A DNA stretch of 64,000 nt from Methylomicrobium sp. wino1 (GTDB taxonomy: Bacteria > Pseudomonadota > Gammaproteobacteria > Methylococcales > Methylomonadaceae). The notes under the pieces are model-generated. The model searched no databases. It saw nothing but the letters and a program-made list of their open reading frames with translations, and had not been told where the DNA came from. The stretch lies in assembly GCF_003932755.1 (NCBI RefSeq), contig NZ_CP024202.1, forward strand, positions 558,001-622,000, read 5' to 3'. Positions 1-64,000 of the stretch are shown here, one piece after another; position 1 is the stretch's first letter; every line of letters starts with the position of its first letter. Made by a program: the position numbers and the translations under genes.

Positions 1-2
1 TG

Positions 3-560
3 GCCTGTGCCGGAGGCAACAATGTCGCGATCAATCGTGCCAGATATGAAGGAATATCAAGTTGCAGAGCGGAGGCCTTGGTTTCAGGGGGAGGCAAAGG
101 GTGTTCTTGGGGTTGTTTAAGCCATGGAGATTGTGAAAAGGTCTGCGATTTCGATGCCATCACAATGAATGCCTTCGGTTTGCCGGTCGTCGATGAAGCA
201 AAATGTACCGCCTGCGGAGACTGCGTCGAAGTTTGTCCGAAGGATCTTTTTTCGATACACCCCGTCAGTCATAGACTATGGGTAGCCTGTAAAAGCCTGG
301 AAGCAGGCGATGGGGTTTTGGAAGAATGCGAAGTCGGCTGCACGGCCTGCGGCAAATGCGCGATGGATGCCCCCAGCCTGATCACGATGATAAACAATTT
401 ACCCGTTGTCGATTATTCCAAAAAGCACCAAACCCAAGCCCCCATCCAAAGGTGTCCCACGGGCGCCATCGTTTGGCTGGAGGAAAACGGAGAAGTTATC
501 AAAGGAGCTGAAGCCAAAAAAATCATCCGCAAAGGGAAATTGAAAATGGGGGAAAGCTGA
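3..560 (+). CDS. RnfB-like polyferredoxin (5' end outside window)
   Basis: The reading frame is open from the first bases of the window, so the N-terminus is missing; 185 residues are visible. It shows the RnfB-type pattern: a CAGGNN segment, then C-x3-C-x5-C-x3-C (from about residue 34), then a classical CxxCxxCxxxCP 4Fe-4S motif (about 68-79), then a third Cys cluster CTACGKC completed by RCPTGAI. RnfB proteins carry electrons between ferredoxin and the membrane Rnf complex. No other rnf gene lies in the 3' direction, so it is either the end of an rnf operon or a stand-alone homologue. The first internal start (TTG at 78) is not the real start, because homologous sequence lies upstream of it. 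Confidence 0.75.
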   Translation, partial: ACAGGNNVAINRARYEGISSCRAEALVSGGGKGCSWGCLSHGDCEKVCDFDAITMNAFGLPVVDEAKCTACGDCVEVCPKDLFSIHPVSHRLWVACKSLEAGDGVLEECEVGCTACGKCAMDAPSLITMINNLPVVDYSKKHQTQAPIQRCPTGAIVWLEENGEVIKGAEAKKIIRKGKLKMGES

Positions 561-710
561 TTTTTTTGAGTTTGAAAAAGTTTCGAGGCGCCCCCGTTTG
601 ATAATGTTTTTTAATCTTGCGTGAAAACGCGAACGGAGCCGGCCGAATCGCTTGTTCAATCCTCCTGATCGTCGGGAAGCTAGAGCTTCCTGAACTGGTT
701 ACCCAAGCAG

Positions 711-889
711 GAGCTCTCATCGTTATACACAAATATCGATAAACTTGCTAAACAGAGGTCATCGTATATCCGGGAACGGTGTTGTTTGATAAATCTGCGG
801 ATATTGAACATCAGTGGCTTCGAAATCGCGATCTGGGGATCGCTCCCACAGAGCATCCGCCCCCCCTTGTGGGAGCGACGCCTTCGTCG
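711..889. repeat. Family A long repeat, left copy
   Basis: About 180 bp that recur, inverted and with only a few differences, at 61292-61458. The right part (822-889) is a hairpin in which GATCGCTCCCAC pairs with GTGGGAGCGAC around a short spacer. Shorter versions of that hairpin occur at 20774, 45099 and 55162. Confidence 0.75.
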
Positions 890-1066
890 TCCCTCACCTA
901 ACGCTAGGTGAGGGAGAGCCGGGTACGTTAAGCAACAACAAAGGGTATCGAGGTCTTATTCGCCAAGGCGGCAAGACGGTATCTACGACTTATGTATAAC
1001 GGCGAGAGTAGGAGCTTGGGTAACCGCATTAGGTACGCGATGCATACCAAACTGCTTTTAAAGCAC

Positions 1067-1148
1067 GTAGCCCGTATGCAGCATAGCGGAATACGGGAAT
1101 GGTGTGGCTTCGAACTTCCCGGATTGCGCTGCGCTCCATCCGGGCTAC
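1067..1148. repeat. Family B hairpin repeat (GTAGCCCG...CGGGCTAC)
   Basis: An 82-bp element that starts GTAGCCCGTAT and ends ATCCGGGCTAC, with internal mirror segments around AATACGGGAATGG and CTTCCCGGATT. Related copies lie at 26928-27009, 37755-37835 and 44960-45038, with a fragment at 2600-2634. It looks like a REP/MITE-type non-coding repeat. Confidence 0.7.
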
Positions 1149-1561
1149 ACTCCTTAGACTCGCCGAAAGCGGTAGATAATGATTTAGCAACGGGGAGCTG
1201 CGCTTAGCTTGATGCTTATGTCTACCCCCCCAGCCCAGCATTCTGTTGTCCAGAAAAGCTTTTCCCCTCATTATCGCTCCAATTATTTCGAGGTTATGTT
1301 GTCTGCGGCCTCCCTACGATGTTTTCTTTATTAATACGTAATGCCTTAACTTACTTCTGAGCCGATTCTTATAACAAAGGTAGTAAATTATTAATTATTA
1401 ATGCTTTTTCTGACTTGACAGCCAGGAAAAACTTAGCGACTATCCAATCGCTGACCCTGGGATACGATTTCGTCATTGTTGTCAATAAAGAATCAACTCT
1501 TGGGTTAGACAAAAAATCATTGCATAAAATAACAATAATCAATTAATGAGGGGAGATTTGA

Positions 1562-2263
1562 ATGGACATTTTTACAACACAACCCGGTCTGGAAATGCTG
1601 TTTCGATGGGGACATTTTTTGGCCGGAATAACCTGGATTGGGTTGCTTTACTATTTCAATTTCGTGCAAGGGGAATATTTTAAAGAGGCGGAAGCTTCGG
1701 CTAAGTCGGATGCCGTTCAAAAGTTGGTGCCCCGAGCATTATGGTGGTTTCGCTGGGGAGCCATGCTGACTTTTCTAACAGGACTCGGCATTATGGGGAT
1801 CCGCGGCAGCGGGTGGTCGATCGATATCTATATCGGCGCTATGCTCGGTACTTTGATGTTCTTAAACGTTTGGTTAATCATTTGGCCGAATCAAAAAATA
1901 GTGATCGCATCCACCGAAAAAACCGCGAAAGGCGAAGCGGCCATACCTGAAGCGGCTGATGCAGCAGCGCAAGCGGGGCTGGCTTCTAGGACGAATGTAT
2001 TGTTTTCAGTCCCGATGTTATTTTTCATGGGTGCCTCCGCTCATTATCCTCATTATGACTCCGGAACGCTCGGTGTCCTTTTGATTTTCGCGGCGATTCT
2101 CGGTCTCCAATACAATGCGTCACGCAAGGCGCTTTCCCGATTCGGTTTTGCGCAGAAATTGCCGCCTGCCGGATACATGGGGCCGTTGGCAAGCGTAAAG
2201 GGCGTAATCCATTCCGGTTTAGGTTTGGCTTTGGTTTTTGTACTTATTTTAGAGTTAATCTAA
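1562..2263 (+). CDS. PuuD/urate-hydroxylase-type membrane protein
   Basis: A 233-residue polytopic membrane protein with roughly six hydrophobic segments (about 13-32, 62-80, 90-109, 143-160, 166-184, 212-232). Motifs such as RWGHFLAGITWIG and WWFRWGAMLTF fit the membrane domain of the urate hydroxylase PuuD family. PuuD itself carries a C-terminal cytochrome c domain that is absent here, so this is the membrane module alone and uric acid need not be the substrate. A good Shine-Dalgarno (GAGGGGAG) precedes the ATG and a hairpin follows the stop, suggesting a single-gene unit. Family placement is from recognition; the function is not established by the sequence. Confidence 0.6.
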   Translation: MDIFTTQPGLEMLFRWGHFLAGITWIGLLYYFNFVQGEYFKEAEASAKSDAVQKLVPRALWWFRWGAMLTFLTGLGIMGIRGSGWSIDIYIGAMLGTLMFLNVWLIIWPNQKIVIASTEKTAKGEAAIPEAADAAAQAGLASRTNVLFSVPMLFFMGASAHYPHYDSGTLGVLLIFAAILGLQYNASRKALSRFGFAQKLPPAGYMGPLASVKGVIHSGLGLALVFVLILELI

Positions 2264-2274
2264 ATACTTCGCAC

Positions 2275-2298
2275 GGAGCGGGTTATTCAACCCGCTCC
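2275..2298 (+). terminator. Rho-independent-type terminator after the PuuD-like gene
   Basis: GGAGCGGGTT-ATTC-AACCCGCTCC forms a perfect 10-bp GC-rich stem with a 4-base loop, 12 bases after the stop codon. It is followed by a T-rich stretch (GTTTTGATTT). Confidence 0.7.
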
Positions 2299-2374
2299 GA
2301 ACGTTTTGATTTACTTTAGCCAAGGTCGAAACGTTTAGGACGGGGTTACAAATTCCGTGCTGTAGGTTATAAGA

Positions 2375-2413
2375 CCCATATGCATCAAACTAAAAACGCC
2401 CAACCCGCATCCC
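2375..2413. repeat. Family F repeat (CATACGCATCAAGCTAAAA type)
   Basis: CCCATATGCATCAAACTAAAAA followed by CCAACCCGCATCC recurs with small changes at 44893-44932 and 56598-56634. A second copy of the GAAGCTAGAGCTTCCTG palindrome follows near 2510, and a fragment of family B near 2600. Confidence 0.6.
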
Positions 2414-2589
2414 GATCTTTGCCAAACTCCTGTATCCAGAGTCGGCACAGCATTCCACGCAATATCAACCATCCCCGATTCGCTTATGCAATTTTCCTTG
2501 ATCGTCGGGAAGCTAGAGCTTCCTGCACAGATTACCCAAGATGAAGCTTGAGTAACAGCATTAGACGCACGATGCGCACCAAACTACTG

Positions 2590-3114
2590 TTAAAGCACGT
2601 AGCCCGTAGAGGAATACGGGAATGGAGGCGGAAAGTACGCGATATGACCTAATTTCGATCTGACCCTGTTTATTTTAATCCGCATGCCGGTACCGTAGAG
2701 CAGGCTTGCGATTAGATGATTCGTGCCGCCCAACCGCGACAAGATCGCTTGAATCTCATCCCGATTCAGTACCACAGGCAAACGCTTCGGAGCCCTGGCT
2801 TGCTCTACGTTATCCAGCCAGGGCAACTCCATGGCAAGCACCTCACGGTACAAAAACAACAGAGCGGCTTTCGCCTGATTTTGAGTAGAAGCCGCCACTT
2901 TGCCGTTGACCGCCAAATGCGTCAAAAACTGCTCCACCTCGCTAGCGCCCAGGTCACGCGGATGGTGCTTGCCAAAAAGCAAAATATGGCGTTTAATCCA
3001 CTCAGTGTAGGCCTGTTCGGTACGAATGCTGTAATGCTTCAAGCGAATCTTAGCCCGTACTTGATCCAATAATTTCGGTGAATTTTCCGAATTCGACACT
3101 GACGTATTTTGCAT
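2590..3114 (-). pseudogene. intI: Integron-type tyrosine integrase, C-terminally truncated
   Basis: The N-terminal SAM-like core-binding domain is present (the segment around RLKHYSIRTEQAYTEWIKR, then HLAVNGKVAASTQNQAKAAL). It is followed by RLPVVLNRDEIQAIL and the first catalytic arginine in LLYGTGMR. Homology stops directly after that Arg, at about 2680. The remaining residues are read from repeat DNA, so the HxxR and Tyr boxes and the integron-specific patch are gone and the protein cannot recombine DNA. The start at 3114 (MQNTSVSN) fits the family better than the upstream start at 3189. Identification as an integron integrase rests on the N-terminal resemblance and the adjacent attC array. 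Confidence 0.75.
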
Positions 3115-3233
3115 TTTTATTAGGAAAGGTTGTTTTTTACAACTCACTGAAAGTTTTATGATTTTAATTTTCAAAACCGAACTAGGCAACTGTTTGACGC
3201 AATATTTCGCGTCATTTAGGATGTCTAACTATA

Positions 3234-3240
3234 GTTATAC
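3234..3240 (+). other. First cassette insertion point (attI-side core site)
   Basis: GTTATAC fits the GTTRRRY-like integron core and lies three bases before the first cassette start codon, between the divergent integrase and the array. AGGATGTCTAAC just upstream may be the remaining inverse core. The exact attI is not defined. Confidence 0.5.
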
Positions 3241-3242
3241 GC

Positions 3243-3500
3243 ATGGTAATTTATAAAATGGTCATATTTGAAGCAGGTAATGGCGAAACAACTCAAGTAG
3301 GTTTTGTTAACAACAACGGGCAGGAATGTCATGGTTCTTTATGGGTACCAGGTACAGATCATAATCAGTATGCATACAAAATGAGTTGTGGTCACTGTGG
3401 TTATGTGTATGGTGCAAATGGTTCAGACATAGCAGGCAGGTTGTGTCCAAAATGTCAGGGTGGGTCTGATGGCATACAGTACTGGTTGAAATGCGTATAA
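3243..3500 (+). CDS. Cassette 1: small zinc-ribbon-like protein
   Basis: An 85-residue protein of unknown function. The C-terminal half has two Cys pairs, CGHC (about 49-52) and CPKC (about 68-71), separated by YVYGANGSDIAGR, which looks like a treble-clef or zinc-ribbon fold. The N-terminal half is polar and beta-rich. It is the first unit of the integron array and starts three bases after the core site. The stop codon overlaps the start of its attC, as is common for integron cassettes. I do not recognise a characterised family. Confidence 0.65.
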   Translation: MVIYKMVIFEAGNGETTQVGFVNNNGQECHGSLWVPGTDHNQYAYKMSCGHCGYVYGANGSDIAGRLCPKCQGGSDGIQYWLKCV

Positions 3501-3557
3501 CAAGTCATTCGTGTGTGACCTCCGCTTCGCTCCGACCACACAATTCAAACGTTACAA
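3495..3557 (+). other. attC site of cassette 1
   Basis: GTATAAC begins the site and GTTACAA ends it (63 bp). In between, GTGTGTG pairs with CACACA around the typical attC loop CCTCCGCTTCGCTCCG. Overall it closely resembles aadA-type attC sites. Confidence 0.8.
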
Positions 3558-3578
3558 GGCACCTAAGGAAATAGAATT

Positions 3579-3659
3579 GTGCAAGAACTAGATGTGGAGG
3601 AAAAGGAAAGGAGGGCTAAGCTGGTCGTGGAAGACTACCCCACCTTTAACATTTTCTAG
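3579..3659 (+). CDS. Cassette 2 remnant: 26-residue open frame
   Basis: A GTG-started frame of 26 codons rich in Glu, Lys and Arg, directly after the first attC and ending where AT-rich sequence leading into the IS begins. It is probably the truncated start of a cassette gene cut by the IS. There is no recognisable family, and coding status is uncertain. Confidence 0.25.
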   Translation: MQELDVEEKERRAKLVVEDYPTFNIF

Positions 3660-3705
3660 TAAATATCTATCATTCGCAAAAATTATTAATTTTTTAACTA
3701 ATTGA

Positions 3706-5775
3706 TATCATTGGACGATAAAAATCGACTTCCTCGAAAATGGCTAATGTAGTGCCATAAAATGCCTCTGGTCTCTTGCGCCGCCTCGCGGTTTGCGCTA
3801 AGTTGACGGCATGTTTATTCGACGCACTCAAACCCGCTGCAGAGCCACCGGCGAACCTCATGTAACTTATCGACTGGTTCATTCCGAACGCATCGGTCAC
3901 CAAGTTAAACAGGTCACACTGCTGAATCTAGGCCGGCATTTTTCGATCCAGCCCACTTTTTGGCCGGCCTTATGTCGCCGTGTCCTGGAGTTGTTATCGT
4001 TGCAAACGAGTTTATTCGATCCGGACTTACCTCAGACGGTGGCCTTGGCCGCGGAACATATCGCCGCGCGCTTGTTGGCGGAAAGCGCGCCATTGCTCGT
4101 GAGACTTTCGTTGATCCCGACCCCAGCCATGCCTGTCGTCAATGACGCCACACAGGCGGCTTCGGAATCGGTTTCGTCGGAGCCACCGGAGTCCCGGACT
4201 CCGGCTGAAATATATACCATTGATGCGAACTCGCTGGAATTAGCGCGGCCCCGTTCGATCGGTGTCGAGCAGGTCGGTTTGGCGGCGATGGACTTGGTCA
4301 ATTTTACCTCGCTGCTGATGGGATTGGGTCTGTCCGGGCCGCTACGGGCGGCGGTTGTGGGTTCGATCATCGGGCGCATGGCAGCGCCGGCTTCTGAGGC
4401 CGCCACGCACCGTTGGCTAGGTCAGCGCAGCGGTTTGGGCGAGCTGTTGGACGTCGATTTCGAACGCATGAAGCCAATCACGTTGTATCGGGCTTCAGAC
4501 GCTTTGATGAAGCACCGGGACGTCATCGAACGCACGCTGTTCAACCGGGTGCACGATCTGTTCGGTTTCGAGACCACGGTTACCTTATACGACTTGACCA
4601 ATACGTATTTCGAAGGCACGGCGGCCGCCAATCCGAAAGCGCAACGGGGCCGCTCCAAAGAAAAGCGCCGCGACTGTCCACTGGTCACGCTGGGCTTGGT
4701 GCTCGACGGCAGCGGTTTTGTCCGCCGTTCCCAGACCTTCGACGGCAATGTCTCGGAAGGCAAGACCTTGGCCGGGATGCTCAAAGACCTCGGCGCACCG
4801 GCCGGGGCCTTGGTGATTATGGATGCCGGCATCGCCACGGAAGCCAATCTGACTTGGCTGCGCGAACAGGGTTACCGCTATCTGGTCGTCAGCCGCGAAC
4901 GCACTCGGCAATTCGAAGCCGAAACCGCCATTCCGATCAAAACCGCCGCCGGCTCCGCCGTCCACATCCAGCGCGTCGACGACAGCGAACACCAAGAAGT
5001 GCGCTTGTATTGCTACTCCGAACAGCGCGAACAAAAAGAGCGCGGCATCAATCAACGCCTGTGCGAGCGCTTCGAAGCCGGATTACAAAAAATCGCCGAC
5101 GGCCTCCACAAGCCTCGCGCCGAAAAGCGCCTCGACAAACTGCAACAGCGCATCGGTCGGCTCCAAGAAAAATACCAAGGTATCGGCCAGCATTACACGA
5201 TCGAACTGACCCCGGATGAGACCGGCGAAAAAGTCATCGGCCTGACCTGGTCGAAACAGCCCAAAGCCGGCAGCCGCCTGAGCCATCCCGGCGTCTATTG
5301 CCTCCGCAGTAACGAAACGCAATGGGATGCTGAAAAACTGTGGCGCACCTATATCATGCTCACCGACCTGGAAGCGGTGTTTCGTAGCCTTAAATCCGAA
5401 CTCGGGCTTCGTCCGGTCTACCATCACAAAGAAGTCCGCGTCGACGGCCATTTGTTCATCACCGTCCTGGCCTATCAGTTCGTGCAAATCATCCGCCGGC
5501 AACTGAAAGAACACGGCATTCACGACCGCTGGTCCACACTGCGCGACATCTTGTCCGTTCAGCAGCGCGTCACCGCCTCCTTCCGGCGCGCCGACGGCGG
5601 TATTCTGCACATCCGCAAAAGCACACAACCGGAAGCGGAATTAGCACGGATTTACCACACATTGGGCCTTGACCCGCTTCCTGGAGGTGTACAAAAAACT
5701 CTACTATAGATCGAATTACGCTTAAAAAACGCCTATGTAGTGCCTTACGGTCATTTATGATCCAATAAAATATTG
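3706..5775 (+). mobile_element. IS1634-type insertion sequence inside the array
   Basis: A single long transposase gene with about 100 bp of AT-rich flank on the left and 70 bp on the right. The ends are uncertain. An imperfect inverted match (ATTGGACGATAAA on the left against ATTGGATCATAAA reading inward from the right) suggests ends near 3706 and 5775. A direct repeat TGTAGTGCC occurs at 3748 and 5736 and may be part of the termini instead. The insertion separates cassette 2 from the core site at 5795. Confidence 0.6.
3811..5709 (+). CDS. IS1634-family (IS4-like DDE) transposase
   Basis: 632 residues, full length for IS1634-group transposases. DDE residues can be read as Asp in LYDLTNTYFEG, Asp in VIMDAGIATE, and Glu in the C-terminal segment around FRSLKSELGLRPVYHHK. 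The protein cuts and pastes its own element by a hydrolytic mechanism. The frame is intact, so the element may still be active. Very long open frames on other strands here are shadows produced by its GC-rich codon use. Confidence 0.9.
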   Translation: MFIRRTQTRCRATGEPHVTYRLVHSERIGHQVKQVTLLNLGRHFSIQPTFWPALCRRVLELLSLQTSLFDPDLPQTVALAAEHIAARLLAESAPLLVRLSLIPTPAMPVVNDATQAASESVSSEPPESRTPAEIYTIDANSLELARPRSIGVEQVGLAAMDLVNFTSLLMGLGLSGPLRAAVVGSIIGRMAAPASEAATHRWLGQRSGLGELLDVDFERMKPITLYRASDALMKHRDVIERTLFNRVHDLFGFETTVTLYDLTNTYFEGTAAANPKAQRGRSKEKRRDCPLVTLGLVLDGSGFVRRSQTFDGNVSEGKTLAGMLKDLGAPAGALVIMDAGIATEANLTWLREQGYRYLVVSRERTRQFEAETAIPIKTAAGSAVHIQRVDDSEHQEVRLYCYSEQREQKERGINQRLCERFEAGLQKIADGLHKPRAEKRLDKLQQRIGRLQEKYQGIGQHYTIELTPDETGEKVIGLTWSKQPKAGSRLSHPGVYCLRSNETQWDAEKLWRTYIMLTDLEAVFRSLKSELGLRPVYHHKEVRVDGHLFITVLAYQFVQIIRRQLKEHGIHDRWSTLRDILSVQQRVTASFRRADGGILHIRKSTQPEAELARIYHTLGLDPLPGGVQKTLL

Positions 5776-5794
5776 ATTCATAAAGAGTTTTAAA

Positions 5795-5801
5795 GTTAGG
5801 T
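5795..5801 (+). other. Cassette boundary core site before cassette 3
   Basis: GTTAGGT matches the GTTRRRY core exactly and lies eight bases before the cassette 3 ATG. The rest of the preceding attC is not visible and was probably removed or displaced when the IS inserted. Confidence 0.5.
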
Positions 5802-5808
5802 GTCAAAC

Positions 5809-6402
5809 ATGGGCTACGAGGGCATCGTCCCATATTGCAAAGCCTTTTACATTCATTCGATCATGTATTCTGCGGGCCGGTGCTTGGAATCATTTGATCG
5901 ATACAGCCAGCTAAAAAAAGAAGATATTAGTCCTGAATATCTAATATGTATAGTTCAAGAAGCAGTAGGCCATGCGGCTGCATTGTCCAGATATTTCTGG
6001 CCATCCCCAGGCGGAAAGAAGAAAGAGCCTAATCAAAGGTTATTGAAAGAGAATCGCGGGGAAAAATTATGCAAAGCCTTCGATTTAGACCATACATCTC
6101 CACTCTATAATCGGGACCTACGAAACGCATGGGAGCATTTTGACGAAAGGCTGGATAATTACCTCCTACAAAATGATGCCGGCTATTTCTTTCCTGGTTG
6201 TATAGTTGATAGTCACGCGCTAGCTGATGATCCGGTTGGTCATATGTTTAAACTATTAGACCCTGAAGAAGAGTGCTTGGTTTTAATGGGCAAGAAGTAT
6301 TTCTTTATACCTATATACGAAGAGGTACTCCGCATCTTCAATATGGCTAGGGAAGCAGACAACAACGGATCACGGCTGAATGCTGAGAGTTCAGCCTTGT
6401 AA
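5809..6402 (+). CDS. Cassette 3: HEPN-like protein of unknown function
   Basis: A 197-residue alpha-helical-looking protein. It contains NRDLRNAWEHFDERLDNY, in which R-x4-H (Arg105, His110) matches the RX4-6H signature of HEPN ribonucleases and toxins. HEPN proteins are common in defence systems and toxin-antitoxin pairs, but no nucleotidyltransferase (MNT) partner is adjacent. I chose the ATG at 5809 because the alternative GTG at 5800 lies inside the core site GTTAGGT (5795-5801). The stop codon overlaps the attC at 6397. The HEPN assignment is motif-level only. Confidence 0.6.
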   Translation: MGYEGIVPYCKAFYIHSIMYSAGRCLESFDRYSQLKKEDISPEYLICIVQEAVGHAAALSRYFWPSPGGKKKEPNQRLLKENRGEKLCKAFDLDHTSPLYNRDLRNAWEHFDERLDNYLLQNDAGYFFPGCIVDSHALADDPVGHMFKLLDPEEECLVLMGKKYFFIPIYEEVLRIFNMAREADNNGSRLNAESSAL

Positions 6403-6465
6403 CAAGCAACTGCAGCGGATCAATTTACGCTGCGCTCCAATTGCCCGCTGAGTTGGGCGCTAGGG
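6397..6465 (+). other. attC site of cassette 3
   Basis: It starts TTGTAAC and ends GCTAGGG, a diverged form of GTTAGGG. The arms GCAGCGGATCAATT and AATTGCCCGCTG pair around a loop containing ACGCTGCGCTCC. Confidence 0.65.
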
Positions 6466-6474
6466 ATCTCAACT

Positions 6475-6704
6475 ATGAAGATTTTTTGCCACCAGTGCGG
6501 GAAGCAAAATAACTGGGGTCAGGTACAAATTAAACGCAGGTCAATTCAGTATCATTTAACTCGTACCTGACCCCAGTTATTTAGTTATTTCGGAAAATTT
6601 GCATGAGCGCATATGCACGATCACCTGGTGGCATGAATAATGCCACCGCTCGTGGATGGTCAAAATGCGTTGCTACAGGTAAAATTACGCCCTATAACAA
6701 ATAA
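6475..6704 (+). pseudogene. Cassette 4: small Cys-motif gene split by an inverted-repeat element
   Basis: The 5' part (6475-6506) encodes MKIFCHQCGKQ, the start of a CxxC zinc-binding protein. The 3' part resumes in another frame (6603-6704) and encodes SAYARSPGGMNNATARGWSKC and a tail ending TPYNK. Between them lies the 76-bp palindromic element at 6507-6582. Reading straight through the insertion gives a 31-residue product ending at 6570. The two parts together are interpreted as one disrupted cassette gene, because they lie between consecutive attC sites. Confidence 0.5.
6507..6582. repeat. 76-bp palindromic MITE-like element
   Basis: Perfect 20-bp inverted ends (AAATAACTGGGGTCAGG...CCTGACCCCAGTTATTT) enclose about 36 bp of unrelated sequence. 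Similar CAGGGTCAGACC strings occur near 2655 and at 18960-19015. The element interrupts cassette 4. Confidence 0.7.
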
Positions 6705-6783
6705 ACAGCCAATAAACTATTTTCAGTCGCCCCCACTTTATTGCCTAGTCGTAGCAAAGGGGCAACTGAACTCTTCGTTGGTA
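6692..6783 (+). other. attC site of cassette 4
   Basis: CTATAAC begins the site and GTTGGTA ends it (92 bp). TCAGTCGCCCC pairs with GGGGCAACTGA inside. The stop codon of the broken gene lies at its left edge. Confidence 0.6.
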
Positions 6784-6817
6784 TATTTCTATCGTATTTC
6801 TAAAAAGGTCTATCGTT

Positions 6818-7051
6818 ATGATTTTGACAGTCGAACAAATTGCCGAAGAGGCTCTCGCTTTGCCTAGTGAAGCACGCGCTTTGCTCGCCGACCGTCTTGT
6901 AGAAAGCCTTGACCCGGCAGAAGACGGTTATATTCAACAACTTTGGTCAACCGAGGCGCGGCGACGCCGTGACGATGTCCGAGCGGGACGTGTACAGACT
7001 ATCCCCGGCGATGAAGTATTGGAACGTGTGCGACGGGTGTTTACTCGATGA
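6818..7051 (+). CDS. Cassette 5a: addiction-module antitoxin (TIGR02574 type)
   Basis: A 77-residue protein that begins MILTVEQIAEEALALPSEAR and has RALLADRLVESLD, the hallmark of the putative addiction-module component family of small RelB-like antitoxins. The Arg-rich C-terminal part probably wraps the toxin. Its stop codon overlaps the start of the toxin gene (ATGA), the usual translational coupling of such pairs. It is part of the integron array; TA cassettes are thought to stabilise long arrays against deletion. Confidence 0.8.
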   Translation: MILTVEQIAEEALALPSEARALLADRLVESLDPAEDGYIQQLWSTEARRRRDDVRAGRVQTIPGDEVLERVRRVFTR

Positions 7052-7350
7052 GGTATGAGTTCCACCCCGATGCCTTTACAGAGTACGAAGAGGCCGCCCA
7101 ATATTACGCGGGTTGTCAGGAAGGTTTGGAGTTTCGTTTCATCGCGGCGGTTGAACACGCTGTCCAGCAGATTATCGAAGACCCAAAACGCTGGACTATT
7201 TTTGAGGACGATATTCGGCTATGCCTTACTCGTGTATTTCCCTATGCAATACTCTATACCATCGAAAAAGACTACGTACTCATTATTGCGGTTATGCATT
7301 GTCATCGTGAACCAGGTTACTGGCATCACAGAGTTTCCAATAGAGCCTAA
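7048..7350 (+). CDS. Cassette 5b: ParE/RelE-superfamily toxin
   Basis: A 100-residue toxin partner of the preceding antitoxin. The pattern MRYEFHPDAFTEYEEAAQYY at the start and FPYAILYTI, VLIIAVMHCHREPGYW near the end are typical of ParE/RelE-like toxins paired with TIGR02574 antitoxins. It would block gyrase (ParE) or cleave ribosome-bound mRNA (RelE); the sequence alone does not decide which. The frame is intact. Confidence 0.8.
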   Translation: MRYEFHPDAFTEYEEAAQYYAGCQEGLEFRFIAAVEHAVQQIIEDPKRWTIFEDDIRLCLTRVFPYAILYTIEKDYVLIIAVMHCHREPGYWHHRVSNRA

Positions 7351-7433
7351 CATGGCGCTCAACCGGAGCGCGGGGACAAGGCGGTTCTGTTTTTCGGCTT
7401 TCCGCGCCGCGCCCGGTTAGCTTTACGCTAAAA
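7345..7433 (+). other. attC site of cassette 5
   Basis: GCCTAAC begins the site and GCTAAAA ends it (89 bp; GTTAAAA would be canonical). GGCGCTCAACCGGAGCGCGG faces CCGCGCCGCGCCCGGTTAGC. The toxin stop codon overlaps its left end. Confidence 0.65.
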
Positions 7434-7470
7434 ATTGCATGAATACCGTGAATCCGTTAATATCGGCATC

Positions 7471-7761
7471 ATGATTGTTTCATTCGGTGATAAGGCCACT
7501 TCAGACTTGTTTCACGGAATTTCCAGCAACAAAGCTAGAAAACTGCCCAACCAGATTCATGAATTGGCGCTGTATAAGCTGGACATAATCAATGCTGCTC
7601 AAAACCTTGACGATCTTAAATCTCCGCCTGGAAACAGACTGGAGCCACTCAAAGGTGATCTCAAGGGTTTTCACAGTATCCGTATAAACAATCAATGGCG
7701 CATTGTTTTCCGTTGGGAGGCCAATGCAGCTCATGATGTCCAAATTATGGACTATCACTAA
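7471..7761 (+). CDS. higB: Cassette 6a: HigB-type toxin
   Basis: A 96-residue RelE-fold killer protein with the HigB pattern: MIVSFGDKATSDLF at the start, ARKLPNQIHELALYKLDIINAA, then LEPLKGDLKGFHSIRINNQWRIVF and a final VQIMDYH. HigB toxins cleave mRNA at the ribosome. The toxin gene precedes the antitoxin, as is normal for higBA. I use the ATG at 7471 because the upstream TTG at 7435 is next to the attC and adds residues not typical of the family. Confidence 0.85.
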   Translation: MIVSFGDKATSDLFHGISSNKARKLPNQIHELALYKLDIINAAQNLDDLKSPPGNRLEPLKGDLKGFHSIRINNQWRIVFRWEANAAHDVQIMDYH

Positions 7762-7775
7762 TAGTGAGGTGACGT

Positions 7776-8066
7776 ATGATTCCGACGAACAGAACTGCAA
7801 CACACCCAGGTACGATATTACTTAAAGAGTTTCTTGAGCCTCTTGAGATTACCCAAAAAGCCCTGGCTATTCATTTAGGTATATCCGTTCAACGCGTTAA
7901 TGAGATTGTACGTGGTAAACGTGGTATTACGCCAGATACTGCCTGGCTACTTTCTGAAGCTTTCAATACGTCCCCTGAATTTTGGCTTAATCTGCAATCG
8001 ACTCATGATCTGTCGGCTCATAGACCTGAGTATCATGTCGAGTCTTTGGTTGCTGCGGGCATATAG
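7776..8066 (+). CDS. higA: Cassette 6b: HigA-type antitoxin
   Basis: A 96-residue HTH protein. HPGTILLKEFLEPLEITQKALA, the helix-turn-helix around ISVQRVNEIVRGKRGITPDTAWLLSEAF and FWLNLQSTHDL are diagnostic of HigA. It neutralises HigB and should repress its own operon. It starts 14 bases after higB. The stop codon overlaps the attC at 8061. Confidence 0.9.
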   Translation: MIPTNRTATHPGTILLKEFLEPLEITQKALAIHLGISVQRVNEIVRGKRGITPDTAWLLSEAFNTSPEFWLNLQSTHDLSAHRPEYHVESLVAAGI

Positions 8067-8125
8067 CAATGGCTCCAATGTAAGTCGCCGCTCCGCTCCG
8101 ACTCCATTGAGTCCGAGCGTTAAGT
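8061..8125 (+). other. attC site of cassette 6
   Basis: ATATAGC begins the site (one base off the RYYYAAC form) and GTTAAGT ends it (65 bp). TCCAATGTAAGTCG pairs with CGACTCCATTGAG around CCGCTCCGCTC. Confidence 0.75.
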
Positions 8126-8149
8126 AACTTTGGGTAAATTGGAGTTCAA

Positions 8150-8518
8150 ATGAAATTTGGAAATACAACGCCAATATTAAGAAGCTTTGATGAAATAAAA
8201 GCTAAAGAATTCTATCTGGATTTTTTAGAGTTCAATTTAGATTGGGAGCATAGATTTGAGGAAGGTCTACCACTTTATATGCAGATTTCAAAAGGTGACT
8301 GCGTTATTCATATATCTGAACATCATGGAGACTGCAGCCCTGGTGCGGCTCTTCGAATTCAGGTAAGTAATCTAGAGCAGTATCATGAGCTTTTACTTGG
8401 TAAAAACTATAAATACGCTAGGCCTGGCGTACAAGAAATGCCGTGGGGCAGCAAAGATATGTCGATTGCTGACCCATTTGGTAATCGGCTTACATTTACA
8501 AGTTCAGTCAGCACTTAA
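8150..8518 (+). CDS. Cassette 7: VOC/glyoxalase-superfamily protein
   Basis: A 122-residue protein of the vicinal-oxygen-chelate fold: the first beta-alpha unit with FDEIKAKEFYLDFLEFNLDWE, a middle segment HISEHHGDCSPGAALRIQV, and the closing motif MSIADPFGNRLTF. This resembles bleomycin-binding and glyoxalase-like proteins frequent in integron cassettes. Candidate metal ligands are His in HISEHHGD and Glu/Asp near the end. The substrate cannot be told. It is the last cassette with a recognisable attC. Confidence 0.75.
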   Translation: MKFGNTTPILRSFDEIKAKEFYLDFLEFNLDWEHRFEEGLPLYMQISKGDCVIHISEHHGDCSPGAALRIQVSNLEQYHELLLGKNYKYARPGVQEMPWGSKDMSIADPFGNRLTFTSSVST

Positions 8519-8572
8519 CAAGCGCTTACAGAGTAACGCGGTTTTGCCGCGCACCTGAAGCAAACGTTATGC
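8513..8572 (+). other. attC site of cassette 7 (end of array)
   Basis: ACTTAAC matches RYYYAAC exactly and GTTATGC closes it (60 bp). AACGCGGTTTTGCCGCGC forms the inner arm. No further attC is seen to the right; a leftward oxidoreductase follows. Confidence 0.8.
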
Positions 8573-8666
8573 AGTCAATCTGAATCGCTATGCATACAAG
8601 AGTGGTCAAGTTACTTTTTATCGCAGAAGCACCACACTTCCGACCGGATAACGTTTGCTTATCGAC

Positions 8667-9929
8667 CTACAAAGCGCTCGGCTGTAAAGAATCGCTACGC
8701 CAATATTCAGACAAGTCTTTATCAACGAATCGTGCTATGGAAAATTCCTCAATGTCTATCGAATCGGCCGGCATGCGTTTTTCAACGATTAATTCAGCGA
8801 TGATCTCGCCGAAAATCGGCGCATATTTCAAAGCTTGGCCGGCGCCCAAGCAGTGATAGAGATTGCTTACTCGCGTGTCAGACCCCAGAATGAATTTTAG
8901 ATCGGGCGTAATATCGAAAAATGAATGATAGCCTCCGGCATAAACGGGTTTTCCGATTCTTGGAAAACGGCTGATGATTTTGCCGAGATAGTTGTCGAGT
9001 TGCTGATGATTAACATTAAAACTCAACGCGTCGTAAATGACATTGGCACCATCGGGATTCATCGCTGCTCGGCTGAATGAACGGGCAATGTCTTTAGCAT
9101 TGCGCCGTCTCGGTTGGTGCATATGCAAAATACTGCCGCGCCAGCGTCTAAAATAGGCTTGATTGACATAGTCGGCGATAATCGGCATTGATTCCGGAAT
9201 ATCGCTGACACTCACCAAAAAATTAGCCGCGTACACGGGCTCCAATGCCACGGGAATGTGCAAACCGATGCCGGCAAACAATTCCGAACTCCAACCGCCC
9301 GCCGCATTGACCACATGCTTCGCCAGGATTTTTCCCTGGCTGGTGTGTAAGGCGGAAATATCATGTCGAGTATCTTGCTCAAAATCGAAGACCTCGCAAT
9401 GCTCTAAAATGTCGATGTTATTTTTTTGAGCGGCGGTCTGCATTGCATTCAGGATTTGCGGGGAATCTAACTGCAGGACGTCAGGCTCGTAATAGTAAAT
9501 TTCCTCGGGGACGGTTTTAACCGCATTTCGAGTGAGTTCGGTCACATCTTGATGAGAAATCATCGTAAAGTCGATGCTTTCTTTTTGCATTGCTTGCTCT
9601 AAGTCCATCCAATTTTTTGAGGACTTTCCGGAATGACTCTCGGCGATCCAAATAGCCCCTGACTGTTCAAAAGGGATATCGACACCCCAAATCGGTTGCA
9701 GATTTTTCCAATACTGCGTGGCTATTTTGGCCATCCTTGCCGCCATTGGCGACGCATTGGCGGAGCGGACAATCGCGCTATGGCGGGAACTCAAACCCGC
9801 ACCTAATACTTTTTTCTCTACAATAGCCACCTTTTCTGCTTTGTTGCCGAGCTTGCGCCTTATCGAAAAAGCACAGGCAGCGCCCAGACAACCGCCGCCG
9901 ATCACAACCGTATGGTACTTTTTACTCAT
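8667..9929 (-). CDS. FAD-dependent oxidoreductase of the DAO family
   Basis: 420 residues with an N-terminal dinucleotide-binding motif (VVIGGGCLGAACAF, about 8-21) and an internal GxGLSSRHSA turn. The end contains SNLYHCLGAGQALKYAP, typical of the D-amino-acid-oxidase / sarcosine-oxidase / glycerol-3-phosphate-dehydrogenase superfamily. It would oxidise an amine or hydroxy acid; the substrate is not evident. I chose the start at 9929 because GGAGAAGG lies just upstream, in preference to the ATG at 9962. It lies 72 bp downstream of the SDR gene on the same strand, so co-transcription is likely. Confidence 0.75.
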   Translation of the reverse strand: MSKKYHTVVIGGGCLGAACAFSIRRKLGNKAEKVAIVEKKVLGAGLSSRHSAIVRSANASPMAARMAKIATQYWKNLQPIWGVDIPFEQSGAIWIAESHSGKSSKNWMDLEQAMQKESIDFTMISHQDVTELTRNAVKTVPEEIYYYEPDVLQLDSPQILNAMQTAAQKNNIDILEHCEVFDFEQDTRHDISALHTSQGKILAKHVVNAAGGWSSELFAGIGLHIPVALEPVYAANFLVSVSDIPESMPIIADYVNQAYFRRWRGSILHMHQPRRRNAKDIARSFSRAAMNPDGANVIYDALSFNVNHQQLDNYLGKIISRFPRIGKPVYAGGYHSFFDITPDLKFILGSDTRVSNLYHCLGAGQALKYAPIFGEIIAELIVEKRMPADSIDIEEFSIARFVDKDLSEYWRSDSLQPSAL

Positions 9930-10001
9930 GACCGCCTTCTCCTTTTCCAAAAAGTGAACCAATGAACCAGCAAACGTAAGGCTGAGGCGAATTGCAAACG
10001 A

Positions 10002-10682
10002 CTAAGTCCTGACTGCCGATATTCCACCGTCGACACGCATAATTTGACCGGTAATCCAACCGGCTTTGTCGGACAATAAAAACAACGCCATCTGAGCGAT
10101 GTCCTCGGCTTCACCGATGCGATTCAGCGCATGGCGCGCGGCGGCGGCCTGTTTTTTACTGTCTTCGCGTATCAAACGTTCGGCTAACGGGGTGTTGGTC
10201 AACGACGGAGCAATCGCATTGACGCGTATCTTCGGAGCCCATTCCGCAGCCAAGGAGCGGGTCAAACCTTCCACCGCGCCTTTAGCGGCTGCGACTGTGG
10301 CATGGTATGTAAAACCGGTATTCACCGCTACGGTGCTGAAAAGCACGACCGAGGCCGTATCCGCCGCTTGAAGATTACGCTGATAATGCTGCAAGCAGCG
10401 CACTGCACCCAGCAGATTGAGTTCCAAATCCTGCCGAAACTGATCGAGTTTGATCGTTGCGAAGGGTTTTAAGTTGATACTGCCGGGGCAATAAACCAAG
10501 CCGGCCAAGGGCTCGTCCAAAGCCGGTAAGGGGTCGGTTAAGACATCGCAGTTAAAATGTTCCGACAAACCCGGTTCTGCGTCTGAACGACTGATGGAAT
10601 AAGTTTGGAATTGCCCCTGAGCCAAGCGGGTAAGAGCCGCGCCGATACCACTGCTAGCACCTATGATCAGAATTTTACGCAT
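10002..10682 (-). CDS. SDR-family oxidoreductase lacking the usual catalytic Tyr
   Basis: 226 residues. The NAD(P)-binding GASSGIG (8-14), LVYCPGSINLKP, LNLLGAV and the ending WITGQIMRVDGG are classical short-chain dehydrogenase features. Where the YxxxK motif is expected the sequence reads YHATVAAAKGAVEGL: the Lys is present, but the position four residues before it is Val, and Tyr lies four residues further upstream. Either the active site is rearranged or the protein is a non-canonical SDR. It is followed by the DAO-family gene, so both may act on one substrate. Confidence 0.75.
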   Translation of the reverse strand: MRKILIIGASSGIGAALTRLAQGQFQTYSISRSDAEPGLSEHFNCDVLTDPLPALDEPLAGLVYCPGSINLKPFATIKLDQFRQDLELNLLGAVRCLQHYQRNLQAADTASVVLFSTVAVNTGFTYHATVAAAKGAVEGLTRSLAAEWAPKIRVNAIAPSLTNTPLAERLIREDSKKQAAAARHALNRIGEAEDIAQMALFLLSDKAGWITGQIMRVDGGISAVRT

Positions 10683-11083
10683 GGTCCGTCCTCAATGGTA
10701 AATCAACCAAAAAATCAGTTGGAGCGCTTGGGATACCTTCGTACCCTGCCCTTCCGCTGCACTCAGGAGAGTCTTGTTGAAGCATGAGCCAATTCCAAGC
10801 GCCACCCATTTTTTTAGGATCAATGCATGTACCGAGCGGTGAACAGGAGTTTAATGAGATTTCCGGGATGCGCCCTGGCGAACGATTGTTAAACCTTCAG
10901 CCTCGCTCAACAAAAGGTTACCGTGCTAATGATGTTAGTCAATCGCGAGTATTGACAATTTAGCGAAGATCGACGGTGCAATATCGTCGTAGAGGAATTG
11001 GCATCCTATCCTGCTTTCGGAGAACGGCGGTAGTACAGCAAGCGAATCTACTCCATGGCAAGGTGTCATTCTACTCGGCTGGA
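10683..11083. other. 400-bp region without a supported gene
   Basis: An open frame of 59 codons at 10784-10963 begins MSQFQAPPIF and has a weak AGGAGAG upstream. I recognise no family and do not call it a gene. The remainder shows no repeats of the families seen elsewhere. Confidence 0.4.
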
Positions 11084-11717
11084 TCAGGAAATGCCGTTGG
11101 CCTTTAAAAAATGCTCGGCCTGCAGAACGATGTTTCGTTTGGTTTCGTCATCGAAGCGGTCTAGATTACGGTAAGCCATCGCCATTCGGAAATTTTTTTG
11201 AGTTTCTGTTCGTTGACGATCAAAAAATACCAATACAAGAATGTGAAAGGACAGGCATCGGCGCCCAGTTTCAATTTTTCTTGGTAGCGGCATCCTGAAT
11301 AATAATCGGACATCCGATCAATATAAGCGCCGGAGGCCGCATAGGGTTTCGACGCGAAAATACCGCCGTCCGCATACAGAGCCATGCCGTGCGTGTTAGG
11401 CAATTCGACCCTCGGCATAAACGCTCAAATACCATTCTTCTACATAGACCGGCGAGATACCGGCCAACAACGCGAAATTGCCGGTAATCATCAATCGTTG
11501 AATATGATGGGCATAGGCGAAACGTAGGGTTGACGTTATGCATTCGCGCAAACAACGCAAATCGGTATCGTACGCTTTTTTGTTTGTGATGCTTGACATA
11601 GGTCGTTTCATCTTGGACCTCCGTCATCAGCACGACATCGGAGAAGCGATCGATATCGCTCAGTGCGCCAATTGATCGACTAAGCTGATCGCCTAAAACA
11701 AGTCTGAGCGTGTTCAA
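11084..11717 (-). pseudogene. Cryptochrome/photolyase-related protein, decayed
   Basis: Fragments of a deoxyribodipyrimidine photolyase-related protein (COG3046 type, normally about 500 residues) are spread over three frames. The N-terminus MNTLRLVLGDQLS...DVVLMTEVQDETTYVKHHKQK is followed by a large deletion. The C-terminal parts are LRECITSTLRFAYAHHIQRLMITGNFALL and YVEEWYLSVYA; LPNTHGMALYADGGIFASKPYAASG and SDYYSGCRY; and MAMAYRNLDRFDDETKRNIVLQAEHFL. At least three frameshifts are needed to join them, so no functional protein is made. Confidence 0.8.
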
Positions 11718-12169
11718 CGAATTAAATCATATTCTTTGCTAGTCAAATTTCGGTGCCGAGGTGCCCTTCAATGGACGCCGTCCCAGCCCTAAATTATCTA
11801 AGATAGTGAGTCATAGCCAATGGGCTATGGAATTTAGGTGCTGGATGTTGCATTTATGAGTTGAATTCGCCTCATTTCGAAAAAATACGTCATCATCGGG
11901 ATTCGATTATAAAACATGCACATCAAGCTTCAATTCAATCATGGCTCAAACTATAGGAACGAAGGCGCGTTCTTAATTTACTCCCATTTGTGAACGAATA
12001 ATCGTCTAACAATCTGAACGGTATAGTTACTCATCTGCTTTTAATCCACTTCACCCAACTATCACTCAATTAATTATTGTATAATCATTAAGTTACAATA
12101 ATTACTTAATATAAATCCGCAAAGCCCCTATTTGACACAGCCTATTATGAAAATCATTAGCTAATCGAC
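11718..12169. other. 450-bp AT-rich upstream region with a family D repeat
   Basis: A family D repeat (GCCAATGGGCTATGGAATTTAGGTGCTGG, 11816-11844) lies here, and GGTGCCGAGGTGCC with GGACGCCGTC just upstream resembles family E. The final 150 bp are strongly AT-rich and presumably hold the promoter of the nuclease gene; I see no clear -35/-10 pair. Confidence 0.5.
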
Positions 12170-13066
12170 ATGGCAAGAAGAAGACGCAAGAAAAAGCATT
12201 TTTTACTCTTTACATTCGTCACGTTTTTTAGAATCGGTAAAAAATATCCGCGCATTAGCGTACTGACCCTACTCCCTCTGATTGGCGGCTACAGCTATGA
12301 AGTAATGTTGGCTAGGCCGGACATGGCTTACCAAGGAGTCCCGCAAACTCAAGTCTGGTATCAGCCGCTGACTTGGTCGAGGGTATTTCGCAATGATGGA
12401 TTCATGGTCGGATACTCGGACATTCGTGGCAATCCGCTCTGGGTAATCTATCAAGTCACCGCGATTAAAAACAATGCGACACCTCATAAAAGGCCGCAAA
12501 CATTCAGCACCGATTGGCGCAGCCTGACGCGTATCAGCCATCAAGACTATACCCGGAGCGGTTTCGACCGAGGCCACATGGCGCCTAACTATGCCATCAG
12601 CAGACTTTACGGCAAACCAGCACAGTTGGATACGTTTTTGATGACCAACATTACCCCTCAAAGACCCAATTTAAATCAAAAAATTTGGCAACGATTGGAA
12701 GCCGTTGAAGTCGACTACTTTACCAAATTACATCGGCGCGTCTGGGTGATAACCGGCCCTGTATTTTCGAATCCTTTGAATCGATTGAAGAGCAGCTGGA
12801 AAGTGGAAATACCGGATGCTTTTTATAAAATTTATGCTACAAAAAACCATACCGGCATTAAAATATTGGCCTTCCTGGTTCCGCAAACGGTGCGAGGCAA
12901 TGAGCCTTTGACCGAGTTCATCGTCTCCGTGGATACTATCGAAGAATTAACCGGCTTGGACTTTTTTCATGAGTTGGACGACCCATTGGAGGATAAATTA
13001 GAGGCAGCCATCAATCCGAAACCCTGGAAATTAAATCCGGTCGCTCGTTTACCGTCACGTTATTAA
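12170..13066 (+). CDS. Membrane-anchored DNA/RNA non-specific endonuclease (NucA type)
   Basis: 298 residues. A very basic start (MARRRRKKKH) and one hydrophobic segment (about 11-47) anchor the protein, so the nuclease domain should face the periplasm. The catalytic motif DRGHMAP (Asp133-Pro139, with the general-base His136) is intact. TNITPQRPNLNQKIW supplies the Asn metal ligand region, and VWVITGPVF follows. These enzymes degrade nucleic acids with Mg2+. No immunity protein is seen next to it. Some relatives serve in nutrient scavenging or DNA uptake. Confidence 0.85.
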   Translation: MARRRRKKKHFLLFTFVTFFRIGKKYPRISVLTLLPLIGGYSYEVMLARPDMAYQGVPQTQVWYQPLTWSRVFRNDGFMVGYSDIRGNPLWVIYQVTAIKNNATPHKRPQTFSTDWRSLTRISHQDYTRSGFDRGHMAPNYAISRLYGKPAQLDTFLMTNITPQRPNLNQKIWQRLEAVEVDYFTKLHRRVWVITGPVFSNPLNRLKSSWKVEIPDAFYKIYATKNHTGIKILAFLVPQTVRGNEPLTEFIVSVDTIEELTGLDFFHELDDPLEDKLEAAINPKPWKLNPVARLPSRY

Positions 13067-13277
13067 GAATTTGGTCATAAATAAACCCATCGCAGATCAA
13101 AATTAGGCGCCGAAGTAGACGAAAGTCTTATACAAATGCACAGCATCTTATTGAATTAACCTCTTATTCATTATGATCTTCATGGTGAAAAGCTTTTTAT
13201 AAGATTAAAGTTTGCTATCTCAACGATCAAAAAAGCGCTATAGTCAGGCTTACCCACTCTGACTTCAGGAGACACTC

Positions 13278-13721
13278 ATGACAAACACAGAAATCGATAA
13301 CGACGCCGTGATCAAAGTGCTGAATAACATTCTGGAAGCGGAACTGGCAGGCGTGGTTCGTTATACGCATTATGCCTTGATGGTTGTCGGCTACAACCGA
13401 ATCCCCATCGTTTCTTGGATGCGCGGTCAAGCGAATGAATCGTTACTCCATGCCAACGAAGCCGGCGAAATGATTACCCATTTGGGAGGTCATCCCTCTT
13501 TGGGAATCGGTCCGTTACTGGAAACGCACCGTCACGATATCGGAGCCATTCTCCGGGAATCGTTGGATCATGAAGCATCGGCATTGGCCGAATATCATCG
13601 CTTATTGGAGTTGGTCGACGGCCGTAGCGTGTTGCTCGAAGAATATGCGCGCCGAATGATCGCTCAAGAGGAAATACATTTGGGCGAGGTGCGAAAAATG
13701 CTCAGTAAACCAGGCGAATAG
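13278..13721 (+). CDS. Bacterioferritin/Dps-like ferritin-fold protein
   Basis: 147 residues forming a four-helix bundle. The iron-binding residues can be read as Glu in LEAELAGVVRYTHY, Glu and His in NESLLHANEAGEMI, and Glu in YARRMIAQEEIHLGEV. This matches bacterioferritin-like proteins (ferritin-like superfamily), which store iron or detoxify peroxide. A good Shine-Dalgarno (CAGGAGA) lies before the ATG. fumC follows after 32 bp, so the two may be co-transcribed. Confidence 0.8.
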   Translation: MTNTEIDNDAVIKVLNNILEAELAGVVRYTHYALMVVGYNRIPIVSWMRGQANESLLHANEAGEMITHLGGHPSLGIGPLLETHRHDIGAILRESLDHEASALAEYHRLLELVDGRSVLLEEYARRMIAQEEIHLGEVRKMLSKPGE

Positions 13722-13753
13722 CCCACCACTATTAGCGCATTTGCATAATAACC

Positions 13754-15157
13754 ATGACAATCGGAAGTTCGGACGGGCGAATTGAAAGCGACGCACTGGG
13801 TTCCATTGATGTTCCCGCCGAAAAATACTGGGGAGCGCAAACGCAACGTTCCCTGCGCTATTTCGCGATTGGCGATGAGCGATTACCGCGCCCGCTCATC
13901 CGTGCGCTCGGTATCGTCAAACGCTGTGCGGCCTTAAGCAATATCGCCCAAAACAGGCTCGATGAAAAACTCGGCCGCGCGATAGTCGATGCGTCACAGG
14001 AGGTCATCGACGGCGCACTGGATGAACACTTCCCGCTGGTGATCTGGCAAACCGGCTCCGGCACGCAATCCAATATGAATGCCAACGAAGTCATTGCTAA
14101 CCGGGTCAACGAGCGCCTGGGCGGCGGGCTCGGCTCTAAGTCGCCGGCGCACCCCAACGATCACTGCAACCTCAGCCAGTCTTCGAACGATGTCTTTCCC
14201 AGCGCGATGCATATTGCTGCGGTCGAACAACTCCATTGCCTACTGATCCCGTCATTGCAGCGCTTGCAAAAAACGCTGTTCGATAAATCTCAGGCATGGG
14301 CCGACATCATCAAGATCGGACGCACGCATCTGCAAGATGCGACGCCGCTGTCATTGGGCCAGGAGTTTTCCGGTTACGCGGCACAAGTACAACTCAGCAT
14401 CGAACGGCTACAAGACAGTTTCAAACGCCTGTATCCTCTCGCGCAGGGGGGTACCGCAGTCGGAACGGGCCTGAACTCGAGTCCCGGTTTTGCCGAACTA
14501 TTCGCCAAAGAAGTCGCTAAATTCACCGGGCATCCATTCACATCCGCCGCCAACAAGTTCGAATCGATGGCCGCTCACGACGCACTGGTGGAAGTTTCCG
14601 GCGTATTGAACTGCATCGCGGTCAGTCTCAATAAAATTGCTAACGACATTCGCCTGCTGAGTTCCGGCCCGCGCTCCGGACTCGGTGAACTGATTTTGCC
14701 GGCAAACGAACCCGGCTCGTCGATCATGCCGGGCAAAATCAATCCGACCCAATGCGAGGCATTGACGATGGTTTGCGCACAAGTCATCGGCAATCATACG
14801 ACGGTGACCCTGGCCGGCGCGCAAGGTCAACTGGAACTCAATACCTTCAAGCCGTTGATCATTTATAACGTGCTGCAATCGATTCGCCTTCTCGGTGACG
14901 CGACGCATAGTTTTACCGAGCATTGCGTAGCGGGCATACAACCGAATGCCGAGCGGATAGCCGAGCTGATGGAGCAATCGCTGATGCTGGTCACCGCTCT
15001 GGTTCCGCATATCGGCTACGACAATGCCGCCCAAATTGCCAAAACGGCTTTGCAAAACGGCACGACGCTTCGCGAAGAAGCCATTGCCGGCGGCCTGGTG
15101 AGCACCGAACAGTTCGATGCCATTGTCCGGCCGGAACGGATGATCTCGCCCAAATGA
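13754..15157 (+). CDS. fumC: Class II fumarate hydratase
   Basis: 467 residues, full length for FumC. It interconverts fumarate and malate in the TCA cycle without an iron-sulfur cluster. Key segments are [16 protein letters not shown], the B-site/active-site [31 protein letters not shown], and the superfamily signature [11 protein letters not shown] with its catalytic serine region. FumC is often induced under iron limitation or oxidative stress, which fits its position behind a ferritin-like gene. Confidence 0.95.
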
Positions 15158-15196
15158 TCCATCCTTTTTATATCGATAACAAGCGGGAGAAAAATC

Positions 15197-15631
15197 ATGC
15201 ACGTGAGCTATGAACAAGCAGAGAAAGCGATTGCCGCAGCCGTCGTAGAGGCCACTAAAATCGGCACCCAAATGTGTATCGCCGTGGTCGATTCCGGTGC
15301 CGACTTAAAAGCGTTTACCCGAATGAACGGCGCCTGGGTCGGCAGCATCGACATTGCCATTAAAAAAGCAAAGACCGCTTGCTTCTTCGGCATGAACACC
15401 GGTCAAATCGGCCAGCTATCGCAGCCTGGCGGACCGCTTTACGGAATCGAACACTCCAACGACGGCTTGATCACCTTTCCAGGCGGCGTCCCGATTGTCG
15501 ATGAAGACGGTGTTTTGATCGGCGCGATCGGCGTCAGTGGCAGTTCGGTGGAGAACGATCATCAGGTCGCCAAAGCCGGCGTCGATGTGATCGGCCTCGC
15601 CGATTTACCGTCGCATCCTTGGCGGACCTGA
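15197..15631 (+). CDS. GlcG/HbpS-family heme-binding-like protein (DUF336)
   Basis: 144 residues. [22 protein letters not shown], the [12 protein letters not shown] segment, [22 protein letters not shown] and a final [12 protein letters not shown] are the hallmarks of the GlcG/HbpS family. The members bind heme or cobalamin-like ligands or serve as accessory proteins, and the exact role here is unknown. It starts 39 bp after fumC and is followed by the rubredoxin-MBL gene after 37 bp, so 13278-16818 looks like one rightward unit. Confidence 0.8.
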
Positions 15632-15668
15632 ACCCCATCGATCGTAAAAAGTTCTAGCAGAGTATTCC

Positions 15669-16403
15669 ATGCCTAACGAACCAAAACTATTTGACGACAC
15701 GCCGCAATGGGTTTGCCTAGAATGCGGTTACAACATGATCGGCGAGATGCCCGATGTATGTCCGTTTTGCGGAGCCCGGCATGATCATTTTCTGCCGTGG
15801 AACGAGGCCGAAAAAACTTATCGAGTGACCTCACGACCGGTCAACGACTGCATCGACCAATTGCTTTCGATGCCGAAATTGGGCCTCGAACATGCGGCCT
15901 ATCGAATCGAAACCGAGCAAGGCGCGGTCTGGATCGATTCGCCCTCGGCTTTCAATCGGGACTTAGCGCCGGTGCAAACCATCTTATTCACGCATCATCA
16001 TTTCATGGGCGCGTCGAATCAGTACCGAAAGCTCTGGAATGCCGAAGTACGCTTGCACGACTTGGACGCGCGGCACCCGCTGTCGGCCTCGTTCGCTATC
16101 GACCTGCGCTTTACCGGCAATTATATCGCCTACGACATCGAAGCCTTCCACATCGGCGGGCACACGCCCGGATTTACCCTTTACATTTACCAAAACGTGC
16201 TGTTCGTCTGCGACTATGTGTTTTTGACCGAGTCGGGCATGCGCTTCAATCCGTTCGGGCCTGAGCTGGAAACCCGGACACGAGCCCTGCGCATTTATGA
16301 AGTCGTCAAAGACAGACATTTAGAAACCGTCTGCGGCTATAACTATGTCGCAAACTTTGCAGACTGGCTGTCGCGATTCGAGTCTTTAATGTCTGACGGA
16401 TGA
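15669..16403 (+). CDS. Rubredoxin-like / metallo-beta-lactamase-fold fusion protein
   Basis: 244 residues. Residues 1-40 form a rubredoxin-like knuckle pair, CLEC (16-19) and CPFC (31-34). The rest reads as a metallo-hydrolase fold with FTHHHFMGAS, GGHTPGFTLYI and FVCDYVFL. The canonical HxHxDH motif is degenerate (THHHFMGAS), so metal binding may be altered. Fusions of rubredoxin to MBL-type flavodiiron modules occur in oxygen/NO detoxification, but no flavodoxin domain is present. It overlaps the next gene's region closely (one base between them). Confidence 0.65.
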   Translation: MPNEPKLFDDTPQWVCLECGYNMIGEMPDVCPFCGARHDHFLPWNEAEKTYRVTSRPVNDCIDQLLSMPKLGLEHAAYRIETEQGAVWIDSPSAFNRDLAPVQTILFTHHHFMGASNQYRKLWNAEVRLHDLDARHPLSASFAIDLRFTGNYIAYDIEAFHIGGHTPGFTLYIYQNVLFVCDYVFLTESGMRFNPFGPELETRTRALRIYEVVKDRHLETVCGYNYVANFADWLSRFESLMSDG

Positions 16404-16404
16404 A

Positions 16405-16818
16405 ATGAGGCCGGCAATGCCTGAGAATTACGATCCCACCAAAGAAAACGACCCTCACCCGACGAAACTGGTCGTCTATTACGACGGCGCTTGTCCGAAA
16501 TGCATTCGTGACCGGCGCCAATATGAAAAACTGGCGGGACATCATGGAAAAGACGTTTATTGGTTCGATATCACCGGCCAAGAAAGCCGCTTGCACGAAT
16601 TGGGCATCGACCCACAAAAAGCCTTAATGGAGTTGCATGTCAGCGATGCCGAGGGGCGGGTGAATTCGGAACTCGATGCCTACATTCTATTGATGAACAA
16701 AGTCCCTTTGTTGAAGCCTCTGGCTTGGTTGATCAGCTTGCCGCTGATTCGGCCATTTTTGGCCAATCTGTATCATCGGCAAGTCAATCGCCGATTGCAA
16801 AAAAGAGGCTTGCTTTAG
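16405..16818 (+). CDS. DCC-family thiol-disulfide oxidoreductase-like protein (DUF393)
   Basis: 137 residues with the DUF393 signature YYDGACPKCIRDRRQYE (a CxxC in a thioredoxin-like setting), then DVYWFDITG and a C-terminal hydrophobic segment PLAWLISLPLIRPFLANLYHR. An inner ATG (16417) is an alternative start. A second, broken copy of this gene together with flanking sequence lies at 19301-19713, showing a segmental duplication. Confidence 0.75.
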   Translation: MRPAMPENYDPTKENDPHPTKLVVYYDGACPKCIRDRRQYEKLAGHHGKDVYWFDITGQESRLHELGIDPQKALMELHVSDAEGRVNSELDAYILLMNKVPLLKPLAWLISLPLIRPFLANLYHRQVNRRLQKRGLL

Positions 16819-16829
16819 CTTCGATAGAT

Positions 16830-16905
16830 CGATCAACCCCCACTCTTGCCAACCGACCGGGGCGACGTCGAACATGACATGCATCGGCGGCCAATAGGTA
16901 ATACC
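16830..16905 (-). pseudogene. P-type ATPase C-terminal fragment
   Basis: On the minus strand the segment reads ITYWPPMHVMFDVAPVGWQ followed by EWGLI. This is the penultimate transmembrane loop of cation-transporting P-type ATPases, nearly identical to the segment at 19800-19880. Only about 25 residues remain. Confidence 0.6.
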
Positions 16906-17105
16906 AGCGCGTAGGATGCGGTAAACAACGTGCACAGCATCGATCGATCGCGACCGATGCGCTTTTCGGCCTTTTTACCTTTTGCGCGGCGAACGCCGAC
17001 ACTGTCAATTCGATGCTGACGGAATCGGTTTTCAGATGTTTTCCCAGCCAAACGCCGATAGGTTACAATCAGCCCGACTCACTTCCGGCAATCCCTGGTC
17101 TCACT

Positions 17106-18050
17106 ATGAACGATGCATTGGTCAGTTGCGAATGCTTACAACAGAATCCGGATGTTTCCGATCGAATCATCCTGGATGCCACCTACTTTTTGCCCCGTCA
17201 GCAACGTAATGCCCCAAAGGAATTCGATGCAGCGCATATCCCAGGCGCGCAATTTTTCGACATCGATAACATCGCCGATTCGACCTGTCCCCTGCCCCAT
17301 ACGCTGCCCGATGCCGTTCAGTTTGCCGAACAAGCGGGGCAATTGGGAATCGGCAATGATACGTGGGTGATCGTTTACGACAACAATCATTTTTTTGCGT
17401 CCGCCCGGGCCTGGTGGATGTTTCGAGTGTTCGGGCACGATAAGGTCAGTGTCTTGAACGGCGGCCTGACCCGGTGGCAACAGCTTCGGTTTCCGGTTAC
17501 GTCGGACTTCAGCCGGCCCTCGCCAAAACGCTTCGACGCGGTGTTTCGTCCCGAACTGTTTGCGGATTTGAAGCAAATGAAACTTATCCAACAACGAGGC
17601 AGCAAACAAATTCTGGATGCCCGCTCCGAGGACAGTTTCAACGCTCGGCGACCGCTACACGATGCCGGTCTTCTGCCGGGTCATATTCCGGGCAGCCTCA
17701 ATATTCCTTATAGAAGGTTATTTGCACCGGATGACTTCACGCTATTGCCGGACGAGCGGTTGCGGCGGATCTTTTTCGACGCCGGAGTGGATTTAACCAA
17801 GCCCATCGTCACCAGTTGCGGCTCGGGTGTTTCGGCGGCACTGCTACTGTTGGCGCTGTATCGGATCGGTCTGACGGATATCCCGATGTTCGACGGTTCA
17901 TGGGCACAATGGGGCCGGCAAGCGGATTTGCCGCGGCAAACGGCATTGAGCGCTTCGCCTTCCAAGTCGGCGCTGGTTAGCAAGGCTTCAAACCGTTGTT
18001 TTCGGGTCCAGTCTTTAGGACGTTGTTGCATAGTCTTTGTCGTTGAATGA
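17106..18050 (+). CDS. sseA: 3-mercaptopyruvate/thiosulfate sulfurtransferase with foreign C-terminal tail
   Basis: Two rhodanese domains. The first has DATYFLPRQQRNAPKEFDAAH and DIDNIADSTCPLPH; the second has the catalytic loop SCGSGVSA (Cys at about residue 238), the SseA-type CG(S/T)GVTA. It transfers sulfur from mercaptopyruvate or thiosulfate to thiols. I prefer the ATG at 17106 over that at 17013. After WGRQADLPRQT the last ~35 residues come from the opposite strand of an IS remnant, so the tail is foreign. The core of about 280 residues is complete and likely active. Confidence 0.85.
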   Translation: MNDALVSCECLQQNPDVSDRIILDATYFLPRQQRNAPKEFDAAHIPGAQFFDIDNIADSTCPLPHTLPDAVQFAEQAGQLGIGNDTWVIVYDNNHFFASARAWWMFRVFGHDKVSVLNGGLTRWQQLRFPVTSDFSRPSPKRFDAVFRPELFADLKQMKLIQQRGSKQILDARSEDSFNARRPLHDAGLLPGHIPGSLNIPYRRLFAPDDFTLLPDERLRRIFFDAGVDLTKPIVTSCGSGVSAALLLLALYRIGLTDIPMFDGSWAQWGRQADLPRQTALSASPSKSALVSKASNRCFRVQSLGRCCIVFVVE

Positions 18051-18235
18051 GATCGTGTCCGTTTAAGCCAGCCTTTCAGAGTAAACACGCTGATATTCAA
18101 TTCATCGGCAATCGATTGAATGCTTTTATCACCGCGTTGCAATACTTTGCTAAGGGCTTGCTCTTTAAATTCTTCACTATAACGGGTTTGCATTTTTTAC
18201 CTCTATAAAATTTTAGAGGCGACAACTAGCCTGAC
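17940..18235 (-). mobile_element. IS3-type element remnant: left end plus OrfA N-terminus
   Basis: On the minus strand an element end reading TGTCAGGCTAGTTGTCGCC (18217-18235) is followed by an ATG at 18193. The gene encodes RYSEEFKEQALSKVLQRGDK with a helix-turn-helix SIQSIADELNISVFTLKGWLK, and then TMQQRPKDWTRKQRFEALL. The coding part stops at about 17945, where it joins the sulfurtransferase end. The right end and OrfB are missing. Confidence 0.65.
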
Positions 18236-18329
18236 ACAGAGGGGTCTTGAGCTTACTCATGTCTTTACCTCGCTTTTGAGATTGCTTCACATCACGCTTA
18301 AACTGGCCGGAGTAGTCGGGTTGACGCAT
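18213..18329 (-). pseudogene. YafQ-like toxin, truncated by an IS
   Basis: The frame starts ATG overlapping the antitoxin stop (TGATG) and encodes MRQPDYSGQFKRDVKQSQKR followed by GKDMSKLK. This is the usual start of YafQ-type mRNA interferases (about 90 residues when complete). After about 30 residues it runs into the IS end and stops. The toxin is therefore inactive while its antitoxin remains. Confidence 0.7.
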
Positions 18330-18589
18330 CAGATGTCAAGCTGTTCAAAGAGGTCATTAGCATCTTTAGCGTGATGAATATCTTCACCTCGCTCACTCTT
18401 GGCGAGCGTTTCAGCAGTCAGTTTATTGGGAACGCGCATCTCGAAAGGCAGTGCTTTTTCCTTGGCAACCTTGGTCAAAACAATACGCACCACGTCGGAT
18501 ACGGTAAGCCCCATATCCGCCAGTACAGCTGTAGCTTCTTCTTTAAGTTTTTCGTCGATTCTTGCTCGTACATAAGCGGTGGCGGCCAT
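18329..18589 (-). CDS. RelB/DinJ-family antitoxin (orphaned)
   Basis: An 86-residue ribbon-helix-helix-type protein: MAATAYVRARIDEKLKEEA, VLADMGLTVSDVVRIVLTKVA and ALPFEMRVPNKLT are typical of DinJ. It normally binds YafQ and represses the operon. Because the following toxin gene is broken, it is an orphan antitoxin that could still protect against related toxins. Confidence 0.85.
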   Translation of the reverse strand: MAATAYVRARIDEKLKEEATAVLADMGLTVSDVVRIVLTKVAKEKALPFEMRVPNKLTAETLAKSERGEDIHHAKDANDLFEQLDI

Positions 18590-19300
18590 ATTCTTGCTCC
18601 TCTGTGGTTAAGGGAATATTGTAGCTCAAATGAACTACACTATACTAATCGACTAAGATGATTGGATTATCAATACGCGTAAGTACTGTTATGTAACAGC
18701 TTGTAAAAGATCGAGGTCAGACCCTGAGGTATCCCCACGAAATAGCCAAATAAAACAAATTGCTATGGCTGAAAATTGATAAATATATTGATTATTTTCA
18801 TCGTTCCTACGCTCTGCGTGGGAATGCATCCCGGGACGCTCTGCGTCCCCAGAGGTCGATAATCCCGACAAGAGCAACGATACATTCTCTACAGTTTCTT
18901 AATCCGATTGCCCGCCGCAGTCAACGCAGAGCGTCTAAAGCGGCATTCCCACGAAAAATATCAGGGTCATGAAAAATATCAGGGTCAGACCTTGGAAAAA
19001 TATCAGGGTCAGACCTTGTATTTGACATTTAGATCTTTTTGTTCTTGAACGAGAAGGGCCTGTGGTCTTCGGGGGCTTGCATCGAACATTGTTAGTCATG
19101 CGTATAAATGCACATTGTTTAAGTTTGGTTAGCGATGACTAATCGCTACAATACCCTTTTTCTATTTGATGTGAGCCAAGCTCTAGCGAATGGCGCAATG
19201 AATCAGGCGGAAAAAGGAATCGTGAATGATAAATGTTAGGCTTAACTCCGTTTTGCAGACTGGCGGACGCGATTCAAGTCTTTAATGCCTGACGGATAAA
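18590..19300. other. 700-bp repeat-rich region without genes
   Basis: It contains a family C repeat (CGTTCCTACGCTCTGCGTGGGAATGC, from 18802), then ATATCAGGGTCA strings repeated three times in tandem (18958-19018, the last two with CAGACCTTG spacers). The right edge (from 19255) is the start of the duplicated segment and still carries the last codons of the rubredoxin-MBL gene. I see no open frame with family resemblance. Confidence 0.55.
18958..19018. repeat. Three tandem AAATATCAGGGTCA(GACCTTG) units
   Basis: AAAATATCAGGGTCA occurs three times at about 15-24 base spacing. The CAGGGTCAGACC core recalls the inverted-repeat element at 6507 and the sequence near 2660, which points to remnants of one repeat family. 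Confidence 0.55.
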
Positions 19301-19713
19301 ATGAGGTAGCAACGCCTGAGAATTACGAACCAAGCAAAGAAATCGCCCCTCACCCGACGAAACTGGTCGTCTATTACGACAGCGCCTGTCCGAAATACAT
19401 TCGCGACCGGCGCCAATATGAAAAACTGGCGGGACGTCATGGAAAAGACGTTTATTGGTTCGATATCACCGGCCAAGAAAGCCGCCTACACGAATTAGCC
19501 ATCGACCCACAAAAAGCCTTAATGGAGTTGCATGTCAGCGACGCGAAAGGCCGTGTCGTTTCGGAACTCGATGCCTACATTCTATTGATGAATAAAATTC
19601 CCTTGTTGAAGCCGCCGGCTTAGTTGATCAGCTTGCCGCTGATTCGGCCATTTCTTGCCAATCCGTATCATCGGCAAGTCAATCGCCGATTGCAAAAAAG
19701 GGGCCTGCTTTAG
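19301..19713 (+). pseudogene. Degenerate second copy of the DCC-family gene
   Basis: It aligns base for base with 16405-16818. The start region now reads ATGAGGTAG (an immediate stop), the internal ATG is changed to ACG, one CxxC cysteine codon is changed to Tyr, and a Trp codon has become TAG at 19621. The copy begins about 45 bp earlier, in the end of the rubredoxin-MBL gene. Confidence 0.85.
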
Positions 19714-20538
19714 CTTCGATGGATCGACCACCCCCTTCTAAACCGCCGCCGCAACAGTTTTTCCAAACCCACCGTCGTGTAAACGATGAAACCGGCCGTG
19801 ATGATCAATCCCCACTCCTGCCAACCGGATAGGGGCGACGCCGAACAAGGCATGCATCGGCGGCCAATACGTAAATATCAGCTGCAGTAGTGTCATCATG
19901 ACCACGCCGATGCCGCTGCCGTAAGTCACCAGCGTCGATGAAAACGCCATATTGCTGCAATCGGCCAACACGGTTTCCAAGGGCAAGCTAGCGAGACGCT
20001 TTTCGACCGGCATCGATTCTCCGGTAAACGCCGACTCGTCGATTTGCAATTCGCGAATTTTAAGCAAACGTAAATCGGCGGGAACCTTGTCGCCGGATTG
20101 CAAAATGACGATGTCTCCCGGTACCAATTCAGAACCGGAAAGAATCCGTCTAAGCCCGCCGCGCAGCACGGTACAATTGATGTCGAAAGCCTGAGCCAAG
20201 GCATTGATCTCTTTCAGCGCGTTGGCTTCTTGGATGAATCCGATTATCGCATTGACCAGCACGACGCCGAAAATCACGCTACTGTCGACCCATTCCTCCA
20301 AGAAGGCCGTCAAGGCCCCGGCGCAGAGCAGAATATAGATCAAGGGCTGATGAAACTGCGACAGAAACAGCCTAAGCGGCCCCTTGCCACGGCGCACGGT
20401 CAACTGATTCGGCCCGTACTTTGCCGAACGCCTCCGCGCTTCGTCGTCGCTCAAACCTTGGCCGGCGTCGGCGTGCAATGCTTGCAGGATTGTTGAGGTT
20501 TCGAGGCTGTGCCAAACCTGAATGGGAGCTTTCTTCAT
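19713..20538 (-). pseudogene. Cation-transporting P-type ATPase with internal deletion
   Basis: The N-terminal part is well preserved: actuator-domain text such as LQSGDKVPADLRLLKI and DESAFTGESMPVEK, preceded by the first membrane pair. After SSTLVTYGSG it jumps directly to LQLIFTYWPPMHALFG near the C-terminus, so the phosphorylation (DKTGT) and nucleotide-binding domains are missing (about 600 residues). A single-base frameshift follows; the other frame continues GWQEWGLIITAGFIVYTT. It cannot transport. The family is the Ca2+/Mg2+-type (P2A-like) ATPases. Confidence 0.85.
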
Positions 20539-20969
20539 CTTGGGGTTTCGTATCAAATAACTTCCCGATTGATCATCGCTCCTTCGCTCTACGCTCGCCG
20601 TTATTTACAAGTTTCTTGTAAGCTGGGCTGAGCGCTCGCGAAGCCCGGCATTTACGACATTACTTGAGCTCGCAAGGCTTCCATCGACCTCGTCAACACA
20701 AATGGGGTTAGCCTTGAGGTTGAGATAAGATGGCCTCGATGCCGTTTATTGTCAGCTAAACGCGCCCGGCTCCGAAATCGCGATCTAGGGATCGCTCCCA
20801 CAGAGAACGCCCCACACCTAAAGCTAGGTGAAGGGAAGCCACTGATGCTCGACAGCCATGGTTTTCATCGAAGCCCCGATGTGCAATGTTTCTGGTTCCC
20901 ACAGTCCTCCGTGGGAACCCATAAATACTGTGAAAGTCATGGCAGGAGGGACGTTTCGTGCGACCACGC
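20539..20969. other. 430-bp region with family A and C repeat fragments
   Basis: 20774-20808 is a half copy of the family A hairpin (GAAATCGCGATCTAGGGATCG). 20886-20925 resembles part of family C (TTCCCACAGTCCTCCGTGGGAACCC, itself a hairpin). No gene is supported. Confidence 0.5.
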
Positions 20970-22433
20970 TCAGCGTTTGCCGCCGAGCAGCGACCCCATG
21001 ATGCCGCGCACGATCTGGCGGCCGAGCTGCGAGCCGATGGTTCTCGCGGTGCTCTTGATCAGCGCCTCGCCGACGCTTTGCCGATTCGAAGCGCCGGACC
21101 GTCTCGTTGTCGACGCCTTGAGATCGCGTGCTGCTTGCGCCTGAAATGCCTGCTGCTCGGCTTTGTGCTTCAACATTTCGTAGGCCGATTCGCGGTCGAC
21201 CATTTGATCGTAACGTCCTTTGAACGGCGAGCGACCGATCAGTTCGCTACGTTGTTCATCGCTAAGCGTTCCGATTTTCGACTCGGGCGGCCGGATCAAC
21301 GTACGCTCGACCGGGGTTGGGCTGCCGTCCTTGTTCAGCACCGAAACCAGTGCTTCGCCGGTCTTCAGCTCTTGCAACACAGTTTCGGTATCGAAGCCAG
21401 AATTGGCCCTGAACGTTTGCGCGACGTTTTTTAGCACCTTACGATCGGCCGGCGTGAATGCGCGTAGCGCATGCTGGATTTTCAGCCCCATCTGGCCAAG
21501 AATCGGCGCAGGAATATCCAAGGGACTTTGACTAATGAAATAGACGCCGACGCCCTTCGAACGGATCAGCCTGACGATTTGTTCGATCTTGTCGAGCAAG
21601 ACTTTCGGCGCCTGATTGAACAGTAAATGCGCTTCGTCAAAAAATAGCACCAGCTTCGGTCTATCGCTATCGCCCACTTCGGGTAAGGTTTCGTAAAGTT
21701 CCGACAACATCCATAGCAGAAAGGTCGCATACAGCCGCGGTGATTTTGTCGTCAATTCGGTCGCATCGAGAATGCTGATCACGCCATTGCCGGAAAAATC
21801 GGTCCGGCAAAAATCATCAAGCTCGATCGCAGGCTCGGCAAAGAAATGTTCTGCGCCTTGTTCCTCGAGCACCAACAGACGCCGCTGTATCGCACCGATG
21901 CTTGCCGATGTGATGTTGCCGTATTGCCTGGACAGTGCCGCTGAATTTTCACCCATCCAATTCAACATCGCGCGCAAATCTTTAAGGTCCAGCAATAACA
22001 ACCCTTCGTCGTCGGCGATTTTAAAGCCACTATAAATCACACCGGTTTGCGTGTCGTTCAATTCCAACAGATTGCTGAGCAACAAAGGACCGAGATCGGA
22101 CATCGTCGTACGCACCGGATGCCCGTTTCGGCCGAACAAATCCCAAAAGACCGAGGGATTTCCCCGGAATTGGAAGTCGGCGATACCGATTCCCGTCACG
22201 CGTTCTGTAATTTTTTCGTGCGCTTGCCCTGGCGTCGCGATTCCCGACAAGTCTCCTTTGATATCGGCCAAAAATACCGGTACACCCAGTCTCGAAAAAC
22301 CTTCCGCCAAAACTTGCAAAGTCACGGTCTTACCGGTCCCCGTCGCACCGGAAATGACGCCATGACGATTCGCCATCGCGGCATCCATCAATAGTTGGCC
22401 GTTGGCCGTTCCGCCGATCAATACTGTTTTCAT
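20970..22433 (-). CDS. HerA-like ATPase/helicase of the DUF853 (YjgR) family
   Basis: 487 residues. Walker A GATGTGKT (29-36), a DIKGDLSG segment, Walker B LVLFFDEAHLLF and the sensor FISQSP are in the order of HerA/FtsK-superfamily motor proteins. The C-terminal third is basic and charged (around STTRRSGASNRQS). The E. coli relative YjgR has no assigned role. It stands alone, with a repeat region downstream and the large sensor gene upstream on the same strand. Confidence 0.85.
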   Translation of the reverse strand: MKTVLIGGTANGQLLMDAAMANRHGVISGATGTGKTVTLQVLAEGFSRLGVPVFLADIKGDLSGIATPGQAHEKITERVTGIGIADFQFRGNPSVFWDLFGRNGHPVRTTMSDLGPLLLSNLLELNDTQTGVIYSGFKIADDEGLLLLDLKDLRAMLNWMGENSAALSRQYGNITSASIGAIQRRLLVLEEQGAEHFFAEPAIELDDFCRTDFSGNGVISILDATELTTKSPRLYATFLLWMLSELYETLPEVGDSDRPKLVLFFDEAHLLFNQAPKVLLDKIEQIVRLIRSKGVGVYFISQSPLDIPAPILGQMGLKIQHALRAFTPADRKVLKNVAQTFRANSGFDTETVLQELKTGEALVSVLNKDGSPTPVERTLIRPPESKIGTLSDEQRSELIGRSPFKGRYDQMVDRESAYEMLKHKAEQQAFQAQAARDLKASTTRRSGASNRQSVGEALIKSTARTIGSQLGRQIVRGIMGSLLGGKR

Positions 22434-22526
22434 TGTAGGCTCCTTAGCCGACTCAAGTTGCTGTCATGCTATCACACGAGTTGAACCAGCCATAAGCGGG
22501 CAATGACAGGAATGTCAAATGGCTCA

Positions 22527-25500
22527 TTATCCAAGATAGCGCCGAATATCCACTTCATCGATCTGCTCGGGGCATAGGTAACGTTTTGCGTACTCCAAAT
22601 AGGCGCCGCTACGCAGGAAAAGTTCGAAAACATCACGGTCCACATGCCGCTCTTCCACCATTTTATGCAAGATATCGAGCGCGGCACTAATCGGCTTTGC
22701 ATCTTTATACGGTCGGTCGGCAGCCGTCAATGCTTCGAAAATGTCGGCCAGCACCATGATACGCTCCGGAATCGAAAGGTCTTTGGCGGTTAGCCTGCGC
22801 GGATAACCGCGCCCATCTAGCGTTTCATGATGAGTGGAAGCATAGCGAGGCACCTGGAGCAAATCTTCGGGTAACGGCAATTTATCGAGCATTTTGATCG
22901 TGCTGATCATGTGCTCGTTAATCTTAAAGCGATCTTCTTCGGTCAAGGTACCCCGTGAGACGGTCAGATTGTGCAACTCGCCCAGATTGTAAAGATGTTT
23001 CGGTATCGCCATTTTGATGCCCAAGCGCTCATCATGGATGTTGTTTCGTAAGCGCTTGATGATATGCCAAGATTTATCCGCCAACAGTGGCTCCGTGGCT
23101 GGCAGCGATGTTGGCGCCTCGGGATAGCGTGCAAGTTCGATCGGAGATAAGCCTAATCGGTCGTCGAAATGCCGCTGCCAAGTGATGCGTGCCAACTCAT
23201 TCAACCTATCGATATCGGCCTCGCTCATGCTTTCACCGCCCAAATTGCATTCGGCTACGAAGGCAAAGTCCTCCTGGAGTTTTTGCTGGCCCCTCTGTAC
23301 TTCGAGTCGGCGCCGTTCCTCGTCATTCGGCGCGGCCAAACATTGCTTCCAATAGTCGATTTCGGCATCGCGCCACAACACTTCGAAGCGCATGCGGATT
23401 TCGTGAATGCGATTATAAATCGTCTCGAGCTTGGTGCTTTTATCGATGATGTGCTCCGGCGTCGTAATCTTGCCGCAGTCGTGCAACCAGGCTCCGATAC
23501 GGAATTCGCGCCAGGCATCTTCGTTACCGAAACCGAATGTATCGAATGGCGGTCGACGGCTCTCTTCGGCTTTTTGCGCCAACAAGATAGCCAACTCTGG
23601 AACCCTCGCACAGTGCTTCGCCGTATAAGCCGACTTGTCATCGATGGCTTGAGCGATCAACTGGATGAACGACTCCATCAACTCTTCCCGTTCTTTGGCA
23701 TGCCGCTGTATCGAGTGAACCATAGTCATCATCGAATCCGATAGCTCATCGATTTCGATAATATGGCTGTCCATCGGATCGAGTTCGCCATATCGGCGCC
23801 GTTGAATCTTTTCGTTTTCCAGAGCGAGATGCTTGATTGGCTTAACAATCAACGAAGCCAGCCAAAATGCAAGCGGCAACAATAATAAAAGACAGCCGCC
23901 GGTAATCAATAACACGGTATTGACTTGACTAACGGCCGGAGCCAGCACGGCGGATGCCGGCGTGATCACGGCAAAAAAATCGGCCGCCCGTTGATTTTCG
24001 CCAATGGCCTGCGCATAGACGAAGTGCGGCTCGCCATCGAACTCCATTTTATGCAGCCTATTGAGTTCGGAAGATTTCGAAGCCAAGCTGATGAGTTCTT
24101 GGTATGGAACCATAACATCCTGATTAGTGCCCCTTTCCGCATCGATAAGCCAGCGCGACTTTAACCAACCTAGTTGTTGTTCGGTTAAATTATCCAGGGC
24201 CGAGTTAATCAGCTCGATAATTTCTTTCCGTTGTGGCCGCGCTACAAAGTGCAAGCTATTGGGAATTTTAGTGTCGCCCCAGTCCAACTCCTCATAGACC
24301 GCGACATCATCGAAGAAAAATTGCCGTGCCGTATAATGCAGAATGGCGGCAGTATCGAGCCCGGCATCGACTTCGCCTTGCCGGAGCGCATCGAACAGAC
24401 CCCGAACGCCATCGACTTCGACAATGTCGATGTCCGGAAACATTTGCTTGAAAGGAGCGATGATGGACCAACCGGCCGGTATTGCAACCCGTTTTCCCTG
24501 CAATTGTCGGATTGATGTGACCGGCATTTGATCCTTGCGCATCAAAATACCATCCGGTGGCTCTGCAAAGGCCTTGCTTAATATTCCCAAGGCGGCGTTT
24601 TGTTCGGTACCGACCACCGGCTGCAAAATATCGATCTGACCGGCACGATACATCGCGACCAGTTCAGGCCAGCTATATCCGTTGACATAGTCGAACTGCA
24701 AGCCGGTCATTTGCTCGATCATCGATAAAAGGTCGATAGCATAACCGAATGGTTCGCCGGCGATGACAAAATCGAACGGCGGCCAATCGAGCTCGTTCGA
24801 AACCGTCAATACGGGGGTTTTCGCTATCAACTGCCGCTGTTCATCGCCAAGCAAGAGGGGTTCGACTTTCGGCATTGCGATCGGCGGCATTCGATTTTCA
24901 CTGGAAGCAATGATTTCGCCATTGCCCTGATAGAGATAAATGCGGCTATCTTTGCTCAACATTTGTTCATTGAGCTTATCGGACAAAGTAGACAACGCAA
25001 TATCGACCGCCAGAACCGCATCCCGACCGGTGATCCGCATCGAATAAGTCTGGCCGGGCGCTTGAAGGTGTTGGAATTGATAAGGAGCGGTTTTATGAAC
25101 CCGGCCCAATTTGGCTTGTATATACCAAGGGCGTTTGTTGGCTAAATAGTCGCTCCGCTCTGTTCGGCTGGTTCGGAGATTAAATTGCTCATCATAATAG
25201 TGAAATGCCCGAACTCGCTGCTCGCCTTTGCCCAAGACAGTGATAACGATCCACCTGTCCTGTGGCAATGCCCGTAATTGAGTTCGAACGGCTTCGCTCG
25301 TATTCAGATTGATCAGTTCGTAAAAATCGCCATCGTCAAAACCGATATAAGCGGCATAGAACAAAGGGTTTTCATCGAGAACTTCAGCAAAGATGTCGCG
25401 GGTTCGCTCCGTAACTCGGCCTTCGCTCAAAATCTCCGGATTACCGGCCAGTATGCGCGTGGTATCAAGCGCGCGTCGATCCATGGCTGTCAAATATTCA

Positions 25501-25682
25501 CTGGTACTCGCAGCGGATTGGCGATAGGTAATCAGAGTCGATTCGACCGCCAATGAGCTCGTAAAATAAAATTGCAAGCTAATGGCGACAATCACGGTCA
25601 GCGATGTCATCAATAAAAACAGGCTGACAACAGTGATTTTGATAGAAAACTTAAACTGCTTGTTTTTCTGCGATATTGTCAT
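22527..25682 (-). CDS. Membrane sensor: Cache-like + solute-binding + HAMP + HD-GYP phosphodiesterase
   Basis: 1051 residues. There is a membrane helix at about 16-40; a periplasmic Cache-like region (50-260); a bacterial solute-binding type 3 domain (about 290-515, with LDWPPFDFVIAGEPFGYAIDL and FDALRQGEVDAGLD); a second membrane helix near 600; HAMP-like residues; and a C-terminal HD-GYP domain. The HD motif is H734-D735 (HDCGKITTPEH). The GYP motif is HHETLDGRGYP (951-961). HD-GYP domains hydrolyse cyclic-di-GMP, so the protein probably links an external small molecule to c-di-GMP level. An insert between the two HD parts is longer than usual. Confidence 0.85.
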   Translation of the reverse strand: MTISQKNKQFKFSIKITVVSLFLLMTSLTVIVAISLQFYFTSSLAVESTLITYRQSAASTSEYLTAMDRRALDTTRILAGNPEILSEGRVTERTRDIFAEVLDENPLFYAAYIGFDDGDFYELINLNTSEAVRTQLRALPQDRWIVITVLGKGEQRVRAFHYYDEQFNLRTSRTERSDYLANKRPWYIQAKLGRVHKTAPYQFQHLQAPGQTYSMRITGRDAVLAVDIALSTLSDKLNEQMLSKDSRIYLYQGNGEIIASSENRMPPIAMPKVEPLLLGDEQRQLIAKTPVLTVSNELDWPPFDFVIAGEPFGYAIDLLSMIEQMTGLQFDYVNGYSWPELVAMYRAGQIDILQPVVGTEQNAALGILSKAFAEPPDGILMRKDQMPVTSIRQLQGKRVAIPAGWSIIAPFKQMFPDIDIVEVDGVRGLFDALRQGEVDAGLDTAAILHYTARQFFFDDVAVYEELDWGDTKIPNSLHFVARPQRKEIIELINSALDNLTEQQLGWLKSRWLIDAERGTNQDVMVPYQELISLASKSSELNRLHKMEFDGEPHFVYAQAIGENQRAADFFAVITPASAVLAPAVSQVNTVLLITGGCLLLLLPLAFWLASLIVKPIKHLALENEKIQRRRYGELDPMDSHIIEIDELSDSMMTMVHSIQRHAKEREELMESFIQLIAQAIDDKSAYTAKHCARVPELAILLAQKAEESRRPPFDTFGFGNEDAWREFRIGAWLHDCGKITTPEHIIDKSTKLETIYNRIHEIRMRFEVLWRDAEIDYWKQCLAAPNDEERRRLEVQRGQQKLQEDFAFVAECNLGGESMSEADIDRLNELARITWQRHFDDRLGLSPIELARYPEAPTSLPATEPLLADKSWHIIKRLRNNIHDERLGIKMAIPKHLYNLGELHNLTVSRGTLTEEDRFKINEHMISTIKMLDKLPLPEDLLQVPRYASTHHETLDGRGYPRRLTAKDLSIPERIMVLADIFEALTAADRPYKDAKPISAALDILHKMVEERHVDRDVFELFLRSGAYLEYAKRYLCPEQIDEVDIRRYLG

Positions 25683-25842
25683 TTTTCCCTTCGTACACCG
25701 TTGGTATTGCTTTCATCGAAAACGCCGTCATCATGTATCGACAAAGGTATCAGCGCGGAGTAAAACAGTCTAGGAACGCCAGTCAGTATCGGAAGAATCA
25801 TGAAAAATATGCCGGCCGCCGAAATTCTTTTTTACGCCTGCG

Positions 25843-26493
25843 TTATTCAACCGGATAACCCAACGGCAGCAAATACAACGGGCGTTGATCTTTGGGCAGT
25901 TTGAGGGCTTGCGCTACACGCTTATCGTTGAACGCACCAATCGGCACGCCGGCTAGGCCTTGAGCGGTCGCTTGCAATAATAGATTCTGAGCGGCATGAC
26001 CGACTTCAATTGGGACATAAAGATTAGCGCGCTCTCGATATTTGATGGAGGTTCTTTCGAAAACGGCGGTAAAGACAAAAACGGCCGGCGCCGAACCGAC
26101 TGCATCTTGGTCTAGCGAAGCTTTTTGCAGTTCAAGGCGACGGTCGCCTTCGACAGTGCGTTTGAGCTCATGACGCTCAGGAATATAGCGATAAATTCCG
26201 GCCGGCAGTACGACATAGGTTTCTAGCGGATACAATGCACCGGCCGAAGGCGCTGCACGCAGGCTGCCCTTTGTATCGGTAATGCCTTGCGCCGCCCAAA
26301 GCAATTGCCCGATCTGCTCGATCGATAAAGTTTTTGCCGCAAACGCCCGTATTGAGCGTCGCTCGGCGATGCTTTGTTCCAGCGACATCGATCCGGCAAC
26401 TTTCGCTTGCGGTAGATGAATCGTTTCGTCAAAAGCCATCGCTTGAGAAATAAGCACCATCGGGATCAATCCTATCGAGTTCACGGCTTGCAC
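25843..26493 (-). CDS. SagB/ThcOx-type nitroreductase-family dehydrogenase
   Basis: 216 residues. A hydrophobic start (MQAVNSIGLIPMVLISQAMA) may be a signal peptide. The flavin-binding nitroreductase fold is seen in SIAERRSIRAF, LLWAAQGITD, APSAGALYPLETYVV and VGHAAQNLLLQATAQGLAGVPIGAF. SagB-type enzymes oxidise azolines in peptide natural products or act as general FMN dehydrogenases. No precursor peptide or cyclodehydratase lies nearby, so the substrate is open. Confidence 0.8.
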   Translation of the reverse strand: MQAVNSIGLIPMVLISQAMAFDETIHLPQAKVAGSMSLEQSIAERRSIRAFAAKTLSIEQIGQLLWAAQGITDTKGSLRAAPSAGALYPLETYVVLPAGIYRYIPERHELKRTVEGDRRLELQKASLDQDAVGSAPAVFVFTAVFERTSIKYRERANLYVPIEVGHAAQNLLLQATAQGLAGVPIGAFNDKRVAQALKLPKDQRPLYLLPLGYPVE

Positions 26494-26558
26494 CTCAGTA
26501 GTCGTCTAGATCCAATTTAGTGTAGCATTTCGGCAGGTTTTCAATGCGGATTTAAACC

Positions 26559-26813
26559 ATGCAACCGGTACAAGACATATTGAACCGTATCCGATGGAAC
26601 GAACACTGGGCGGGAGACGAATTCAATATCGGTTATTATGATCGGATCGAAGACAGGCTGATCGTCGTCGCATTCAACGAAATCCGTTTTCCGAAAGGCG
26701 ATCATTTTACTTTCGAGGTAATCGACCAAGACGGCGAACTACATACGGTGCCCTATCACCGAGTCAAGACGATCTTCCGCAACGGCGATTTAATTTGGCA
26801 TCGCGAGCATTAG
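26559..26813 (+). CDS. DUF504-family small protein
   Basis: 84 residues: MQPVQDILNRIRWNEHW, FNIGYYDRIEDRLIVVAF and VPYHRVKTIFRNGDLIWHR match the DUF504 family, found in archaea and bacteria, sometimes near RNA-processing genes. Its function is unknown. It is divergent from the SagB-type gene. Confidence 0.75.
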   Translation: MQPVQDILNRIRWNEHWAGDEFNIGYYDRIEDRLIVVAFNEIRFPKGDHFTFEVIDQDGELHTVPYHRVKTIFRNGDLIWHREH

Positions 26814-26927
26814 AATTCGATACCCATTGTAGATCAAATTTCGGCACTGGGTTGTCCATACGCATCAAGCTAAGCACAGATCACCGCTGCTAAATCGCTA
26901 CCAACCGCTTCCACGAGTCTAAACAGC

Positions 26928-27009
26928 GTAGCCCGGATGGAGCATAGCGCAATCCAGGAAGCTCGGAGCCACGCCATTCCCGTATTCCGCTGCGCTGCAT
27001 ACGGGCTAC
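26928..27009. repeat. Family B hairpin repeat
   Basis: GTAGCCCGGATGGAGCATAGCG at the left mirrors CGCTGCGCTGCATACGGGCTAC at the right; 82 bp. See the copies at 1067, 37755 and 44960. Confidence 0.7.
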
Positions 27010-27039
27010 GTGTTGCCATTAAGTTAATGGCATTGACCT

Positions 27040-27183
27040 CTAACTCTCGTCGCATTTTTCGCCTGGCATCGCTTTGTCCATGTCGCAATGATCGAAGTCG
27101 CATTCGGCTTCGAGCCACATTGCGTTGATAATGCCGAACGCGCAGGCAAAGCTGACGCCCAATATCCAACTGAAATACCACAT
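27040..27183 (-). CDS. cydX: CydX small subunit of cytochrome bd oxidase
   Basis: 47 residues, below the usual ORF cutoff. MWYFSWILGVSFACAFGIIN is the conserved single-helix CydX start, followed by AMWLEAECDFDHCD. CydX stabilises the CydAB heme-containing oxidase in the cytoplasmic membrane. It lies 250 bp after cydB on the same strand, which is an unusual distance because cydX normally follows cydB at once; a heptamer repeat fills the gap. An AGGAATTAA precedes the ATG. Confidence 0.85.
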   Translation of the reverse strand: MWYFSWILGVSFACAFGIINAMWLEAECDFDHCDMDKAMPGEKCDES

Positions 27184-27369
27184 AGTTAATTCCTCGATTC
27201 GGTTTTTAAAGCGCTCACCGTCTATCTGTCACATCCGATGCGCGCCACATTTAAGAAAATGATCAATAGTGACTTTCCAATACAATCTACTCGGCAAAGG
27301 TCAGATTTCTTAGTTCCCATGCGCCTGCTCGGACTTATACTGCACATTACGGTTCCCCACCGCGGAGGC

Positions 27370-27431
27370 CCTTTCACCTTTCACCTTTCACCTTTCACCT
27401 TTCACCTTTCATCTTGCACCTTTAACCTTCA
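27370..27431. repeat. Heptamer tandem repeat (CCTTTCA)n between cydB and cydX
   Basis: Six perfect CCTTTCA units (27370-27411), then three degenerate units up to the cydB stop codon. In the message sense the unit is TGAAAGG, which carries a stop and a Shine-Dalgarno-like core in each repeat. Confidence 0.85.
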
Positions 27432-27432
27432 T

Positions 27433-28572
27433 TCAATACCAACCATGTTTGTCTTGACTTATCATTTTCTCGGTCACCGGTCCCCACATCACCTTGTAAG
27501 CCCAGCGCGTGTACATGAGCACGATCGGCAAAAACACGACGGTAATCCAAAACGTGATGCTGAGCGTCAAATGGCTTGCGCTGGCGTCCCAAATAGTCAA
27601 ACTGCTGCCGGGGTCCGTGCTGGAAATCAACAAAAAAGGAAACATGCCGAACCCGACTGTAAACAGGACTCCGGTCAAACCTAAACAACTGGAGATAAAG
27701 GCCGCTCTGCAGGTATGCTCACGGGCAAGAAGATAAGCGGTCCACAAACCGGCATAGGCCATGATCGGTGCGAACAGCATCCACGGATGCAGGAAAAAAT
27801 GCGCCAGCCATCCGCCGCTTTGTTTTTCAACCGTTTTTGCCAACGGATTGGACGCGGCATTGAATAAGGCGTCGTTTGGCAAGCGATAGACCTCCATGCT
27901 CAACAATACCCAGATCGCGAGCAAGGTCAACGCGCCTAAAATGATGACGCCGAACTTCGATACAAAGGCCCGGGCGCGAAAATAAAGCTCGCCTTCGGTA
28001 CGCCATTGCAGATAAATTGCGCCATGCAGCATCAATAGCAATACCGCCAGCACGCCGCACAATAAAGAGAACGGATTGAGCAAATCGAAAAAACTGCCAT
28101 CGTAAAAAGAGCGCAACTCATGGTTCAGATGAAACGGCACGCCGCGTATCAGGTTGCCGACCAACACACCGAGCAATAGGGTCGGTACCGCGCTGCCGGT
28201 AAACAACACCCAATCCCAGGTCGAACGCCATTTGGGCGATTCCAGCTTGCCGCGATAATCGAATGCCGGCGGCCTCAGAAACAGCGTGAACAACACCAAA
28301 ATCATTGCCAGATAAAGCCCCGAAAACAGCGTCGCGTAGACCAGCGGCCACACTGCAAACATCGCACCACCCAACGTGACCAGCCACACCTGATTACCTT
28401 CCCAGGTCGGCCCGATCGTGTTCAGCATCACGCGGCGCTGCATGTCGTCGCGCCCGAAAAACGGTAATAAAATGCCGACGCCCAGATCAAACCCACCGCT
28501 TAAAATAAAACCGCAAATCAGCACCCCCATGAACAGCCACCAAATGACTCTTAACGTTTCATAATCGAACAT
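27433..28572 (-). CDS. cydB: Cytochrome bd ubiquinol oxidase subunit II
   Basis: 379 residues, full length. It starts MFDYETLRVIWWLFMGVLICGFILS and has the conserved GGFDLGVGILLPF and WEGNQVWLVTLGGAMFAVWP motifs of CydB. With CydA it forms the high-affinity quinol oxidase, which reduces O2 without pumping protons and tolerates sulfide and NO. It starts 10 bp after cydA. Confidence 0.95.
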   Translation of the reverse strand: MFDYETLRVIWWLFMGVLICGFILSGGFDLGVGILLPFFGRDDMQRRVMLNTIGPTWEGNQVWLVTLGGAMFAVWPLVYATLFSGLYLAMILVLFTLFLRPPAFDYRGKLESPKWRSTWDWVLFTGSAVPTLLLGVLVGNLIRGVPFHLNHELRSFYDGSFFDLLNPFSLLCGVLAVLLLMLHGAIYLQWRTEGELYFRARAFVSKFGVIILGALTLLAIWVLLSMEVYRLPNDALFNAASNPLAKTVEKQSGGWLAHFFLHPWMLFAPIMAYAGLWTAYLLAREHTCRAAFISSCLGLTGVLFTVGFGMFPFLLISSTDPGSSLTIWDASASHLTLSITFWITVVFLPIVLMYTRWAYKVMWGPVTEKMISQDKHGWY

Positions 28573-28582
28573 AGCTATCTCC

Positions 28583-30157
28583 TCAGTGCGCGGTTGCCGG
28601 CGTTTCGGCCGATTCGAAATGATATTTACCGGTATGCAGGCTGCTCGGTCCCAAGCGAATGAATTTGAACATCAAAAACAACTCGACGACCAGCAATGCG
28701 GTATAGAACACCGCGAATCCGATCAGGCTCATATACACGTCGCTTGGACTGATTTCGGAAGCGCTCAGGAAGGTTGGCAACACGCCGCTGATCGTCCAAG
28801 GTTGCCGGCCGTTTTCGGCGACGAACCAACCCATTTCCGAAGCGATCCACGGCAGCGGGATACTCCAGGTCGCCATGCGCAACAACCAAACCTGCTGTCC
28901 GGCACGTCTCGTCGCGCAGTAATAAAACGACGCCGCAAAGATAAACAGCATCAAAAAGCCGCAGGCGACCATCACACGAAATGTCCAAAACAACGGAGCG
29001 ACTCTCGGCAGGCTGTCTTTCGCAGCCTGCCGAATCATCGCCTCGTCGGCCTGACTAACATCATCGATATAGCGTTTTAGCAATAAGGCATGGCCGAGAT
29101 TGTTTTTGTGCTCTTCAAACAATGCACGCGTTTCCGGGCTTTGATCGCCGCCGCGCATTTTTTCCAATTCGCGGTAGGCGATCATGCCGTTGCGAATCTT
29201 GTCGATGTTTTCGGTACGCAGCTCGGTCAGGCCCTTCACTTCTTCATCGACCGAACGCGTGGCAATCAAGCCGAGCACATAAGGAATTTTAACGGCGAAG
29301 TGTGTTTTTTCAGCTTCCTGATCCGGAAAACCGATCACGGTAAAGCCGGCGGGCGCTTCGTGCGTTTCCCATTCCGCCTCGACTGCAGCCAATTTGACTT
29401 TTTGCGTTTCGCCGGCGCTGTAGCCGCTTTCATCACCGAGCACGATCACCGACAGAACCGAGGCCAAGCCGAATGACGTCGCAACCGCGAAAGAACGGCG
29501 TGCAAAACCTAAATCGCGCCGCTTACGCATATACCAAGCACTGATACCAAGCACAAACATCGAGCCGGTCACATAGCCCGCCGCAACGGTATGAACGAAT
29601 TTGACCTGAGCGACCGGATTGAAGAACACGTCGGCGAAACTGGTCAGCTCCATACGCAAGGTTTCGTAATTGAATTCGGCGCCGACCGGGTATTGCATCC
29701 AACCGTTCGCGATCAAAATCCACAATGCCGACAAGTTCGTACCGAATGCCATCAGCCAAGTCACGGACAAATGCTGCACTTTCGTTAACCGATTCCAGCC
29801 GAAGAAAAACAGACCTACCAATGTCGATTCGAGAAAAAACGCCATCAGACCCTCACTTGCGAGGATCGCACCGAAGATGTCGCCGACATAGTGCGAGTAA
29901 TAGGCCCAGTTGGTGCCGAACTGAAATTCCAGCGTCAGTCCGGTCGTCACGCCCATCGCGAAATTGATACCGAACAATTTGCCCCAGAATTTGGCCATGT
30001 CCTTATAGACTTCCTTATGCGTCATCACATAGACCGATTCCATGATCGCGATGATGAAACTCAAGCCCAACGTGAGCGGCACGAATAAAAAATGATACAT
30101 GGCCGTCAATCCGAACTGCAGGCGCGACAGATTGACAACCTCTTCACCGGTAAACAT
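28583..30157 (-). CDS. cydA: Cytochrome bd ubiquinol oxidase subunit I
   Basis: 524 residues. The start MFTGEEVVNLSRLQFGLTAMYHFLF carries the heme-ligating His of CydA. FGTNWAYYSHYVGDIFG and ENGRQPWTISGVLPT are conserved functional segments, and the long Q-loop region carries a charged insert. It oxidises quinol and holds hemes b558, b595 and d. Confidence 0.95.
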   Translation of the reverse strand: MFTGEEVVNLSRLQFGLTAMYHFLFVPLTLGLSFIIAIMESVYVMTHKEVYKDMAKFWGKLFGINFAMGVTTGLTLEFQFGTNWAYYSHYVGDIFGAILASEGLMAFFLESTLVGLFFFGWNRLTKVQHLSVTWLMAFGTNLSALWILIANGWMQYPVGAEFNYETLRMELTSFADVFFNPVAQVKFVHTVAAGYVTGSMFVLGISAWYMRKRRDLGFARRSFAVATSFGLASVLSVIVLGDESGYSAGETQKVKLAAVEAEWETHEAPAGFTVIGFPDQEAEKTHFAVKIPYVLGLIATRSVDEEVKGLTELRTENIDKIRNGMIAYRELEKMRGGDQSPETRALFEEHKNNLGHALLLKRYIDDVSQADEAMIRQAAKDSLPRVAPLFWTFRVMVACGFLMLFIFAASFYYCATRRAGQQVWLLRMATWSIPLPWIASEMGWFVAENGRQPWTISGVLPTFLSASEISPSDVYMSLIGFAVFYTALLVVELFLMFKFIRLGPSSLHTGKYHFESAETPATAH

Positions 30158-30160
30158 GGT

Positions 30161-30343
30161 TCATTTCTCCCCTACGGAACTAGAAAAATCGGACGACGGG
30201 CGCTCGCCGTATAGACGAGCCGCCAAATCGGAGCGGTCTTGCGGGCGGGGTTCGGGGCGGAAAAATGCGAACCACAGTCCCCACAGCAGTAAAAATTTAA
30301 TGGCAAGCACGCCAGCTAATTGACGCGTCAACGAGACTTTCAT
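30161..30343 (-). CDS. cydP: CydP-type small protein of the bd oxidase operon
   Basis: 60 residues. One N-terminal membrane helix (MKVSLTRQLAGVLAIKFLLL, then WGLWFAFFRPEPRPQ) followed by a short charged tail matches the CydP family of putative small oxidase subunits. It stands three bases before cydA and ten after the SQR gene. Confidence 0.8.
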   Translation of the reverse strand: MKVSLTRQLAGVLAIKFLLLWGLWFAFFRPEPRPQDRSDLAARLYGERPSSDFSSSVGEK

Positions 30344-30352
30344 AAGGACCTC

Positions 30353-31570
30353 CTAAGTGCCGACTTTCGACCAGGGCCACTTGCGCCCCTTGATCAGAGC
30401 ACGCCAATACAACTGCGGCAGCACGAAGCGTTTCAACAAATACAGCAATAGGCTTTCCTTGCTTTGATCGAACGGAAAGGTTTCCTGAGGTTGTAATTCA
30501 TAATCGAATTCGGCCAGAATTGCCTTTCCGTAACCGGTCACCAACGGACAGGCCGTATATCCGTCGTAAGTCGCCGTCGGCGCTTTTCCGTTGACGGCGA
30601 CCAGCAAGTTCGCGGCCAGCACCGGCGATTGCGCGCGAATCGCTGCGGCGGTTTTCGAGGTCGGCAGACCTGCGCAATCGCCGATCGCGAATACACTATC
30701 GAAACGTTTATGCCGCAACGTGGCCTTATCGACGTCGACCCAACCCTCGGCATTCGCCAACGCGCTGTTCTTGATCACATCGGGTGCACTCATAGGCGGC
30801 ACGACATGCAACAAATCGTAATCGACCCGCTGTTCCTCGCCGTTTTCGCTATTTTCGAATAGCGCCTGTCGATTGTCGGTATCGACCGATTTCAGGCGCC
30901 AATTGAAATGCGCTTCGATGCCGCGCGGTTCGACGCATTGTTTCATCAACGCATCGGCGTATTTTTTGACGCTGAAGATAGTCGGCGTTGCGCAAAAATA
31001 ACTGACTCGGGTTATGTCTCGAACATCGGCCTTGCGGAAATATTCCTCGGCCAGATACAGGATTTTTTGCGGCGCGCCGGCACATTTGATTGGCGGCGGC
31101 GGAAACGTGAAAACGGCATGGCCGCCCTTGAAATTTCGAATTAATTCCCAAGTCTGCTCGGAGCCTGAAAAATCGTAGATGCTGCATACGCCCTGTTGCC
31201 CCAGACGCTCGGGCAACCCTGGGATTTTATGCCAATCGATCTGAAGACCCAACGCGACGACCAAGAAATCGTAGGAGAGCGTCTGCCCGTCTTCGGTTTG
31301 TAATTGATTAAGTTCCGGTTGAAACCCCGTGACAGAGGTCTTCAGCCATTTGACCCCGGATGGAATCATGTCCGCCATCGGCCGAATGGATAATTCGTGA
31401 TCGACGATACCGGCCCCGGCTAAGGTCCAGAAGGGTTGATAAACGTGCCGCGAAGACGATTCGATCAATGCGACCTCGAGGCCATGCGCCGCCAACCGTG
31501 CCGCGATCGACAATCCGCCGGGGCCGCCGCCGGCGACGACGATACGGTGATGTTGCGTTGTTGTGCTCAT
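30353..31570 (-). CDS. sqr: Sulfide:quinone oxidoreductase
   Basis: 405 residues. N-terminal FAD motif VVAGGGPGGLSIAARL (11-26), QPFWTLAGAG, FPPPPIKCAGAPQKILYLAEEYF with one redox-active Cys, then FAIGDCAGLPTSKTAAAIR (FAD contact) and YTACPLVTGYGKAILAEFDY with the second Cys. It takes electrons from sulfide to quinone, and the quinol can be used directly by the CydAB oxidase encoded in the same operon. The C-terminal LLYLLKRFVLPQLYWRALI is the likely membrane-binding amphipathic part. Confidence 0.85.
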   Translation of the reverse strand: MSTTTQHHRIVVAGGGPGGLSIAARLAAHGLEVALIESSSRHVYQPFWTLAGAGIVDHELSIRPMADMIPSGVKWLKTSVTGFQPELNQLQTEDGQTLSYDFLVVALGLQIDWHKIPGLPERLGQQGVCSIYDFSGSEQTWELIRNFKGGHAVFTFPPPPIKCAGAPQKILYLAEEYFRKADVRDITRVSYFCATPTIFSVKKYADALMKQCVEPRGIEAHFNWRLKSVDTDNRQALFENSENGEEQRVDYDLLHVVPPMSAPDVIKNSALANAEGWVDVDKATLRHKRFDSVFAIGDCAGLPTSKTAAAIRAQSPVLAANLLVAVNGKAPTATYDGYTACPLVTGYGKAILAEFDYELQPQETFPFDQSKESLLLYLLKRFVLPQLYWRALIKGRKWPWSKVGT

Positions 31571-31916
31571 AAGCCCTCATCTGCTGTAAAAATCGCAAGA
31601 TGTCCGCGTCGTTCCCGACAAGACATGACTGCAGCGAGCAAAATAGCGCAAGCCTTTGAAAAGCCTGCATGATTAGCCGACGGACCGTTCATCATCCCGA
31701 TTTCTCGGTCCTGTTTGATTCGGATTATAGGTCCGTATATTAGAGATGTCTAATATATTTTGAATCCTAATCAACCCCTTCTCAAAAAACACTTCACTTT
31801 AGCATTATGACAAGCGTATAAATTTATTCAGCAACTTAATTTGAATACTATCTTGACGTAATGTCCATAATCTTGCGACATTGTTCACAAAATAATCCTC
31901 AGCCGGGAGACTTATC
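31571..31916. other. Divergent promoter region between sqr-cyd and archease-rtcB
   Basis: 346 bp with AT-rich central sequence. The perfect palindrome at 31736-31757 is the only strong structure. I see no sigma-54 (GG-N10-GC) type promoter next to the archease gene, although rtcBA operons often have one. A plausible Shine-Dalgarno (CCGGGAG) precedes the archease GTG. Confidence 0.5.
31736..31757. promoter_or_regulatory. Palindrome TATATTAGA-GATG-TCTAATATA upstream of sqr
   Basis: Nine-base perfect arms around a four-base spacer, 166 bp before the sqr start. The size and symmetry suit a dimeric repressor site. In relatives, sulfide-responsive ArsR-type repressors (BigR/SqrR) control such genes, but no repressor gene is next to it. 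The operator role is inference. Confidence 0.45.
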
Positions 31917-32351
31917 GTGACCGATAACGCTCAAATTCCCCATTGGGAACATTTCGAACACAAGGCCGATATCGGTATTCGAGGTATTGCGCCGACACTC
32001 GCCGAAGCTTTCGAGCAAGCCGCGCTGGCGATGACATCGGTCATCTGCGATCCCGACTTAATTCTAGAACATCAATCGGTCGAAGTGTCCTGTCAAGCGG
32101 ACGATATCGAGTTTTTATTTCTGGATTGGATCAATGAATTGATTTATCTGATGGCTGTCAAACGTTTATTGTTCAAGCGGTTTCAGGTCGTGATCAATGG
32201 CAAAACTCTAATCGCAACGGCTTCCGGCGAACCAACTGATCCCGCAAAACACCAACCCGCCGTCGAAATCAAGGGTGCGACCTTGACCGAACTTGCCGTA
32301 CGCCAAACCGAAGACGGGCTTTGGTTGGCTCAATGCGTGGTGGATGTATGA
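31917..32351 (+). CDS. Archease, RtcB activator
   Basis: 144 residues starting at a GTG. WEHFEHKADIGIRGIAPTLAEAFEQAALAM is the archease N-terminus (metal-binding Asp/His in HKADIG). Later LFLDWINELIYL and VVDV at the end are typical. Archease helps RtcB form its guanylylated intermediate. rtcB follows after 43 bp, so the pair is one operon. Confidence 0.9.
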   Translation: MTDNAQIPHWEHFEHKADIGIRGIAPTLAEAFEQAALAMTSVICDPDLILEHQSVEVSCQADDIEFLFLDWINELIYLMAVKRLLFKRFQVVINGKTLIATASGEPTDPAKHQPAVEIKGATLTELAVRQTEDGLWLAQCVVDV

Positions 32352-32394
32352 ATTCGACAATACGCCACCACATTCTGCATAAAGGGTAAAACCG

Positions 32395-33825
32395 ATGGAC
32401 ATCAAACAATTCATTCAACGCGATGAAAGCTGCTGGGAGATTCCTGCGAAGGGCGCGATGCGGGTACCGGCAATTATTTATGCCGACCCCGGATTGCTGG
32501 AAGCGATGGATCAAAAGGTCTATGAACAGATCACCAATGTCGCGACGCTGCCCGGTATCGTCGAAGCGGCCTATGCGATGCCCGACGCGCATTGGGGTTA
32601 CGGCTTTCCGATAGGTGGCGTCGCGGCGTTCGACGCGGACGAAGGCGGCGTGATTTCGGCCGGCGGCGTCGGTTTCGATATTTCCTGCGGCGTTCGCACG
32701 CTGCATACCGGTCTGACCGTGAACGACTTGCAAAACGTCAACAAAGAACTGGCCGACGAACTCTACCGCAGCGTACCGGCCGGAGTCGGCAGCCGTGGTC
32801 GGATTCATTTGAACCACGACGAAATGCGCGCGATGCTGACCGGCGGCGCGCAATGGGCCGTCGATCAGGGCTTCGGCGAAGCACGCGATCTCGAATTCAC
32901 CGAAGAACACGGCCGCGTCGACGCCGCCGAACCGAGCGATGTGTCGCCGCGTGCCCGCGAACGTCAAAAAGGCGAAATGGGCACGCTCGGCTCCGGCAAC
33001 CATTATCTCGAAGTGCAGCGCGTCGTCGAAATTTTCGATCAAGAGGTCGCCGAAGCCTACCGGCTCAAGATCGATGCGATCGTGATCAGCATACATTGCG
33101 GCTCGCGGGGTCTAGGCCATCAGATCGGCACCGAGTTTTTGAAGGACATGGCGCTTGCGGCGTCTCAATACCATATCACCCTACCCGACCGAGAATTGGC
33201 CTGCGCGCCGCTGAATTCGCCGCTGGGCAAGCGCTATCTCGGCGCGATGCGCGCCGGCATCAATTGCGCACTAGCAAACCGCCAAATCATCACGCATTTG
33301 ACGCGCCAAGCGATGAACAAAATTTTTCCGGGCATTTCAATCAACCTGCTCTACGACGTCTCGCATAATACCTGCAAACAAGAACGCCATATCGTTGCCG
33401 GTTCGGCACGGACAGTCTTCGTCCATCGCAAAGGTGCGACGCGAGCCTTCGGCCCCGGCCATGCCGACTTGCCTACCGAATACCAAACTGTTGGCCAACC
33501 GGTCTTAATAGGCGGCTCGATGGGCACAAGTTCCTATATTTTGTGCGGCACGAAACAGGCCGAGCAACGCTCGTTCAGTTCGGCCTGTCACGGTGCGGGG
33601 CGCGCGATGAGCCGCCGCCAGGCCACGAAACAGTGGCAGGGTAGAACGTTGGTCGATCAATTGGCCGAACAAGGCATCATCATTCGAAGCCCCTCCCTAC
33701 GCGGAGTTGCCGAAGAAGCGCCGGCCGCTTACAAAGACGTCAGTGCGGTCGTCGATGCCGCCGACAAAGCCGGTCTTGCGAATAAAGTCGCGCGTTTGGA
33801 ACCGGTCATTTGCATCAAGGGTTGA
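32395..33825 (+). CDS. rtcB: RNA-splicing ligase RtcB
   Basis: 476 residues. It joins RNA 2',3'-cyclic phosphate or 3'-phosphate ends to 5'-OH ends using GTP and Mn2+. Metal and active-site residues: MPDAHWGYGFPIGGVAAF, DISCGVRTL, GSGNHYLEV, ISIHCGSRGLGHQ, YDVSHNTCK, and the His in SACHGAGRAMSR that is guanylylated. All are present, so the enzyme should be active in RNA repair. Confidence 0.95.
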   Translation: MDIKQFIQRDESCWEIPAKGAMRVPAIIYADPGLLEAMDQKVYEQITNVATLPGIVEAAYAMPDAHWGYGFPIGGVAAFDADEGGVISAGGVGFDISCGVRTLHTGLTVNDLQNVNKELADELYRSVPAGVGSRGRIHLNHDEMRAMLTGGAQWAVDQGFGEARDLEFTEEHGRVDAAEPSDVSPRARERQKGEMGTLGSGNHYLEVQRVVEIFDQEVAEAYRLKIDAIVISIHCGSRGLGHQIGTEFLKDMALAASQYHITLPDRELACAPLNSPLGKRYLGAMRAGINCALANRQIITHLTRQAMNKIFPGISINLLYDVSHNTCKQERHIVAGSARTVFVHRKGATRAFGPGHADLPTEYQTVGQPVLIGGSMGTSSYILCGTKQAEQRSFSSACHGAGRAMSRRQATKQWQGRTLVDQLAEQGIIIRSPSLRGVAEEAPAAYKDVSAVVDAADKAGLANKVARLEPVICIKG

Positions 33826-33826
33826 C

Positions 33827-34561
33827 GTGGCCGAACTTTATATCGGCACCAGCGGCTGGAGTTACCGACATTGGCGGGACTGCTTCTATCAAAAAACAAC
33901 ACAAAAAGCCTGGCTCAAGTTCTATGTCGAACGTTTCAACGCCGTCGAAATCAACGGCACCTTCTATCGGCTGCAAAAAGCGTCGACATTCGAAAAATGG
34001 CATGCCGAAACACCGGGTTCGTTCAGGTTCGCATTGAAAGCAAACCGTTATCTGACGCATAATAAAAAACTCAAAGATCCCAAGGATTCTGTCTTGATCG
34101 AGAAACAGCATGCCTTGCCGCTGGCCGAAAAACTGTCGGCCATACTTTGGCAATTGCCTCAGTCGTTAAAAAAGGACCTCGACCGATTGAAAGGTTTCAT
34201 CGAGGCATTGAAACAATGGCCGGAAGTCGATCATGTCATCGAATTCAGACACGAATCCTGGTTCGACGACGAGACCGCTGAGATTTTATCCGCTTCCGGC
34301 GTCGCTTCTTGCCTCTCCGATTCGGCTTCCTGGCCGCTATGGAAACATGCGGCCGGCAATCACGTTTACATCCGTTTACACGGCCACCCCGAAACCTATA
34401 TCTCCAGCTATAGTCATGGCGAATTGGCGCAATGGGCGAAAACGATTGCCGAATACTTACAACAAGGCCGAACCGTGCACGTTTATTTCAACAATGATGC
34501 CAAGTGCGCCGCACCATTCAATGCATTGACTCTGCAAGCTCTATTGCAGCATCGGCCCTGA
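33827..34561 (+). CDS. DUF72-family protein
   Basis: 244 residues from a GTG directly after the rtcB stop (frame-adjacent, one base between). It starts LYIGTSGWSYRHW and has FNAVEINGTFYRL, FALKANRYLTH and HVIEFRHESWF, then VYFNNDAKCAAPFNA. This is the TIM-barrel-like DUF72/YecE family of unknown function, possibly nucleic-acid related. An upstream in-frame start inside rtcB is unlikely. Confidence 0.8.
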   Translation: MAELYIGTSGWSYRHWRDCFYQKTTQKAWLKFYVERFNAVEINGTFYRLQKASTFEKWHAETPGSFRFALKANRYLTHNKKLKDPKDSVLIEKQHALPLAEKLSAILWQLPQSLKKDLDRLKGFIEALKQWPEVDHVIEFRHESWFDDETAEILSASGVASCLSDSASWPLWKHAAGNHVYIRLHGHPETYISSYSHGELAQWAKTIAEYLQQGRTVHVYFNNDAKCAAPFNALTLQALLQHRP

Positions 34562-34673
34562 ATTTATACCTTTCGCACTTAAAATTTCGGCGATGCTTAA
34601 GGAGGCACCGGGGTGATCGACAAAGGCTTTGCCAGCACGGATGCTGGCATAGAGCCTACATGGACGTATTCAC

Positions 34674-34806
34674 CCAGCACCTAAATTCCATAGCCCATTG
34701 GCTATGGTTAACTACCTTGGATAATTCATCCAGCACCTAAATAAGCCATGATTTTGAATCATTGCCAAAGACCTATGGAATTTAGGTGCTGGATTTAGGT
34801 GCTGGG
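34674..34806. repeat. Family D repeats (CAGCACCTAAAT / ATTTAGGTGCTGG) in both orientations
   Basis: CCCAGCACCTAAATTCCATAGCCC, then CCAGCACCTAAATA, then ATTTAGGTGCTGG twice in the opposite sense, forming a 130-bp inverted block. The family E segment GGCGCCGAATTTTGATCTACG follows at 34834. A single copy lies at 11816-11844. Confidence 0.75.
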
Positions 34807-34953
34807 TTCACGGCGTCCTTTGACGGTCACCCCGGCGCCGAATTTTGATCTACGGGGTATAACTCAATTCAATAACTCCGCGCTCTATTTTTTCAACCGA
34901 AAACCGTACGCTCGGTTATCATATTCCGCCATAGTTGTTGATGTTGGTTTTGC

Positions 34954-36222
34954 ATGAAAACGAGGTTTTTTATTTTTTTTGTGTTGCTGTGGTTGGGACT
35001 TAACAGTATTTCGCTATTGCTTCAAGTCTATAATGCTCAAGATACCGCCAAAAAAATCGCTTTCTCGCAAGGCAAGCTGTTTTTTCAACACATCGTCACG
35101 ATGCGGCATTGGAATGCCCGACACGGCGGCGTCTACGTAACGGTTACCGAAGATACTCCACCCAATCCTTACTTGGATATTTCCGGACGCGATATCGTTA
35201 CTCTCGACGGGCGTCGGCTAACTTTGATCAACCCGGCTTATATGACGCGTCAACTGGCTGAACTGGAACACGATCAATCCGGCATTCAATTCCATATTAC
35301 CAGCCTTCACCCGAAACGCCCTGAAAATAAGGCGGACGCCTGGGAAGCCGAAGCGCTATCGGCATTCGAGAAAGGCGAATCCGTTGTTATGGACATCGCG
35401 ACCTTGCATGACGAGCCGTTTTACCGCTACATGGAACCGCTGAAAATTACCGAGTCTTGTTTGCGCTGTCATCGGAATTATCAAATCGGCGACATCCGGG
35501 GCGGTATCAGCGTCAGCATTCCCAAGGCCAAGATCATCCCTTATGTCGAAAACCAGTTAAGGCATATTTATCTGCTGCATGCCGTAATCGCTTCACTTGG
35601 CGTGATATTGTTGATCATTTTTCACTACACCGAGCGACGCACCAGAAAGCTGCTTATTCGAGCAAAATCCAAATTACACCTGGCTTACATCGATTCGTTG
35701 ACCGGTTTGCCGAACCGACGTTATTATGACCAGTATGTGCAAAAAGAATGGCAACGTGCATTGCGTCATCAATATCCCTTATCGATAATCATGCTCGATA
35801 TCGATTATTTCAAGAATTATAACGATGCCGAGGGCCATCCTGCCGGCGACCAATGCCTGATCGAATTAGCCAAAGTCCTTAAACTGTTTTCCAAGCGCTC
35901 GGACGATTTCGTTTGCCGTTACGGCGGTGAAGAGTTTTGTGTGGTTACGGTTTGTAATGCAGAGCAAAGCCTATCGTTGGCCGAGAAGCTGAGAGTCGCC
36001 GTCGAAAAAAGACAATTAAGACACCCGAATTCGCCCGTGTCTCATTACGTGACATTAAGCCTGGGAGTTGCCACCGTCATTCCGAAAGACACTCTAAGTT
36101 CGGCCCGTTTACTCGATTTTGCCGACAAGGCGTTATATCTAGCAAAACAAAACGGCAGGAATCGAGTCGAGCAATTCGATCAGAAACAGATCGACGATGC
36201 ACAAAAGGCAACGATTGCATAA
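34954..36222 (+). CDS. Diguanylate cyclase with heme-c sensor domain (DUF3365 type)
   Basis: 422 residues: membrane helix (5-25), a periplasmic DUF3365/Tll0287-like domain, membrane helix (about 205-225), GGDEF domain (about 240-405). The sensor has a c-type heme motif CLRCH (169-173). The GGDEF signature reads GGEEF (324-328), with an I-site RSDD five residues upstream, so it should make c-di-GMP and be product-inhibited. DUF3365 domains with CxxCH sense redox or gases. It may counteract the HD-GYP sensor at 22527. Confidence 0.85.
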   Translation: MKTRFFIFFVLLWLGLNSISLLLQVYNAQDTAKKIAFSQGKLFFQHIVTMRHWNARHGGVYVTVTEDTPPNPYLDISGRDIVTLDGRRLTLINPAYMTRQLAELEHDQSGIQFHITSLHPKRPENKADAWEAEALSAFEKGESVVMDIATLHDEPFYRYMEPLKITESCLRCHRNYQIGDIRGGISVSIPKAKIIPYVENQLRHIYLLHAVIASLGVILLIIFHYTERRTRKLLIRAKSKLHLAYIDSLTGLPNRRYYDQYVQKEWQRALRHQYPLSIIMLDIDYFKNYNDAEGHPAGDQCLIELAKVLKLFSKRSDDFVCRYGGEEFCVVTVCNAEQSLSLAEKLRVAVEKRQLRHPNSPVSHYVTLSLGVATVIPKDTLSSARLLDFADKALYLAKQNGRNRVEQFDQKQIDDAQKATIA

Positions 36223-36331
36223 ATCTAGGCTCTTTTGCAGGAAAAATAATTAGCCTTCCATGGCGCTTAAACTGGTATCTCGACAGGTACGAAGCTTTGG
36301 CTAGAGTAACGGACTGATTAGGCGAAATTTT

Positions 36332-36751
36332 TTAATAGTAATACTGCTTCGGCGCTCTACCCTTTTTCTCGATGACTTTCGATTCCGTATATTTCCCTCC
36401 CTCCTTGGTAAGAAACTCGATTTGACACTGAAACCGCCAATCGTCGCCGAAGTCGTAATGAAAAACAAAGGTCATGCCTTCGTGTATCGGCATTTCTCCC
36501 AGTGTCATATCATCGGCCCAATACTCGCCGTCCTCGACAAAAGGATGCACCACCATCTCTTTTTTCCCCAGTTCGTTTTTATAGACAAACTCGTATAAAT
36601 GATCGTCATCGAAATTGAACGCGTCCAGAATGCTCGACGCCAAATCGTCGAGAAACGCATCATGAGGGACCGCCAGTTTACTCACCGCATCACGCACTTT
36701 GACGGCGATCACCGAATAGCCTTCCGTCAAAGCCTCTCGTTCTTTTATCAA
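36332..36751 (-). CDS. Plasmid pRiA4b ORF-3-family protein
   Basis: 139 residues. A central AFNFDDDHLYEFVYK and a later WADDMTLGEM, FVFHYDFGDDWRFQCQIEF are typical of the pRiA4b ORF-3 family (IS1096 TnpR-like). It starts at a TTG eleven bases after the preceding gene. Function unknown; many members occur in mobile and accessory DNA. Confidence 0.7.
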   Translation of the reverse strand: MIKEREALTEGYSVIAVKVRDAVSKLAVPHDAFLDDLASSILDAFNFDDDHLYEFVYKNELGKKEMVVHPFVEDGEYWADDMTLGEMPIHEGMTFVFHYDFGDDWRFQCQIEFLTKEGGKYTESKVIEKKGRAPKQYYY

Positions 36752-36761
36752 TAATCGGTTT

Positions 36762-37542
36762 TTACCAATCCGGAACGAGCGGTTTCAACTCCTTAGCGCA
36801 AAAATCGTACAACTCATCCGATAAATAATTTCCAGTTTCATTGATAAAGCGCGTGACGGCATCGCCAAGATAAGTGAGCATTGCTTTGCCAAACGCGGAG
36901 AACCCAACTTGCATGTCTGCCGGATCGATATTCTTATGCGATTTTTTCGACCCGGCCTTAATAAAGCCGAACAAAGCCAGCAATGCAATATTATGGGGTC
37001 CATAATAATGAGATTCAATCACAAGCGAGACGCGACCTCCTTGGCTCGCAGTCCGATAGATATGGAGGGCATTCAAAAAACTCGATTCAAAAATCCCTGA
37101 ACGTTCGCCGAGTATTTCTTCCTCGCCGAGTGAAATCCAAAAAAACAACAATGAAAAATAGCGTTCTTCGGCATTGAGCTTCTGCCAGGAAGCCAATACT
37201 TCCGGATCGAGCTTTAATAGGATTTTGTTCTTGTCCTTGACCAAGATCGCCAAACCGGACACGCGCAACACTAAATTAAGCCCGTGAAGATCGGGAAACG
37301 CCTTTTGTTGAGGCCGCTTTAATTCAGTTTCGAAAGGCCGCGTCATCCGCTCGTTCAGTTCAAACAAGTATTTCATGCCGATATGCAGGGTCGTCTTGGT
37401 CACTTCGATGCCATCGCTCCCAATGAAATCCAACAGCGCCTGAAAATCCTTCAGCAGAGTGCCGGGCTGAGTATCGCTGAACGCCTGATTTTTTTATGAT
37501 CTCGGCATGTTGGGGCGATAAACGTTTGTTTTTGTTATTCAT
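36762..37542 (-). pseudogene. Unrecognised gene with frameshift in an A7 run
   Basis: The start MNNKNKRLSPQHAEIIKK lies in one frame, and the body (from DTQPGTLLKDFQALLDFIG to LKPLVPDW, about 240 residues) continues in another. The break is at a run of seven A on the coding strand (37489-37495); six would restore the frame as EIIKNQAFSDTQPG. The body is mixed alpha-helical and contains GLNLVLRVSG, SLLFFWISLGEEE and YLSDELYDF. I know no family. It could be a true frameshift, a sequencing error, or slippage-based switching. The pRiA4b-type gene follows by 11 bp. Confidence 0.6.
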
Positions 37543-37754
37543 GTCAATTCTCTGGTAAACATTGCTATCAAATTACTCCCTTTATACTCAAAAAATAGTT
37601 AACTGTATGAAGAGTATGAGCTGTGGCTAGCGAGGATGTCGGCAGCAGGGAACGCTGTCGTCAAGCCTCCATGGACGGGTTCACGGCGGTCCTCGATAGA
37701 CACATCCCATACCTTTTTATTCTTAGATGTTTTTCAATCAAAAGGGTGTAGCGA

Positions 37755-37835
37755 GTAGCCTGGATGAAACGTAGTGGATTTCGGAATAATCCGAGCCGCG
37801 TTCTCCCCGGATTCCGCAAGCTCCATCCGGGCTAC
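37755..37835. repeat. Family B hairpin repeat, diverged
   Basis: GTAGCCTGGATG at the left mirrors CATCCGGGCTAC at the right; 81 bp. It lies between the frameshifted gene and the RES toxin gene. Confidence 0.6.
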
Positions 37836-37864
37836 TCGCTGTCCGAATGAGCGCTTTTGAAGAA

Positions 37865-38338
37865 TCAGGTTGGGAAAAGACGCTTGTCGGGTTCGAAATC
37901 GAGGCGGCGCGCTCGTTTGACGACGCCTGCGAAAGCCGGGTGCTTGGGATTGACGATAAAATTCCATTCACGGGGCACGATAACGCTCGGCACTACCAAG
38001 GCCAAGCCGGTGCCTTCGAACAACCAGGCGTCGCCGATTGCGGCGGTTTCCGGCGGCGCCGGCTCTTCGCGCCAACAGGCCGGTAATTTTTCGGCGTCGA
38101 AATAGGCGACGTCCTGTTTCGGCAATTGCAGTTCGAACAGCGCGTAATGTGACAAGAATTGCTGTTTGTCGAGATGGACCAGTATTTCCAATATCGCGAG
38201 CGATTCGGAGCCGGCCAAATAGACACAGGCCTTGCCTCGGCTATTCCAGCGACCGCCGTAACGTTTGGCGCCTTCGCCGTCGAAAGCGCTATCCGCCCAT
38301 TTTTGTTTGACGATTCGATAGGCTTTAACGCCGCTCAA
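37865..38338 (-). CDS. RES-domain toxin (NAD+ phosphorylase type)
   Basis: 157 residues. The RES signature is clear: YRIVKQKW at the start, GAKRYGGRWNSRGKACVYLAGSES with the conserved Arg-Tyr and Ser/Glu residues, then LAILEILVHL and WNFIVNPKHP near the end. RES toxins of this type degrade NAD+. The start overlaps the end of the antitoxin gene by four bases. Confidence 0.9.
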   Translation of the reverse strand: MSGVKAYRIVKQKWADSAFDGEGAKRYGGRWNSRGKACVYLAGSESLAILEILVHLDKQQFLSHYALFELQLPKQDVAYFDAEKLPACWREEPAPPETAAIGDAWLFEGTGLALVVPSVIVPREWNFIVNPKHPAFAGVVKRARRLDFEPDKRLFPT

Positions 38339-38784
38339 ACGAACACTCCATGTTCGAGTCTGCCGATCAAATCTAAAACCGCCTCGGTTTCGGCGGTCGT
38401 CGCCAGCATATCGACCGGCCGCCGCCCGCCCAAACCGAGCGCAGGTTTATTTAGCCACTCGCGCGCCGCATCCAGATCGCTTTCGAATAAGTCGACGGTC
38501 GCCTTGAGCAATTCGGCCAGACGATAAAGACGGTCGCTTTCTTGTTGGTTGAAACGCCCGGCCTTCGCGCGCCGTTGCAGCGTCGCGGGTGCAATCAGCG
38601 CGTATTTGGCGAGTTCTTTTTTTTCGAGACCGGTAAGCTCGGCGAGTTTGCCGTACACGCTAAACGCCAAGCCTTTATGCAGGGCGTCATGAAGCTTAGC
38701 GCCCCGCGCAGGCATGCCAATCCTGCGCCAAAAATCGAATTCGTCTTGAATTTCCGGATTGTATGCCTTCAAAATAGCCGACAT
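38335..38784 (-). CDS. Xre/MbcA/ParS-type antitoxin for the RES toxin
   Basis: 149 residues. The N-terminal part (LHDALHKGLAFSVYGKLAELTGLEKKELAKYALIAPATLQRRAKAG) fits the Xre-like domain, and the C-terminal WLNKPALGLGGRRPVDML is the DUF2384 toxin-binding signature. This is the classic partner order for RES/Xre type II modules. Confidence 0.9.
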   Translation of the reverse strand: MSAILKAYNPEIQDEFDFWRRIGMPARGAKLHDALHKGLAFSVYGKLAELTGLEKKELAKYALIAPATLQRRAKAGRFNQQESDRLYRLAELLKATVDLFESDLDAAREWLNKPALGLGGRRPVDMLATTAETEAVLDLIGRLEHGVFV

Positions 38785-38874
38785 CGCGACTCCTCACTAT
38801 CAATTGATTATCTCGAAATATATCAACCTGTCTTCCAACCGTCAAACAAGTCCTATCGAAATCGCTCGCATTCG

Positions 38875-39816
38875 TTAATGAATCGGCTCTAATATCACAC
38901 GGCAGCCGATGTCCGCTAACAAACCGCTATCGAACCGTCCCGGCTCCGGCGAATACAAATTGACCGTACCGCAAGCCACGCCCAGTCTCAACGCGGCCTT
39001 AGCATCCAGACCTTGACCCGCCGCGACCGCTAAACCGGCCACCAGCGCATCGCCGCAGCCGACACGACTGACGATCCATTCCGGCGTTTCGTTCAGATAG
39101 GCCGATACCGCCATATTCTCACTGACGGCTATGCAGCCGTGCTCGCCTCGCGAAACATAAACCCGTTGAATGCCTTGACCGACCAGTTCCCTGGCTGCCT
39201 CGGCGATACTGTTTTCGTCCGGCAAGGACTTGCCGAGCAAGGCTTCGAGTTCTTGTTGATTCGGCTTGATCGCATCGGGCTTGGCTTCGATACCGAGACT
39301 CAAGCCGGGGCCGCTGGCATCCAAAAAGGTCGTCATTCCACGCTCGCGGCAGACCTTGATGAGGCTTCGATAGAAATCGTCCGGCGAGCCGGGCGGCAGG
39401 CTGCCGGAAATGATCACGATAGCACCGGGTTCGGTATGCATCTTGATACTTTCGATCAGTTCACGGCAATCATGATCGGTCACCGAAAATCCTGCGGTTC
39501 GTATATGAGTTTCCCGGCCGCTCGCCGAATCATGCAGCGTAATATTGGTGCGCGTCTTGCCGGAGACCACGGTCAAATCGGTTTTAAACCGCTCGGTTTG
39601 CAAGGCATGAAACGCATCGATCGAGCGCGCTCCCGCAAAGCCCAAACATAAAACCGCATGACCCAGCGACTCGACGGCCTTCGCAACATTAATGCCTTTG
39701 CCGCTGGCGAATTCCTCGGCGCGTTCGGCCGACAGCGTTTCGCCCGGCACAAAACTTTCGACCTCGAGCAATAAATCGATCGCCGTATTGACGGTCACGG
39801 TAATGATTTTCGCCAT
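38875..39816 (-). CDS. PfkB-family 1-phosphofructokinase/hexose-phosphate kinase
   Basis: 313 residues. MAKIITVTVNTAIDL, EEFASGKGINVAKAVESLG (substrate GxG), SGSLPPGSPDDFY and the final RVGCGDALVAGLAVA (with catalytic Asp) are typical of the FruK/LacC subfamily. It phosphorylates a sugar phosphate with ATP. It starts 10 bp after the ketosynthase gene on the same strand, so it may be transcribed with the polyene operon, although a role there is not obvious. Confidence 0.85.
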   Translation of the reverse strand: MAKIITVTVNTAIDLLLEVESFVPGETLSAERAEEFASGKGINVAKAVESLGHAVLCLGFAGARSIDAFHALQTERFKTDLTVVSGKTRTNITLHDSASGRETHIRTAGFSVTDHDCRELIESIKMHTEPGAIVIISGSLPPGSPDDFYRSLIKVCRERGMTTFLDASGPGLSLGIEAKPDAIKPNQQELEALLGKSLPDENSIAEAARELVGQGIQRVYVSRGEHGCIAVSENMAVSAYLNETPEWIVSRVGCGDALVAGLAVAAGQGLDAKAALRLGVACGTVNLYSPEPGRFDSGLLADIGCRVILEPIH

Positions 39817-39826
39817 ATCCGGCTAC

Positions 39827-41053
39827 TCAAACCCGCTTGAAAATCAATGAAGTATTGATGCCGCCGAAGGCGAAGTTATTACTCATCAAATAGTCGCATT
39901 CGAGCCTACGCACAGACCCTTGAATATAATCGAGTTCCGCACATCTGGGATCGACAGCATCCAGATTCGCGGTCGGATGAAACCAGCCTTCGTTCATCAT
40001 CCGGACCGCTACCCAGGCTTCGATCGAGCCGCAAGCGCCGAGCGTATGGCCGGTATAACTTTTCATCGAGCTGATCGGAATCTTATTGCCCAACACGGCC
40101 GCCGTTGCATGACTTTCGGCGATATCGCCCAGCTCGGTCGCGGTGCCGTGCGCGCTGACATAGCCGATTGCCGAAGTATCCAGGCCCGAATCTTGGAGCG
40201 CCAATTGCATCGCGACCTGCATGCTGGCGCTGTCCGGTTGCGTGACATGCAAACCGTCGCAGTTGGTGCCGAAACCGACGATCTCGGCATGAATCGTCGC
40301 ACCCCGGCTCAAGGCATGCTCGCGTTCTTCCAGAATGAAGGTGCCGCCGCCTTCGCCGATCACTAGCCCGTCGCGGTCACGGTCGAACGGGCGCGGTGAT
40401 TTGTCCGGTTCGTCGTTGCGCAGACTGGTCGCGAACAAGGTATCGAATACCGCCGCTTGCGAGGCGGACAATTCGTCACTTCCGCCGGCGATCATCACGG
40501 TTTGCTGTCCGTGTTTGATCGCTTCGTAGGCATAACCGATGCCCTGGCTGCTCGATGTACAGGCGCTCGAGGTCGGAATGATGCGGCCGTTGATGCCGAA
40601 GTGCAGGCTGATATTGACCGGACAGGTATGCCCCATCATGCGGATATAGGATGTCGCGTTCAAGCCGCCCTTGTCGAAATTCAGCAGCATCTTGGTGAAA
40701 TCGATCAAGCCGTCGAAGCTACCGGACGAACTGCCGTAAGAAACGCCGGTGCGGCCGCTTTTCAAAACCGGGTCATCCAATAATCCTGCATCTTGCAAGG
40801 CCAATTCGGTGGCATAGGTCGCCAGCATCGCGACTCGGCCCATGCCCCGTACTTGCTTGCGCGAATAATGCGCGGGCCGCGCGAAATCGACCGGCCCGCC
40901 GAGCCGGGTGTTCAAGCCGTTGTATTTATCCCAATCGTCCATCCGACGAATGCCGGTATTTTGCGCTTTCAAATTACCGGCAACCGTCGTCCAATCGTTG
41001 CCGATCGGCGTGATCGCGGCCATGCCGGTTACCACGACGCGTTTCATCAGCAC
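39827..41053 (-). CDS. Aryl-polyene-type beta-ketoacyl-ACP synthase II
   Basis: 408 residues. KAS fold with all catalytic residues: Cys165 in SSACTSSS, and His in SAHGTATELGD and YTGHTLGACGS. It elongates an acyl chain on a carrier protein. The order FAD-enzyme, KS, dehydratase, ketoreductase, KS is that of aryl polyene core operons (ApeO-P-Q-R). Its start overlaps the end of the ketoreductase gene by seven bases. The role in polyene elongation is inference from gene order. Confidence 0.8.
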   Translation of the reverse strand: MLMKRVVVTGMAAITPIGNDWTTVAGNLKAQNTGIRRMDDWDKYNGLNTRLGGPVDFARPAHYSRKQVRGMGRVAMLATYATELALQDAGLLDDPVLKSGRTGVSYGSSSGSFDGLIDFTKMLLNFDKGGLNATSYIRMMGHTCPVNISLHFGINGRIIPTSSACTSSSQGIGYAYEAIKHGQQTVMIAGGSDELSASQAAVFDTLFATSLRNDEPDKSPRPFDRDRDGLVIGEGGGTFILEEREHALSRGATIHAEIVGFGTNCDGLHVTQPDSASMQVAMQLALQDSGLDTSAIGYVSAHGTATELGDIAESHATAAVLGNKIPISSMKSYTGHTLGACGSIEAWVAVRMMNEGWFHPTANLDAVDPRCAELDYIQGSVRRLECDYLMSNNFAFGGINTSLIFKRV

Positions 41054-41772
41054 AGCCCTCCGTTGACCGAAATCACCTGCCGGGTGATATACGCGGCTTC
41101 CTCGGACAATAAAAACCCGACGGTGGCCGCGACTTCATCGGCCGAGCCGACCCGGCGCATCGGAATCATTTTTTTGATTTCCTCGAGCGGCAACTCGTCG
41201 AGCATTTCGGTATCGATCAAGCCCGGCGCGACGCAATTAACCGTGATATTGCGTTTGGCAAGTTCCAATGCCAACGCCTTGGTCGCTCCGATGATTCCGG
41301 CCTTCGCGGCGCTGTAATTGACCTGACCGCGATTGCCGATCAGCCCCGAAACGGACGATAATGTCACGATGCGGCCTGGCTTGCGCCGCCGGATCATCGG
41401 CATGATCAGCGGGTTCAAGACATTATAAAAACCGTCCAGATTGGTATGTATGACGCTGTCCCATTCCTCGCCGGTCAAGGCCGGAAAAGCGTTGTCAGCG
41501 TTCACGCCGGCATTGCAGACCACGCCGTAATAAGCGCCGTGTTCGTCGATATCTTGCTCGATCGCCGCACTGCATTGCTTGCGGTCCGCCAGATCGAATT
41601 GCAAAATACGCGCCGTGCGGCCGATTCCCTCGATTTCCCGAGCGACTTGCTCGGCCTCGCTTCGGCGGCTGCGGCAATGCACGACCACATCGTAACCCTT
41701 GCGCGCCAGATACAAAGCGATTGCCTTGCCGATGCCCCGGCTGGAGCCCGTCACTAAAACTGTTTCATTCAT
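41047..41772 (-). CDS. 3-ketoacyl-ACP reductase (FabG-like) of the polyene operon
   Basis: 241 residues. Classical SDR features: GSSRGIG (8-14), CNAGVNADN, the catalytic Ser in SSVSGLIG and YSAAK, and a C-terminal ITRQVISVNGG. It would reduce 3-ketoacyl intermediates with NADPH. It overlaps the downstream KS gene and is 183 bp from the dehydratase gene, with a family E-like repeat in the gap. Confidence 0.85.
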   Translation of the reverse strand: MNETVLVTGSSRGIGKAIALYLARKGYDVVVHCRSRRSEAEQVAREIEGIGRTARILQFDLADRKQCSAAIEQDIDEHGAYYGVVCNAGVNADNAFPALTGEEWDSVIHTNLDGFYNVLNPLIMPMIRRRKPGRIVTLSSVSGLIGNRGQVNYSAAKAGIIGATKALALELAKRNITVNCVAPGLIDTEMLDELPLEEIKKMIPMRRVGSADEVAATVGFLLSEEAAYITRQVISVNGGLC

Positions 41773-41954
41773 GCTGTTTCTTTAGTAAGTGTCCAAAATT
41801 TATTTCCCGATTTGGCTAGTATCAGGTAACGCTGGAAGAAGTGTGCGCGGCATGGACGCCGCGCCCAAGCCTATAGGGATATATTCACGGCGTCTTCTGG
41901 AAGCGTTACCTGATACTGGTCGATAAAACCGGGTAATTATTTTGAAACAATTAC

Positions 41955-42395
41955 TTAGTTTGTGATGACCCGATTGATTGCCGTATCGGGTTGATAAACA
42001 CTCAGTTTAGCCGAAATTTCCACGCCGTCGCCGTCCACGCGGCAATCGAAAACGCCCAAGCCTTGATCCTGTATGAGGCGCTTGACCGTCACGGTCAGCA
42101 CTGCCCCGGCGGTAAGCCGGCTCACATTGCAATGATACCGCCGTGTGCCCAATAAAAACCCGGGATTGAGCGGTTTTCCGACCAAGCGGCACATCAAACC
42201 GCCATGCGCCGCCACCGTTTGCGCCATGTATTCGATACCCACCCAAGCCGGAATGCCTGTGTCGTCGCCGAACAGACCGTCGCCGCGCACGGTTACTTGC
42301 GCGCTCATCGACTCGTCGTCGTAGGTCAGCACATGATCCAACAGCATCATTTTGCCGCCATGCGGCAATAGTTGCTCTATTGAATACACGATCAT
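41955..42395 (-). CDS. Hot-dog-fold 3-hydroxyacyl-ACP dehydratase (ApeP type)
   Basis: 146 residues. The sequence LLPHGGKMMLLDHV carries the catalytic His, and the central helix WVGIEYMAQTVAAHGG is the FabA/FabZ-like hot-dog signature with the acidic residue. It should dehydrate 3-hydroxyacyl chains and leave double bonds, giving the conjugated chain. It overlaps the preceding KS gene by four bases. Confidence 0.8.
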   Translation of the reverse strand: MIVYSIEQLLPHGGKMMLLDHVLTYDDESMSAQVTVRGDGLFGDDTGIPAWVGIEYMAQTVAAHGGLMCRLVGKPLNPGFLLGTRRYHCNVSRLTAGAVLTVTVKRLIQDQGLGVFDCRVDGDGVEISAKLSVYQPDTAINRVITN

Positions 42396-43573
42396 ACGCG
42401 CGACACGACGATCGAGATGTTATTACCGCCGAAAGCGAAGGAATTGCTCTGACAATGTTCGATGCGCCTGCCCAGTCGTTGACCGGTCTTGACCAGATTC
42501 AATGCCGGCAAGGCCTCATCGAATTCGTCGTCATTGCTATTCGGCGGCAACGAGCCCCCTTCATCATCGCTATTCAGCAGCAGCCAACACAGACCCAGCT
42601 CGAGTGCGCCGGCCGCGCCTAAGGCGTGTCCAGTCATGCCTTTGGTCGAGCTAGCCGCGACCGAACGGCCGAACACTTCGGCAACCGCCGCGCTTTCCAT
42701 TGCATCGTTCAACGGCGTGGCCGTGCCATGTAGATTAATATAATCTATTTGCACGGCGGTCATCTCAGCCTCTTTCAATGCCGTTTGCATCGCAGTCACC
42801 ACGGCCGTGCCGCCGGGGTCGGGCGCGGAAAAATGATACGCGTCGCTGCTGGCGCCGATTCCTGTGAGTCTGACGGGGCCTTCGTCCCGGCTCAAGACGA
42901 ACAAGGCCGCGGCTTCCGATAAATTGATGCCGTCACGGCGCCGTCCGAAAGGCTTACACAAACCTGACGATACCGACTCCAATGCCGCAAAACCGTTCAC
43001 GGTAAAACGGCACAGACTATCCGCGCCCCCGACGATGACCGCATCGCAAATATCCAGCTCGATCAATCTTCGGGCCGAAACGAAAGCCCTGCCGCTCGAG
43101 GAACAGGCCGTTGATACCGAATAAGCCGGGCCTTTCAAATCGAGCCGATGAGCCAAAAAATCGGCTCCGCCGGCCAACTGTTGTTGCTTGTAATGAAATC
43201 CGGACGGTTTTTCGAGACCGCCGGCCACCGCGGCAATCGCCAGTTCGGTATTTCTGACGCCGGAAGTGCTGGTGCCGATAACCACGCCGATTCGATCCGC
43301 GCGGTATTTCCGTTTGATGCGCTCGACGCCCGCCTGAATTTGACTCAAGGCCGCGAGTAACAAGCGATTGTTTTTGCAATCGTAAACGCTGTATCGTTTT
43401 TCGATTTCGGGCAGTTCGGCACGAATCTCACCGACATAAAGCGGTTTACCCGGCGAATATTCATCGGTCTTGATCAAACCGGAACGGTCTCCCGCCAGCA
43501 GTCTCGACAACATTTCGGAACCATTGCTACCGGCCGCCGATAGAATGCCGAGATCATTGAGAAACAAGGTCAT
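42392..43573 (-). CDS. Second ketosynthase of the polyene operon
   Basis: 393 residues, KAS I/II fold. Cys157 in STACSSSG and His in LHGTATPLND and TGHALGAAG are all present, so unlike chain-length factors it keeps the full active site. Only four bases separate it from the flavoenzyme gene upstream. In known aryl polyene clusters two ketosynthases flank the dehydratase and reductase genes, as here. Confidence 0.8.
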   Translation of the reverse strand: MTLFLNDLGILSAAGSNGSEMLSRLLAGDRSGLIKTDEYSPGKPLYVGEIRAELPEIEKRYSVYDCKNNRLLLAALSQIQAGVERIKRKYRADRIGVVIGTSTSGVRNTELAIAAVAGGLEKPSGFHYKQQQLAGGADFLAHRLDLKGPAYSVSTACSSSGRAFVSARRLIELDICDAVIVGGADSLCRFTVNGFAALESVSSGLCKPFGRRRDGINLSEAAALFVLSRDEGPVRLTGIGASSDAYHFSAPDPGGTAVVTAMQTALKEAEMTAVQIDYINLHGTATPLNDAMESAAVAEVFGRSVAASSTKGMTGHALGAAGALELGLCWLLLNSDDEGGSLPPNSNDDEFDEALPALNLVKTGQRLGRRIEHCQSNSFAFGGNNISIVVSRV

Positions 43574-43577
43574 TTTC

Positions 43578-44813
43578 TCAAGGCTCGCGGCACAATTCGA
43601 CCAAGGTCTTCAACCGGGGGCCTGAGTTTTTGACATACGGATTGTTTTCATCCCAAACATAGCCGGCCAGAATCGAACAAATCATTGCTTTGATATTGGG
43701 CTGTTGCTGTTGATAAAGCACTACATCCTGCAAGCCGCCGTCATACCATGAGCTGACGAAGGTGCGGAAAGTATCGACGCCTTTTTGCAAGGGTTCGGAA
43801 AATTCCTGTTGCCAATCGACCACCATGCCGCCGAGCTGCCGGTCCAATATCTCGGCGGCGAGACTCGCCGATTTCATCGCGATCGTGACGCCCGAGGAAA
43901 AGACCGGATCGAGAAACTCGCCGGCATTGCCCAATAGCGCGTAGCCTTTGCCATGCAAACGCTTGACGTTGGCGCTGTAACCACCGATGCTGTTGACCGG
44001 CGTGTCGAACACCGCATGATGCAGCAGCGCCGACAAGCCCGGCTCTTCATCGACGAATCGGCGCAGTACGGTTTGCGGCTCGCGTTCCGGAACCTTGAGA
44101 ATCTTCGCTTCGCCGACCACGCCGAGACTGCAACGTCCGTTGCTGAACGGAATCAACCAATACCAAACATCGGTCAATTCGGGATGCACGATGATGCGGA
44201 TTTTGTTGCGATCGTAGCGCGGATCGTCAATCCCGTCTTCGATATGCGTGAACACGGCCTGCCGCACCGGAAACCCGGACGGTTTTTCCAAATCCAACAA
44301 ACGCGGCAACACTCGTCCGAAACCACTGGCATCGAGCACGAAATCGGCAGTCATGCGGTAGCGCTCATCGCTGTCCCTATCCTTGACCGCCAACACCGCT
44401 TGCTCGCCGCTGAAGTCGGCCTCGACGACTTCCTGACGCCAGCGTATGTCCACGCCCATACGTTGCGCCTCGGCGGCTAGCAACGCATCGAAGCGGTCGC
44501 GTTGCACTTGATAGGTCGAATCGAAGCCGGATGTGAATTTGTCGGCAAACCAGAATTCACAGTGTTTATCTTGAAATAAAAACGCCGCGCCGTCCTTCAA
44601 TTGAAAACCGGCATTACGCACGGCATCGAGCATGCCGGCCTGTTCGATGAATTCCATACATTGCGGCAGCAAGCTTTCGCCGATGCTGAAGCGCGGAAAA
44701 GCATCTCGCTCCAAGATAACGGTACGATATCCTTTGTTATTGAGCAATGCCGCGGCGATGCTGCCCGCAGGGCCCGCTCCGATAATCACGATATTGCCTT
44801 TTTCAACCCTCAT
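43578..44813 (-). CDS. Flavin-dependent halogenase-fold oxidoreductase
   Basis: 411 residues. FAD-binding GAGPAGS (12-18), then RFSIGESLLPQ, and Lys73 in FQLKDGAAFLF, which I align with the lysine of tryptophan/phenol halogenases. The WYWLIP motif (217-222) fits WxWxIP, and FLDPVFSSGVTIAMKSASLAAEIL fits PltA-like pyrrole-PCP halogenases. Hydroxylases of the same fold share most of these motifs, so either halogenation or oxygenation is possible. It is the first gene of the leftward polyene operon. Confidence 0.75.
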   Translation of the reverse strand: MRVEKGNIVIIGAGPAGSIAAALLNNKGYRTVILERDAFPRFSIGESLLPQCMEFIEQAGMLDAVRNAGFQLKDGAAFLFQDKHCEFWFADKFTSGFDSTYQVQRDRFDALLAAEAQRMGVDIRWRQEVVEADFSGEQAVLAVKDRDSDERYRMTADFVLDASGFGRVLPRLLDLEKPSGFPVRQAVFTHIEDGIDDPRYDRNKIRIIVHPELTDVWYWLIPFSNGRCSLGVVGEAKILKVPEREPQTVLRRFVDEEPGLSALLHHAVFDTPVNSIGGYSANVKRLHGKGYALLGNAGEFLDPVFSSGVTIAMKSASLAAEILDRQLGGMVVDWQQEFSEPLQKGVDTFRTFVSSWYDGGLQDVVLYQQQQPNIKAMICSILAGYVWDENNPYVKNSGPRLKTLVELCREP

Positions 44814-44959
44814 GCGAACCCGCCTGTTTTGCCATTGCTAACCTAATGTGGATGTTTATAAATAATTCATGCCAAATAAGACGGAGGTTGTAACCCATAC
44901 GCGTCGAGCTAAAAACAGCCAACCCGCATCCCCTATTTCCTAAGTTGCTATTAAAGTAT

Positions 44960-45038
44960 GTGGCCCGTATCCAGCGTAGCGAAATACGGGAATGGCGTGG
45001 CGCCGAGCTTCCCGGATGGAGCGCAGCGCAATCCGGGA
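44960..45038. repeat. Family B hairpin repeat
   Basis: GGCCCGTATCCAGCGTAGCG and GAAATACGGGAATGG form the left half; CCCGGATGGAGCGCAGCG forms the right half. It is truncated at the right compared with the copy at 1067. Confidence 0.6.
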
Positions 45039-45098
45039 AACGCTGCTTGGTCAATGTGGCCTCGATGCCATTTATTGTAGCTTGACATTTTCGGCCTC

Positions 45099-45176
45099 GA
45101 AATCGCGATCTGGGGATCGCTCCCACGGTGCATCAATCACCCGCCGTGGGAGCGACGCCTTCGTCGCGATTTTCGA
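45099..45176. repeat. Family A hairpin repeat
   Basis: GAAATCGCGATCTGGGGATCG and TCCCACGG mirror CCGTGGGAGCGACG and TCGTCGCGATTTTCG; 78 bp. This is the most symmetrical copy in the window. Confidence 0.7.
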
Positions 45177-45428
45177 AGCCGCCGACGCTCAACTTCCACA
45201 GTTTATTTTGAAGTCCTAAGTCCTGAATTCAATGAATTTGCCTCTACACGAAACTCGAAGCGAATCAGAAAGTTAATTTTAGCCACATCCCTGGCTTGAT
45301 GCGTATGGTTAAATAACCCGCCCCGCGCGATGTTCAGTACCTAATCCCAAAGGGTATCGCCCTTTTCCGTGACTATGCCTGCCCTAATCGGCTATCATTT
45401 AAACGACAAATTATACCTTACCTGAGTC

Positions 45429-45668
45429 ATGAAAAAGAAACTGCGCGACTTTATCTTTCAAGAGCTCGTTTTCATCGCCGAGCCGAATCGATTCGGCGAT
45501 GACGACGATTTGCTCGAAGCGGGACTGGACAGCATGGGCATCATGCGCTTAATCATGTACATCGAAAACGAATTCGGTGTGACCCTACCCGATACCGAAA
45601 TCGAACCGGACAACGTGCAATCCTTTAATACATTGGAACGCTGGATCTTAAGGCATAAAAACGCATGA
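45429..45668 (+). CDS. Free-standing acyl/peptidyl carrier protein
   Basis: 79 residues. The phosphopantetheine site is Ser35 in LEAGLDSMGIMRLI. The rest (YIENEFGVTLPDTEIEPDNVQ) fits a carrier-protein fold. It would hold the amino acid or acyl intermediate as a thioester. Its stop codon overlaps the start of the next gene (ATGA), so it is co-transcribed with it. Confidence 0.85.
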   Translation: MKKKLRDFIFQELVFIAEPNRFGDDDDLLEAGLDSMGIMRLIMYIENEFGVTLPDTEIEPDNVQSFNTLERWILRHKNA

Positions 45669-46996
45669 GCGTCGATAAGTCCGCTATTTTGGAAAGGCTG
45701 AATCCGGCCGACAGTTTCACATTGGCGATGGATGAAGAAATCCGCCGCGACGGCTTAGCCGGCAGTTTGGCGTGTTACGGACTTGAACTCGCCAATATTC
45801 CGGACATCGACGCATTGCAACAACGGATCGACGAATTTGGCCGACGTTTTCCGGTAGCCCGTGCCAGCCTGAGGCAAATCGGCAAGCGTTTCTATTGGTG
45901 CAAGCGTTCCGATCCGCCCGACTTATTTTTTCGTCATCATTGCCCGGCCGGCGCAAATGAAGCGGAATTCCGGCACGCTACTGTCGATCGAATCATGAAC
46001 GAGAAACAGCCTCGGGAGAGCATCGCGCCGCTCGAGTTTCATCTCTTGACCGGGCCGTCCGAAACCGTTTTTGTGATGCGCTGGCTGCATCCTTTTTGCG
46101 ATGCGCGCGGCGCGGATCTGATCATCAAATATGTGTGTACCGCCGACCCCGAACAACGCCAACGATTCGGCCACCCCGAAACCGGTCCGCTGGTATTCGA
46201 ACAACTACGAAAATACCGCTGGTGGCAAAAAATTACGCTTCTGCTGAAAGGCAAGCGCTATATCGATAGGCTGGATAGACTAAGCAGCGTTCAGCCGTTG
46301 CGCCACGAACAGACGCCGCATCGCCTCGAGTTTGCGATTCGAAGACTCAGCGAGGAACAAACTGAACGGGTCGTCAAATTGGCCAGGCAACATGTCGGCC
46401 TAACCGGCACCAGCCTCTATTACATAGGGTGCCTGATGCGCGCCCTCGACAAATGGCATCCAGACAGTCCGGGCGAGGCTTATTGCGTGCCTTATGCATT
46501 TAACTTGCGCAAACAACGCGCCTTATCGCCGGTCAGCGGTAATCATCTCAGCGCACTGTTCGCACAGACACCTCGAGGAGTCGTCAAGGACCGGCAAAAA
46601 CTGTTTGAACATCTGAAACAACAAAACACCCAGGTGATTCGTCAACAAGAAGACTATGCCTTTCTACCCCTGATGTGGGCCGGCAGTTGGCTGTCGCTGG
46701 CCGAATACGGCAAGGTCTTGCGCCTTTCGTACGGCTCCGGTCAAGAGCGCAGCTCGTTTTGGTTTTCCGATATCGGCCGCCTGGATCTTCCTGCGGACAG
46801 TTTCCCCGGCGCCGAAATCACCGGCGTATTTCATGCCTGCCAGGTCACGTCGCCGCCGTCGCTGGCTTTTCTGAACTGTATTTTCCGCAATCGTTTGACC
46901 TTAAGCTATAACTATGTCGAACCGATAGCCGATGCCGAAACTATCGATGAATTGCATCGATTGATGTTGGCGGAACTGCTGGGAGAGACGGATTGA
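45665..46996 (+). CDS. Condensation-domain-like acyltransferase
   Basis: 443 residues. RWLHPFCDARGADL holds the HxxxD-type active site (His142, Asp146, Gly149) of the condensation/chloramphenicol acetyltransferase superfamily, with the first His of HHxxxDG replaced by Leu. The later parts PYAFNLRKQRALSPVSGNHLSALF and SSFWFSDIGRLDLP are compatible with that fold. It could transfer an acyl group from a carrier protein to an alcohol or amine. It overlaps the carrier-protein gene. Confidence 0.7.
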   Translation: MSVDKSAILERLNPADSFTLAMDEEIRRDGLAGSLACYGLELANIPDIDALQQRIDEFGRRFPVARASLRQIGKRFYWCKRSDPPDLFFRHHCPAGANEAEFRHATVDRIMNEKQPRESIAPLEFHLLTGPSETVFVMRWLHPFCDARGADLIIKYVCTADPEQRQRFGHPETGPLVFEQLRKYRWWQKITLLLKGKRYIDRLDRLSSVQPLRHEQTPHRLEFAIRRLSEEQTERVVKLARQHVGLTGTSLYYIGCLMRALDKWHPDSPGEAYCVPYAFNLRKQRALSPVSGNHLSALFAQTPRGVVKDRQKLFEHLKQQNTQVIRQQEDYAFLPLMWAGSWLSLAEYGKVLRLSYGSGQERSSFWFSDIGRLDLPADSFPGAEITGVFHACQVTSPPSLAFLNCIFRNRLTLSYNYVEPIADAETIDELHRLMLAELLGETD

Positions 46997-47261
46997 ATCG
47001 TTTTAAGGATTTGGTCGTAAATAACTTCCTTATTTTAGGGAGGGTTCGGTTGCTCGACTGGCAGGTGTCGACGGCAGGGCAGATTTTTGCTCCTCGGCAA
47101 TTGCTCCCGCATTGCCCTAATACACGCCATCCATGGCAATTAGTCGCCGCCGTCAAGCCTACAAGGACGTTTTCACGGCGTCTTGCCAAGCGAGTTACCG
47201 TACCCTCAACAAAGCTCTTAGTTCCAGAACGTTATTTATTACGAAATCCTAATTCTCGATC
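46997..47261. repeat. Family E-like repeat between two operon genes
   Basis: 265 bp without a gene. CGACGGCAGGGCAGATTTTTGCTCC, CACGCCATCCATGGC and GTCAAGCCTACAAGGACG-type strings match segments near 34656, 37655, 41850 and 56880. The insertion lengthens an otherwise tight operon. Confidence 0.5.
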
Positions 47262-48707
47262 ATGCCCTTACTGACATCATTCAACCTACAATGCCGAAAC
47301 GCACCGGATCGCCCGGCGTTGATTGAAGGCGAACGTCGAATGAGTTACCGCGAAGTGATGCTTAGCACTGAACGCCTTGCCGCCCATTTAGCCGCATGGC
47401 TCGAGCCTGGCTCTCGCGTCGCGCTGGCCATGGATCGAGGTATCGATGCGGTCATAGCGATTCTGTCGGTCCTACGTTGCGACGCGTGCTACATCCCCCT
47501 GGACATCAAAAATCCGGCTCGACGCTTGCGCTTTATCGTCGACAACGCTGTCGTCCACTGCATCATCGGCCGCGGAAACCCTCCCGAGTGGCTCGACACG
47601 CCGGCGCTTTGGCTCGATATCGACCGACTGCCCGAGTCTGCCCAATCGTACTATCCTCCCGCAGCCACCGACCCCGAAGCCTTGGCGGCAATTCTGTACA
47701 CTTCGGGTTCGACCGGCACGCCGAAAGGCGTCGCGCTGAGTCATCGCGCATTGCATAATTTCGCCGATTGGGCGGCGCGCACGTTCAAGCTCAACGCCGA
47801 CGACCGTATTGCATCGTTGGCGCCGTTTCATTTCGACTTATCCGTGTTCGATCTATTCAGCAGTCTGAGCGCCGGCGCTAGCATTAATTTCGTGCCGGCC
47901 GGCTTGACCTTGTCGCCCAGCCGACTGACGGCCTGGCTGCGTGAACAGCGCATCACCGTGTTTTACACGGTACCGTCTTTGCTCGGCTTCATCGTGCTAA
48001 AGGGCGGATTAACCGAACAGCCGTTACCGGATTTAACTACGCTATTGTTCGCCGGCGAAGTTTTTCCGACGCCTCAATTGAAAAAACTCTGCGAACTGCT
48101 GCCCGATACCGATTTTTACAATCTCTACGGCCCGACCGAAACCAATGTCTGTTGTTATTGGCCGGTCGATCGCAAACGCCTCGCCAACGAACAGCCGATA
48201 CCGATCGGCCATCCGGCTTGCGGCTCGGAACTGAAGATCGACACAGAAACCGGCAAATTGCTGGTAAAAAGCGCCAACAATCTATCGGGCTACTGGCAGC
48301 AAGGCCAATTAACAGAAGCACTGGAAGACGGCGGCTATTACAGGACCGGCGATAAAGTCTCATTGAACGAGCGCGGCGAATATTGCTATCACGGCCGTCT
48401 CGACCGCATGCTCAAATGTTCGGGCTACCGGGTAGAGCCGGCAGAAATCGAAGCGCTGCTCATGCAATGCCCGGAAGTCGCTCACTGCGCGGTGGTCGGT
48501 ATTTCGGACAGCGCCAGCGGACAACGCCCCGCCGCCGCTCTGGTTTTGCATCCCGGCGGCCAATTGAATGCAATCGTCAAAACAGTCAAACAAGCGCTAC
48601 CGGTCTACATGCAGCCGTGCCGATTTAGTGTGATGGATACTTTGCCTCTGCTAGACAATGGCAAGACCGATTATCAAATCTTACAACGCCAACTGGAGCG
48701 ATACTGA
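47262..48707 (+). CDS. Stand-alone amino-acid adenylating enzyme (prolyl-AMP-ligase-like)
   Basis: 481 residues. The adenylation cores are readable: A3 YTSGSTGTPKGVALSH, A4 HFDLSVFDLF, A5 YGPTETNV, A7 GGYYRTGDK, A8 GRLDRMLKCSGYRVEPAEIE, and A10 NGKTDYQIL with the catalytic Lys. HFDLSVFDLF and the single-domain form resemble L-prolyl-AMP ligases of pyrrole pathways (PltF, RedM, PigI). It should load an amino acid onto the carrier protein at 45429. Specificity for proline is inference. Confidence 0.75.
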   Translation: MPLLTSFNLQCRNAPDRPALIEGERRMSYREVMLSTERLAAHLAAWLEPGSRVALAMDRGIDAVIAILSVLRCDACYIPLDIKNPARRLRFIVDNAVVHCIIGRGNPPEWLDTPALWLDIDRLPESAQSYYPPAATDPEALAAILYTSGSTGTPKGVALSHRALHNFADWAARTFKLNADDRIASLAPFHFDLSVFDLFSSLSAGASINFVPAGLTLSPSRLTAWLREQRITVFYTVPSLLGFIVLKGGLTEQPLPDLTTLLFAGEVFPTPQLKKLCELLPDTDFYNLYGPTETNVCCYWPVDRKRLANEQPIPIGHPACGSELKIDTETGKLLVKSANNLSGYWQQGQLTEALEDGGYYRTGDKVSLNERGEYCYHGRLDRMLKCSGYRVEPAEIEALLMQCPEVAHCAVVGISDSASGQRPAAALVLHPGGQLNAIVKTVKQALPVYMQPCRFSVMDTLPLLDNGKTDYQILQRQLERY

Positions 48708-49784
48708 ATGGATATCGGCAATCTACCTGCCGCCGGCGGAAACCAAGCCGCACGGGCACGTTTTCGTCATTGCGCCGATATCGGCCTATTGAAACATGCG
48801 GTGCCGCAAAGCCACGGCGGTCACGGCAACCATTTTGCTGACCTTATGCAGGCCCATGAACAACTCGGCAAAGCCTCCCAGGACCCCGGCTTATTGTTAT
48901 CGATCAACGCTCATCTGTGGGGCGCCGTTTTCCCGCTGCTGAACTACGGCAATGCCGAACAGCAGGCGGCTTATCTAAAGCACCTGCTCGACGGCAACCG
49001 TATCGGCGGCCATGCGATTACCGAACCGCAAGCCGGCTCCGATCTTAATGCGTTGACAATGACCGCAGAACAAACCGGCGCCGAATTTATACTAAACGGG
49101 CATAAACGCTATATTACCAATACGCCGATCGCCGATTTGCTGGTCGTCTATGCCCGTATCGGCAGTCAATTGTCCGCCTTCATCGTGCATGCCGACGACC
49201 CCGGCGCCGATTTTCTCGATACGCCTCAAGTCTCCGGCTGCAAAAACGCCACGATGGGCGATGTGCTTCTTAACGATTGCCGAATTCCGCTTAACCGGCA
49301 ACTGGGTAAGACCGGCGCCGGCAACATGATAATTCAGCAGGCGTTGGAGTTGGAGCGAGCCTTTATTTTTGCCGGCATCTGCGGCGTGATGGAGCGGCAA
49401 TTGGAAAGCGTAATTCGGTTCAGCCGCGAACGCAGAGTCAACGGTGCGTATCTAGGCAAAAATCAGGCGATTAGTCATAAAATTGCCGAGATGAAAACCC
49501 GGCTGGACACGATCCGGCTTTGGGTGAACGAATGCGCGCGCCTGAAAGATCAAAAGCAACGCATCACGTTGGCCAGCGCGCAGACCAAGCTCTTCGCCGC
49601 CGAAGCCTTTCTGCAATCGAGCCTGGACGCGGCGCATATTTTCGGCGCCTACGGCTTGCTCGAAGGCGGTCAACAACTCGAACGAATCCAGGACGCCCTC
49701 GCCAGCCGGCTATTCTCCGGCTCGTCCGAAATCCAAAAAAACATCATCGCGGCTTTACTGGGTACGGGCGACGGCTATCGATAA
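48708..49784 (+). CDS. Acyl-CoA-dehydrogenase-fold enzyme (prolyl-PCP dehydrogenase-like)
   Basis: 358 residues, starting directly at the adenylating gene's stop. FAD-binding ACAD motifs: GHAITEPQAGSDLNAL, NGHKRYITNTPIADLLVVYA, LGKNQAISHKIAEMKTRLD and RLFSGSSEIQKNIIA. The middle (GHKRYITNTPIADLL) is close to PltE-type enzymes, which oxidise prolyl-S-PCP to pyrrolyl-S-PCP. The N-terminal helical domain seems slightly shortened. Together with the carrier protein and ligase it forms a three-gene set for a 2-pyrrolyl starter. Confidence 0.75.
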   Translation: MDIGNLPAAGGNQAARARFRHCADIGLLKHAVPQSHGGHGNHFADLMQAHEQLGKASQDPGLLLSINAHLWGAVFPLLNYGNAEQQAAYLKHLLDGNRIGGHAITEPQAGSDLNALTMTAEQTGAEFILNGHKRYITNTPIADLLVVYARIGSQLSAFIVHADDPGADFLDTPQVSGCKNATMGDVLLNDCRIPLNRQLGKTGAGNMIIQQALELERAFIFAGICGVMERQLESVIRFSRERRVNGAYLGKNQAISHKIAEMKTRLDTIRLWVNECARLKDQKQRITLASAQTKLFAAEAFLQSSLDAAHIFGAYGLLEGGQQLERIQDALASRLFSGSSEIQKNIIAALLGTGDGYR

Positions 49785-49885
49785 AGTCATTCCTCAGAGC
49801 CCAAAGGTTACAGAGAAAGTTTGATTCTAACGGTCATGAAAAGGCTTTCATTACTTATTGACATCAAAGTGCGAGGGATAGTGCC

Positions 49886-49966
49886 GTAGGGTGCGCATCG
49901 CGCACCGTTCCACGGCAACGAACCCGACGATAGGCGCCCGACCCAGGTGCGCGATGCGCACCCTAC
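49886..49966. repeat. Perfect inverted repeat (GTAGGGTGCGCATCGCGCACC type)
   Basis: 21-bp arms (49886-49906 and 49946-49966), reading GTAGGGTGCGCATCGCGC and its complement, flank a 39-base spacer. Located 100 bp after the last pigment gene, it could act as a bidirectional terminator, though it is probably a dispersed repeat. Confidence 0.8.
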
Positions 49967-50227
49967 ACCTAGCGTTTTATAACCTATGATCACCAACAAA
50001 TTCCAAGATATTTTGAGATTAAAAAGCGGGAACGCAAAGATTAGCTAAAATGGCTTTTTTCGACAGCCTAGATGGATGCTCAAATAAGCTTTCGCGAAAG
50101 TAGCAGGTGTTAAAACGCTAGAGTTTTTTAACTCCATTTATTGATGGCTCTTTTCCAACTGTCTCGCCTTCGCTTTCATCAGCCTTGTATCAACATGCCG
50201 AATAATGGCGGCTACATCTATATTCGA

Positions 50228-50269
50228 ATATCTAATAATTAGATATAAAAATCTAATTATATCGTTTTA
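50228..50269. promoter_or_regulatory. Candidate operator/promoter of the sulfate uptake operon
   Basis: A perfect palindrome ATATCTAAT-A-ATTAGATAT (50228-50246) is followed by CTAATTATATCGTTTTA (50253-50269). The latter recurs inverted, with one mismatch, at 56783-56799 in front of the LysR-type gene. Its placement 83 bp before the first gene suits a CysB-like activator site; this is inference. Confidence 0.45.
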
Positions 50270-50351
50270 TTTGTCTCCGCTATTTCATTAACATTCGCAC
50301 AACACCAATTCACAACATAAACACAAAGTTTAAGTGAAGAACGGAAATTGT

Positions 50352-50537
50352 ATGAACAACCCATTAAATGTTGATTTATCGAAACTGGATAACCACCAGG
50401 AAATCGCCGCACACATAGTATCAATTTTGCAGGCGATTCGTTTCGGTTCGATTGAGATTGTGATACACGACGGACGCATCGTGCAAATCGACCGGCACGA
50501 GAAATTTCGAGTCAAGGCCGTACAGAACAAACATTAA
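50352..50537 (+). CDS. YezD-family small protein (DUF2292)
   Basis: 61 residues: NHQEIAAHIVSILQAIRFGSIEIVIHDGRIVQIDRHEKFR is the DUF2292 signature. These proteins are usually encoded next to sulfate or sulfur assimilation genes, as here, and their exact role is unknown. I use the ATG at 50352 and not the GTG at 50334. Confidence 0.8.
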   Translation: MNNPLNVDLSKLDNHQEIAAHIVSILQAIRFGSIEIVIHDGRIVQIDRHEKFRVKAVQNKH

Positions 50538-50628
50538 ATCCACCGAACCATCGGCGATAGATATATAAATTTAGCGGTTGACTGACCGGAATACCGGAAG
50601 TGACTGTATTTTCAGGGGGAAACGAACT

Positions 50629-52101
50629 ATGTCAATTTATATAAAAACCGCTGGGTGGCTAGTGGCCGGTGGATTATTAATCCATCCAGCTCAGCATGCG
50701 GCTGCGGCCAAATCAGATGAACACGCAACCAGCTATTATGTAGAACCGGGTAGTTACGGTACCAAGCGAGAGACCGACCCGCCCGGCTATGTCCGCAATT
50801 TGAGCACAATCGGAATAAAAGGCACGGAAGATATCACTTGGCTGGATGCCGGCCTGGACTACCGGATGCGTTACGAGCGCCGCGACGACGATTTGCGGCG
50901 TCCGACCAGCGGCGGCCTAGACGAACCTCTTCTGTTGCGAACCCGCGCCTATCTGGGTATCAAGAATATTCTCGATCCGTTGCGCGCCGTTGTCGAATTC
51001 GAGGATGCGCGTGTTTATAACAGTGACTTTCCTCGTTCCAATCGGGAAGTTAACGAATTCGAACTGATCCAGGGTTATGCGGAATTGCATTTCAAGGACG
51101 CACTGGGTTACGACGATCGCGGCAATGCGCGCCCTGCCTTCATTCGTGCGGGACGCATGGCCTTCGAATTTTTGGATCGTCGTTTGATCGGACTAAATCG
51201 CTGGCGCAACACCACCAACAACTTTCAAGGCTTTCGCGCCAGCCTAGGACAAGACGCCAATGATTGGGCGCTCGATTTACTGGCTTTGCAGCCGTTGACC
51301 CGACTGATGACAGATTTCGACAAGCCGAACCAGGATCAGTGGTTTTCGGCGGCGATCGGCCACTGGCGCCAGTGGTCCGACATTGTCACGATCGAGCCCT
51401 ATTACATGGCTCTCAGACAAGACGCTGACCCAAGTAATGGCAACCGTAAAAGAGACATTCACGGAACGGGAATTCGCCTGTACGGTTGGGTGGGGGATAC
51501 GGGAGTCAATTACGACTTGAGCGGCATGTATCAATTCGGTCGTGACGGCGGACAACAACACGACGCCTATATGGTCACCGCCGAACTCGGTTATACCTTC
51601 AAGCAGCATCCATGGAAACCTCGGATTAGCGCATTTTACGGTCATGTCAGTGGCGACCAAGACCCTAATGACAACAAGAATAACCGTTTCGAACGCTTCT
51701 TCGGATTTGCCCGTCCTTGGTCGTCCGATGATTACATGGTGCCGGAAAACCTGATTGCGCCGAAAGTTAAAATCGAATTCGAACCGATCAAGGGGTTAAA
51801 AATCGACGGCGGTTATAGCGCCTTTTGGCTGGACAGCGACACCGACCGATTCAGAAATCTACTTGGCGGCGCCAATAATCGCGACCAAACCGGCAATAGT
51901 GGCGACTTTTTGGGACATGGGCTGGATATTCGGGCGCGCTATAACTTGACGCCCTATTTGGCCGCCAACGTCGGTTACACCCATTTCACTTTCGGAGACT
52001 TCACACGGAACCGACAAGAAGCGGCCAACGGCAGTAGTTCGGATGACTCGGATTTCGTCTATGTCGAACTGAGTTTCAATGCATTGGATATTTTTAAATA
52101 A
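50629..52101 (+). CDS. AlgE-like outer-membrane porin of the sulfate operon
   Basis: 490 residues. A signal peptide (about 1-26, with AGGLLIHPAQHAAAA) is followed by an 18-strand-like beta-barrel pattern rich in alternating aromatic residues, LRYER-type strands, and a C-terminal sequence ending FVYVELSFNALDIFK. The overall pattern matches the alginate-export (AlgE/porin) family. It lies between YezD and the sulfate-binding protein, so it may admit sulfate or an organosulfur compound. The start at 50629 has a good AGGGGGA site. Confidence 0.75.
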   Translation: MSIYIKTAGWLVAGGLLIHPAQHAAAAKSDEHATSYYVEPGSYGTKRETDPPGYVRNLSTIGIKGTEDITWLDAGLDYRMRYERRDDDLRRPTSGGLDEPLLLRTRAYLGIKNILDPLRAVVEFEDARVYNSDFPRSNREVNEFELIQGYAELHFKDALGYDDRGNARPAFIRAGRMAFEFLDRRLIGLNRWRNTTNNFQGFRASLGQDANDWALDLLALQPLTRLMTDFDKPNQDQWFSAAIGHWRQWSDIVTIEPYYMALRQDADPSNGNRKRDIHGTGIRLYGWVGDTGVNYDLSGMYQFGRDGGQQHDAYMVTAELGYTFKQHPWKPRISAFYGHVSGDQDPNDNKNNRFERFFGFARPWSSDDYMVPENLIAPKVKIEFEPIKGLKIDGGYSAFWLDSDTDRFRNLLGGANNRDQTGNSGDFLGHGLDIRARYNLTPYLAANVGYTHFTFGDFTRNRQEAANGSSSDDSDFVYVELSFNALDIFK

Positions 52102-52119
52102 CAGGCAAGGTAAATAACA

Positions 52120-53124
52120 ATGAACAAAACAACACGATTAAAAACAGGACTACTGGCTTTAGGGCTTTTGCTCGCTAACGCGGCGTTTGCCGACCGCAGT
52201 CTGCTGAATATTTCCTACGACCCGACCCGGGAACTGTATCAGGCGTTTAACAAAGAATTTATCGCCGACTGGAAGGCCAAAACCGGCGAAACCGTCAAGA
52301 TACAGCAATCGCACGGCGGCGCCGGCAAACAGGCGCGAGCGGTTATCGACGGTTTGGAAGGCGATGTACTAACCTTGGCGCTGTCTTACGACATCGACCA
52401 GATCGCCAAACTGACCGGTACACTGGATAAAGACTGGCAAAAACGCTTGCCGAACAACAGCGCGCCCTACACTTCGACCATCGTATTTCTAGTACGCAAG
52501 GGTAATCCGAAAGTCATCCAGGATTGGGACGATTTGATCAAGGACGGCGTTGCCGTGATTACGCCGAACCCGAAAACCTCCGGCGGTGCTCGCTATAACT
52601 ATCTGGCCGCCTGGGCCTTCGCCGAGAAAAAATACGGCAGCAAAGAAGCCGCCAAGGATTTTGTCAAAAAACTGTATAAAAACGTGCCGGTCTTAGATTC
52701 TGGAGCGCGCGGTTCGACCACTACCTTCGTTCAGCGCGGCATCGGCGACGTGCTGCTGGCCTGGGAAAACGAAGCCTTTTTGTCGATCGATCAACTCGGT
52801 CCGGATCAATTCGAAATCGTCGTGCCACCGACCAGTATTCTGGCAGAAACGCCGGTCACGGTGCTGGATAAAGTCGCCGAAAAACACGGCACCCGCGACT
52901 TGGCCGAAGCGTACCTGAATTATTTGTATTCACCGGTCGGGCAAAAATTGGCAGCCCAATATTATTACCGCCCGTTTCAACCGGAACATGCCGACCCGAA
53001 AGATTTGGAACGCTTTCCAAAATTGGAGCGGCTTTCCGTGGATGCGGTCTTCGGCGGTTGGCACAAGGCGCAGGCCGAGCACTTCGATGACGGCGGCACC
53101 TTCGATCAGATTTATGCGCCGTAA
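52120..53124 (+). CDS. sbp: Sulfate ABC transporter substrate-binding protein
   Basis: 334 residues. A signal peptide ends at LLANAAFA (about residue 24). The mature part begins [23 protein letters not shown] and contains [34 protein letters not shown] and [27 protein letters not shown]. These match Sbp/CysP periplasmic sulfate-binding proteins, which deliver sulfate to CysTWA. Confidence 0.95.
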
Positions 53125-53134
53125 TATCGCATAT

Positions 53135-53381
53135 CGTTCCCACGCGCCAATGTGGGAATGCTTACCTATCTTGCCTCAACCGCCAAGGTATGGTTTCCCA
53201 CGGAGGACCGTGGGAAACAGGAAGCGACCGCTGAGACTCGGAGCGAGGGAACGATGCTAGGGCTTGCGAAAATGTTTTTTCCTCGTTCCCACGCTCCAAC
53301 GTGGGGATGCTTACCGCTCTTGCCTCGACAGCCAAGGTATGGGTTCCCAAGGAGGACCGTGGAGACCAGGAAACGACCGCT
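53135..53381. repeat. Family C repeat, two tandem copies between sbp and cysT
   Basis: The block CGTTCCCACGC(G/T)CCAA(T/C)GTG begins at 53135 and again at 53284. Each continues GGATGCTTACC and ends in GGAGGACCGTGG. The copies are about 85% alike. CGTTCCCACG-type elements also occur at 18802 and 20886. It splits an otherwise normal operon. Confidence 0.75.
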
Positions 53382-53450
53382 TTATCGTCACAAAGAACGG
53401 ATTAGAGATATCAAACCGCTGTTTTTTGCAATTTATTAAAGGCTACCGAA

Positions 53451-54278
53451 ATGCCACAAAGCCATATTATGCCGGGTTTTCGTCCCACACTCGGGTTTAC
53501 GCTGTTTTATCTGGCGTTGATCGTGCTGATTCCGTTAAGCGCGCTGGTGTTCAAAAGCATGCAGCTCAGCCTGGATCAATACTGGGACATACTGACCAAT
53601 ACGCGAGTTCAGGCTTCTTTCCGCGTCAGTTTTGTTTCAGCCTTGATTGCGGCTGGCATCGCTACACTGTTCGGCTTTGTGATCGCCTGGACTCTGGTGC
53701 GTTATCCGTTTCCCGGCAAGCGCCTGTTCGACGCCTTGATCGACCTGCCGTTCGCGCTGCCCACCGCAGTCGCCGGCATCGTGCTGGCGGCCATTTACGA
53801 ACCCAATGGCTGGATCGGTCGAATCGTTATGGACACTTTGGGCGTGCAAATCGCCTATAAACCGCTCGGAATCGTGTTTGCATTGATCTTCATCGGCCTG
53901 CCGTTTGTCGTGCGCACCGTCGAGCCGGTATTGCAGGAATTCGACACGGCGATGGAGGAGGCGGCCGCGAGCCTCGGTGCCAATCGCCTGCAAACTTTTA
54001 TCAGAGTGATTCTACCCAATATCCTGCCGGCGGCACTAACCGGTTTCGCGCTGGCATTCGCGCGCGGGGTCGGCGAGTACGGCTCGGTCATTTTCATTGC
54101 CGGCAATATGCCTTATGTGTCCGAAATCGTGCCGCTGTTGATTATCACCAAGTTGGAACAATACGACTACGCCGGCGCGACCGCAATCGGACTGACTATG
54201 CTGATCATCTCCTTTCTATTGTTATTACTGGTCAACGTACTGCAATGGTGGGTACGTCGGCGCGGCGGCCAACTGTGA
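53451..54278 (+). CDS. cysT: Sulfate ABC transporter permease subunit CysT
   Basis: 275 residues. Six membrane segments and the EAA loop [39 protein letters not shown] and [12 protein letters not shown] are typical of CysT (CysU). It forms the channel with CysW. The gene starts after a 300-bp gap from sbp; an earlier in-frame start is unlikely. Confidence 0.95.
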
Positions 54279-54289
54279 GAGACGCTCAA

Positions 54290-55156
54290 ATGAATACGGT
54301 TACGACAACTCCTGCATATCAACCTAAAACAATCGCACTTAACGATCCGAATTGGGTTCGTTTTGGCCTAATCGGCCTGACTTTAGCGTTTATCGGATTG
54401 TTTTTGATCCTGCCGCTGGCGACCGTGCTGATCGAAGCCTTCAGCAAAGGCTGGTCGGCCTATAGTGACAGCCTGGCTCATCCCGACACGCTGGCGGCAA
54501 TACGGCTGACACTATTGACCGCCGCCGTGACCGTGCCGCTAACGACTTTTTTCGGCATTTGCGCGGCCTGGTCCATTGCCCGTTTCGACTTTCGTGGCAA
54601 AAGTTTATTGATTACGTTAATCGACCTGCCGTTCTCCGTATCGCCGGTTATCGCCGGTTTGATTTATGTATTGGTATTCGGTGCACAGGGCTGGCTGGGT
54701 CCATGGTTGGCTGACTACGACATCAAGATCATCTTTGCGGTACCCGGCATCATACTGGCAACCTTATTTGTGACCTTTCCGTTCGTCGCCCGCGAGTTGA
54801 TTCCATTGATGCAGGAAATGGGACACGAAGAGGAAGAGGCCGCTTTATCGCTTGGCGCCAGCGGCTGGCAGACTTTTTTTAAGGTTACTCTACCCAATAT
54901 TAAATGGGGACTGCTTTACGGCGTACTGCTCTGTAATGCCCGGGCGATGGGCGAGTTCGGCGCGGTGTCGGTGGTTTCCGGCCATATTCGAGGGCTGACC
55001 AATACCCTGCCGCTGCATGTCGAAATCACCTACAACGAATACGATTTCGTCGGCTCGTTCGCCAGCGCCTCGCTGCTGGCAGGCTTGGCAGTCGTGACAT
55101 TGATTGTGAAAACCTATTTGGAATGGCGGCAAAATCAGGATAGGAAGGCGACATAA
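54290..55156 (+). CDS. cysW: Sulfate ABC transporter permease subunit CysW
   Basis: 288 residues. [30 protein letters not shown] and the EAA loop [25 protein letters not shown], then [13 protein letters not shown], identify CysW. I use the ATG at 54290 over 54245 because it lies after the cysT stop (54278). Together with CysT it forms the membrane pore. Confidence 0.95.
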
Positions 55157-55161
55157 GTCTC

Positions 55162-55223
55162 TCTCCCACATAGCGTCCGCCGCTCTCAGTGGGAGCGACG
55201 CCTTCGTCGCGACTTTCGGAGCC
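55162..55223. repeat. Family A hairpin repeat between cysW and cysA
   Basis: CTCCCACATAGCGTCCGCCG faces CAGTGGGAGCGACG and TCGTCGCGAC. The following 200 bp also share strings (GTGTATAACGACAAGAGCTCTGCG) with 61435-61470. The 300-bp gap has no gene. Confidence 0.6.
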
Positions 55224-55458
55224 ATTAATGCTTGGTAACCATGGTTTTTATCGAAGACCGTCCGGGGTGCAATGTTCTGTAACTTATCAATCAGAGCAGC
55301 TCACCGATATTTCGATAAGCGTTTGCCACCAACACGCATGACGCTACTTGTGTATAACGACAAGAGCTCTGCGCGGGAACCATTTGAAAAAGCCCTTAAG
55401 CTGGGTTTCATGTTGTTCAACCCAGCCTACATAAACAAATTTGAACGAGAGCACCACG

Positions 55459-56502
55459 ATGAGTATTACTTTAAACAATATCAGCAAACGCTTCGGCAAT
55501 TTCGCCGCCCTGGACAATATCAACCTGGAGATTCCCGAAGGCGAATTGGTCGCATTACTTGGACCGTCGGGCTGTGGCAAGACCACCTTGCTGCGCATCA
55601 TCGCCGGACTGGAACAAGCGGATCGAGGACAGGTTTTACTAAACGGCAACGATGTTACCGATCAGCCGGTCAAAAACCGGCAAATCGGCTTTGTTTTTCA
55701 ACATTACGCGCTATTCCGGCACATGACGGTATTCGACAATATCGCCTTCGGTCTCAGGGTCAAACCGAGAAAGGAACGTCCTAGCGAAACCAAAATCCAG
55801 GAAAAAGTGCATGCGCTGCTCAATCTGGTGCAATTGGACTGGCTGGCCGACCGTTTCCCCGATCAGCTGTCCGGCGGCCAGCGCCAGCGCATCGCACTGG
55901 CCCGCGCCTTGGCGGTGGAACCGTCGGTGTTGTTGCTGGATGAACCGTTCGGCGCGCTCGATGCCAGCGTTCGGAAGGATTTACGGCTGTGGCTGCGGCA
56001 TTTGCATCATGAGCTAAATGTCACCAGTATTTTCGTGACTCACGACCAGGAAGAAGCAATGGAAGTCGCCAGCCAGATCGTCGTGCTCAATCACGGCAAG
56101 ATCGAGCAAAAAGGCTCGCCTAGTGAGATTTACGACAGTCCGAACAACGATTTCGTGTCGCGTTTCATCGGTCATACCAATGTTTTTCACTTGGAAAAAG
56201 ACGACAGCTCATGGCTTGCCGGTGCCGGAATCATCATCGACGAGCCGAAAGGAATCGTCGCGCATGTGCGTCCGCACAACATCCAAGTCGAAAAACCGCA
56301 AGATTCCGCCAATTCTCCCGTGTACCTAAAAGATTGGCAGCACCTAGGCGCAATCATCCGGCTGGAATTGAGCAAGGACGGAACTAACGGCAACGCAACG
56401 ACAATCTTTGCGGAAATGCCGAATGAACAATTTCGCGAACTGGCTTTGAATAAAGGTGACCAGGTGTCGCTGCATATTAAGCATGCGCATTGGTTTAACT
56501 GA
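55459..56502 (+). CDS. cysA: Sulfate ABC transporter ATP-binding protein CysA
   Basis: 347 residues. Walker [10 protein letters not shown], signature LSGGQRQR and Walker [13 protein letters not shown] lie in order, with an EAMEVASQ segment after the switch His in FVTHDQEEA. The C-terminal part is the TOBE-like regulatory region. I use the ATG at 55459 rather than the TTG at 55441. It powers sulfate uptake with CysTW. Confidence 0.95.
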
Positions 56503-57034
56503 ACGAATGTATGGATGGATGGCGCGTTCAACGATTTGGCGGTTGGTTTCCGAAAACGGTGGGCAAAAATGGAAAGACTCTTATGAGTGGGAGCGATCCC
56601 ATACGCATCAAGCTAAAAAAGCCAACCCGCATCCAGCTTTTTCCTATGCTCCAGCTTGGGAAATACACCGCAGAAGCTGGAGCTTGGGTAACAGCATATT
56701 TTAGTTTTTGCGACTACGACTAGTCCCCGCTCGGACACTTTGCTTCGGCAGGCTGAAGCATCTTGCTAATCCGGTTGATTATTAAAACGATATAATTCGA
56801 TTTATAATTCTAGAAATCAGATATACCCGTCGTAGATCAAAATTCGGCGCCTGGGTGCCCGCTAAAGGACGCCGTGAATACGTCCATGCTGGCAAAGCCT
56901 TTATGAGCGCCATGGATGGCGTGAATGTCGATTTTGCAGGAGCAAAAATCGACCGAACACCCAGGCGCCTCCTCTGGCACTGCCGAAATTTGAAGTGCGA
57001 AAGGTATATTGAAAACGCTTCAGGCCATCACCTC
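56503..57034. other. 530-bp repeat-rich region before the regulator gene
   Basis: It contains family F (56598-56634), AAGCTGGAGCTTGGG-type palindromes (56640-56690) and a family E block (56831-56990) with TCGATTTTGCAGGAGC and CGACCGAACACCCAGGCGCC. The AT-rich motif at 56783-56820 may be the regulator's promoter. Confidence 0.55.
56783..56799. promoter_or_regulatory. Motif shared with the sulfate operon upstream region
   Basis: TAAAACGATATAATTCG matches, inverted and with one mismatch, the sequence at 50253-50269 upstream of the YezD-porin-sulfate genes. It lies 235 bp before the CysB-type gene, in an AT-rich stretch. A shared regulator-binding site is plausible. Confidence 0.4.
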
Positions 57035-57934
57035 ATGAATCTCAGCCAGATTGAATTACTTCGCACCCTGCATGAAAACGGTTTCAACCTATCCAAGGCC
57101 GCCGACAGCATGCATATCGTGCAATCGGCGGTTAGCCGGCAATTACATTTATTCGAGGAAGAACTGGGCTCGCCTTTATTGACAAGAAACGGCAAAAAAC
57201 TGACCGGTCTAACTGAACTAGGGCAAAAGATATTGGCGCAGGCATTAACCATTCAACAAGCCAAAAAAAATATCCAATCGCTCGCCACGGAATACCGCAA
57301 TGGCGACAGCGGAATCTTGCATGTCGCGACGACGCATACCCAGGCAAAATATTTTTTGCCGAAGCCGATACAACGCTTCCGCGCCAAATATCCTGCCGTG
57401 AAGGTTTATATTGTGCAGTCCTCACCCGACCACCTGATCGACTTTCTGCATAAAGACCTGGCCGATCTGGCTATTTGCACCGAAAAGGTCGCCGACGATG
57501 AGACCTTGATCATCAATCCCTGTTACGAATGGCACCATGCCGTTGTCATCCCAAAAGAACATCCGCTGGCTAGCGGGGACTTAACCTTAGAACGCTTGGC
57601 CTCGTTTCCGATTCTCACCTACTCGCTCGGCTTTACCGGCCGTTCCAATATTGAAAAGGCCTTTAACGACCGGGAATTACAAATGGATGTGGTGCTGGCG
57701 GCAGCCGATACCGATATCATCAAAACTTATGTGCGTTTGGGATTGGGTGTCGGCTTGATCGCCAGTATGGCATATGACCCGGTAGTCGATTCTGATTTAG
57801 TTGTCCGTAATTTGCCCGGACTCATACCCAGCTCGATGACCAAAATCGCCTACTTGCGACAGAATTATTTACCCGCCTACAGCCGGCATTTTATTGAAGA
57901 ACTATTGGATGCCGCCCAAGAAATGAGCGCCTGA
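57035..57934 (+). CDS. CysB-type LysR-family regulator
   Basis: 299 residues. Residues 1-60 form the winged HTH (LRTLHENGFNLSKAADSMHIVQSAVSRQLHLFEEELGSPL); the effector domain follows, with THTQAKYFLP and GLGVGLIASMAYDP. These match CysB/Cbl-type regulators of sulfate assimilation, which bind O-acetylserine or sulfate-starvation signals. Its position after the sulfate operon supports that role. The ORF extends upstream to 56855, but that part is repeat-derived, so I start at 57035. Confidence 0.85.
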   Translation: MNLSQIELLRTLHENGFNLSKAADSMHIVQSAVSRQLHLFEEELGSPLLTRNGKKLTGLTELGQKILAQALTIQQAKKNIQSLATEYRNGDSGILHVATTHTQAKYFLPKPIQRFRAKYPAVKVYIVQSSPDHLIDFLHKDLADLAICTEKVADDETLIINPCYEWHHAVVIPKEHPLASGDLTLERLASFPILTYSLGFTGRSNIEKAFNDRELQMDVVLAAADTDIIKTYVRLGLGVGLIASMAYDPVVDSDLVVRNLPGLIPSSMTKIAYLRQNYLPAYSRHFIEELLDAAQEMSA

Positions 57935-57981
57935 GGACATGAGGGTATAACAAAACATTGGAGACGGGTTCAAAATCGGCA

Positions 57982-59160
57982 TTATCCGGCATTAAAATCC
58001 AGTTCGCATAAGTCTTTAGCTGCATGTAACTGCCCGTTAAGCAACATATTTTTTAATTTTTCCGCACGCTGCATGTATTCTTCGGTCAATTCTTTAAATG
58101 CCTCTGGCAAATGGTATCGTTCCAATTGCGATAAATGCCCGTCGAAAGCGGCAGATATACACAGCAAATCAAGCAAAAAATAGCGCTCTTGTTCGGCGAC
58201 TTCATCCAAGAGTGCTAAAAAATCTTCCCAGTTATCGTATTCTTTTGTCTCATCGATTTCGAAGGTAGAACAGAGCCTATGCAGTAATACCAACATATTC
58301 GGATGGTAATGTTGCGCCAATACCATCATGACGGCTACCGCCCTGACCGAGCCTTCGCGCGCTTTAGGGCTTAATTGCGCGATAACGTCATCGGTGATGA
58401 CATTCATCGCAATGTGTTCGGCTAGTTTATTGCCGAATAAGCGCAATCTTGCCTCTCTTGCCACTTTATACAATGTAAAGGCATCCCATAGGCCGGTTAT
58501 CGGAATGGCGACCCAGCTAAAAGTCAGGCGTATATCGCCTTTACCAAAAAAGCGGACCAGTAAAAATTTTACTCCCAAACTACTGAGGACGACTTTGGCT
58601 TTATATAAAATCGTGACCAAAAATAATTTGGATTTGGATAAATGCTTTAGCGGATCGATACCTAAATAACGAATGATCGGATCAGGGACTTCCAGTGCCG
58701 CGCGCGCTAAAATATTGGGTACAGCATCATCGCCCGGCAGACAAAAGTCTTGAGTGGCCTGGTTATGTCCGGTTAAGCAGGCGAGGCTGTAGACAATTTT
58801 AAGACCCAACCAAAACAGCACTGTCATTTCGACCGTCAGCATCACGACGAGCACCGAACCATAAAGCAGGTAATAGGTTGCAGTTGTCATTGATGCTTGA
58901 AATGTCCATTCTATCCATATAGTTACGAATGTGGTCAGAGCGCCTATTGCAAAGGCGATCACAGCCGCGAATGCCGTGATATTAGTCGACAATGCCTGCA
59001 ACGTTGCATCGGGCTGTAAGTCATCGATACTGACATTATGCAATTCGGACGTGCCGGCTTTTTTAGCCAAAAACCGATAATACCGAACGCCGAGCGTCTC
59101 TAGAAAGCCCTCCGGCTCTTCTCTTTGATAGATCGATTTTTTGATCACAGTCTCGTTCAT
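57982..59160 (-). CDS. Unrecognised membrane protein with TerB-like C-terminal part
   Basis: 392 residues. Two hydrophobic pairs (about 62-85 and 95-120) and an amphipathic middle (IRYLGIDPLKHLSKSKLFLVTILYKAKVVLSSLG) precede a helical C-terminal domain with LDLLCISAAFDGHLSQLERYHLP. That segment recalls the Asp-rich loop of TerB-like domains (DGhls/..E). I know no named family. It lies about 200 bp from the next unknown membrane protein gene, on the same strand. Confidence 0.55.
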   Translation of the reverse strand: MNETVIKKSIYQREEPEGFLETLGVRYYRFLAKKAGTSELHNVSIDDLQPDATLQALSTNITAFAAVIAFAIGALTTFVTIWIEWTFQASMTTATYYLLYGSVLVVMLTVEMTVLFWLGLKIVYSLACLTGHNQATQDFCLPGDDAVPNILARAALEVPDPIIRYLGIDPLKHLSKSKLFLVTILYKAKVVLSSLGVKFLLVRFFGKGDIRLTFSWVAIPITGLWDAFTLYKVAREARLRLFGNKLAEHIAMNVITDDVIAQLSPKAREGSVRAVAVMMVLAQHYHPNMLVLLHRLCSTFEIDETKEYDNWEDFLALLDEVAEQERYFLLDLLCISAAFDGHLSQLERYHLPEAFKELTEEYMQRAEKLKNMLLNGQLHAAKDLCELDFNAG

Positions 59161-59356
59161 CGTTTTATTCCTTATTCTGTGTAACGCACTCTGTTGTAAA
59201 TCATGCCCTGTACCTATCGCTCTTCAAATTTCGGCATTAGCGTATTGAGAGGCGCCGAGGTGTTTACCCTTCGCCTAGCGCAATGTGAGGGCGCAGAGAA
59301 CCTAGCACATGAACAAAAATCTTGCGCCAGCCTCGTATTTCACTCTCGTAAGCCGC

Positions 59357-60892
59357 CTAATCGTCAATACGCGCTGTTTTAAAACGGGCAGTGGCTCCTA
59401 ACAGACCAACCACGAAGAAAGCCGTACCGACTAAAGTAAACCGCAGATTCGACTCTTGTATGATTAAGTCGTCGGTCGCATAAAGCATGATAATAACGGC
59501 GACAGCTCCCCACCCAAGAAATCGCAACGTCGCGTTTACCAGGCATTTACCTAGCGTTTCCGATTCAGTCACTGGCGTGTCCATTCGATAGGCCACAAAA
59601 CCGCATATCAGCGCAGGCAGGATTCCCCAACGCATATGATCTAAAAAGCTTTCCAAAAAGTTGAAATATTCTCGGCGATAGAAGGTTAACTCGAGTACGA
59701 GTGTCGATACCGTGGTACTGACAATAAAACCCATGATCATCATCGTCATGTAAAATCCATAATAACGATCGTATTGCTCCCTCTGCCGCCTGAAGGCAAG
59801 CGTACGTGAAACAAAAACCAGCGCCAAAGGAAGAACATACATCGGCATGACATAAGCGATCCACCGAAGCGTCGTATAGCTAAAGTGGGCCAAAGGCTTA
59901 TCCGGAAACAGGAAAGCATTATGTAACGAAACCGAAATTTCTCGACCCAATATGACTCCGATAGCGGAGGCCGCCATGAAAATCAAAATATACTTATAGG
60001 TGTGTTTCAAACGAGCTTCGTGAACATTCCCGCCGAGTTGTTTCACGGTTGCCCAAATATCGTTCTCGCTGGCACTACCGAACACGATCAAAGAGGCGAG
60101 CATGCGGCACAACAAACCGGTAAGTTGATCCAGTTCCTTGATCAACTTGACCGTCTTGGTGTAATGCGGTTCCGCTTCCTTCCAAACAGCCACTTTTTCC
60201 GACATGGCATTATAGGAAATACAAATTTCCCCCCATTTCAGAGACGGTTCGTTGAACAATCGACGAAAAGACGACTGATTCGCATAATATTGTATCCGAT
60301 CAAAAAGCAAACAATTATGAGCCCACTTATATTCGACCGTGGCACTGGACATGTCGAAGTCGCCGGGGTCGATACTCGACACCAACAGTCGACTGGCAAT
60401 TTGCTCTTTCAGTTTATCGTCAACCGCCGACAATCTTGAGGCAATCAGAGCGTTATAGACCTCTACCGCTTTAGTTGGGATGGCAAAAGCATCATGTATG
60501 TTGTCTCTCAAAATTAGCAAGGGGTTAATTTTACTTTCCCAAGCGATAAAAAATAAAAATAGCCCTGCGGTAATCAACGGTACGATCGTGGTACCGTCCA
60601 AGCCGTTCAGAAGATCCAACAATTCCCGAGAACGAAGGTTTTTAACGATAAGCGTTATCAACGGTTCCAAGGGCAACCACTGCAAAGTCAGTAATAAATA
60701 AAGAGCTGCCATGAACGTGCAGTACGACACAACGCCAAACCAATAGGTGGTTCTGCGGATAAAATATTGCGGAAGCGTCGGTTCTGCACCTAATTGAATC
60801 CGACGTTTTTGGAAGGAACGATAGGCCAGGAATAGTACCGCCACGGTTCCAAGAAACTGCACCGCAAAGTTAATCATAAGTTCAACAGTCAT
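59357..60892 (-). CDS. Large unrecognised polytopic membrane protein
   Basis: 511 residues from the ATG at 60892, which has AGGAG about 12 bases upstream. The frame is open for another 65 codons upstream, but that part is not typical coding. About ten hydrophobic segments are visible (for example LMINFAVQFLGTVAVLFLAY and IVPLITAGLFLFFIAW). A soluble loop of about 180 residues lies in the middle, with LLFDRIQYYANQSSFRRLF. The function is unknown, and no homologue is obvious to me. It may work with the gene at 57982. Confidence 0.55.
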   Translation of the reverse strand: MTVELMINFAVQFLGTVAVLFLAYRSFQKRRIQLGAEPTLPQYFIRRTTYWFGVVSYCTFMAALYLLLTLQWLPLEPLITLIVKNLRSRELLDLLNGLDGTTIVPLITAGLFLFFIAWESKINPLLILRDNIHDAFAIPTKAVEVYNALIASRLSAVDDKLKEQIASRLLVSSIDPGDFDMSSATVEYKWAHNCLLFDRIQYYANQSSFRRLFNEPSLKWGEICISYNAMSEKVAVWKEAEPHYTKTVKLIKELDQLTGLLCRMLASLIVFGSASENDIWATVKQLGGNVHEARLKHTYKYILIFMAASAIGVILGREISVSLHNAFLFPDKPLAHFSYTTLRWIAYVMPMYVLPLALVFVSRTLAFRRQREQYDRYYGFYMTMMIMGFIVSTTVSTLVLELTFYRREYFNFLESFLDHMRWGILPALICGFVAYRMDTPVTESETLGKCLVNATLRFLGWGAVAVIIMLYATDDLIIQESNLRFTLVGTAFFVVGLLGATARFKTARIDD

Positions 60893-61291
60893 CGTGCGCC
60901 TGCTCCTACGTGCTTTTTTTATAAGGTTCGAATTAGGGTTGTCATCATAGTCAAAAGACAATGATATCCGTGTCGGTTCTATGCAGGTCCATACGTTAAT
61001 GTCGTAATTTGAAGTACGATAGGTATAACCAGCCAAGCGTCCGTTGCGGTATCCAGTGGAATTATTATACTTGACAAGGTGCGACAAGGTCTCTTACTGG
61101 TTTCAGAATAAACCCAAACATGTTGTCGTTCAATTATCCCATCGATCTTGGGATGAAGAGGACCAAGGTGCTTTTCTTGGATGGCGATGAGAGGAATTAA
61201 TGATAAAAATCTTTTTACGAATTCTGTTACAAAGAAAACCAGTGGGTAATGAATGCTGTCGAAATTGTAACGACTCAGTCCCCCGGCAATT

Positions 61292-61458
61292 GTCGCTCCC
61301 ACAAGGGGCCGAATGCTCTGTGGGAGCGATCCCCAGATCGCGATTTCGAAGCCACTGATGTTCAATATCCGCAGATTTATCAAACAACACCGTTCCCAGG
61401 TATACGATAACCTCTGTTTAGCAAGTTTACCGATATTTGTGGATAACGATGAGCGCTC
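61292..61458. repeat. Family A long repeat, right copy (inverted)
   Basis: It matches 711-889 in inverted orientation with about 95% identity, including the hairpin and the CTCTGTTTAGCAAG and CCGCAGATTTATC strings. The 590-bp gap it sits in (60893-61483) has no gene. Confidence 0.8.
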
Positions 61459-61483
61459 TGCGTAGGAACGATAGGATCCGGCA

Positions 61484-63250
61484 TCAACGAATGCCTTCCC
61501 GTTTAAGTTGCGCGGTTAATACTTCTATTTTGACATCAAGATCGAATAGGTCATCTTCAAACAATTTTTGTTGCTGCTCCAGAAAAGTCGCTTCAATCGT
61601 TTCGAGTACATTACGAAAATTCTGAGTCAATTGACCGGATTGAATATGGCTATGTGTTTTGGCATAGCCTTCGGTGACTTGCATGGCTCCGTCGAGATAA
61701 ACGTTAAGAAATTTTCGAGCTTTGCGAATATCTCCCGGGTTGGCTTCGATTTCGCTCAAAATATTGCCGGCAACCCTGCAGATACGCTCTATCCGGCTTT
61801 TGAACTCGTGATTTTGAATTCGACTACCGGCCTGTTCGATTCGCCGAATCATGATACGGGACTCGGCGATTGTCTGCTTGACTTCATCGACCGAATCGTC
61901 CGTCGTCGTGCCGGGCAAATTTTGCCGTGTTTTTTTGACCAGTAAGCGTTCGTTCCGATCAATTTTAACAACCTCGATCCGATCGCCGTGACGCAACGGT
62001 TCGAGGGTGTCGGCAGGGAATCGTTGATGGTCGATTAGCACATAGCCGCTGCTATCGAAATCGACCATCGCTTCCCCGATTTTGCCTTTCAAATTTTTAT
62101 TGCGCGAACCGAAAATAAAGCTGCCGGTGATAAGCAGCGTAGCAAGCAGCATTGCGGCACTCACGGCGATACTCACCGATAATATCGTATTGCTCTGATC
62201 GGCCGGGATGGGGCCGTCGAACAGATTCAAGCTGCCCAGCACAAAAGCGATCGCGCCGCCGATACCCAGCACGCCGAAGCCGGCAACGAAATATTCGGCA
62301 ATCATCAACGCAATGCCGAACACTAACAGCAATAGAAAACCAAGGTTAACAGGTAAAGTTTGCATGCCAACCAAACCCAGAACCAGGCCGATCGTGCCGA
62401 GAATACCGGGAAGGGTTAGGCCCGGAGCGAGCATTTCGATAAAAATCGCGAGTAGTCCCACAGAAATCAACATATGCGCGATCTGCGGATGCGCGACTAG
62501 ATTCAAAATATGATCGATAAACCGCGGCGTAATCTGCCGAATTTCATTATCCGAGAATGCCAGTGTAAGCAATTGGCCCTGAAATTGAATTTCACGCCCG
62601 TCAGCAGCCATCATCAGATCAGAAAATCCCGGCACCACCAGATCGACCACATTGGCTTCCAAGGCTTCGTCAGCGGAGAGGCTTTCGGCCTCGGAGACGA
62701 AACTTTCGGCAACATCCGCATTGCGATTGCGATGCTTGGCGATACCACGCATGAAAGCCCGTGTATCGCTCATTATTTTTTTTGCCATGGTACCTTGTAT
62801 CTCGCCGCCATCGCCCGTAACCGGTGATGCGGCACCGACATTCGTGCCGGAATTCATCACCGCAAGGTGCGTGGACAGCAAAATAAATGCACCGGCCGAT
62901 GTCGCACTGGCACCGGCAGGACCAACATAGCCGATGACCGGTACCTTAGACTCCGAAATTGCGCGAACCATGTCTCGCGTACTACTCAGTAAGCCTCCCG
63001 GGGTATTGATTCGTAAGATCAGCGCAGCTGCGGAATTGGCTTCTGCTGTTTCGATTGCATGCTCGAGCAAAGCGGATGTGCCCGGATTGATTACTGCATC
63101 TATGTTTACCAAATACGCTGGAGCCGCTGAGCCATTCGGTTTTTTTCCATGCGCCAAGCCGCCTATCCCGACAAGCAGCGATAACAACAGGCAAGCGCCG
63201 ACGAGCATTCGCAACGACTTGATTGAGGGGAGTACACGAAATAAGTTCAT
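61484..63250 (-). CDS. NfeD-family membrane serine protease with XpaC-like C-terminal domain
   Basis: 588 residues. A signal/anchor (11-33) is followed by a ClpP-like protease domain with LRINTPGGLLSSTRDM, the catalytic Ser118 in GASATSAG, and Lys157/158 in QGTMAKKIM. Four to five membrane helices (about 250-380) and an OB-like soluble domain (about 395-445, GKIGEAMVDFDSSGYVLID) follow. The last ~140 residues (EIEANPGDIRKARKFLNVYLDGA and DDLFDLDVKIEVLTAQLKREG) look like the 5-bromo-4-chloroindolyl phosphate hydrolysis (XpaC) family. The combination is unusual. An SPFH protein is next to it, as is normal for NfeD. Confidence 0.75.
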   Translation of the reverse strand: MNLFRVLPSIKSLRMLVGACLLLSLLVGIGGLAHGKKPNGSAAPAYLVNIDAVINPGTSALLEHAIETAEANSAAALILRINTPGGLLSSTRDMVRAISESKVPVIGYVGPAGASATSAGAFILLSTHLAVMNSGTNVGAASPVTGDGGEIQGTMAKKIMSDTRAFMRGIAKHRNRNADVAESFVSEAESLSADEALEANVVDLVVPGFSDLMMAADGREIQFQGQLLTLAFSDNEIRQITPRFIDHILNLVAHPQIAHMLISVGLLAIFIEMLAPGLTLPGILGTIGLVLGLVGMQTLPVNLGFLLLLVFGIALMIAEYFVAGFGVLGIGGAIAFVLGSLNLFDGPIPADQSNTILSVSIAVSAAMLLATLLITGSFIFGSRNKNLKGKIGEAMVDFDSSGYVLIDHQRFPADTLEPLRHGDRIEVVKIDRNERLLVKKTRQNLPGTTTDDSVDEVKQTIAESRIMIRRIEQAGSRIQNHEFKSRIERICRVAGNILSEIEANPGDIRKARKFLNVYLDGAMQVTEGYAKTHSHIQSGQLTQNFRNVLETIEATFLEQQQKLFEDDLFDLDVKIEVLTAQLKREGIR

Positions 63251-63268
63251 TTAAGAAGTCAACCCGTC

Positions 63269-63299
63269 ATCCTAAAAAGACATCTGCTCTTTTTAGGAT
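63269..63299. promoter_or_regulatory. Perfect AT-rich hairpin between SPFH and NfeD genes
   Basis: ATCCTAAAAAGA-CATCTGC-TCTTTTTAGGAT: 12-bp perfect arms and a 7-base loop, at the stop codon of the upstream SPFH gene and 19 bp before the NfeD start. It could terminate or attenuate transcription between the two genes, or protect the message. Confidence 0.55.
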
Positions 63300-64000
63300 C
63301 ATGCACTTGCCTTGCGTTCAATACGTAAATCGAGCGCTTCCAACAGTTGATTCAAATTGGTCAAATCGGCCGGAAAGATTACCGAAGTCTCGGCATCGGC
63401 CAAATGCGCGATATTATCGATAAACTTTTCCGATAAATTGAGTTTGATGGCTTCCTCGCCGCCCGGCTGAACAACCGCATTACCGATTTTCTCGATGGAT
63501 TCGGCCGTCGCGGTCGCCAAGGCCAAAATTTCGGACGACCTACCTTCGGCTTCGTTGACCAAACGTTGGCGTTCGCCTTCCGACAAATTGATCAGTTCTC
63601 GCATCGTGCCTTCGGAAGTGTTGATCCGGCTTTGCTTGTCGCCTTCGGCTCTGGCCAGAATGGCGCGTTTTTCCCGTTCGGCGGTCACTTGCTTTTCCAT
63701 CGCGCTCTGAACCGTGCTCGGCGGTTTTATATTCTTAATCTCATAACGATGCACATGCACGCCCCACGTTTCACCCGCGGCATTGAGCGTATCGACCACC
63801 GCTTGACTGATCATGTCTCGCTCTTCGAAAGTTTTGTCCAACTCCAACGTGCCAATGACCGAACGGGTCGTGGTCTGCGCCAATTGCATCGCGGCAAACC
63901 GATAATCGGTCACGCCGTAAGTCGCTTTGATCGGGTCTGAAACCGACATATAAATGACGCCGTCGACTTCAACCTGCACCTCGTCCTTGGAAAAGCACTC
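63299..64000 (-). CDS. SPFH/stomatin-family protein (start outside window)
   Basis: About 233 residues are visible; the start lies beyond base 64000. VQVEVDGVIYMSV and DYRFAAMQLAQTTTRSVIGTLELDKTFEER, then EIKNIKPPSTVQSAMEKQVTAEREKRA and the long Ala/Glu helix RAEGDKQSRINTSEG are typical of stomatin-like proteins (QmcA, HflK/C relatives). They form membrane scaffolds. The pairing with NfeD just downstream is the usual one and supports both calls. Confidence 0.9.
   Translation of the reverse strand, partial: ECFSKDEVQVEVDGVIYMSVSDPIKATYGVTDYRFAAMQLAQTTTRSVIGTLELDKTFEERDMISQAVVDTLNAAGETWGVHVHRYEIKNIKPPSTVQSAMEKQVTAEREKRAILARAEGDKQSRINTSEGTMRELINLSEGERQRLVNEAEGRSSEILALATATAESIEKIGNAVVQPGGEEAIKLNLSEKFIDNIAHLADAETSVIFPADLTNLNQLLEALDLRIERKASA

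Follow-up and report, generated by a model that had tools for sequence, protein, structure and literature searches.

A proline-activating cassette beside an aryl-polyene core in a methanotroph: a possible exchangeable cap module of a split aryl-polyene lipid pathway

Aryl polyenes (APEs) are very widespread in bacteria, and their attachment partner is an outstanding question; PMC8253772 gives the molecule anchoring the E. coli polyene as still not known. A 64,000-nucleotide stretch of the chromosome of a Methylotuvimicrobium methanotroph, hereafter the window, carries the core genes of an APE directly beside genes of the type that convert proline into a carrier-bound pyrrole. No account of an APE cluster with a proline or pyrrole module was found in the literature, as judged from titles and abstract openings. 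What do the proline genes contribute to the polyene? The first-pass annotation had proposed that proline replaces the aromatic starter, and the locus was compared here with the rest of the genome and with its relatives among 237 genomes.

Organization of the Locus

The nine genes named for the window were intact ORFs at or near the coordinates first assigned to them, and formed two divergent blocks, an APE core at 39827–44813 (minus strand) and a proline-activating cassette at 45429–49784 (plus strand):

39827–41053, minus strand: ApeR-like ketosynthase (KS_O); NF006587, 688 bits over a cut-off of 470; best PDB matches 4ewg and 7f27
41047–41772, minus strand: ketoreductase, FabG/ApeQ-like; NF004200, 406 bits over 273
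41955–42395, minus strand: ApeP-like dehydratase; PF22817, 72.9 bits, cut-off 27
42392–43573, minus strand: ApeO-like ketosynthase (KS_R); NF006618, 479 bits over 407; best PDB match 6qsp_A, 330 bits
43578–44813, minus strand: halogenase-fold flavoenzyme of the APE core; Trp_halogenase PF04820, 82.9 bits (cut-off 21); 3nix, 377 bits
44814–45428, no strand: divergent intergenic region, presumed from its position to hold the promoters of both operons
45429–45668, plus strand: carrier protein (GLDSMG); PP-binding PF00550, 43.1 bits, cut-off 20.8
45665–46996, plus strand: condensation-fold enzyme C with HxxxD motif, its start overlapping the stop of the carrier gene
47262–48707, plus strand: stand-alone L-proline adenylating enzyme; AMP-binding PF00501, 232.2 bits (cut-off 29.9); code DLFYLALVCK
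48708–49784, plus strand: prolyl-carrier dehydrogenase of acyl-CoA dehydrogenase fold (ACAD); best PDB match AnaB (4irn), 243 bits

Both operons were thus present as first described, the leftward with its KS-DH-KR-KS set and flavoenzyme, the rightward with carrier protein, adenylating enzyme and ACAD. The suggested extra condensation-like enzyme was also there, and its predicted model matches condensation-fold structures. Four further genomes of the genus have the nine genes in this order, at 87–99% protein identity, and other genera show the arrangement as well, which makes it more than chance. The possibility that the two operons never co-occur was thereby rejected; they were found as neighbors across genera.

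Of the features expected of an APE cluster, the genome has ketosynthases of ApeO and ApeR type, a ketoreductase, and dehydratases of ApeP type and, outside the window, of ApeI type. The PDB entries 6qsp_A and 4ewg/7f27 are ApeO-type and ApeR-type ketosynthases, respectively, according to PMC8358021. The Cys/His/His of the ApeR-like ketosynthase was conserved in 42/42 sequences and the His of the ApeP-like dehydratase in 33/33.

Lys73 and WxWxIP, the active-site motifs of flavin-dependent halogenases, were conserved in 29/29 sequences of the flavoenzyme; halogenation by the window enzyme is putative. A role as a PltA-like pyrrole chlorinase was rejected, since the protein scored 377 bits to 3nix vs. 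109 to PltA, and since genomes that lack both the proline cassette and the alternative one described below also have it in their core (66% in G028, G053, G106, and G107). It is part of the APE core, not of the pyrrole set.

Proline-Activating Cassette

Homologue sets comprised distinct stop-free sequences at ≥85% coverage and an identity of ≥45% (adenylating enzyme), 35% (C) or 50% (ACAD). A separate ACAD set of 75 includes G016 and G124, which matched at only 37–38%. The carrier Ser35 was conserved in 57/57. A carrier placed in the ORF at 46993–47274 was discarded because that sequence is not carrier-like; the actual carrier is at 45429–45668.

The window code LFYLALVC matched exactly the published consensus for stand-alone L-proline adenylation, L(L/F)YLALVC (PMC3874040), which supports L-proline as the substrate of the adenylating enzyme. 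The full ten-letter code was identical in 42 of 66 homologues. A further homologue had a gap in place of the Lys, and the remaining 23 had changes at positions 299 and/or 322.

The ACAD contained three Acyl-CoA_dh Pfam domains, and its Glu214 and Glu216 were conserved in 69/69. PigA and RedW were its two best models, although both scored below their equivalog cut-offs (287 bits vs. 500 and 275 vs. 650). Its best PDB match, AnaB, is the anatoxin prolyl-ACP dehydrogenase, whose oxidation stops at pyrroline. With an exact L-Pro code and an ACAD closest to prolyl-carrier dehydrogenases, a gene set of the proline-to-pyrrole type is present, as first claimed, and from its sequences the cassette probably turns activated proline into pyrrole, a four-electron oxidation, though it may instead carry out a two-electron oxidation as AnaB does. 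Since the code is exact for proline and the operons co-occur in relatives, neither of the two outcomes that the first-pass annotation had named as fatal to its proposal, another adenylation substrate or operons never found together, was observed.

The cassette can be compared with the pyrrolyl-carrier sets of pyoluteorin (PltL/PltF/PltE) and prodiginines (PigG/PigI/PigA and RedO/RedM/RedW). A stand-alone carrier, an adenylating enzyme with the consensus L-Pro code and a prolyl-carrier-type ACAD are common to all; unlike those sets, the window has an ACAD under the PigA/RedW cut-offs and a condensation-fold fourth gene, and lies beside an APE core.

Condensation-Fold Enzyme

C had no Pfam match in a scan of the window protein, and a scan of 35 C proteins returned only three weak, unrelated families. 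Its predicted model (pLDDT 92.6) gave AzeD and NRPS condensation domains as best fold matches, and its His142 and Asp146 were conserved in 60/60, so that both the fold and the HxxxD motif of the NRPS condensation superfamily are present; profile comparisons of C gave no direct sequence match. PDB sequence-profile searches with C and with Cx, its homologue in the alternative cassette described below, returned nothing at E up to 1. An hhalign comparison of C with an NRPS condensation domain was weak (E 0.27). C and Cx were homologous over 403 columns (E 1e-28), and Cx matched the same NRPS condensation domain at E 7e-6 and PF00668 at E 4e-5 (22.9 bits, under the cut-off of 30.6). The top fold match of C, AzeD, carries the name of a dehydratase, not of an acyltransferase.

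A Second Chromosomal Locus

About 0.6 Mb from the window, on the same chromosome, lie the genes for an ammonia-lyase and for a fused ApeH-ApeI-like protein, together with those for two ACPs and an ApeC-type factor and with an MMPL/LolA set. The ammonia-lyase (1215490–1216884; PF00221, 558.5 bits) was the only PF00221 match in the genome, and its gene adjoins that of the ApeH-ApeI-like protein. Its best NCBIfam models were all under cut-off, and its selectivity pair reads Phe-His. The ApeH-like ligase part was nearest to a 4-coumarate-CoA ligase model (101 bits, under the cut-off of 335). The ApeI-type domain of the fused protein scored 56 bits over 28.5 with PF22818, a family unspecific for ApeH-ApeI that matched 208 of the 237 genomes at E 0.001 and 107 over the cut-off. 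The ApeC-type chain-length factor, the partner of the ApeO-like ketosynthase, is likewise encoded outside the window (G000:C1:1210294-1211013; PF13723, 219 bits over 25). The two ACPs were PF00550 matches at 1.211 Mb. The exporter genes scored 47.6 over 20.5 (MMPL) and 40.3 over 23 (LolA_3); the MMPL query had a single match in the genome, at 1.230 Mb.

Only four PF00109 ketosynthase genes occur in the genome, two of them in the window. Since the other two adjoin fabA-like and ACP/fabG-like genes, which are fatty-acid contexts, the window ketosynthases are the likely partners of the distant locus. In the related genome G169, all modules of both loci, the proline cassette included, lie within 33 kb (G169:C18:80279-112808).

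As far as PF00221 and MMPL matches can tell, it was correct that the window contains no aromatic-starter gene and no polyene exporter, but this absence misleads because a candidate starter gene and the exporter are on the same chromosome. The step from a missing aromatic starter to a proline starter therefore failed: ammonia-lyase, ApeH-ApeI-like protein, two ACPs, ApeC-type factor and export genes are all present elsewhere in the genome.

Distribution Among Relatives

In six related genomes, the place of the proline cassette was taken by a different one, which has a separate carrier and ligase and the homologous condensation-fold enzyme Cx; the exchange is seen in relatives that keep the ammonia-lyase. 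Gene maps were drawn for chosen genomes out of the 237. In a clade of 29 on the ApeR-like ketosynthase tree, 20 had the proline cassette, eight the other, none both and one neither, and the starred branches force at least three changes of cassette label. G104 was assigned to this clade because it resembles G103, rather than from its position in the tree.

C or Cx was found in 82 of the 237 genomes and the MMPL exporter subtype in 80, with both in 76. The 80 are 86 matches less six at E ~1e-41 (G037, G042, G106, G107, G129, and G223); the 16 Cx genomes are 17 less G162, a weak match on its own C gene, with the partial G023 kept. Both KS_O and an ammonia-lyase were present in 78 genomes. The exporter subtype occurred in 28 of the 30 that carried a cassette vs. 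0 of the 48 that did not, a contrast that partly follows clade boundaries. The ammonia-lyase was not associated with the proline cassette (24/72 genomes with C vs. 59/165 without). Fisher values for these comparisons treat the genomes as unrelated.

Discussion

We put at roughly 50% the probability that the window holds part of a split APE lipid pathway in which the rightward operon serves as an exchangeable module for acyl attachment (a cap module), giving a pyrrole-capped lipid. The leftward operon would be the elongation core which, with the distant ACPs, chain-length factor, ApeH-ApeI-like protein and ammonia-lyase, may build a polyene on an aromatic starter, as the gene content suggests. 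The adenylating enzyme would load L-proline on the carrier, a step well supported by sequence; the ACAD, judging from its family, may oxidize prolyl- to pyrrolinyl- or pyrrolyl-carrier; and C could then transfer this acyl group to the polyene itself or to the anchor, with the capped lipid presumably exported by the dedicated MMPL/LolA set.

Pyrrolyl-carrier units prime ketosynthases in the pyoluteorin and prodiginine pathways, and by analogy the window ketosynthases could yield a pyrrolyl polyene, instead of or beside an aryl polyene, with C handing the starter to an ACP or ketosynthase. This is consistent with the carrier and C genes adjoining the core in 16 of the 20 proline-cassette genomes of the clade, and with the 48 of 72 C-bearing genomes in which an ammonia-lyase was not found. 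However, the genome studied keeps its ammonia-lyase and ApeH-ApeI-like protein, the ApeH-like ligase is present even in G151 and G110, both without ammonia-lyase, and in relatives that also retain an ammonia-lyase the slot is occupied by the other cassette of carrier, ligase and condensation-fold enzyme, so that the pyrrole resembles a replaceable appendage more than the start of the chain. The aryl-contact residues Y135, F118, and F202 of the ApeR-like ketosynthase, identical in 43/43 rows whatever the cassette, also count against a pyrrole starter, but the unchanged pocket could still accommodate one because the pyrrole ring is aromatic too. We favor the cap module and consider a pyrrole starter unlikely.

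Less probable again is that C acts as a condensation-fold dehydratase or similar enzyme, like AzeD, with either the polyene or the proline product on its carrier as substrate; the cassette would then give a free or otherwise released pyrroline or pyrrole acid or a modified head group. Least probable of the three is a separate pyrrole compound, whose genes would lie next to the APE core through coincidence or common regulation. It would fit the divergent operon of the cassette, its position away from the core in G103 and G193, and the 27 of 72 C-bearing genomes without a KS_O match; yet C or Cx accompanies the exporter subtype in the 76 genomes noted above, and the KS_O-less genomes that were mapped (G151, G145, and G152) have other APE-like ketosynthase and chain-length-factor genes adjoining the exporter.

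The genome shares with the APE clusters of E. coli CFT073, Xenorhabdus doucetiae, and Acinetobacter baumannii the ApeO-, ApeR-, ApeP-, ApeI-, and ApeC-type proteins and ketoreductase, as well as two ACPs, an ApeH-like ligase, a thioesterase, and LolA-like and MMPL genes. Unlike those clusters, its genes are split over three chromosomal places, its ApeH- and ApeI-like parts are fused, its core includes a halogenase-fold flavoenzyme, and it has in addition a cassette that activates proline and brings a condensation-fold enzyme. Flexirubin and xanthomonadin pathways combine an ammonia-lyase and a halogenase-fold flavoenzyme with a polyene core, as does this genome (flavoenzyme nearest 3nix), and differ in having no proline cassette; dialkylresorcinol genes did not come to notice here.

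More tentatively still, the APEs of methanotrophs may be a modular lipid family, in which a conserved core and export set are combined with cap cassettes that genera have swapped in this one slot on more than one occasion, a proline-derived pyrrole being one cap and another acid the other. The proposed make-up of such a cassette is a carrier, an activating ligase, a flavin or acyl dehydrogenase and a condensation-fold transferase. The cassette would bring proline or pyrrole chemistry to APEs, and a replaceable unit with its own carrier and condensation-fold enzyme, tracking one exporter subtype, offers a handle on the attachment step. Since cultured methanotrophs, including M. buryatense 5G, carry the cassette, the question is directly testable.

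Gene content and predicted proline activation

The source genome (G000) is a single contig (C1) of 5.06 Mb, in which the window occupies G000:C1:558001-622000. The two operons are as follows, the first in order of transcription.

Gene content of the two operons (window positions)
39827-44813, minus strand: leftward operon (core), halogenase-fold flavoenzyme, ApeO-like ketosynthase (KS), ApeP-like dehydratase, FabG/ApeQ-like reductase, ApeR-like KS
45429-49784, plus strand: rightward operon (proline cassette), carrier protein, 443-aa protein (C), stand-alone adenylating enzyme, acyl-CoA-dehydrogenase-like enzyme (ACAD)

The start of C overlaps the stop of the carrier gene, and no Pfam family was assigned to this protein. 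The active-site residues checked in both operons were conserved among the available homologues. A 40-nt repeat, which looks like a short REP-like element, occurred in two copies 80% alike (41857-41896 and 47145-47184), one in a gap of each operon, with the first copy inside an inverted repeat at 41818-41917. Intergenic inverted repeats at 45100-45172 and 49886-49966 flanked the rightward operon on both sides. ORFs at 3811-5709 and 17708-18193 had a transposase-like appearance, judged by eye from the ORF list.

The ten adenylation pocket residues were located at the GrsA positions through motifs A4, A5 and A10. The resulting code, DLFYLALVCK, exactly matched the stand-alone L-proline consensus (PMC3874040), and was identical in 42 of 66 homologues, with one more having a gap at Lys and 23 differing at position 299 and/or 322. 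Among the PDB matches were 6o6e (243 bits) and 7thn (211 bits), both of which are L-prolyl-carrier ligases; the chains scoring above them aligned in two stretches. The nearest match of the ACAD was AnaB (4irn), and its top two NCBIfam models were PigA and RedW, each below the equivalog cut-off. These results lend good support to the proline reading of the first-pass annotation, which had also described both operons correctly. Loading of proline by the adenylating enzyme is well supported at the sequence level, and the ACAD would oxidize the prolyl unit to a pyrroline or pyrrole. A more distant carrier/adenylating/ACAD set (identities 27%, 35-36% and 36%) was present in G124 and G144 (loci L080 and L081) and may constitute a second route to a pyrroline or pyrrole.

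A dispersed aryl-polyene pathway

Of the genome's four PF00109 KS genes, two lie inside the window, one adjoins a FabA-like gene and one adjoins ACP and FabG-like genes. Two further polyene loci were found.

Polyene loci outside the window
G000:C1:1210294-1218918: ApeC-type chain-length factor, two ACPs, small membrane protein (presumably COG4648-like), fused ApeH-ApeI-like protein, aromatic-lyase family enzyme, thioesterase, CrtI-like flavoenzyme
G000:C1:1226587-1237622: two likely lipoproteins (by eye), second such small membrane protein, LolA-like protein, MMPL exporter, another halogenase-fold enzyme

A single cluster in the relative G169 (G169:C18:80279-112808) unites the corresponding gene kinds with the proline cassette and the KS core, and in G174 the cassette, core and exporter lie within 15 kb. 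The window therefore holds one portion of an aryl-polyene pathway whose genes are scattered over the G000 chromosome. The earlier conclusion in favor of a proline starter had been drawn from the window alone, and is weakened by the aromatic-lyase family enzyme and ApeH-ApeI-like protein at 1210294-1218918.

PMC11964084 describes aryl-polyene clusters as dominant in Methylococcaceae; the words pyrrole and Methylotuvimicrobium are absent from its main text. In the literature searched, in which subscription papers were thinly covered, no aryl-polyene cluster was found to be described with a module for proline or pyrrole.

Distribution and cassette exchange

A scan of genome_contigs with the adenylating enzyme, which detects close relatives only, returned 57 loci, all from Methylococcales methanotroph groups or unplaced bins. 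The nearest isolate was Methylotuvimicrobium buryatense 5G (89%), and one unplaced gammaproteobacterial bin reached 93%; these matches suggest that G000 belongs to Methylotuvimicrobium. The enzyme was found at ≥87% in five of the six genomes of the genus, the sixth genome being 79% complete. Family-wide, the ACAD occurred in 75 of 237 genomes, C in 72 and both in 70.

The tree of ApeR-like KS sequences placed the window in a clade of 29 rows (support 100/97). Carrier and C were divergent to the core in 16 of its 20 proline-cassette genomes; the cassette lay away from the core in two (G103, G193), and the contig was too short to judge in two (G160, G198). The flavoenzyme and ApeO-like gene were not found at the cassette locus of G069, the adenylating and ACAD genes of G195 were on a different contig, and G196 had no match to the ACAD. 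In the relative G061, the ApeR-like KS match (G061:C2:165891-167111) contained one in-frame TAA.

A different cassette, FAD30-ACPx-Cx-FADx-ALx, took this place next to the flavoenzyme in six relatives (G173, G191, G166, G202, G092, G101), the small ACPx gene being uncalled in G166 and G202. ALx is acyl-CoA-ligase-like, and Cx is homologous to C across 403 columns, with the HxxxD motifs aligned. For the two remaining Cx genomes in the clade the slot was not visible, as the G066 contig ends within the core and that of G165 begins 1.2 kb before the flavoenzyme. This cassette (locus L176 in G173) also occurred in G151 (L087:9958-15513), which has both cassettes. Within the clade of 29, C was present in 20 genomes, Cx in eight, both in none and neither in one (G170, whose contig starts within the core), and the KS tree required at least three changes of the C/Cx label. 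With G104, assigned to the clade by likeness, the counts were 21, eight, none and one (Fisher 1.5e-6, kinship ignored). Family-wide, Cx occurred in 16 of 237 genomes (one cross-hit removed); six genomes outside the clade had both C and Cx, and the ApeR-like KS was found in none of these six. Of the 237 genomes, 82 carried C or Cx and 80 the MMPL subtype, with co-occurrence in 76. Where an ApeR-like KS and an ammonia-lyase were both present (78 genomes), this subtype was found in 28 of the 30 cassette-bearing genomes and in none of the 48 others.

Cap or starter

The proline cassette could supply a pyrrolyl starter that primes the chain, or a proline-derived cap attached to the polyene; we favor the cap. 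Those 48 genomes pair an ApeR-like KS with an ammonia-lyase and have neither cassette, so the aromatic system can do without one. An ApeH-like ligase was present in all three cassette lineages inspected (the window's own genus, G151 and G110, the last as a 439-aa AMP-binding protein 28% like that of G000). Both kinds of cassette carry a condensation-fold enzyme, which a carrier-bound starter would not obviously need, and the exporter subtype tracks the cassettes, also in favor of a cap. Finally, ApeR Tyr135, Phe118 and Phe202, which contact the aryl group according to PMC8358021, were identical in 43 of 43 KS rows regardless of cassette, although this test is weak because pyrrole is also aromatic. 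Against a cap, searches detected no ammonia-lyase in 48 of the 72 genomes with C, C and ammonia-lyase showed no association across genomes (Fisher 0.77), and the closest fold match of C is a protein named a dehydratase. The exchangeable cassette is a more interesting result than the idea of a pyrrole starter.
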